Part shown: in pieces, positions 1 through 26,343 of the stretch | Layout: every line of letters begins with the position of its first letter | Position numbering within the stretch: position 1 is the first letter of the stretch | Assembly (NCBI GenBank): GCA_002070755.1 | Contig: MWDY01000284.1 | Coordinates: 1 to 26,343 of the forward strand | DNA: 26,343 nt | Source of the DNA: Spirochaetes bacterium ADurb.Bin110 | GTDB taxonomy: Bacteria; Spirochaetota; Spirochaetia; Treponematales; Rectinemataceae | Direction: 5' to 3' | The notes under the pieces: generated by a model | Seen by the model: only the letters and a program-made list of their open reading frames with translations | Told to the model about the DNA's origin: nothing | The model's database searches: none | Position numbers and translations under genes: made by a program

Positions 1-431
1 TGGCTATCCACCATTGTGTCCTGATCTACAAAGGCTCCTACATTGATATACGAAGGCGGCATTATCACCACTCCGCGAGCGATAAATGCGCCGCACCGCA
101 CCGAAGTTCCTCCAGGTACAATCCGCACGCCATCCGAAAGAGTAAAATGCCGAGGCGAAAAAGCCGGTCTATCAAAAAAACCATCGGCTGGCCAAGACCA
201 TTCAACCATGCCGCTTGCTCGAAAGCCGGAGAGGATGGCTTCTTTAACCCAGGCATTTACTTTCCAAGAGCCATCCGAAAGTCTGTCCACGACTCTTATG
301 CTGCCATTTTCCAATAATTCAAGAAATAGAACCCACTGTTCCTTATCAAAGTGACATTGCTCAGAAAAAATCGCTTGGAGAGTCTGGGCAATCTTATCCA
401 CTTGTGCACCAGAAGTTATATCATCGCCCAT
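1..431 (-). CDS. dapD: 2,3,4,5-tetrahydropyridine-2,6-dicarboxylate N-succinyltransferase, 5' part
   Basis: The visible N-terminal ~143 residues match DapD, which transfers succinyl from succinyl-CoA to tetrahydrodipicolinate in the succinylase branch of lysine/meso-DAP synthesis (cytosolic trimer). Seen: an N-terminal helical domain with SIRVVDRLSDGSWKVN and WVKEAILSGFR, then VRIVPGGTSVRCGAFIARG and VIMPPSYINVGAFVD, the segment leading into the left-handed beta-helix. The rest lies beyond the window edge. I chose the ATG at 431 because AGGGG stands about 10 nt before it. An in-frame ATG further up, overlapping the end of dapA, would add 17 residues but has no good ribosome-binding site. It follows dapA by 31 nt and is the last visible gene of the lysine operon. 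A succinylase rather than acetylase (DapH) route is implied. Confidence 0.9.
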   Translation of the reverse strand, partial: MGDDITSGAQVDKIAQTLQAIFSEQCHFDKEQWVLFLELLENGSIRVVDRLSDGSWKVNAWVKEAILSGFRASGMVEWSWPADGFFDRPAFSPRHFTLSDGVRIVPGGTSVRCGAFIARGVVIMPPSYINVGAFVDQDTMVDS

Positions 432-462
432 GTTCGTAAAACCCCTATTGGTTTCAGCATCT

Positions 463-1464
463 TTATTCATCACATTTTCCATATCTATTATAACAGCCAA
501 GCGCCGCCAGCACGCTATCCATAAGCTCCTTTGTGGCCTTCGTAGCAGACACAAGCGGCAACCTGAGCCCATCCCCCGTTAGCCCGCAAATTTTAAGCGC
601 TGTCTTTAGAGGAATAGGATTCGACTCGACAAACAGCGCATCCATAAATGGCAAAAGCTCCCCATGCATAGCCATCGCGTCCTGGCGGCGCCCAGCTCGC
701 GCGGCATCTACGAGCGCCCTAAATCGTCTTGGCAGCACATTTGCAGCCACGCTGACAAGACCTTCCGCACCTACGGATATCGAGGCAAGCGCAAGTCCAT
801 CATCTCCAGACAGCACAGTCTTTCCCTCCGGCAGAGTGCGACAGATCTCGCCTATCTGTGTTAGATTGCCGGAGGACTCCTTGACCGCCGCAATATTTTC
901 GATCTCCCAGAGCTGCTTCAGCACAGAAGGTACTAGATTGAGCCCAGTCCGCCCAGGAACATTGTAGACAATCACAGGCTTACCGCCCGCTGCTGCCGCG
1001 ACTGCCCTATAATGAGCAACCAGACCAACCGGAGTTGGCTTATTGTAATAAGGAACGACTACAAGCACCGCATCTGCTCCTAGGTCTACTGCCTCCTCTG
1101 TCAAGCGAACAGCGGCCTTAGTCGAATTCGAGCCAGTGCCTACAACCACAGGAATGCCAAGCTTGCGCCCAACAGCTTTTCTAACAAGCTCTCGACGCTC
1201 CATAGACTCTACAGTAGCTCCCTCACCTGTCGAGCCCAGCACCACGACAAACTGCACTCCACCAGACTCGCGCACCCAAAAACGCTGAAAGCTCTCCCGA
1301 ACCGACTCATCTGCAAAGGCACTCTGCGCATATTCGCCTGCGGAAGCTTCGAAATCTCGTCCTACCAGAAAATCGAGTAATCGCTCAAATGCCTTATAAT
1401 CGATGTCGAGTGCATCGTCAAACGGCGTTGCAATGGCGACGCCTAAACCGTCGATAGTATCCAT
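463..1464 (-). CDS. dapA: 4-hydroxy-tetrahydrodipicolinate synthase with an extra N-terminal insertion
   Basis: DapA condenses pyruvate with aspartate semialdehyde, the first step committed to lysine/DAP; it is a cytosolic TIM-barrel lyase. Seen: GSTGE (77-81), PYYN (138-141), VYNVPGRTG with the proton-relay Tyr167, AVKESSGN with Schiff-base Lys195, and LSGDD. At 333 residues it is about 40 longer than usual (about 290). The excess is mostly one insertion at roughly residues 35-68, between helix 1 and the strand before GSTGE; it is rich in Ser, Glu, Phe and Arg. The C-terminus also carries a short tail. A GGAGG lies about 10 nt before the ATG. It sits 40 nt after dapB. The family is certain; the effect of the insertion is unknown. 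Confidence 0.95.
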   Translation of the reverse strand: MDTIDGLGVAIATPFDDALDIDYKAFERLLDFLVGRDFEASAGEYAQSAFADESVRESFQRFWVRESGGVQFVVVLGSTGEGATVESMERRELVRKAVGRKLGIPVVVGTGSNSTKAAVRLTEEAVDLGADAVLVVVPYYNKPTPVGLVAHYRAVAAAAGGKPVIVYNVPGRTGLNLVPSVLKQLWEIENIAAVKESSGNLTQIGEICRTLPEGKTVLSGDDGLALASISVGAEGLVSVAANVLPRRFRALVDAARAGRRQDAMAMHGELLPFMDALFVESNPIPLKTALKICGLTGDGLRLPLVSATKATKELMDSVLAALGCYNRYGKCDE

Positions 1465-1504
1465 AATGTTCTTGCCTCCTTCAGTTTTTCTTTATCTCCT
1501 AAAC

Positions 1505-2227
1505 CTAACTAAAAAGATCATTCAGTACATCTTCCATACCAAAAAGGCCCTTGCGCCCTAGAATCCACTGAGCAGCTTTGAGGGCTCCTGCTGCAAAGAC
1601 CCGCCTATCTCTAGCGCGATGAATCATCGATAACTGTTCATGTGGAGCATCGAATAATATTTCGTGTACACCTGTCTCAGTCCCCGCTCTCAGCGAAGCT
1701 ATGGGAATCTTATCCGCAATCCAATTCTCTGCCCCAGATGCGTTCCATCCTGTATATCGTGTTGAACTGGAAATGATCGCTCGAGCCAGAGCTTTAGCCG
1801 TCCCGCTTGGCGCGTCTTTTTTGGCTGAATGGTGGTGCTCGAAAATCGCTATTTCGCCATCCGAATACCAATCTGCAAAACGAGCAAGCTGAGAAGCAAT
1901 TCTCAGCATAAAGGCAACTGCAAAGGAAAAATTAGGGCTTACAAGCACCCCAGTTTTTTCTCCAACGCGTGCCGCCAAATCTGGAATGTCCCATCCTGTA
2001 GTTGCAATTACAAAAGGTATTCCTTTCTGAATAGCCCAGTCGATATGCGACTCAACTGCATCGGCGGAGCTGGCATCTATGGCTACATCTATGTAGCTAT
2101 CGGGGATTGTCTCGCCTTTGTCGACCATCCATGCCACAGAAAATCCAATTGCATTATTTGCCTGCACTTCTTCGACAATCGCATGAGCTAGCTTTCCTGC
2201 TCCGAAAATACCAATATTCATTGTCAT
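1505..2227 (-). CDS. dapB: 4-hydroxy-tetrahydrodipicolinate reductase, short form
   Basis: DapB reduces the DapA product with NAD(P)H to tetrahydrodipicolinate. Seen: an N-terminal Rossmann loop GIFGAGKLAH (6-15), ATTGWD (75-80), SPNFS (97-101), the substrate/catalytic motif EHHHSAKKDAPSGT (130-143, with the His pair and Lys137), and SLRAGTETGVHE (178-189). At 240 residues it is shorter than the E. coli enzyme (273), as in the compact DapB group. Its ATG overlaps the lysC stop in an ATGA, with GGAGG 6 nt upstream inside the lysC end, so the two are translationally coupled. A second in-frame ATG 6 nt later is a poorer match to that site. Confidence 0.95.
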   Translation of the reverse strand: MTMNIGIFGAGKLAHAIVEEVQANNAIGFSVAWMVDKGETIPDSYIDVAIDASSADAVESHIDWAIQKGIPFVIATTGWDIPDLAARVGEKTGVLVSPNFSFAVAFMLRIASQLARFADWYSDGEIAIFEHHHSAKKDAPSGTAKALARAIISSSTRYTGWNASGAENWIADKIPIASLRAGTETGVHEILFDAPHEQLSMIHRARDRRVFAAGALKAAQWILGRKGLFGMEDVLNDLFS

Positions 2228-3567
2228 CTAGAACCTCCTTCAAAAAATGCAGCATGAAGGCTGCGAATCGCCCTCTCAGCATCAGCCTCTTGCACAATGA
2301 GGCTCAAGTTTATCCCATTCGCACCCATGCTTATTAGATCGATAGGGATGCCGTCCATTGCGACAAAAGTAGTCCGAAGCACCTCAGGCGTTTTGCGCAG
2401 AAGATCTCCAACAATAGCGATCACTGCCCGATTATCAGCCACAGAGACTTGGCCTAATTCTTCGAGATTCTTTAAGAGGTCTTGGAAAATCAAATGCTTA
2501 TCCAGCGATACCGATACACATATCTCTGAAGTCGAAACAAGATCTACGGACACGCCGAGCCTCCCGAAGATGTCGAAAAGCTTAGCTAGAAATCCTGCCT
2601 GATCCGTCATAGATTCTTGAATAATCGAAATGATCACTACCTGTTGTCGCATTGCAATAGCTACACAAGGCCGACCACTCGACTCTCCAGGACTAATGGT
2701 AGAAAACTTTCCGTAAGGCGCAAAGGTGCTCCTGATCGTGACAGGTATGCCTGCTTCGAGAGCTGGCCTTACAGTGGCGGGGTGCAAAACTTTTGCTCCA
2801 TAAGAAGCAAGCTCCACGGCCTCCTCATAGCTCAGGATTTCGACAGTTCTGGCAGAAGGCGCTATGCGAGGATCGGCAGTCATGATTCCTTCGACATCCG
2901 TCCAGATCTCGATTTCATCGGCCTGAAGTGCAAGAGCTAAAAGCCCTGCTGAATAATCGCTGCCACCTCTCCCCAGCGTTGTGGTATCATCAGCATCATC
3001 AGAACCTATATATCCTTGTGTAACAAGGATATCGCTGGATTCGAGAAGAGGCTTTAGATAAAGGGCAGCGTTCTCTTTTATTACCGGTAGCTTGGGATGA
3101 GCATTTCCAAAATGATTATCTGTGCGAATAACTTTTCTAGCATCAAGAAGAGGACATTTTATGTATTCTGAAACAAGCAAAGAAGATAAGCGTTCACCTG
3201 CTGCGGCTATCTCATCCATAACTCGTGGGCTGAACTCGCCTAGGAGATCGATTCCATGAATTCTCCGCTGAAGGTTTTCGATGATTTCCCTGATCTTCCC
3301 AATAATATCGGGAGTTGCGATATCTAGCTCATGGCTAGCTTCAAGATGTGATTTCTCGATTTTGCCTAGAAGCCGAATTGCCCTATCTAGATCATGAGAC
3401 CGAGCTGCTTCTGCCATCTCGAAGAGCGTGTTGGTAATCCCAGCCATAGCCGAGACAAGCACAACACACCTAGAGCCATCTCGTGAGCGCACAATACTGG
3501 CTACTTCCCTGATATGGGCGGCGCTTCCCACCGATGTACCGCCAAATTTCATCACAAGGGTCCTCAT
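2224..3567 (-). CDS. lysC: Aspartate kinase, monofunctional, two ACT domains
   Basis: Aspartokinase phosphorylates aspartate at the entry of the aspartate family of amino acids. Seen: KFGGTSVG (7-14), GERLSS (124-129), TLGRGGSDYSA (197-207) and WTDVEGIMTADPR (222-234) of the kinase domain. The C-terminal ~150 residues hold two ACT-type regulatory segments, one around VVIISIIQESMTDQAGF and one beginning VAIVGDLLRKTPEVL. No homoserine dehydrogenase domain is fused. The length of 447 is like E. coli LysC (449), a lysine-inhibited long type, so allosteric feedback by lysine on top of the riboswitch is likely (inference). It overlaps asd by ATGA at its start and dapB by ATGA at its end. Confidence 0.95.
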   Translation of the reverse strand: MRTLVMKFGGTSVGSAAHIREVASIVRSRDGSRCVVLVSAMAGITNTLFEMAEAARSHDLDRAIRLLGKIEKSHLEASHELDIATPDIIGKIREIIENLQRRIHGIDLLGEFSPRVMDEIAAAGERLSSLLVSEYIKCPLLDARKVIRTDNHFGNAHPKLPVIKENAALYLKPLLESSDILVTQGYIGSDDADDTTTLGRGGSDYSAGLLALALQADEIEIWTDVEGIMTADPRIAPSARTVEILSYEEAVELASYGAKVLHPATVRPALEAGIPVTIRSTFAPYGKFSTISPGESSGRPCVAIAMRQQVVIISIIQESMTDQAGFLAKLFDIFGRLGVSVDLVSTSEICVSVSLDKHLIFQDLLKNLEELGQVSVADNRAVIAIVGDLLRKTPEVLRTTFVAMDGIPIDLISMGANGINLSLIVQEADAERAIRSLHAAFFEGGSR

Positions 3568-4676
3568 CTGTCGACCTCTTTCAACATCCCCATAGACAGT
3601 GCCATCTCGGCATTGAGAATCGAAGCGCCTGCCGCTCCTCTCTCGGTATTATGACCTAGCGAGATGAATTTAAAGTCTAAAATAGGACAAGGACGCAATC
3701 TCCCCAGACTAATGCACATGCCATCCTCTTCCTCGGCATCTAGACGAGGCTGAGGCCTGTCATCGGCTTCTATAAGCCGTAAGAACTGTTTAGGGGCACT
3801 TGGCAGATCATAGGCCAGAGTCTTTGGCTTGTAGTTTTGGAAAGCTTCTACGACTCTTTCTAGGCTCGTCTTTGATTTCAATTTTGCGGAGATAGATAGA
3901 GTGTGGCCATCGATCACTGGTACACGAGTACAGGTCGCCGAAACCGTAAAGGAGGCGGGCACAATAGAAATCACATTTTTCTCTTTGACTAAGCGTCCCA
4001 ATATCTTATTGGACTCCGATTCTACCTTAGATTCCTCATTTCGTATGAAAGGAATAACATTCCCTTCGATATCGAGCGCAGATACACCCGGATAACCAGC
4101 CCCACTGATTGCCTGCATGCTTGTAACCATAACCGCATCAAGGCCGAATTGTTCTTCGAGAATTGCCAAAGGCACTGCGAGCATTATGGTTGTGCAGTTC
4201 GGATTAGTAACGATAGTGCCATGCCATCCTCGCTTAGCCTTCTGCATTTCGATCAATTCAAGGTGTTCGGGATTTAGCTCTGGAATAAGGAGAGGAATGT
4301 CTTCGTCCATCCTGAAGGCACTTGCATTCGAAAACACATAGGCACCAGCCTCTGCAAACAATGGCTCGATCTCGTGTGCGGGACCTGCATCGAGGGCTGA
4401 AAAAACAATGGGAGAAAAGGCAAGCTCTGGAGAACATGGAACGACAATTGCATCTGCATGCCCTGCGTATGAAAGCCCCGAAAGACGCCATCGACAGGCT
4501 TCTGCATATTTCTTGCCTGCCGATCGATCGCTTGCAGCCAAAAACTTTGGATAGAACCATGGATGGTTGGCAATTCTGCGGAGAAATCGCTGCCCTACCA
4601 CTCCTGTTGCACCAAGTATTGTGACTGGAATCTTTTTTGAAGGAGAAAATTGCAATTGGGATTGATTATTGTTCAT
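3564..4676 (-). CDS. asd: Aspartate-semialdehyde dehydrogenase, archaeal/fungal type
   Basis: Asd reduces aspartyl phosphate to aspartate semialdehyde with NADPH. Seen: nucleotide-binding GATGVVGQ (22-29), SNASAFRMD, the catalytic cysteine in TNPNCTT (Cys161), MQAISGAGYPG with Gln188, RVPVIDGH with catalytic His258, DRPQPRLD, and a late GAAG. TNPNCTT, SNASxFRMD and DRPQPR mark the archaeal/fungal subfamily rather than the E. coli one. It is the first gene of the operon, and its GGAGG, 4 nt before the ATG, lies in a hairpin downstream of the lysine riboswitch. The start is set by that site. The first ~15 residues (NNNQSQLQFSPSKK) are a polar extension before the Rossmann strand. Confidence 0.95.
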   Translation of the reverse strand: MNNNQSQLQFSPSKKIPVTILGATGVVGQRFLRRIANHPWFYPKFLAASDRSAGKKYAEACRWRLSGLSYAGHADAIVVPCSPELAFSPIVFSALDAGPAHEIEPLFAEAGAYVFSNASAFRMDEDIPLLIPELNPEHLELIEMQKAKRGWHGTIVTNPNCTTIMLAVPLAILEEQFGLDAVMVTSMQAISGAGYPGVSALDIEGNVIPFIRNEESKVESESNKILGRLVKEKNVISIVPASFTVSATCTRVPVIDGHTLSISAKLKSKTSLERVVEAFQNYKPKTLAYDLPSAPKQFLRLIEADDRPQPRLDAEEEDGMCISLGRLRPCPILDFKFISLGHNTERGAAGASILNAEMALSMGMLKEVDR

Positions 4677-4679
4677 GGT

Positions 4680-4703
4680 ACCTCCATACCTTCCGGTGGA
4701 GGT
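4680..4703 (-). promoter_or_regulatory. Hairpin sequestering the asd ribosome-binding site (riboswitch expression platform)
   Basis: On the minus strand ACCTCC-ACC-GGAA-GGT-AT-GGAGGT forms a 6+3 bp stem with a GGAA tetraloop and a two-base bulge. The 3' arm is the GGAGG that lies 4 nt before the asd ATG. This is the classic layout of a translational OFF switch. No hairpin followed by a U-run lies between aptamer and gene, so control by translation rather than termination is inferred. Confidence 0.75.
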
Positions 4704-4783
4704 CAGCCTGCGCCCTTCATAGAAATCTTATTCCTGAAAGAAGCTCTAAGGCTGCTTGTAAGCTTAGCAACCATGCCTGGGCT

Positions 4784-4800
4784 CCTTTCATTAAGAAAGG
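4784..4800 (-). promoter_or_regulatory. Small hairpin between aptamer and expression platform
   Basis: A perfect 6-bp stem (CCTTTC / GAAAGG) with the loop TTAAT, immediately 3' of the lysine aptamer. No U-tract follows, so it is not an intrinsic terminator. It may be part of the switching region or a spacer. Confidence 0.4.
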
Positions 4801-4803
4801 CAA

Positions 4804-4990
4804 ACGTCAGGCGCTCCGCGGAACGATTGATTTCCGCGACAGCCGTCGGGTATTAGCCCGGACGTCCAAGAACAGCCCTGAGAGAAAGGCCCTGTCCCTT
4901 CGGCGATCCTCCCCTTTCTGGCGCGTTCACAGGCTCTCTCGGCCTCCCGTCCGTACTCATGGGGATCGCTCCTCCATCGGTGAAGTGACC
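4804..4990 (-). promoter_or_regulatory. Lysine riboswitch (L-box) aptamer
   Basis: Read on the minus strand, this leader has the L-box pieces in order: AGGAGCGATCC with ATGAGTA shortly after; GGATCGCCGAAG, whose GGATCGC pairs with GCGATCC to close P2; a P3 built from ACAG..CTGT arms; the P4 hairpin CGGG-CTAATA-CCCG; GGCTGTC; a P5 hairpin GCGGAA..TTCCGC; then GGAG. The order GGCTGTC-P5-GGAG is the same as in the Bacillus subtilis lysC leader as I remember it. P1 is the weakest part; I see only GTCA near 4986-4989 with TGAC near 4805-4808. It stands directly upstream of the asd-lysC-dapB-dapA-dapD operon. Bound lysine should lower operon expression. Confidence 0.9.
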
Positions 4991-4992
4991 CT

Positions 4993-4998
4993 ATCATA
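4993..4998 (-). promoter_or_regulatory. Candidate -10 box of the lysine operon
   Basis: TATGAT on the minus strand (5 of 6 to TATAAT) would start transcription near 4986, exactly at the 5' edge of the riboswitch. I see no good -35 at 16-18 nt; TTGCCC lies 21 nt upstream. The remaining stretch up to 5119 contains an imperfect GTGT..ACAC dyad (5001-5015) and nothing else that I recognise. Confidence 0.4.
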
Positions 4999-5119
4999 GA
5001 GTGTTAGGTTCACACAAGGGGGCAAATCATGCTTATTAAGAGAAAGCCAAAGCTTTGCTTCACCAGCTATCTTGCACTAAAGAGTCAAACTCGTTATTCC
5101 TATCTGCAAACGAGCATTT

Positions 5120-6649
5120 ATGATACCATCATGCTATTCTTCTTTTTCTGAGATAGAAGTTGCTGCCTCAGATGCGCTTGTGGCGCTATCAAGGATGCTA
5201 TTCAGGATTGGAGAGCCAGAGGAAGTATTGGGCTGTTTTCTCAATTCCGTTCTTCCTCTATTCGAAGCACGGGCTTATGTGGCCTGCTCTCGAGCGGGTT
5301 CTGGCGATGTTCTGCGATATCTCGATGTAGGTCCCAATGAAGATTCCTGGTCCGATGGAATTGTCAAGATTGGCAAAGAAGTTTGCCTTGGTTCTATACC
5401 CTGTGGACTTGCTCTCGAAGCCGATGAATTCGTCCAGAAGAGATGGAAAAACGCGATTATCCTCGAAGTCCCTGTCAAGCAGAGAGAAGTAACCTCCTTT
5501 GTGCTCAGTCTCTTGCTTTCTCCGGATTGCAGCTCTGAGCTCATTTCGCTTGCAAGTACTACAATCCAGAATGCAGCAAAGATAATCGAAGAATTTCTCG
5601 GAATGCGACTCAAGCTCGCCGAAAAAATCGATAGGGACAATGGCCAGCTCATTGGTGTTGCCGAATCCAGTCTGAGCGAAGCGCCTGTATCCTGGTGCGG
5701 CATAGTGGGTAACTCAGGTGTAATGCGAGAGATGTTCTCGATGATCGATCAGGTCGCGGACACTGAAGCAACGGTTCTTCTTCTTGGAGAGAGCGGCACT
5801 GGCAAGGAATTGGTCGCAAAGGCTATTCATCAGAAAAGCTCTCGCGCTTCAAAGCCTTTCGTGGCAATAAATTGCGCTGCTCTTCCAGAATCCATAATCG
5901 AAAGCGAGCTTTTCGGACATGAAAAAGGCTCATATACTGGTGCATTCGAGCAACGGAAGGGTCGATTTGAACAGGCAAACGAGGGAACGCTTTTTTTAGA
6001 TGAAATTGGCGAACTATCGCCCGCCCTGCAAATAAAGCTTTTGCGCTTTCTTCAGGATCATCGCTTCGAGCGCGTGGGTGGAAATGCAAACATCGAAGCC
6101 GATGTGCGCGTCATTGCGGCTACCAATAGCAATCTCCAAGAAGCAGTGAATCAGGGCAGGTTCAGGGCAGACCTTTATTACAGACTCAATGTGTTCCCCA
6201 TCAATGTTCCTCCTTTGCGCGAGAGGGGTGCCGACATACTCCTTCTTGCCGATCACTTTGTGAACCAGTTCAACATACAGAATAATAAGAAGATCCACCG
6301 GATTTCGACGCCAGCATTGGATCTTCTCATGATCTACCATTGGCCTGGCAACGTCCGAGAATTAGAAAACTGCATTCTGCGCGCAGCGATCCTTTCGACA
6401 GATAGCGTAATTCACGCTTATCATCTGCCACCCAGTCTTCAGTCTGCGGCTTCGACAGGCACAGAGCCCAAAACAGGACTCGATGCCGAGATCTTTCGCC
6501 TTGAAAAAGAACTCATAATTGAAGCTCTCAAACTGGAGAATGGCAATGTCGCCGCTGCAGCAAGGCGGCTCGTGGTCACCGAGCGCAGGATACGATATGC
6601 AATCCAGCGCTATAGAATCGATCCTCGCCGATTCAAAACAAAATTATAG
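5120..6649 (+). CDS. Sigma-54-dependent transcriptional activator, NifA-like (GAF-AAA+-Fis HTH)
   Basis: A bacterial enhancer-binding protein that remodels sigma-54 RNA polymerase by ATP hydrolysis. Residues 15-165 look like a GAF-type sensor. The AAA+ domain (about 193-430) has Walker A GESGTGKE (223-230), the sigma-54 contact loop ELFGHEKGSYTGA (263-275), Walker B LFLDEIGE (291-298), and FRADLYYRLNVFPI. The C-terminus (about 475-505) is a Fis-type HTH, NVAAAARRLVVTERRIRYAI, followed by YRIDPRRF. GAFTGA is replaced by GSYTGA, with the essential Thr kept. There is no response-regulator receiver domain, so it resembles NifA rather than NtrC. No clear ribosome-binding site precedes the ATG. Next downstream are a sigma-54 promoter and glnN, its likely target. 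The exact signal is unknown. Confidence 0.9.
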   Translation: MIPSCYSSFSEIEVAASDALVALSRMLFRIGEPEEVLGCFLNSVLPLFEARAYVACSRAGSGDVLRYLDVGPNEDSWSDGIVKIGKEVCLGSIPCGLALEADEFVQKRWKNAIILEVPVKQREVTSFVLSLLLSPDCSSELISLASTTIQNAAKIIEEFLGMRLKLAEKIDRDNGQLIGVAESSLSEAPVSWCGIVGNSGVMREMFSMIDQVADTEATVLLLGESGTGKELVAKAIHQKSSRASKPFVAINCAALPESIIESELFGHEKGSYTGAFEQRKGRFEQANEGTLFLDEIGELSPALQIKLLRFLQDHRFERVGGNANIEADVRVIAATNSNLQEAVNQGRFRADLYYRLNVFPINVPPLRERGADILLLADHFVNQFNIQNNKKIHRISTPALDLLMIYHWPGNVRELENCILRAAILSTDSVIHAYHLPPSLQSAASTGTEPKTGLDAEIFRLEKELIIEALKLENGNVAAAARRLVVTERRIRYAIQRYRIDPRRFKTKL

Positions 6650-6731
6650 ATTCTTCTTTAATCTTGTTGAGTCTTGCAATGTCGATTCAAGACAAAATTG
6701 TAAGCTTTTTCCGAATCTTACAATTTTGTAA
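6637..6731. repeat. Operator-like repeats, including a 13-bp perfect inverted repeat
   Basis: Three related motifs occur: AAACAAAATTATAG (6637-6650, over the regulator's stop codon), AGACAAAATTGTAA (6690-6703) and TTACAATTTTGTAA (6718-6731, itself a palindrome with 2-bp centre). The second and third form a perfect 13-bp inverted repeat, 6692-6704 with 6717-6729, around a 12-nt loop. The first two share GATTCAA at a 54-nt period. This could be an enhancer or operator cluster 150-250 bp upstream of the glnN promoter. As RNA it could also be a weak A/U-rich hairpin ending the regulator transcript, but no U-tract follows. Confidence 0.55.
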
Positions 6732-6777
6732 TTGTGCCTTCATAAATGAGCGCATTTTGGAATACTTAGGAGCTAAT

Positions 6778-6793
6778 TGTACTATTTCGCACA
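6778..6793 (+). promoter_or_regulatory. Candidate NifA-type upstream activator site (TGT-N10-ACA)
   Basis: TGT-ACTATTTCGC-ACA fits the NifA consensus TGT-N10-ACA exactly. It lies 88 bp upstream of the -24 GG of the glnN promoter, within the usual 80-150 bp. An overlapping GTACT..AGTAC dyad (6779-6799) centres near the same place. The gene just upstream encodes a NifA-like activator, which makes the match more credible than chance. Confidence 0.55.
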
Positions 6794-6878
6794 GAGTACC
6801 CTTTTATACCTCATATAGATATATGAAAGCGAATTTTGCATACCTAAAATCATTCCTATAATGCGAATGGACCTAATT

Positions 6879-6895
6879 TAGGCACGCTTTTTGCT
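6879..6895 (+). promoter_or_regulatory. Sigma-54 (-24/-12) promoter of glnN
   Basis: TAGGCACG-CTTT-TTGCT matches the consensus TGGCACG-N4-TTGCW at all but one position, with GG at 6881-6882 and GC at 6893-6894, exactly 10 nt apart. Transcription would start near 6906, leaving about 31 nt of leader before the glnN ATG chosen here. An enhancer-binding protein gene lies immediately upstream. Confidence 0.88.
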
Positions 6896-6937
6896 ACATT
6901 CTTTGAAACACTCTTTGCTTTCATGGAGAACTTTTTT

Positions 6938-9091
6938 ATGAACAAATATTCTAATGCTATTTCTTTGATCGATCACTTTGGCAGCCGCTGTTTTTCGAAT
7001 GATGCAATGCGAGAACGCCTTCCTCGCTCAGCATTTGAGGCGATCCTCGAGATTCAAGCCGGCAAAAAAGAGCTTACGCTCGACATTGCCGAAATTGTTG
7101 CCGCCGCGATGAAGGAGTGGGCTTCCGAACATGGCGCGACTCATTACACTCATTGGTTCCATCCTCTCTCTGGGCTTACTGCTGAGAAGCAGGAATCCTT
7201 CGTGTCACCACAGCCCAATGGGGGCATTTTGATGGAATTCTCGGGCAAAGACCTCGTTAAGGGCGAACCCGATGCATCTAGCTTTGCCTCGGGCGGCCTT
7301 AGAGCAACCTTCGAGGCTCGCGGTTATACCGCATGGGATGTTACAAGCCCTGCATTTCTCAAACGAAACGCCGATCGCTTGATTCTATGCATTCCTACTG
7401 CATTCGTGTCCTATACCGGGCTTGCTCTGGACAAGAAAGTGCCACTGTTGCGCTCAATGGAAGCATTAAATTGCGCTGGCCTTCGCTTGCTGCGCCTCCT
7501 TAAAGATGGCGAGACTAATCGAATTATTGTCTACGCTGGTCCTGAGCAGGAATATTTCCTCGTGAATGCTGAGCTCTATAGAAAACGGCCTGATCTCAGG
7601 CTTTGCGGCCGCACAGTGTTGGGGTCAATGGCCGCAAAGGGTCAGGAGCTCGAAGATCATTATTACGGAGCCATAGAAGAGAAGGCAGCCGCTTTTATGA
7701 ACGAGCTCAACAATGAGCTCTGGGCAATGGGAATATCCGCGAAAACCCAGCACAATGAAGTAGCTCCTAATCAATTCGAAATAGCTTGTATTTACTCACA
7801 GGCAAATATAGCCGCTGATGCCAACCAACTCGTAATGGAGACCATTTGTAGAGTTGCAGAGCATCATGGCCTTGCCGCGCTCCTGCATGAAAAACCCTTT
7901 GCAGGCTTAAATGGCTCAGGGAAGCATATAAACTGGTCCATCGGTACTGACAAGGGTATCAATCTTCTCGACCCAATCATAGTCGCAGGCATTCCATCCG
8001 AGGAAGACGCAAGGTTTAGATTTATGCGATTCGCTCTTTTTTCTCTTGCGGTAATCGAGGCTGTAGATAGACGTGCCGGGCTTCTGCGCGCGATTACCGC
8101 GACTGCAGGCAATGATCGAAGGCTCGGTGGCCATGAAGCGCCACCCGCAATTCTTTCGATATACCTTGGGAAACCACTCTATGACCTTTTCGATTCGCTC
8201 CAAAACCAGAATAATACACAAAGAATTGCCAATGCCTTATTGGAGCTCGGCATAAAGAGCCTTCCAAAACTCTCACGCGACTTCTCCGATAGAAATCGCA
8301 CGAGCCCTTTCGCTTTTACTGGCAATAAATTCGAATTTCGTATGGTGGGTTCCTCGCAGTCTGCCGCAACCCCGCTTACCATGCTGAATGCTGCGGTTGC
8401 GGAAGCATTAAATCACATCTCTAAAGAGATCGAGCAAGAACTAACAAAAGGCATGCCCTTGCTCGACGCCGCGCGCTTTGTTGCGCAAAAATCCTGGCAA
8501 GAGCATCGACGCGTTGTGTTCAATGGCAATGGATATTCGATCGACTGGATACATGAGGCAGAGCAGCGAGGACTACCGATTTTTCGCTCCGCGGTAGATG
8601 CTATCCAAGAGCTGACCAAGCCAGACAATGCAAAAATGTTGACTGATCTCTGCATTCTTTTGCCCGAGGAGACTGAGGCTCGACAGCATATCTATCTAGA
8701 GCGTTACTCCAAGCAGATAAAAATCGAATCCGCTATGATGATCGACCTTGTTCGGAGATCTATTATTCCCACAGCAAGCGAAGCAGCAAGCCGCTATAGT
8801 GCTTCTTGTACCAATATAGCCTCCATCGGATCGAATCCTGTGGTACAAGAAGCCTATGCCAAGCGCATAGCCCAGCTTACCATAAAATCTGCAGAAGGCC
8901 TCGATCTCCTCGAGAAAGCCCTCAACGATGCGACGCACACGGAGAACGATCTCGAACGAGCAAAGCTATTCCGAGACTCGGTTGTGCCTCTTATGGATGA
9001 GCTCAGAAAAACTTGCGACGAACTAGAGTGCATTGTGCCTCAAGATCTGTGGCCGCTCCCCACCTATGGCGATCTACTCTTTACTCTCTGA
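6938..9091 (+). CDS. glnN: Glutamine synthetase type III
   Basis: Type III glutamine synthetase joins ammonia to glutamate using ATP; it is a cytosolic dodecamer. The 717-residue length is typical of GSIII and far above GSI (about 470). Seen: WFHPLSGLTAEKQESF near 73, GPEQEYF (201-207), HNEVAPNQFE (272-281), NGSGKHINWS (325-334) and FRMVGSSQSAATP in the C-terminal half. I place the start at 6938: GGAGA sits 8-12 nt before it, whereas an in-frame ATG at 6923 has no ribosome-binding site and would put that GGAGA inside the gene. A sigma-54 promoter and a candidate UAS precede it, so nitrogen-limited expression through the neighbouring activator is inferred. Confidence 0.95.
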   Translation: MNKYSNAISLIDHFGSRCFSNDAMRERLPRSAFEAILEIQAGKKELTLDIAEIVAAAMKEWASEHGATHYTHWFHPLSGLTAEKQESFVSPQPNGGILMEFSGKDLVKGEPDASSFASGGLRATFEARGYTAWDVTSPAFLKRNADRLILCIPTAFVSYTGLALDKKVPLLRSMEALNCAGLRLLRLLKDGETNRIIVYAGPEQEYFLVNAELYRKRPDLRLCGRTVLGSMAAKGQELEDHYYGAIEEKAAAFMNELNNELWAMGISAKTQHNEVAPNQFEIACIYSQANIAADANQLVMETICRVAEHHGLAALLHEKPFAGLNGSGKHINWSIGTDKGINLLDPIIVAGIPSEEDARFRFMRFALFSLAVIEAVDRRAGLLRAITATAGNDRRLGGHEAPPAILSIYLGKPLYDLFDSLQNQNNTQRIANALLELGIKSLPKLSRDFSDRNRTSPFAFTGNKFEFRMVGSSQSAATPLTMLNAAVAEALNHISKEIEQELTKGMPLLDAARFVAQKSWQEHRRVVFNGNGYSIDWIHEAEQRGLPIFRSAVDAIQELTKPDNAKMLTDLCILLPEETEARQHIYLERYSKQIKIESAMMIDLVRRSIIPTASEAASRYSASCTNIASIGSNPVVQEAYAKRIAQLTIKSAEGLDLLEKALNDATHTENDLERAKLFRDSVVPLMDELRKTCDELECIVPQDLWPLPTYGDLLFTL

Positions 9092-9099
9092 GTTAAGAG
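9077..9099 (+). terminator. Weak hairpin at the 3' end of glnN
   Basis: CTCTTTACTC / GAGTTAAGAG form a 10-bp stem with one mismatch and a TCT loop that spans the glnN stop codon. No U-tract follows, so intrinsic termination is doubtful; it may only protect the mRNA end. Confidence 0.35.
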
Positions 9100-9123
9100 T
9101 CCATGCATCATGTAAGAGGTTTG

Positions 9124-9183
9124 GAGCATTATGGTCTAGAGCACTATAGTTTAGAGCACTGCAGTTTGAAGCACAATAATCTT
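9124..9183. repeat. Four degenerate 15-bp tandem repeats
   Basis: Four consecutive units: GAGCATTATGGTCTA, GAGCACTATAGTTTA, GAGCACTGCAGTTTG, AAGCACAATAATCTT. They sit in the 145-bp gap between glnN and the next gene. The shared start is (G/A)AGCA(C/T). On the minus strand they would encode pentapeptide-like units (CSALN, YSALD), but that frame lacks other signs of a gene. Function is unknown; local slippage duplication is the simplest origin. Confidence 0.75.
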
Positions 9184-9236
9184 GGAAACTGAGGCCATGT
9201 TGCTCTACTAGCTCGCTCCTGTTACGATAGTGACTG

Positions 9237-10727
9237 ATGAAGTTTCTGCGCCGAATAATTCCATGGATTCTTGTCGCTGCAATCATCCTTGCCGCTCTCT
9301 ACATCCCAGACCTAGGACCGGAGAATTATAAAGATTTCGACTCACTTTTCAAGAACGAGCGCGTACGCCAAGGAATCGCTGGTTATGAAGTTGCGATCAT
9401 CAAGGGTGGAGAAATAGTCTTCAATAAGGCCTATGGCTTCGATGGACAGCGAAATCTTCTAGATACTTCTACCCCCCTATATATAGGACCAGCTTCGGAG
9501 ATCTTTACTGGGACACTCCTTGCCCAGCTTGTAAATGAAAAAAAGATAACCCTCGATGTGCCCATCACCCACTTTCTCCCAGAACTCGGCTCGCTCAAAG
9601 CCAGGACAGCGAGCGGTGATTCTCTCGACCTGCCACTTACTCTCCGCCTTCTTGCAGCACATCGTGTTGCGTTTCCAGAGAAAGACCTTCCAGAATTCGA
9701 TCCTGAAAGCATGGGTCTCGAGGCAGGTCTCCCAGACGCAGATCTATTCTTAAGTTCCCATTTTCCTACGGAAAAATATACACGGAGTCGGCTTTCTTAC
9801 CGAATCGTAGGTGCAATTCTGGAAAAAGCCACAGGCATGAAGTACTCCGAGCTCCTCGAATCGATGATAGCTGTTCCGCTGGATATGCGATCTACTACTG
9901 CCGAGCCCTCCTCTATGCTGCATATCGCTGTGGGTGCTGGCTCGTTTTTTGGCCTTACATTTCCCTACGTAGAGAAATTCCCATATGATGCAGCGCCTTC
10001 GGATGGCATAGTAACCACAAGCGAAGATCTTGCAAAATTCTTGAGATTTGTTGTATCGCCAAAGCATGGCCAGAGAATTCCTGGGCTCTCTTCAGCACAG
10101 ACACCCATGCTTTATCAGCCCCTCTACAAGGATGGAGATACGGGTTTTGGATGGCGTATCATCGAGAATAAGGAAGGTCGCTCAATTTTCCAGGGAGGCT
10201 CGATTCGAGGCTATGCATCGCGCATTGTCATCTATCCTGAGCGCAACTCCGCAATAGTTATTCTCTGCCCGCAGGATGGTGTGCTCATCTCGAACTTTCT
10301 ATTGCCAAAGCTGGTCTCCTGTGCAGAACAAGTATTGTTCGAAGGAGAGAGTCGTCGATCCTTCCCCACACAGCGTGCTCAACTCGTGCTTGGTTTCATC
10401 TTTATTATTTACTTGCTAAACGTAATCTTGCAAACACTTATGTCCTATTCCTGGGCTAAGAACCTACTTAAGTACCGCGAGACCAGCATATCCCAGCTTT
10501 ATGCCCGCTTTGTTATTTTGAGAACTTTTGTTGGCTTGGTGCTTCGAATTCTCATAGTGATATTGGCTCCCTTCGCCATTGGAGCGCTCGTGGGATGGCA
10601 GGTAACTTACCAGGAAATAATAGCCTTCGAGCCTGGAGTATCAACTATGCTTATGACGGCTCTATTGTTTGGCGTTTTGCGCAATATAACCAGGCTTGTA
10701 ATGGTCCTAAGGCTGAGGCACTTCTAA
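9237..10727 (+). CDS. Membrane-anchored serine beta-lactamase-fold protein, predicted inactive
   Basis: The fold is that of class C beta-lactamase/PBP4-like serine hydrolases: one N-terminal membrane segment (7-25), an extracytoplasmic hydrolase-like domain (about 35-370), then hydrophobic segments near 382-403, 425-454 and 468-490. The usual IGSxSK-F-T becomes IGPASEIFTG (83-92), so the nucleophile Ser is Pro85 and the general-base Lys is Glu88. The usual YSN becomes RSR (183-185). The usual HGG becomes QGG (319-321). The surrounding scaffold (LAQLVNEKKITLDVPI, YRIVGAILEKATGMKY, GFGWRI) is well kept. Family members act on peptidoglycan, lactams or esters; this one probably binds rather than cuts (inference). 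No clear ribosome-binding site precedes the ATG. It follows glnN by 145 nt. Confidence 0.82.
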   Translation: MKFLRRIIPWILVAAIILAALYIPDLGPENYKDFDSLFKNERVRQGIAGYEVAIIKGGEIVFNKAYGFDGQRNLLDTSTPLYIGPASEIFTGTLLAQLVNEKKITLDVPITHFLPELGSLKARTASGDSLDLPLTLRLLAAHRVAFPEKDLPEFDPESMGLEAGLPDADLFLSSHFPTEKYTRSRLSYRIVGAILEKATGMKYSELLESMIAVPLDMRSTTAEPSSMLHIAVGAGSFFGLTFPYVEKFPYDAAPSDGIVTTSEDLAKFLRFVVSPKHGQRIPGLSSAQTPMLYQPLYKDGDTGFGWRIIENKEGRSIFQGGSIRGYASRIVIYPERNSAIVILCPQDGVLISNFLLPKLVSCAEQVLFEGESRRSFPTQRAQLVLGFIFIIYLLNVILQTLMSYSWAKNLLKYRETSISQLYARFVILRTFVGLVLRILIVILAPFAIGALVGWQVTYQEIIAFEPGVSTMLMTALLFGVLRNITRLVMVLRLRHF

Positions 10728-10748
10728 AATAAATTCGCTTCTTAAATA

Positions 10749-10774
10749 TGCTCTACTGTTGTGCTCTACTGTTG
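10749..10774. repeat. Perfect 13-bp tandem duplication at the livF stop codon
   Basis: TGCTCTACTGTTG occurs twice in direct succession (10749-10761, 10762-10774). The second copy contains the livF stop codon read on the minus strand. It looks like a recent slippage duplication outside coding constraint. Confidence 0.8.
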
Positions 10775-11479
10775 AGCTTCGCCCAGATATGCCTTTCGCA
10801 CACGGTCATCTTGGAGTAGCTCATGCCCAGCACCAAAAAGCGAGATGCAGCCAGTCTCTAAGACATAACCATAGTCAGCCACTTCAAGAGCTGCCTTTGC
10901 ATTCTGCTCCACAAGCAATACAGTTGTTCCTTCCGAATTTATCTGCTTGATTATTTCGAAAATCATCTTAGATATGAGAGGAGCAAGGCCGAGAGAAGGT
11001 TCATCCATCATAAGAAGCTTGGGTTTCGACATAAGCCCTCTACCTACTGCAAGCATCTGCTGTTCTCCGCCTGAGAGTGTTCCGCCTTTCTGCGCTCTTC
11101 TCTCCTTAAGTCTTGGAAAAAGCTCATATACATGCTCAAGATCTGCTATCACAGCTTTCTTGTCCGTTCTAGAATAGGCACCAAGAAGTAGATTTTCTTC
11201 CACCGAAAGATTCGAGAATATTCGCCTGCCCTCAGGCACCAGGGCTACGCCTTTTTTCACTATTTCCAGGGTTGGCCTTCCTGATATAACTGATCCCTGT
11301 AGAAGCACCTCGCCTGAACTCGGCTTTACGAGCCCAGCAATGGCACGCAGCGTGGTACTTTTCCCAGCGCCATTGGCCCCTATAAGTGTAACGATCTTTC
11401 TATCGGGAATATCGAGATCGATCCCTTGGAGTGCATGGATACCGCCGTAATAAACTGAGAGATTCTTGATTTCCAGCAT
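10766..11479 (-). CDS. livF: Branched-chain amino acid ABC transporter ATP-binding protein LivF
   Basis: One of two ATPases that drive uptake of Leu/Ile/Val-type substrates through LivHM. Seen: Walker A GANGAGKST (34-42), signature LSGGEQQ (135-141), Walker B and D-loop MMDEPSLGLAP (157-167), and VPEGRRIFSNLSVEENL, which is typical of LivF. The length of 237 matches the family (about 237). Its ATG shares one base with the livG stop (TGATG). It is the last gene of the liv operon. Confidence 0.95.
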   Translation of the reverse strand: MLEIKNLSVYYGGIHALQGIDLDIPDRKIVTLIGANGAGKSTTLRAIAGLVKPSSGEVLLQGSVISGRPTLEIVKKGVALVPEGRRIFSNLSVEENLLLGAYSRTDKKAVIADLEHVYELFPRLKERRAQKGGTLSGGEQQMLAVGRGLMSKPKLLMMDEPSLGLAPLISKMIFEIIKQINSEGTTVLLVEQNAKAALEVADYGYVLETGCISLFGAGHELLQDDRVRKAYLGEAQQ

Positions 11480-12255
11480 CAGTCCACTCCTAGATAGGCT
11501 TCGATGACCTTAGGATTCTTCTGAATGGAAGATGGATCACCTTGAGCTATAGTGATGCCATAATCCAGCACATACATGCGTTCACACACGCCCATGACTA
11601 CTTGCATATGGTGCTCAATCAAGAAGATAGTGAGATCGAATTCGTCTCGAATCTTGCGGATAAAATCCATGAGTTCGAAGGATTCCTGTGGATTCATACC
11701 CGCAGCTGGCTCATCGAGGAGAAGAATCTTGGGTTTTGTAGCGAGTGCTCGCGCAATTTCGAGCCGCCTTTGCTGCCCATACGGAAGACTTGTACCATTT
11801 TCATTTGCTAAATGCGCCAGTCCTACTTGTTCTAGCAACTCAATGGAAAATCGCCGAGCCTCGGACTCACGTGCGCGATACCCTGGAAGGTGCAGAGTGG
11901 CGGCCAGTATTCCAGTATCTATGCTCAGATTGCAGGCAACCAACACATTCTCGAGCACAGACATTTCCTTGAATAGCCTGATATTCTGAAAAGTCCGCGC
12001 TATACCGAGAGCAGTGATGCTGTGAGGCTTAAGCCCAGTAATATCTCTTCCTTTGAAAAGAACTTTTCCTTCGGTCGGACTCAGCATTCCTGTTATCATA
12101 TTGAATGCCGTTGTTTTTCCAGCGCCGTTTGGTCCTATAAGTCCAACTATCTCGTTCTTTTGGATTTCCAGATTAAAATCACTTACAGCAGTAAGTCCAC
12201 CAAATCTCATGGTGAGATGGGAAGTGCTCAGCATCAGCTCAGGGTGTTCTGGCAT
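11479..12255 (-). CDS. livG: Branched-chain amino acid ABC transporter ATP-binding protein LivG
   Basis: The second ATPase of the liv importer. Seen: Walker A GPNGAGKTT (41-49), ARTFQNIRLFKEMSVLENV, a signature of the form LPYGQQRRLEIARAL, Walker B LLLDEPAAGMNP, and the C-terminal extension ending EAYLG that is characteristic of LivG. The start overlaps the end of livM by 17 nt. A later in-frame start at residue 8 (MLSTSH) is possible. The length of 258 is normal. Confidence 0.95.
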   Translation of the reverse strand: MPEHPELMLSTSHLTMRFGGLTAVSDFNLEIQKNEIVGLIGPNGAGKTTAFNMITGMLSPTEGKVLFKGRDITGLKPHSITALGIARTFQNIRLFKEMSVLENVLVACNLSIDTGILAATLHLPGYRARESEARRFSIELLEQVGLAHLANENGTSLPYGQQRRLEIARALATKPKILLLDEPAAGMNPQESFELMDFIRKIRDEFDLTIFLIEHHMQVVMGVCERMYVLDYGITIAQGDPSSIQKNPKVIEAYLGVD

Positions 12256-13336
12256 GGCTGCCTCCCTTCTTGCTTTTCTTGACGAATGCGTTCTGGAACA
12301 TCTCCCAACTGAATTCCTTATTGCCCATAAGCCCCCGCTGGCGATAGATAATCATCACCATTAGGAGAATCGAGAATACTACCATACGAAGACCTGGCAT
12401 GGCCGGCGTCTTGACAAAGATGAGGTTTATCGGCTCATCGAGGAAGCGCAGCGCCTCCATCATTACTGTAACGATTATTGCAGATATCACTGAACCTGAG
12501 ATAGAGCCGACTCCTCCAAGTACGACTATGAGCAGAATATTGTAGGTAAGCGTGAAAGTGAACATTTTTGGGTCAATAGTAGTGATCATGTGGCCAAGGA
12601 GAGCTCCACCAATGCCAGCCAGAAAACTCGACACGGTAAATGAGGTTACCTTAACCTTGAACACATTGATTCCCATCGCCTCCGCGGCTAACTCATCATC
12701 TCGGACTGCTTTCATCGCTCTCCCATAGCTCGAGCGCATAAGAAGAACCATAAAGAGCACTACAAGACCCGCTGCTGCCCATACCGCAAAGGTGGTAGAA
12801 AAACGAGGCAGACCTTTCAATCCCTGAGCTCCATTGGTAATCGATTGGGCATTTGTAATGATGACTCTGATGATCTCGGCAAAGCCAAGCGTCGCGATTG
12901 CGAGGTAATCATCTCTAAGGCGCAGGACAGGAGCACCAATAAGAAAGCCGACGCAAGCCGATACAAGTCCCGCTATTATAAGCGCGGGTAAAAATGGAAT
13001 TGTAAGGTGATGTAGCCATGGAACGATTGGCACAAGGAAATAATTCATCTCTTTGAGCGGCGCAGGCATGGTGAGAAGCGCGCTCACATAGGCTCCCACA
13101 GCCATGAATCCGGCATGCCCAAGAGAAAATAGCCCCGTAAAGCCATTTAGGAGATTGAGAGAAAGAGCTAGCACAATGTAGATAGCGCATAGATTGAATA
13201 CGCGCAGCGAAAACGCATCGAATAATCTATCGGCTATGAATATGAAGAGAACGCATGCTGCCAAAAATAGAATCGTGTATAGAACGTTCTTAGAAATAGC
13301 TTCGCTTCTAATGGAACTTTTTTTACTCATGGTCAC
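12239..13336 (-). CDS. livM: Branched-chain amino acid ABC transporter permease LivM
   Basis: Inner-membrane permease of the liv importer. It is highly hydrophobic, with many membrane segments, an early conserved run YIVLALSLNLLNGFTGLFSL, and the cytoplasmic coupling loop SYGRAMKAVRDDELAAEAMGI that contacts an ATPase. The start overlaps the livH stop by ATGA; a second ATG two codons on is an alternative. The last ~20 residues are Lys/Gly-rich and overlap livG. The length of 365 lies between typical LivM proteins (about 300-425). Confidence 0.93.
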   Translation of the reverse strand: MTMSKKSSIRSEAISKNVLYTILFLAACVLFIFIADRLFDAFSLRVFNLCAIYIVLALSLNLLNGFTGLFSLGHAGFMAVGAYVSALLTMPAPLKEMNYFLVPIVPWLHHLTIPFLPALIIAGLVSACVGFLIGAPVLRLRDDYLAIATLGFAEIIRVIITNAQSITNGAQGLKGLPRFSTTFAVWAAAGLVVLFMVLLMRSSYGRAMKAVRDDELAAEAMGINVFKVKVTSFTVSSFLAGIGGALLGHMITTIDPKMFTFTLTYNILLIVVLGGVGSISGSVISAIIVTVMMEALRFLDEPINLIFVKTPAMPGLRMVVFSILLMVMIIYRQRGLMGNKEFSWEMFQNAFVKKSKKGGSHARTP

Positions 13337-14226
13337 ACCTTCTCAGCCTGGCGCTTGCCTAAGAGTCCTGTGGGTTTTACCAATAGTACAATGATGAGCA
13401 AAATAAATGCAAAAGCATCCCTATAACCAGAGAGTGTCGGTAGTAATGCAACCATCATTATTTCGATTATGCCAAGCAAGAATCCACCAAGCACGGCGCC
13501 TGCTATGTTGCCTATCCCACCTATGACTGCGGCAATGAAGCATTTTAGGCCTGGCATCATTCCCATAAGCGGATTCAACTGAGGATATTTGAATGACCAC
13601 ATAATGCCACCGAAAGCCGCAAGCAGAGAGCCAATGCCAAAAGTAACAGAAACGACTTTATTGACATCCACTGCCATTAAGCGGGCTGCCTCGATATCTG
13701 TGGAAACGGCGCGCATGGCCATGCCGATCTTGGTCTTATTTACAATCCACAAGAGCAAAATCAAAAGCCCAAAGGTAAAAAGAGGAATTATCAGGCTTAT
13801 GGTGATCATTGAAACTGGGCCAAAATAGATGACCTTCGAAAGAACGTCGGGTACAGGCATTCCCTTAGGTCTTCCTCCAAAAATCAAGACAGCCAGACTC
13901 TCCAAAAGAAAAGATGCTCCTATTGCGCTTATCATTATAGAAATGCGCGGCGAATCGCGAAGCGGCTTATAGGCCACTCGCTCGAGGCCAATACCGAAAA
14001 ACGCGGTAAAGACAATAGCTAAGAGCAGCGCCGCCCACCATGGCAGAGACATAAGTGTCATTCCATAGAAAGCAACATAAGCCCCAACCATGAAAATATC
14101 GCCATGTGCAAAGTTTATGAGCCTCAATATTCCATACACCATTGTGTAGCCAATGGCGAGGAGTGCGTAGAGACTTCCGAGTGAGAGCGCATTGACGATA
14201 TGCTGAAATAATAATGAAAGTGTCAT
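13333..14226 (-). CDS. livH: Branched-chain amino acid ABC transporter permease LivH
   Basis: Inner-membrane permease partner of LivM. Seen: the typical N-terminus NALSLGSLYALLAIGYTMVYGILRLINFAHGD with the GYTMVYG and NFAHGD motifs, several membrane segments, and the loop MAMRAVSTDIEAARLMAVDV that contacts the ATPases. The length of 297 is normal. GAGGAAGC precedes the ATG. It begins 148 nt after livJ, behind two RNA hairpins. Confidence 0.95.
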   Translation of the reverse strand: MTLSLLFQHIVNALSLGSLYALLAIGYTMVYGILRLINFAHGDIFMVGAYVAFYGMTLMSLPWWAALLLAIVFTAFFGIGLERVAYKPLRDSPRISIMISAIGASFLLESLAVLIFGGRPKGMPVPDVLSKVIYFGPVSMITISLIIPLFTFGLLILLLWIVNKTKIGMAMRAVSTDIEAARLMAVDVNKVVSVTFGIGSLLAAFGGIMWSFKYPQLNPLMGMMPGLKCFIAAVIGGIGNIAGAVLGGFLLGIIEIMMVALLPTLSGYRDAFAFILLIIVLLVKPTGLLGKRQAEKV

Positions 14227-14247
14227 GCTTCCTCATAACTATAAGAA

Positions 14248-14295
14248 AAGGAGCGGATGCTCTCGACCTTATTCTTCGATGATTCTCCGCTCCTT
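14248..14295 (-). terminator. Inverted repeat before livH, attenuator- or terminator-like
   Basis: AAGGAGCGGA and TCCGCTCCTT are perfect 10-bp arms around a 28-nt loop. On the minus strand the second arm runs into TTTTCTT, as in an intrinsic terminator with a long loop. It lies 22 nt before the livH start, so it could cut transcription from livJ into livHMGF. Confidence 0.55.
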
Positions 14296-14319
14296 CTATC
14301 GACTTATGATATATTGGAA

Positions 14320-14343
14320 GGGGGGCGCTTTAATGCACCCACC
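14320..14343 (-). terminator. G+C-rich hairpin after livJ
   Basis: On the minus strand GGTGGGTGC-ATTAAA-GCGCCCCCC forms a stem of 6 pairs (one G-U), one mismatch and 2 more pairs. It lies 32 nt after the livJ stop and only a mixed T/A tract follows. Such 3' hairpins often protect the abundant binding-protein mRNA; partial termination is the other option. Confidence 0.55.
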
Positions 14344-14374
14344 ATCCCACCTCCAGTTAAGATCCTATGTACGG

Positions 14375-15526
14375 TTAGTATGGCTCGACAGTCGCCATAT
14401 AGGTGAATTTGCCATCTTTGATGGTCTTGATCACCGCACTCTTCACGGCATCGCCATCTTCGTTGAGAGTTATCATTCCAGTCGCACCAGGGAAATCCTT
14501 TGTGACCGCTATTGCTGCACGAACCTTTTCCTTGTCGAGGCTGCCTGCGCGCTGCAGTGCATCGCGTGCCACCAAGTAGCCATCGAAGCCAAGTGCAGTT
14601 ACTGCTGCAGGCTCCTTATTGTATTTCTTGCGATACTCATCGAGGAATACTTTGGATGTTTCCGTGATAGGCGTCTCGGTTGCAAAGAAAGTAGAGAACA
14701 CAACGCCTTCGACAGCTTGTTTCCCGACATCGATGAATTCTGGAGTCTCCCATGTATCTCCGCCCAAGAATGGGGTCTTAATCCCGAGCTCCTTGCCTTG
14801 CTTAATGATAAGAGCGCTTTCGGTGTAGTTGCCTGGCGCAAAGATAACATCGGGCTTGTGCTTCTTGATCTCGGTAAGTTGAGCAGAAAAGTCGGTGTCG
14901 CCCGTGTTGTAGTTCAATTCAGCAAGGATTGCATTCTCATCACCTGTTAACTGTTTGAATGCATCGGCAAAGAATTTCGCTAGCCCAACAGAGTAATCGT
15001 TCGAAACTTCGCGGATTATTACGGCTTTCTTAGCACCTAAAGTATTGTATGCATAGTTGGCCATGACCGTGCCCTGGAAGGGATCGATAAAGCATACTCG
15101 GAAGTAGTACTCATTACCTTTTGTGACCAATGGATTCGTGCATGATAGACCGATTGCCGATACTTTGGCATTCTTGACGATGGGACCAGCAGCCATGGAG
15201 AGCGAAGAACCCCAAGACCCAAGCACGATATTGACTTTGTCCTTGTCGACGAGCCTTTGTGCTGCATTGGCCGCCTCGACTTTGTCAGACTTATTATCAG
15301 CAATTACAAGCTCGATCTTATATTCTTTGTCGCCGATCTTGACAGTTGGATATAGCTCATTAGCCAGCTTGATACCTTCGACTTCGAGCGCACCGCCACC
15401 TGCATTTGCGCCAGTCAGTGGCTCGAACACGCCAAACTTTACAGTCTTGGGAGCACTCGGCCCACAAGCCACAATGAGCAGAGCGATTCCAATGGTTAAT
15501 AGCCCAATCCTCACAATTCTCTTCAT
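14375..15526 (-). CDS. livJ: Branched-chain amino acid ABC transporter substrate-binding lipoprotein
   Basis: Ligand-binding receptor of the liv importer, anchored by lipid outside the inner membrane. Seen: a signal peptide with lipobox IVAC and modified Cys21, then a type I periplasmic-binding fold (KFGVFEPLTGANAGGG; VLGSWGSSLSMAAGPI; FAPGNYTESALIIKQGKELGI). The chosen ATG at 15526 has GGAGG 5 nt upstream and gives a normal signal peptide; an upstream TTG would add 17 implausible residues before it. The length is 383. The true ligand (Leu/Ile/Val, urea, amide, other) cannot be read from the sequence. Confidence 0.92.
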   Translation of the reverse strand: MKRIVRIGLLTIGIALLIVACGPSAPKTVKFGVFEPLTGANAGGGALEVEGIKLANELYPTVKIGDKEYKIELVIADNKSDKVEAANAAQRLVDKDKVNIVLGSWGSSLSMAAGPIVKNAKVSAIGLSCTNPLVTKGNEYYFRVCFIDPFQGTVMANYAYNTLGAKKAVIIREVSNDYSVGLAKFFADAFKQLTGDENAILAELNYNTGDTDFSAQLTEIKKHKPDVIFAPGNYTESALIIKQGKELGIKTPFLGGDTWETPEFIDVGKQAVEGVVFSTFFATETPITETSKVFLDEYRKKYNKEPAAVTALGFDGYLVARDALQRAGSLDKEKVRAAIAVTKDFPGATGMITLNEDGDAVKSAVIKTIKDGKFTYMATVEPY

Positions 15527-15576
15527 GATTACCTCCTTCCTGTATGTCCATTTCAAATACCAATAGGACATTATCA

Positions 15577-15605
15577 ATGGTAGAACGCCGGAGGCGTTCT
15601 GTCAA
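15577..15605 (-). promoter_or_regulatory. livJ promoter with a palindromic operator in the spacer
   Basis: On the minus strand: TTGACA (15600-15605, perfect -35), a 17-nt spacer, and TACCAT (15577-15582, 4 of 6 to TATAAT). The spacer is filled by a perfect palindrome, AGAACGCC-TCC-GGCGTTCT (15582-15600), whose outermost bases overlap the two boxes. A dimeric regulator bound there would block polymerase. The site also lies 34 nt upstream of the divergent small ORF at 15634. Confidence 0.7.
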
Positions 15606-15633
15606 ATATATTTTACACTATTTAGGAGATTTA

Positions 15634-15750
15634 ATGAACAATATTGAAGCAAAAATGCTATACAAAACTTCGAGTACATCACTTCAAAATCTCGGCGTAC
15701 CTTGTCTGTTCTTGTCTTCGCATTGCGCAGAAATGAGCGAAATGATTTAA
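15634..15750 (+). CDS. Small ORF of 38 codons upstream of the FAD protein
   Basis: ATG with TAGGAG at good distance upstream, then MNNIEAKMLYKTSSTSLQNL and a Cys-containing tail ending AEMSEMI, and a TAA 20 nt before the FAD gene. I recognise no family. It may be a leader peptide or a small protein; the good ribosome-binding site and the position at the head of the transcript are the only evidence. The tail has CLFLSSHCAE with two Cys. Confidence 0.4.
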   Translation: MNNIEAKMLYKTSSTSLQNLGVPCLFLSSHCAEMSEMI

Positions 15751-15770
15751 TAGGCCGAGGAGAAAAACGC

Positions 15771-17057
15771 ATGGAAAGCTATGATGTCGTGATTGTGGGT
15801 ACAGGCCCAGCTGGACTTGGTGCCGCATTCGAGCTTCTAGAATCGAAACCATCGTTCAATATTCTCCTAATCGACAAACAACGTGTATCCTCGGGCGGGC
15901 TTAGAAACGATTGCAAGATGAATTTTACTTGGCCTATAGGTTTTCCTCTGGAGTGTTGGGATGAGGCTACTGGCAAACACTACCTTGAGCGCGTCGAGAC
16001 TTTTCTCGAGCCAAATTTCATGGAAAAACGCAACATCGAAATCTACAAGAAACGAGCAGAGAAGATAGGGGTTCAATTGCTCGATGTGCGTCAGTCGCAC
16101 CTGGGCACCGATGGTGGTTTTAAGCTAATTAAGGATCTCACAGCAAGGCTCAAAGAGCTAGGTGCGGCTTTCAGCTTTGGAGAGGAAATGCTTGGAGTCG
16201 TGCCTCGATCTAGGGTTCTAATAACAGATAAGCGCGAGCTGCAATATGACTCTTTAATAGTAGCACCTGGCCGTGGTGGTTTTGCATTTCTCCAAAGGCT
16301 TATGGAAGATCTTGGAATCAAATACCGCGACAATGTGGTCGATATCGGCATCCGGGTCGAGACAACAGAAGAACACTATCCGATCGTGAGCGATTATTAT
16401 GATCCTAAATTCCTTTTTCCCAAGAAAACGCGCACTTTCTGCACCAACTCTCGGGCTGCCTATGTGGTGCAGGAGCGCTATGGCGATGAAAAACAAGGTT
16501 ATTGGTACTCGATAAATGGCCATGCATGGTCTCATGAGCGACCTCCAAATGGCCTTGTAAACTTCGCGATTCTAAAAACTATAACACTGACGCAGCCACT
16601 CGCTTCCGGACAAGATTATGCGCAGATGTTAGGACACCTTGCAGCATTGCTTGGAGGCGGGAAACCGATAATGCAACGCATAGGCGATTTTCGGCTTGGT
16701 AAGCGATCATTTGCCAACTCTTTTACTGGAGATCTCTATAACTTCAACCCCTCTCTTCCATCATGCACGCCAGGGGATATCAGCCTCTGCATTCCAGCAA
16801 AGACAATGCGCGCTATATGGAACGCAATGAAATTGCTAGATACAATTGTGCCTGGCGTTATGCACCCGTCGACAATCATGTACTATCCAGAGATCAAACT
16901 GTATGCAAACCGCCCAGTTTTTATCGATGAGAACTTCCAGGCGTTGCCGGGAATCTATTTTATAGGCGATGGTGCAGGTACAAGCCGAGGGATTACCTCG
17001 GCATGGGCTTCGGGGATGAGAGCCGCTCATGGAATTATTAGGGTATCGAATCTTTGA
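15771..17057 (+). CDS. FAD-dependent dehydrogenase-like flavoprotein (COG2509-like)
   Basis: A 428-residue flavoprotein of unassigned substrate. Seen: N-terminal dinucleotide-binding motif VVIVGTGPAGLGAA (6-19) followed by an acidic strand end LLID, a SGGLRNDCKMNF stretch (41-52), an inner second glycine motif (VAPGRGG), and the C-terminal FAD-binding signature YFIGDGAGTSRGITSAWASG. The whole looks like the COG2509 group of uncharacterised FAD-dependent dehydrogenases. The ATG at 15771 has GAGGAG 9 nt upstream; a longer frame from 15702 has no such site. It is divergent from livJ and convergent with the asparagine synthetase gene. No membrane segment is seen. Confidence 0.82.
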   Translation: MESYDVVIVGTGPAGLGAAFELLESKPSFNILLIDKQRVSSGGLRNDCKMNFTWPIGFPLECWDEATGKHYLERVETFLEPNFMEKRNIEIYKKRAEKIGVQLLDVRQSHLGTDGGFKLIKDLTARLKELGAAFSFGEEMLGVVPRSRVLITDKRELQYDSLIVAPGRGGFAFLQRLMEDLGIKYRDNVVDIGIRVETTEEHYPIVSDYYDPKFLFPKKTRTFCTNSRAAYVVQERYGDEKQGYWYSINGHAWSHERPPNGLVNFAILKTITLTQPLASGQDYAQMLGHLAALLGGGKPIMQRIGDFRLGKRSFANSFTGDLYNFNPSLPSCTPGDISLCIPAKTMRAIWNAMKLLDTIVPGVMHPSTIMYYPEIKLYANRPVFIDENFQALPGIYFIGDGAGTSRGITSAWASGMRAAHGIIRVSNL

Positions 17058-17155
17058 ACTTTGAAGCGAAATAAAAAACCGAAGGTGCAACTTATTACTA
17101 GAGCCATTTGCTGGAATTCGGCCGACAAGTTCTTTCTATACCCAACAAACTTTGC

Positions 17156-18400
17156 CTAGAATAGAAAAGGCAATATTTTATCCGGATTTTTGCCAAAACA
17201 AGTAACCTCGTCTATATCCTTAATGAATTGCCCCTGGACAATCGCGAATAGGGTGCGCTCGATGCCAAGCCCTCCACCGCAAACCTGTGGAAAAAATCCC
17301 TGGCCTTGCGAATCTCTCATGTGAGCAATGCTCAAAAATGGGCCATAGCCATCGAGCGCGGCCATATTTTCGAGATTCCCATGTCGATCGAAGCGCGGTG
17401 GCTCCCTCAGAACGGCATTATCCAGAAGGCGAGCAACGATCGCTTCGTATACCCATTCTCGCAAGCCGCCAGAGAGGATTTCATAAGCATGCCCAAGGCT
17501 CCCATCTCTATAGAGGGGAGCTGCGCATAAGTCATAATTGAAGACCTGCCTTGGAGAAATTTCTTTCTTCGAAGGCCTTCTCCCATCTCGAGATAGATAG
17601 GGATACACCAGATCGTAGTTCTCTCGTAAAAGCCCTAGGACCCAGAAAAATTGTGTCTTGGCTTTCTGCCCAAACTGCTCTTCTAGGCTGCATCCACTCT
17701 GTACCTCGATTTCATCGCTATAGAATCTTGGAAATGGCTTCGATGGAACAGTGAGCTTGACTCCAAGTGCTCCCAAACTCTCTGCAGCCAGCACTAGAAT
17801 TCTTTTTGTACTATAGATGATCAAATCCTCGAAAAAATCGAGCGCTCGATCTAGTTCTTTAGATAAGACCTCAGTCGTCTCTTTTGGCCTATCGAAATAG
17901 TCGTCCTCGTTAAGCTTGTGTGCTCGCTTGAATTCGATATCCATTTGAGAAAAATCGATGAGGTATTTGTGCCTTGAGGTGGACGATGGCAACTCGAGAC
18001 GGATATTAGGCGAGTCTACGTATATTCCTTCTATATATGGATTTAGACAAGCAACCATCTTGGAATAGATCATAGAATGTGTAGTCCTATAGGGCGTACC
18101 TTGATAGAGAATTACAGGGACATGCTCGACATCCTGGCATAGAGGGTCCGTAACGGGCGACAGGGATACTCTATCGATATTGAGAATTCCTTTCGAGACC
18201 AAAAATTCCTGAAGTCCTAGAACAAGAGCAGTCCTAATCTTAAGGGCATGGGCAAGTTGCTCACCCCGCCACTTCCGCATATAGGCATCGGATAAGAATT
18301 CGCTGAATGAGAGGCCTTTATCGCAAAGAGAAGTTTGAAAGCTTCTCAATATGTCACCAATCGAAGTACTGGCAGAATCTACAGAAGCAAAAGATTTCAT
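17156..18400 (-). CDS. Archaeal-type asparagine synthetase (AsnRS-like core without anticodon-binding domain)
   Basis: A class II aminoacyl-tRNA-synthetase catalytic core of the Asp/Asn group: LSPVTDPL (80-87), TTHSMIYSKM (106-115), motif 2 SPNIRLE (130-136) with SRHKYLIDFSQMDIEF (142-157), SGGLREWVYE (310-319), motif 3 GGGLGIERTL (375-384). The OB-fold anticodon-binding domain of AspRS/AsnRS is missing: only ~50 residues precede the core. This pattern, especially SPxTDPL, THSM and SPNIRLE, is that of AS-AR, the archaeal asparagine synthetase that amidates aspartate with ammonia via aspartyl-AMP. The Asn-rich leader upstream supports this. At 414 residues it is longer than AS-AR (about 295), with an insertion around 215-290. 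The start is uncertain; the ATG at 18400 has only a weak GGGA 7 nt upstream. Confidence 0.8.
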   Translation of the reverse strand: MKSFASVDSASTSIGDILRSFQTSLCDKGLSFSEFLSDAYMRKWRGEQLAHALKIRTALVLGLQEFLVSKGILNIDRVSLSPVTDPLCQDVEHVPVILYQGTPYRTTHSMIYSKMVACLNPYIEGIYVDSPNIRLELPSSTSRHKYLIDFSQMDIEFKRAHKLNEDDYFDRPKETTEVLSKELDRALDFFEDLIIYSTKRILVLAAESLGALGVKLTVPSKPFPRFYSDEIEVQSGCSLEEQFGQKAKTQFFWVLGLLRENYDLVYPYLSRDGRRPSKKEISPRQVFNYDLCAAPLYRDGSLGHAYEILSGGLREWVYEAIVARLLDNAVLREPPRFDRHGNLENMAALDGYGPFLSIAHMRDSQGQGFFPQVCGGGLGIERTLFAIVQGQFIKDIDEVTCFGKNPDKILPFLF

Positions 18401-18524
18401 TGTTTTTATCCCAGTAGAGAGATTCATCGAGAGCGCCAGAATCGCAAGAACGACGTTCAATGCGGTATTCTGGTTTAATACCCGAAATCCCATTACCACC
18501 GGGGAAACAGAAACTCTCCGTCAT
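18354..18524 (-). CDS. 56-codon ORF with a strong ribosome-binding site, overlapping the asparagine synthetase start
   Basis: GGAGG stands 8 nt before an ATG at 18524, the best ribosome-binding site of this transcript. The frame reads MTESFCFPGGNGISGIKPEY, then a charged and Cys-rich tail, and stops at 18354, about 45 nt inside the synthetase gene in another frame. It starts after the attenuator terminator. Options: a small coupled ORF that delivers ribosomes to the synthetase start, a true N-terminus joined through a frameshift (real or a sequence error), or chance. No family is recognised. Confidence 0.45.
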   Translation of the reverse strand: MTESFCFPGGNGISGIKPEYRIERRSCDSGALDESLYWDKNNEIFCFCRFCQYFDW

Positions 18525-18570
18525 CCCCTGCACCTCCAGTTTCGGAAAAACTAGCGCAATATGCAGCGCT

Positions 18571-18603
18571 AAAAAAAGCCGGCCCCGAAAACGGGACCGG
18601 CTT
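18571..18603 (-). terminator. Intrinsic terminator of the asparagine attenuator
   Basis: On the minus strand AAGCCGGTCCCG-TTTT-CGGGGCCGGCTT forms a 12-bp stem (one G-U) with a four-base loop, running into seven T. It is a textbook Rho-independent terminator. It stands after the Asn leader peptide and before the synthetase gene; no other minus-strand gene could use it, because bioY just beyond is on the plus strand. On the plus strand only CAGTTTT follows, so the minus direction is favoured. Confidence 0.93.
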
Positions 18604-18625
18604 CAGTTTTCGCGCTTCTATGCGC

Positions 18626-18712
18626 CTATATATTCGGCTCCGGCCCCGCTCCAAGTATGCGATTATTATTATTGAGGGAGTTGCCATTATTGCCGAATAC
18701 TGCTCGCGCCAT
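18626..18712 (-). CDS. Asparagine-rich attenuator leader peptide, 28 residues
   Basis: The frame reads MARAVFGNNGNSLNNNN, then RILGAGPEPNI and TAG. Eight of 28 codons are Asn, seven of them within codons 8-17, including a run of four AAT. Segment 1 (TATTCGGC, 18692-18699, codons 5-7) can pair with GCCGAATA (18631-18638, last codons). GGGGCCGG (18640-18647) can instead pair with CCGGTCCC (18593-18600), the 5' arm of the terminator. These are mutually exclusive. This is the plan of his/trp/leu attenuation, here for Asn. A GGAG lies 12 nt before the ATG, farther than usual. Confidence 0.85.
   Translation of the reverse strand: MARAVFGNNGNSLNNNNRILGAGPEPNI
18631..18699 (-). promoter_or_regulatory. 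Attenuator switching segments (1:2 pairing and antiterminator strand)
   Basis: Segment 1 (18692-18699) and 2 (18631-18638) are perfect 8-bp complements. The adjacent AGCGGGGCCGG repeats the terminator 3' arm (CGGGGCCGG occurs twice) and can take its 5' arm in an 11-bp antiterminator. A ribosome stalled at Asn codons 8-9 would cover segment 1 and free the antiterminator strand; a ribosome reaching the TAG would cover segment 2 and let the terminator form. A small GCGC-ATAGAA-GCGC hairpin (18612-18625) lies between. Confidence 0.75.
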
Positions 18713-18718
18713 GAATAT

Positions 18719-18747
18719 CTTTTACTCCGATTGCATAAATATGTCAA
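18719..18747 (-). promoter_or_regulatory. Candidate promoter of the asparagine attenuator transcript
   Basis: TTGACA (18742-18747), 17-nt spacer, TAAAAG (18719-18724). Start would fall at about 18712, on the leader ATG itself, giving a leaderless peptide. An alternative, TTGGTC (18759-18764)-17-TATTTA (18736-18741), would start near 18729 and keep the GGAG in the RNA. I cannot decide between them. Confidence 0.5.
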
Positions 18748-18756
18748 GAAGTCTAC

Positions 18757-18786
18757 TTGACCAAGGCCTTGAATTTAGGTCATAGT
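18757..18786 (+). promoter_or_regulatory. bioY promoter with a BirA-like dyad
   Basis: TTGACC (18757-18762), 18-nt spacer, CATAGT (18781-18786). Start would be near 18793, directly on the bioY ATG. The dyad TGACC-N15-GGTCA (18758-18782) overlaps both boxes; BirA operators have ACC-N14-16-GGT geometry, though their outer arms (TTGTAAACC type) are not matched. A CAAGGCCTTG palindrome sits inside. It is a plausible biotin-responsive operator at low confidence. Confidence 0.4.
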
Positions 18787-18793
18787 CCGCCCT

Positions 18794-19342
18794 ATGGAAG
18801 GAATTAGCGCAAAACTCACCCAAGCCATCATGGCATGTCTTTTTGCAGCCCTGATTTCTGTTGGAGCATACGCTGCATTTCCAATCCCTGGAACACCCGT
18901 GCCGATTGTGCTTCAGAATATGTTTATAATGCTGGCGGGATTCATCCTGGGACCTTGGTGGGGCCTTGTGTCGGTGATCTTCTATTTGATATTGGGGTCG
19001 GTAGGCTTGCCGGTATTCTCTGGAGGAACCGGAGGCCTTGCTAAATTTGCTGGACCTACGGGCGGTTACCTTATCGGTTACATACCTGGCGTCATTGTCT
19101 TTGGCCTTATATCAAAACTAGGCAAAGGCAAATGGGTTTTCAATATCTTGGCGGGAATTGCCGGAATGATGATTGTTTACGCTCTAGGTATAATCTGGCT
19201 GAAATCAGTGTTGGAGATTGGCTGGGGAAAAGCAATCGCTACTGGACTCATTCCCTTTCTCCCTGGCGATATTGTAAAGATCATTCTTGCCTCGGTTTTG
19301 ACTCCACCAATTCTCAAGGCTATGAGCCATATCGATCAATAG
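18794..19342 (+). CDS. bioY: Biotin transporter substrate-binding component BioY
   Basis: BioY is the S-component that captures biotin for an energy-coupling-factor transporter in the inner membrane. Seen: 182 residues, about six membrane segments, and the family run ISVGAYAAFPIPGTPVPIVL with the PGTPVPIVLQ core, then GPWWGLVSVIFYLILGSVGLPVF and GPTGGYLIGY. No ribosome-binding site precedes the ATG and a candidate promoter would start transcription on it, so leaderless translation is possible. ecfA follows by 4 nt. Confidence 0.95.
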   Translation: MEGISAKLTQAIMACLFAALISVGAYAAFPIPGTPVPIVLQNMFIMLAGFILGPWWGLVSVIFYLILGSVGLPVFSGGTGGLAKFAGPTGGYLIGYIPGVIVFGLISKLGKGKWVFNILAGIAGMMIVYALGIIWLKSVLEIGWGKAIATGLIPFLPGDIVKIILASVLTPPILKAMSHIDQ

Positions 19343-19346
19343 ACAA

Positions 19347-20090
19347 ATGGCTGAGCTATTTCGTGCAATATCTCTTAGTCACATCTTCCCAGATGGCGTA
19401 ACTGGTATAGATTCGATTTCGCTTTCAATCGAAGAAGGAGAATTCCTTCTTGTTTCTGGAAGAAATGGCGCGGGAAAATCGCTGCTTATGAGGCATTTTG
19501 TAGGTCTTTCCAAGCCATCGGCAGGAGAAATACTCTACCGAAGCATGCCCATTGCTTCGCAGATTCCGCTGATACGAAGAGAAGTCGGCTATGTCTTTCA
19601 GGATACGGAAGCTCAGGTTTTCGGTTTGACAGTCGAGGAAGATCTAGCTTTTGGTCCCGCAAATATGGGTATTAAGGGCTTAAAGCTTGATGCAGCTATT
19701 AAAGAAGCGCTAGCAAAAGCCCATCTCGAAGGCATGGAGAATCGCAGCCCAGGGACTCTCTCCGGCGGAGAGAAACGCCGTCTGGCTATCGCAGGCGTTC
19801 TTGCCATGCAACCGCGCTGCATAATTCTCGATGAACCATTTGCTAACCTCGATTTCCCTTCTGTGCAGGAAATAATAGAGGTCTTCAGTGCACTTAATGC
19901 AGAGGGAAAAACTCTGATAGTTCTTACCCATGAAATCGAGAAAGTATTTAGCCTTGCCTCGAGACTTCTTATTCTCGACCAAGGAAGAATCGCCTTCGAT
20001 GGATTGCCAGAAAAGGCGACAAAAGAAATCTTTCTACAGAGTGGGTTAGTTTACCCCTATCGAGAGGGTTATCCATGGCTAATAGAATAG
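19347..20090 (+). CDS. ecfA: ECF transporter ATPase (BioM/EcfA)
   Basis: ATP-binding subunit that powers the ECF biotin transporter. Seen: Walker A GRNGAGKS (38-45), Q-loop VFQDTEAQVFGLTVEEDLAF (83-102, typical of EcfA/CbiO), signature LSGGEKRR (138-145), Walker B LDEPFANLD (161-169), switch His in LTHE. The length of 247 fits BioM. It begins 4 nt after bioY and overlaps ecfT by 16 nt. A single ATPase gene, as in bioMNY, suggests a homodimer. Confidence 0.94.
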   Translation: MAELFRAISLSHIFPDGVTGIDSISLSIEEGEFLLVSGRNGAGKSLLMRHFVGLSKPSAGEILYRSMPIASQIPLIRREVGYVFQDTEAQVFGLTVEEDLAFGPANMGIKGLKLDAAIKEALAKAHLEGMENRSPGTLSGGEKRRLAIAGVLAMQPRCIILDEPFANLDFPSVQEIIEVFSALNAEGKTLIVLTHEIEKVFSLASRLLILDQGRIAFDGLPEKATKEIFLQSGLVYPYREGYPWLIE

Positions 20091-20890
20091 CGGTGGGAAG
20101 CGTAGCCAATCCTTTTGCTTTCGAACCAGGAGAAAGCTCTCTCGTTATGTTTCATCCGCTTGCAAAGCTGGCTTTCTTGATTGCTGCGACAAGCTCTGCA
20201 ATGCATGCCTCTCTAGGTTTTTTGGTCGCTCTTTTTGCAATTGGAATTTTGCTGCTCTCAAAACTACCGAGAGCCACTGCAGGTCCCTTCTTTTCAGTAA
20301 TTATCCTTATACTATTTGCCGCTCTCGTTAAAGGCATATTCCCAGGTGATGGCAGACTTTTCGACCTAGCCACATTGCCTGGATCGGCAGTCTATGGGTT
20401 AAGGCTGCTCTCGATATATGTATATTCTCGACTCTTCTATGCGACAACCCGTGTAAGCGAAATTGGCGATTGGATGACTGCTGGAATTAGAAGCCTAAGA
20501 AAAATCATGCTTAGAAAAGATGTCAAAGATAATCTACCTTCAGAACTCGACCCAGAATCGCTGCCCTATCGCCCTGGATCCATGGACATTTTTTTAGATC
20601 CTGGAATGTTCATCTCCTTGATACTGCTTTTCTTACCGCGTATTTTCAATATGTATCGTCGCGTCGCGGAAGCAGCGGAAGTGCGCGGCTTATCTATATC
20701 AAAAAAGAACTTTCGCCGCGCCCTTCTTATGCTCGAGCAATTGATCTCGATGAGCCTATTGCAGTCGTGCAAGATATCACTGGCAATGGAATTGCGCAGC
20801 TACTCACCATATAGGAGCATAAAGCTGTCGAAATTTAAAGAACTAGATTGGATTTTGATAGGAATTTCGGCGATCTTGTTTTTATTTTAA
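20075..20890 (+). CDS. ecfT: ECF transporter transmembrane coupling protein (BioN/EcfT)
   Basis: T-component linking BioY to the ATPase. Seen: FHPLAKLAFL near residue 26, four to five membrane segments, and the coupling helices with AAEVRGL (200-206; the conserved Ala-Arg-Gly motif) and a second AMELRSYSP (237-245), slightly degenerate compared with the usual A-R-G. The length of 271 is normal. GAGAGGG lies 6 nt before the ATG inside ecfA. It ends 4 bp from the convergent cyclase gene, with no room for a dedicated terminator. Confidence 0.92.
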   Translation: MANRIAVGSVANPFAFEPGESSLVMFHPLAKLAFLIAATSSAMHASLGFLVALFAIGILLLSKLPRATAGPFFSVIILILFAALVKGIFPGDGRLFDLATLPGSAVYGLRLLSIYVYSRLFYATTRVSEIGDWMTAGIRSLRKIMLRKDVKDNLPSELDPESLPYRPGSMDIFLDPGMFISLILLFLPRIFNMYRRVAEAAEVRGLSISKKNFRRALLMLEQLISMSLLQSCKISLAMELRSYSPYRSIKLSKFKELDWILIGISAILFLF

Positions 20891-20894
20891 GATT

Positions 20895-23003
20895 CTATTT
20901 TGAAAAATACCGGACTTCCTGCCACGGTTCGATTAGAGAACTTTGAGCGATATTGTCTTTCCCTGCTGTCCTTAATTCCCAGAGCTCGATGGTCTGGAGT
21001 TTTCCCTCTACTAGCGCTGGACCAAGCCTTCGGAAAAGCAGAACTTCTCCTTCGGGCTGTGGAAGGCTTATTTCGGGAGTCAGTTCATCATCTTGCGTTG
21101 CTAGGATAGAGCTAGAAGGAAAGCTTGCCCTAGAACTTTCAGCGCAAGCAGCGGCTACCGTTTCCCTCATTGTAAGTATTGTGGTTCCCAATACCTTGTT
21201 CGCGGCTTCGAGGCGGCTCGCTATGTTGACCGAATCACCTACAGCCGTGTAAGCAAAACGGTGATTCGATCCAAGGTTGCCTACTATTGCGGAGCCCGTG
21301 GCAATCCCTATTCTGGTTTTTGGAGCTACACCAAAGCGATCTTCGAGCTCAGGACCTATTCCTATCAGCTTTTCTTGAATGTGGCATGCTGCTATGCAGG
21401 CGCGCAAGGCATGGTCTGCAATATCGAGTGGAGCGTTCCAGAATGCCACCACCGCATCTCCGACATATTTGTCGAGAGTTCCTCCCTGAGCCAGTATTTC
21501 TTCGCTAATAATTCCCAAGTACTCATTCATAAACAGCGTAAGCCGTTCCGGGTCTAGCTTTTCAGATATTGCCGTAAAACCTGCCATATCCGAGAATAGC
21601 ACTGTGATCACTTTCGATTCTCCACCGAGCCTAAGAGCATCGGGTTTTTCGATTAGTTCGGAAATCACTTCCGGAGATAGATACTGAGCAAAGGCCTTGC
21701 GTAGATAAGCCCGCTGCCTACCCTCTGCTTGGTAACCAAGAATAACAGCAGCCACAAAGGCAAAAAACCCAGCTGCAAGCGCGGGAATCGCGTTATAGAA
21801 CACGAGGTTTCGAAAAAGGATAAAGCTCATTCCAGTTGGAATAATCACTGCTGCGACAATTCCCGCTATTGTCCAAATTCTAGTTCGCATAATAGGAAGA
21901 AGAGCGGCGAGAACAAGAGCAAGGATAGCTATGCAAGCTTTTATCCAGATTGGAGAAAGCTCTATAAAAGATGAAGAGAGCGCATTGCTTATAAATGTAG
22001 CATGAATCTCCATGCCTGGCTGTGCAGGGTTTATCGGTGTCGCTTGTCTATCCATGAGTCCAGGGGCAGTTATACCGATTAAGACTATCTTGCCATCGAA
22101 ATTCATGCCCGAATCCAAGCCAGCAGAATTAGAGCCTGCCACACCTAGAGAGCTGGCAAGAACTTGTGCTGCGCTATACCGCTCGAAGCGAGAAGAATCC
22201 TCGAACTTGAGAAACACCATCGGTTTGAGAGATTCGAATGGCTCCAATGGCTCGAAAGATTCTATAGAAGAAACGCTTTTATCCTTTCGACTCGAATTCG
22301 TCCTATCAAGCGTACTAATGACGGCCAACCCAAGAGAGGGCATCTTTCCAGCCTCTGTATCTATTGAAACCTGGTATTGTCTACAGATACCATCCGAATC
22401 GACGCAGGCGACTACATGGCCGCATGATGCGTTGGGTATATTCAGCACAGGCTTTCTGTCTGTAAGAGTTGCCAAAACCACATTGCCTGCGGAGCTCATT
22501 GCCTTTGCACAGCGAGAATCATCTTCTGGACCATAGGTGGAAGGCTCGGTAAAGAGAATATCATAGGCTTGGACATTGGCATTGCACAGAGAGGATGCAA
22601 TTATGCCGTATAGCTCTCGAGGCCAAGGCCAACCAAGACCAAGCTCCTTCTGAACCCAATCGAGGCTAGACTGGTCGATCATAACAAGTACAATGGGTGC
22701 TTTGTCCTTAAGATTATCAGAAGAGGAAGAATATGGCATATTTGACGAACCGGAAATCTTACGTAAAGTTTCAGAAGAAGTCTTGTCCTCCTTCCTCTTT
22801 TCCGACTCGACCAATAGACGCATTTCCTGGTCATAGAGCGCCATACCAGCCTTTTTGGAAACCCCTGTCCACTGGAATATAAGTATCCCAAAGACACCAG
22901 CTGCCAGCGCATACAAAAGCCGCCTTCTTCTATTCAGGGTCGAAATCGATCTCAAGGCGCCTTGGCTGGCTGGTTTTCTGCTTGCCTGTGTCATATATTT
23001 CAT
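20895..23003 (-). CDS. CHASE2-domain class III adenylate cyclase
   Basis: A membrane receptor that makes cAMP. Order: cytoplasmic N-terminus, membrane segment (29-48), extracytoplasmic CHASE2 sensor (about 50-345, with IVLVMIDQSSLDWV and GWPWPRELYGIIASSL), three membrane segments (352-371, 376-397, 403-424), then the catalytic domain (about 464-620). Seen: metal-binding Asp472 in FSDMAGF and Asp516 in DKYVGDAVVAFW; the adenine-selecting Lys512 and Thr586 (YTAVGDSVNIASRLE); transition-state Asn593 and Arg597. All key residues are present, so activity as an adenylate cyclase is likely. The CHASE2 part carries a low-complexity Ser-rich stretch (79-96) and a Glu/Pro/Leu repeat (250-259). No clear ribosome-binding site. 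The ligand is unknown. Confidence 0.92.
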   Translation of the reverse strand: MKYMTQASRKPASQGALRSISTLNRRRRLLYALAAGVFGILIFQWTGVSKKAGMALYDQEMRLLVESEKRKEDKTSSETLRKISGSSNMPYSSSSDNLKDKAPIVLVMIDQSSLDWVQKELGLGWPWPRELYGIIASSLCNANVQAYDILFTEPSTYGPEDDSRCAKAMSSAGNVVLATLTDRKPVLNIPNASCGHVVACVDSDGICRQYQVSIDTEAGKMPSLGLAVISTLDRTNSSRKDKSVSSIESFEPLEPFESLKPMVFLKFEDSSRFERYSAAQVLASSLGVAGSNSAGLDSGMNFDGKIVLIGITAPGLMDRQATPINPAQPGMEIHATFISNALSSSFIELSPIWIKACIAILALVLAALLPIMRTRIWTIAGIVAAVIIPTGMSFILFRNLVFYNAIPALAAGFFAFVAAVILGYQAEGRQRAYLRKAFAQYLSPEVISELIEKPDALRLGGESKVITVLFSDMAGFTAISEKLDPERLTLFMNEYLGIISEEILAQGGTLDKYVGDAVVAFWNAPLDIADHALRACIAACHIQEKLIGIGPELEDRFGVAPKTRIGIATGSAIVGNLGSNHRFAYTAVGDSVNIASRLEAANKVLGTTILTMRETVAAACAESSRASFPSSSILATQDDELTPEISLPQPEGEVLLFRRLGPALVEGKLQTIELWELRTAGKDNIAQSSLIEPWQEVRYFSK

Positions 23004-23024
23004 TCTAAGATACTTTGAGATTGC

Positions 23025-24107
23025 CTAAAATAGCGGCCGAATAGCTTCAAAGCGCCCTCGCCTCAAGAGCTCTAGAGACACTGGGCTGATTAACCTCCCA
23101 TCTCCAAGCTCGCATTCGGAATCGAGAAAGCTTAGCTCGGATGCTGGATAAGCGCTAACTTTCGATTCTTCTTCAATCCACGAAAGCGAATCCAGCTGCT
23201 TTGCGCATTCTTTGCGGTGCTCGAGCTCAGCCTGTTGAGAATAGTACTGATTAAGGCTGGCTATTCTCGACAGCCTATCGTCAGCTAAGGGATGCTGCAT
23301 CGAATACTGCTGAAAACATTCATCCTTGGCATTCTCCAGCGATACTACAAAGTCTCCAAGAGCTGAAGGTCTATAGTTGGCTTCATACAGCATGCGCATA
23401 GCTTCGGCATCTGCTTCGAATTCCATGACTTGCGAATATCCTTGCACCGATATCAGGGAGACGAAATCATGTACCGCCGCCGAGAAAAACTCCATAGCCT
23501 CTTTATTGTAAGCCTGGGCGCTTTCGGCGGAGAGCATCACATAGTATTTTGCCAAGTCTCCCATGCGGTAGCTCGACAGCGATAACAATCCATGTCCCAA
23601 CGCTGTATGAGATATCTCATGCGCTAAAAGAGCTGCTAGCATATCCTCATTGCCTGCAAGCTTCAGAAGCCCCCTTGTTATCAATATAAATCCGCCTGGC
23701 GCTGCAAAAGCATGCGCTTCTTCGCTATCGAGAATTAAAATATGATATCCCTGTGGAAGGCATGGCCTAGCGGAATAAAACGCTAACCCCTGCCCTATCT
23801 TATTGATATATGCGGTGAGCTCAGGCTGCTCATAGACTTGATACTGAGAGAGCACAGCGGCTGTTACTACTCGCCCTATGGCGTATTCTTCCTCGTAAGT
23901 AAATGGTTCAGATTCGACTTGAAAAGAGCGCACAGCTTCCAAGATGAGTCGCGATTGCTCAGGCGTAATCATGCCTTGCAAAATAGCCTGCTCGAGAAAA
24001 AATTGAAGAGACTCTGGCGATATGGCGCAAGATCCAAGAAATGGTATTGTAAGTATCAGCGCAAAAATAACCGCTAGCGCGCGAGATTGAAGCGCAATCT
24101 TTCGCAC
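23025..24107 (-). CDS. M48-family metalloprotease lipoprotein
   Basis: A zinc peptidase on the outside of the inner membrane or on the outer membrane. Seen: signal peptide with lipobox LGSC (Cys27), zinc motif HEISH (163-167), and the downstream glutamate ligand in EFEADAEAMRML (about 229-240). This is the BepA/LoiP-like layout that degrades or helps assemble envelope proteins; the TPR region of BepA is replaced by a short helical tail, so LoiP is the nearer analogue. The start is a GTG with AGGAG 9 nt upstream. It follows the SH3-like gene almost without gap. Confidence 0.9.
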   Translation of the reverse strand: MRKIALQSRALAVIFALILTIPFLGSCAISPESLQFFLEQAILQGMITPEQSRLILEAVRSFQVESEPFTYEEEYAIGRVVTAAVLSQYQVYEQPELTAYINKIGQGLAFYSARPCLPQGYHILILDSEEAHAFAAPGGFILITRGLLKLAGNEDMLAALLAHEISHTALGHGLLSLSSYRMGDLAKYYVMLSAESAQAYNKEAMEFFSAAVHDFVSLISVQGYSQVMEFEADAEAMRMLYEANYRPSALGDFVVSLENAKDECFQQYSMQHPLADDRLSRIASLNQYYSQQAELEHRKECAKQLDSLSWIEEESKVSAYPASELSFLDSECELGDGRLISPVSLELLRRGRFEAIRPLF

Positions 24108-24108
24108 G

Positions 24109-24600
24109 TCATGGTTCTCCTTCCAAAATATCTATGCCATGGATAAATGCAAGGCATTCTGCATAAGAATAGCTATTCTTTTCCATCGCATCCACGGCTT
24201 CGAAGTTGAAAGCATTCGACTCTCTGAGCGTAAGTTCAAGACTAGATGAAAAGCCTTTGCCAGCAAGGACGATCTCATTATCCTGTAGTGGAGGCGGATC
24301 GGAGACATCGTTAGGATTCAAGGAGACCTTTACTGGAGAGAGTGCGCTCATGTGGATGTATCCTGGTCTATTTAATCCCCGTACAAAACCAAATGCCCAG
24401 TCGTTTTCAATGCGTATTATCGCAACTGGAGTCTTGTAAGAAGCAAAAGAAAGCGCAGGCGAAGCGAAAGAAGGCTCGGTTCTAACTGCTGTTTTTTCTA
24501 CCCTGATCAACATAGTGGTTTCCAAGGATTTCTCCTGCGCTGAGATAATTGCCAGACCAGCAAGAGCTAGAAAAATTACAAAAAACCATCGACATTTCAT
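24109..24600 (-). CDS. Exported SH3-like domain protein
   Basis: A 163-residue protein with an N-terminal signal peptide (KCRWFFVIFLALAGLAIISA, cleavage likely after AQ or ISA) and a bacterial SH3-type segment (LIRVEKTAVRTEPSFASPAL, then DWAFGFVRG and GYIHMSALSPV). Such domains bind peptidoglycan or partner proteins in the envelope. The C-terminal ~70 residues are unassigned. I chose the ATG at 24600: AAGGTG lies 5 nt upstream and a signal peptide follows; a longer frame from 24699 is not protein-like. Linked to the M48 gene by near-contact. Confidence 0.72.
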   Translation of the reverse strand: MKCRWFFVIFLALAGLAIISAQEKSLETTMLIRVEKTAVRTEPSFASPALSFASYKTPVAIIRIENDWAFGFVRGLNRPGYIHMSALSPVKVSLNPNDVSDPPPLQDNEIVLAGKGFSSSLELTLRESNAFNFEAVDAMEKNSYSYAECLAFIHGIDILEGEP

Positions 24601-24671
24601 AGCACACCTTCTTAATAGCGCATGGGCGCTCATAACGACGCAACCACCGCCAGCCCCCAAATCATGCTTCA

Positions 24672-24701
24672 ATTCTAAACATGCAAGCAGCAAAGCCACA
24701 A
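24672..24701 (-). promoter_or_regulatory. Candidate promoter for the SH3/M48/cyclase operon
   Basis: On the minus strand TTGTGG (24696-24701), 18-nt spacer, TAGAAT (24672-24677, 5 of 6). It lies about 70 nt upstream of the SH3-like gene, in the 193-bp gap after sbcB. I see no strong terminator for sbcB in that gap. Confidence 0.35.
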
Positions 24702-24793
24702 GATTATTTACTTGATTTCATCTTAAGCCACACATGCGCTCCTACCTATATAAACCTCTACAGATACAAATATAGCGCACAGAAAAACAATCT

Positions 24794-26251
24794 TCAGATA
24801 GCTTGGCGACTTAGCCTATCCTTCCATTGAATGAGTGCAGCAGCAATAGGCCTTCTCGGATCGTCCAGAGACATTTCCTGCAATTCCTTCTCTAGTCTCA
24901 CATAATCAGCAAGCGCCGTGGCTCCTTTTTCCTGCGGAAGCTGCAGCCATCCGGATACATGCTTCTTCCAAGATAAATGCTGATCTTCCGTTAAGGTTTC
25001 AGAAAAATTACGTGCCAGAAGCCTGCCCATTAGAGTTGGGATTCTTAGATCCTGAAATTGAATGCGAAGAAACTCGTTTTTTGCGGCCTGTGGACCGCTC
25101 GATCTTAGTACTCTATGGAAGCGTTCCAGCTCTCTGCGATCTTCATCTGAATAGAATCCACCGGCATATAGTGCATGCTCAGGATCGAGCTCATCGACTG
25201 ATTTTCTTTCAAATCGATATGCCGCGATAAAGCGCGCTTTAAGATCAGGATTTACTTCTAGCGTATGCAGATTTTCTTTGCATTCCGAAAGATCGATACC
25301 TAGCCGCGCTCGGGCTTGTCGATCTAGCACGGTAAGAGGAGCAAGGTAAGGACAGCTGTTAAGTCGAACCATGTTGAGAGGAGGACGCATCTGTTCATCC
25401 TCCTGCCTTTCCGAGAATAGAAGGTCGCGCAATTCATCTTCTGACATGTCCAAAAACGGCTTGGGATCAAAGCGCAAATCATAGGTCACAAGAGCATGGC
25501 GATCGTTTTCCAAGAGCCCCAAGGGAGCTATTACCGTCGAACAACCGCCTTGTCTTGTGTAACGCTGTGAAGTGTGCACTAACATATTCTCGCGGCGAGA
25601 AAGATCAACGAGACGCGCCAGATTCTCACGGCGGCGGTGGCGATAATACCATTCGAAGAGCTTTGGATAAGTCTCAAGCACCTTGCGCGCAAGGCCTATA
25701 GTCGCTCGCACATCATAGAGCGCGTCATGAGCATTCTCATGGGCTACGTTATTTGCCTTGGCAAGGTCTGCAAGCTTGAACAATGGGTTGCCACCACCAT
25801 TTATAGGCCACTCGAAACCTTCATATTTGAGGTCATGGACAGCCCGCATCAGATTTATGACATCCCAGCGAGAATTGTCGTTTTTATACTCGCGGCTATA
25901 GGGATCCAGAAGATTTCTATAAAAAAGATGGCGAATGAATTCATCATCGAACTGGATGGAGTTGTAACCTGTTACCGTACTGCCTGGAACGCTCATTTCG
26001 CGCTGTATCAGCTGAGAGAACTCATATTCGGATAGGCCTTTCTCTTCGACTTCCTGAGGAGTGATGCCGTGTATATAACAGGCTTCAGGGTCAGGAAGAT
26101 AGTCTTGAGGAAGCTTGCAGTATAGAACAATTGGCTCGGCTATCTCTTCGAGGGCGATATTCGTCCTTATGAAAGCACACTGCGCAATACGGTCGTGCCT
26201 AGGGTTGCGGCCAAAGGTCTCGAGGTCATACCACAGAATCGATACTGCCAT
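24794..26251 (-). CDS. sbcB: Exodeoxyribonuclease I (ExoI)
   Basis: A 3'-5' single-strand DNA exonuclease acting in recombination and mismatch repair. Seen: the DEDDh catalytic core, with WYDLETFG (Asp9, Glu11), GYNSIQFDDEFIRHLFYRN, NDNSRWDVINLMRA and AHDALYDVRATIGLARKV (His and Asp of motif III), followed by the ExoI-specific SH3-like and C-terminal regions (VRLNSCPYLAPLTVL; ALYAGGFYSDEDRRELERF). The length of 485 equals E. coli ExoI (475). An AAAGA-rich weak site precedes the ATG. It follows by 32 nt the end of another minus-strand gene, so it may be the second gene of an operon. Confidence 0.95.
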   Translation of the reverse strand: MAVSILWYDLETFGRNPRHDRIAQCAFIRTNIALEEIAEPIVLYCKLPQDYLPDPEACYIHGITPQEVEEKGLSEYEFSQLIQREMSVPGSTVTGYNSIQFDDEFIRHLFYRNLLDPYSREYKNDNSRWDVINLMRAVHDLKYEGFEWPINGGGNPLFKLADLAKANNVAHENAHDALYDVRATIGLARKVLETYPKLFEWYYRHRRRENLARLVDLSRRENMLVHTSQRYTRQGGCSTVIAPLGLLENDRHALVTYDLRFDPKPFLDMSEDELRDLLFSERQEDEQMRPPLNMVRLNSCPYLAPLTVLDRQARARLGIDLSECKENLHTLEVNPDLKARFIAAYRFERKSVDELDPEHALYAGGFYSDEDRRELERFHRVLRSSGPQAAKNEFLRIQFQDLRIPTLMGRLLARNFSETLTEDQHLSWKKHVSGWLQLPQEKGATALADYVRLEKELQEMSLDDPRRPIAAALIQWKDRLSRQAI

Positions 26252-26264
26252 CTTTCTTTCACTC

Positions 26265-26290
26265 TATCTTCTATGAATATCTTCTATGAT
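26265..26290. repeat. 13-bp tandem duplication upstream of sbcB
   Basis: TATCTTCTATGAA and TATCTTCTATGAT in direct succession, differing in the last base. It covers the stop codon of the preceding partial gene and the gap before sbcB. The same kind of event is seen at the livF stop codon. Confidence 0.7.
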
Positions 26291-26343
26291 TTTTCATCGA
26301 TAGTAAATATTGCAGGATTGAAATTATCCGATCCAACCCAGAA
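26284..26343 (-). CDS. C-terminal end of an unidentified gene
   Basis: The minus strand is open from the window edge and reads FWVGSDNFNPAIFTIDEKS, then TAG. It is 32 nt upstream of sbcB on the same strand, a typical operon distance. Only 19 residues are visible, so the family cannot be named. Confidence 0.4.
   Translation of the reverse strand, partial: FWVGSDNFNPAIFTIDEKS

What the first reader, a model, noticed from the sequence alone, without database searches (positions are those of the whole stretch)
18354..18712. Ribosome-mediated asparagine attenuator in front of an archaeal-type asparagine synthetase
All parts of a classical attenuator are visible in one transcript: a 28-codon leader with 8 Asn codons; an 8-bp segment 1:2 pairing; an antiterminator strand that copies the terminator 3' arm (CGGGGCCGG twice); a 12-bp terminator with seven T; and a downstream gene whose product should make Asn. 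Asn codons 8-9 start right after segment 1, where a stalled ribosome would need to sit. Attenuation peptides are well known for His, Trp, Thr, Leu/Ile/Val and Phe in proteobacteria; in Firmicutes Asn genes use T-boxes. I know of no described Asn attenuator of this kind, nor one in a spirochaete; that novelty statement is from memory.
Basis: partly seen in the sequence, partly recalled or inferred. Interest (0 to 1): 0.95.

Follow-up and report, generated by a model that had tools for sequence, protein, structure and literature searches.

The report
Asparagine-sensing leader-peptide attenuator in spirochaetes
In front of a predicted asparagine-making gene, in what is probably a Rectinema-related spirochaete, lies a 28-codon reading frame with eight asparagine codons followed by a predicted transcription stop signal; the same arrangement occurs at 19 related genes in three bacterial phyla and likely lets the cell switch the gene on when asparagine runs short.

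Summary
On the minus strand: promoter-like boxes, a 28-codon leader with eight Asn codons (18712-18626), an antiterminator strand (18650-18640), an intrinsic terminator (18602-18571), then an asparagine-synthetase-A-like gene, whose start I place at ATG 18400, not 18354.

The strongest support is comparative. In one clade of this enzyme, all 20 loci with readable upstream DNA (window included; 15 Spirochaetota, 3 Acidobacteriota, 2 Gemmatimonadota) have an Asn-rich leader before a terminator hairpin, although stems and peptide are largely rebuilt. None of 76 relatives outside the clade has it, nor 27 AsnB and AsnRS upstream regions. In a folding model, antiterminator formation drops once the ribosome passes the Asn run in the Rectinema group and Acidobacteriota; elsewhere the model is unclear.

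New points: the -10 box ends 6-12 nt before the leader ATG in 16 of 19 leaders, so the message is probably leaderless; nine Rectinema-group loci carry a second conserved RNA structure before the gene, role unknown.

Best reading: ribosome-mediated transcription attenuation with asparagine specificity. Searches of an open-access library showed no such attenuator. Nothing here is experimental.

The parts
18742..18747 (-). -35 box TTGACA of the leader promoter
   Evidence: best promoter score in the 60 nt upstream reached by 1.3% of 300 shuffles
18719..18724 (-). -10 box TAAAAG, 17 nt after the -35 box and ending 6 nt before the leader ATG, so the predicted transcription start is the A of the ATG (leaderless)
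   Evidence: start site inferred, not measured
18626..18712 (-). 28-codon leader ORF MARAVFGNNGNSLNNNNRILGAGPEPNI*
   Evidence: Asn-rich leaders at 19 other loci
18692..18700 (-). segment 1, GTATTCGGC (codons 5-7)
   Evidence: MFE
18662..18691 (-). Asn run, codons 8-17 (7 of the 8 Asn codons)
   Evidence: AAT/AAC swaps at four of six shared Asn codon columns in 8 leaders
18640..18650 (-). antiterminator strand AGCGGGGCCGG, starting 11 nt after the last Asn codon of the run
18630..18638 (-). segment 2, GCCGAATAT, pairs with segment 1
   Evidence: MFE
18571..18602 (-). intrinsic terminator, 11-12 bp stem, TTTT loop, U tract; stem-loop -23.0 kcal/mol
18398..18540 (-). second conserved RNA element between terminator and gene (hairpin P0, long-range P1, hairpins P2 and P3); function unresolved
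   Evidence: 35 consensus pairs, 14 with a change on both sides in at least one of 9 sequences
18354..18524 (-). second short ORF (56 codons here; 15-17 in most relatives), Shine-Dalgarno GGAGG at 18537-18533, PGGNG motif
17156..18400 (-). asparagine-synthetase-A-like gene, 414 aa from ATG 18400

Best explanation
The leader is likely a ribosome-mediated transcription attenuator that senses charged Asn-tRNA and so asparagine supply: a 28-codon leader with eight Asn codons sits between promoter-like boxes and a predicted intrinsic terminator ahead of a predicted asparagine synthetase gene. Predicted steps: RNA polymerase starts at or beside the leader ATG and ribosomes load on the leaderless message. 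If Asn-tRNA is scarce, a ribosome would stall at codons 8-17; it would keep segment 1 from pairing, its front edge would stop just short of the antiterminator strand at 18650-18640, that strand would capture the terminator's 5' arm, and the gene would be transcribed. If Asn-tRNA is plentiful, the ribosome would run on to the stop codon and cover the antiterminator strand, so the terminator would form at 18602-18571. With no ribosome, the 1:2 hairpin would form first and favour termination. Shown by sequence and calls: the ORF, the complementary segments, the terminator-like hairpin, the promoter-like boxes, and the recurrence of Asn-rich leader plus hairpin at 20 loci. Inferred: the start site, translation of the leader, termination, the stall, the enzyme's activity.
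For: Anatomy. Recurrence: 20 of 20 readable loci of the clade against 0 of 76 rows outside it; on the protein tree of 95 labelled rows (19 attenuated; L186 came later) the label changes once, shuffled mean 17.6. L186 was fetched after the tree, in a survey of the phylum of G015, and had the Asn-rich leader and hairpin. Specificity: none of 16 AsnB and 11 AsnRS upstream regions has the arrangement. Asn kept while codons change: AAT/AAC swaps in four of six shared Asn columns over 8 leaders, with one Asn-to-Asp change. Competing pairing: antiterminator duplex p = 0.012 in the window; Fisher combined 2.5e-7 over 19 leaders, 2.5e-5 over 11 representatives, rows not independent. In Acidobacteriota a different stem takes the antiterminator place, with a GC to AU exchange on both sides between L045 and L054 (read by eye). 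Geometry: the antiterminator strand begins 7-14 nt after the last Asn codon of the run in 16 of 20; modelled antiterminator probability in the window is 0.81-0.83 up to A-site codon 18 and 0.38-0.50 after it. Before arm 3 is made, the antiterminator strand is freer with a stall at the first Asn codon than without ribosome in 17 of 20, and than at the stop codon in 18 of 20 (masked bases count as not free). AsnRS is over its cut-off in 12 of 15 genomes with attenuated genes, so free Asn is expected to be needed to charge the tRNA.
Against: No transcript, ribosome or enzyme data. The antiterminator duplex does not reach p = 0.1 against shuffles in 11 of 19 leaders (L002, L003, L134, L007, L008, L009, L011, L018, L012, L054, L067). 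Pair counts inside Rectinema do not exceed shuffles for antiterminator:3 (329 of 500 as high on cells paired) and do so only modestly for 1:2 (10 of 500 on cells paired, 131 of 500 on pairs with double changes). In one search, pairing of terminator arm 3 is higher with a ribosome at the first Asn codon than without ribosome in only 11 of 19, and than at the stop codon in 12 of 19; L012, L045 and L054 show no difference, L008, L009, L011 and L067 the reverse at the stop codon. In one search the probability partly recovers as the ribosome nears the stop codon (0.58-0.72 in L003, 0.83 in L012, 0.72 in L054). The model assumes a 15-nt footprint each way and equilibrium folding; any ribosome at codons 1-17 gives the same result in the window, so codon specificity comes only from where the Asn codons lie. 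In L143, L002, L003 and L134 the no-ribosome MFE already shows the antiterminator. L013 and L067 have only 3 Asn (binomial p about 0.08). L186's U tract fails my strict scan.
Confidence: 0.88

Rival explanations
1. The terminator and the second structured element form a ligand- or protein-sensing switch (riboswitch or binding site), and the Asn-rich ORF is only incidental.
For: A second RNA element lies between terminator and gene in nine Rectinema-group loci, with 14 predicted pairs changed on both sides; in 30 family genomes the only strong hits of its covariance model are at this gene, though eight of those sequences built the model.
Against: The Asn-rich leader recurs at all 20 readable loci, while nine of them (L008, L009, L011, L012, L013, L018, L045, L054, L067) give no credible hit of the second element at this gene (L186 not searched); Asn codons persist through synonymous swaps; Rfam finds no riboswitch here at gathering threshold and none with a credible score at relaxed threshold.
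Confidence: 0.05
2. The leader acts mainly on translation or mRNA stability of the synthetase gene, not on termination.
For: The second ORF has a good Shine-Dalgarno sequence, and in the window it overlaps the start of the gene.
Against: The terminator begins 18-26 nt after the leader stop in the 19 leaders scanned, and the antiterminator strand is complementary to its 5' arm; modelled access of the gene's Shine-Dalgarno sequence has no consistent direction over 9 sequences.
Confidence: 0.05
3. Chance: an Asn-rich ORF in AT-rich intergenic DNA beside an ordinary terminator.
For: AAT and AAC codons are common in AT-rich DNA; short ORFs with 3 Asn in 7-9 codons, but no terminator, also occur upstream of L026, L040, L088 and L097.
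Against: 20 of 20 against 0 of 76, one change on the tree; also found in GC-rich leaders of Acidobacteriota and Gemmatimonadota; 0 of 27 at AsnB and AsnRS genes.
Confidence: 0.01

Closest known systems
Ribosome-mediated amino-acid attenuators (his, trp, thr, leu, ilv, phe leaders; list recalled)
   Same: Leader ORF with a run of codons for the end product, competing pairings, terminator before the gene.
   Different: Asparagine as the sensed amino acid; Spirochaetota, Acidobacteriota and Gemmatimonadota; antiterminator strand beside, not inside, segment 2 in the window; no Rfam leader family matches (best leader hit Thr_leader, 17.6 bits against a gathering score of 55).
Leaderless leader peptides of Streptomyces lividans (PMC8079986, passages seen) and leaderless cysteine attenuators of mycobacteria (Canestrari 2020, seen only as a reference)
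   Same: Transcription start at the leader start codon (predicted here); leader enriched in codons for the amino acid.
   Different: Those listed for S. lividans are Leu, Trp, Ala, Ile, Met and Thr leaders; 'asparag' and 'asn' occur 0 times in that main text.
Archaeal asparagine synthetase A (PDB 3p8t, 3reu)
   Same: Class II synthetase core with the stretches SP-TDP, THSMI, SPNIRLE and SGG-REW aligned; target-normalised TM-score 0.78 to 3reu.
   Different: 414 against about 294 residues; 24% identity to 3reu; NCBIfam NF005054 score 123 against cut-off 309; AspRS and AsnRS chains match the model with similar E-values.

Membership tests
Ribosome-mediated transcription attenuator | Short ORF with clustered codons for one amino acid, downstream of a promoter | tested here: met
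   for the window; Asn-rich ORF at 20 loci; promoter by sequence only
Ribosome-mediated transcription attenuator | Intrinsic terminator between leader and gene | tested here: met
   by sequence in 19 leaders; L186 only with a relaxed U tract
Ribosome-mediated transcription attenuator | Antiterminator that competes with the terminator | tested here: met
   window p = 0.012; p over 0.1 in 11 of 19 leaders
Ribosome-mediated transcription attenuator | 1:2 hairpin that frees the terminator when no ribosome stalls | tested here: inconclusive
   in the window MFE; pair counts modest; not in the no-ribosome MFE of L012, L045 and L054
Ribosome-mediated transcription attenuator | Downstream gene makes the sensed amino acid | tested here: inconclusive
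   fold and motifs fit; AsnB over cut-off in 4 of 15 family genomes with the gene and 11 of 15 without, p = 0.027; activity not assayed
Ribosome-mediated transcription attenuator | Termination relieved by starvation for the amino acid | not testable with these tools
   needs Term-seq or reporter
T-box | Rfam T-box model match | tested here: not met
   none at gathering score in the whole window, none at E up to 5 in 18360-18810
Archaeal asparagine synthetase A (NF005054 equivalog) | Score over the curated cut-off | tested here: not met
   123 against 309 bits; related by sequence and fold, not filed as a member

The most novel reading that the evidence does not exclude
An asparagine-sensing attenuator, translated from a leaderless message, has stayed with one lineage of asparagine synthetase genes through three phyla while its RNA stems and peptide were rebuilt, so gene and sensor behave as one self-regulating cassette; in Rectinema it is followed by a second, new RNA switch with its own small ORF, giving two-step control.
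Probability: 0.4. Interest if true: 0.82.

Novelty: new variant of a known kind. Interest (0 to 1): 0.72.

Why it matters
It would add asparagine to the amino acids read by leader-peptide attenuation and bring the mechanism to phyla where it is little known: a genome-wide terminator survey says that almost none of its predicted attenuators in Acidobacteria have associated functions, and its main text does not contain 'spiroch' (PMC2965389, passages). It also gives a functional hook, Asn control, for a poorly named synthetase family, and its parts can be tested directly in a reporter.

Tried and rejected
T-box or riboswitch at this site: no Rfam family. Same attenuator at other Asn genes: none at 16 AsnB regions (the places over cut-off, one region each) or at 11 of the 13 AsnRS places over cut-off; L163 has a terminator 635 nt from the end of its stretch and an ORF with 3 Asn far from it. 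Extra copies of the second element in 30 family genomes: eight strong hits (all sequences that built the model) and a weak one at L007 (25.5 bits, not in the model), all at this gene; G717 (22.3 bits) lies inside a P-type-ATPase-like ORF and is taken as chance; six further rows have E over 0.4. Direction of control by the second element: no consistent answer. Viral contigs: 37 pattern matches, no relative. L019 and L047 have a terminator near an ORF: in L019 the ORF is the tail of a longer frame, in L047 it has at most 2 Asn in 9 codons.

Limits of the sample: one search kept 80 of 158 relatives and one search listed 120 of 1050 proteins. Not scanned: L010, L056/L144, L064, L065/L146 and L071 (gene start or upstream DNA missing), and L101 and L103-L131 (weak partial matches). 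Counted once, as repeats of earlier loci by place or leader: L081-L083, L102, L132, L133, L135-L142, L145, L147, L148. The 76 outside rows include identical or near-identical ones (L080/L090; L028, L031, L084 and L085) and paralogues from one genome. Leader starts in L012, L054, L067 and L186 are uncertain.

Full report
What is there. On the minus strand the order is: TTGACA (18747-18742), 17 nt, TAAAAG (18724-18719), 6 nt, leader ATG 18712. The 28-codon leader MARAVFGNNGNSLNNNNRILGAGPEPNI ends at 18626. Segment 1 (18700-18692) pairs with segment 2 (18638-18630); between them lie the Asn run (codons 8-17) and the antiterminator strand AGCGGGGCCGG (18650-18640). The terminator is 18602-18571. 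Folding gives z = -4.46. I place the gene start at ATG 18400: 8 homologues in the alignment share the MKSF stretch, 4 of them begin there, and three close ones are annotated from a further upstream ATG.

The enzyme. No Pfam match at E 0.001 for the window's protein, although many homologues carry PF00152. NCBIfam's best match is asparagine synthetase A at 123 bits, under its cut-off of 309. Solved relatives by sequence are archaeal asparagine synthetase A and archaeal AspRS. A predicted model (mean pLDDT 83.8) matches archaeal asparagine synthetase A with Asp and ATP at target-normalised TM-score 0.78; AspRS and AsnRS chains match with similar E-values, so the fold alone does not settle the reaction. 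In the family of G001, AsnB is over cut-off in 4 of 15 genomes with the gene and 11 of 15 without it (Fisher p = 0.027); the genomes are related and some may be incomplete. AsnRS is over cut-off in 12 of 15 genomes that carry attenuated genes.

Comparison. Relatives came from 80 loci (capped from 158) and from searches with the protein alignment: 21 of 392 genomes of the phylum of G001, 36 of 297 of the phylum of G013 (mostly weak partial matches), 15 of 30 of the family of G001, 4 of 93 of the class of G013, 1 of 99 and 2 of 395 of the order and phylum of G015, 16 of 291 of the order of G011 (thresholds differ). I scanned up to 600 nt upstream for an ORF ending shortly before a terminator. 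Attenuated: window, L001-L009, L011, L013, L018, L134, L143 (15, Spirochaetota; the window by similarity only), L012, L045, L054 (Acidobacteriota), L067 and, later, L186 (Gemmatimonadota, from the search of L067's phylum). All 20 readable members of the clade have it; the other 76 rows have none. On the protein tree (quick method) the label changes once (support 84; shuffled mean 17.6), so one origin or loss is enough. L186 was found after that tree; its U tract is weak. L018 has two Asn-containing leaders with two terminators in a row.

Mechanism tests. Antiterminator duplexes beat shuffles in the window (p = 0.012) and combine to 2.5e-7 over 19 leaders, but 11 of 19 do not reach p = 0.1 alone. 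Within the Rectinema alignment pair counts are mostly uninformative because the stems hardly vary; one pair of antiterminator:3 and two pairs of 1:2 change on both sides. The better evidence is replacement of stems between groups. Pairing of arm 3 is higher with a ribosome at the first Asn codon than without ribosome in 11 of 19 and than at the stop codon in 12 of 19. Modelled along the leader, the antiterminator probability falls within one codon of the last Asn of the run in the window, L001-L006, L134, L143, L012, L045 and L054, with partial recovery near the stop codon in several; in L007-L009, L011, L013, L018, L067 and L186 there is no such clean edge. The gap from last Asn codon to antiterminator strand is 7-14 nt in 16 of 20. 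Availability of the antiterminator strand before arm 3 is made is higher at the first Asn codon than without ribosome in 17 of 20 and than at the stop codon in 18 of 20.

Leaderless start. In 16 of 19 leaders scored (all but L012, L054 and L067; L186 not scored) the best promoter has its -10 box ending 6-12 nt before the leader ATG. 'GGAG' in three leaders and 'GAGG' in L011 lie upstream of the -10 box and would not be transcribed. This is inference from sequence.

Second element. Nine loci of the Rectinema group share a structure between terminator and gene: 35 consensus pairs, 14 with a change on both sides. It holds a short ORF with a PGGNG, PSGNG or PGGNE motif. A covariance model finds it once per genome at high score in eight of 30 family genomes, all of which contributed to the model, plus a weak hit at the same place in L007, which did not. 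Its role is open.

Literature. Ten searches were made. Six join asparagine or asnA with attenuation or attenuator, two concern leader peptides or attenuation in general (42, 47), two the enzyme (43, 51). No title or abstract start listed describes an asparagine attenuator; most listed papers were not opened. I saw passages of PMC8079986, PMC13236596 and PMC2965389, and the abstract of PMC1262725, whose main text has no 'asparag', 'asn' or 'aspart'. Subscription papers and preprints are not covered.

Verdict. Most likely a ribosome-mediated attenuator specific for asparagine, not found described in the searched library; the mechanism class is known, while specificity, hosts and the combination with a probable leaderless start are new.

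Noticed in passing
window 18398-18540 (-): Conserved RNA structure with a short ORF (SD GGAGG, PGGNG motif) between attenuator and gene, in nine Rectinema-group loci; possible new regulatory RNA.
   Followed up: partly
L018:3605-3691 and 3773-3940 (+): Two Asn-containing leader ORFs, each followed by a terminator, in tandem before the synthetase gene.
   Followed up: partly
window 18747-18725 (-); also L007-L009 just upstream of the -35 box: AT-rich palindrome-like GCATAATTATGC (CATATTTATG in the window) at the promoter, a possible regulator site (seen by eye).
   Followed up: no
window 4801-4984 (-): Lysine riboswitch (RF00168, 75.2 bits) upstream of an aspartate-semialdehyde dehydrogenase gene and, further on, a dapA gene, so another aspartate-family pathway here looks RNA-controlled.
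   Followed up: no
window 18794-19342 (+): BioY-family gene divergent from the attenuated gene, followed by an ORF with a P-loop-like GRNGAGKS stretch (not searched).
   Followed up: no
30 genomes of the family of G001: This synthetase and AsnB tend to exclude each other (AsnB over cut-off in 4 of 15 with the gene, 11 of 15 without).
   Followed up: partly
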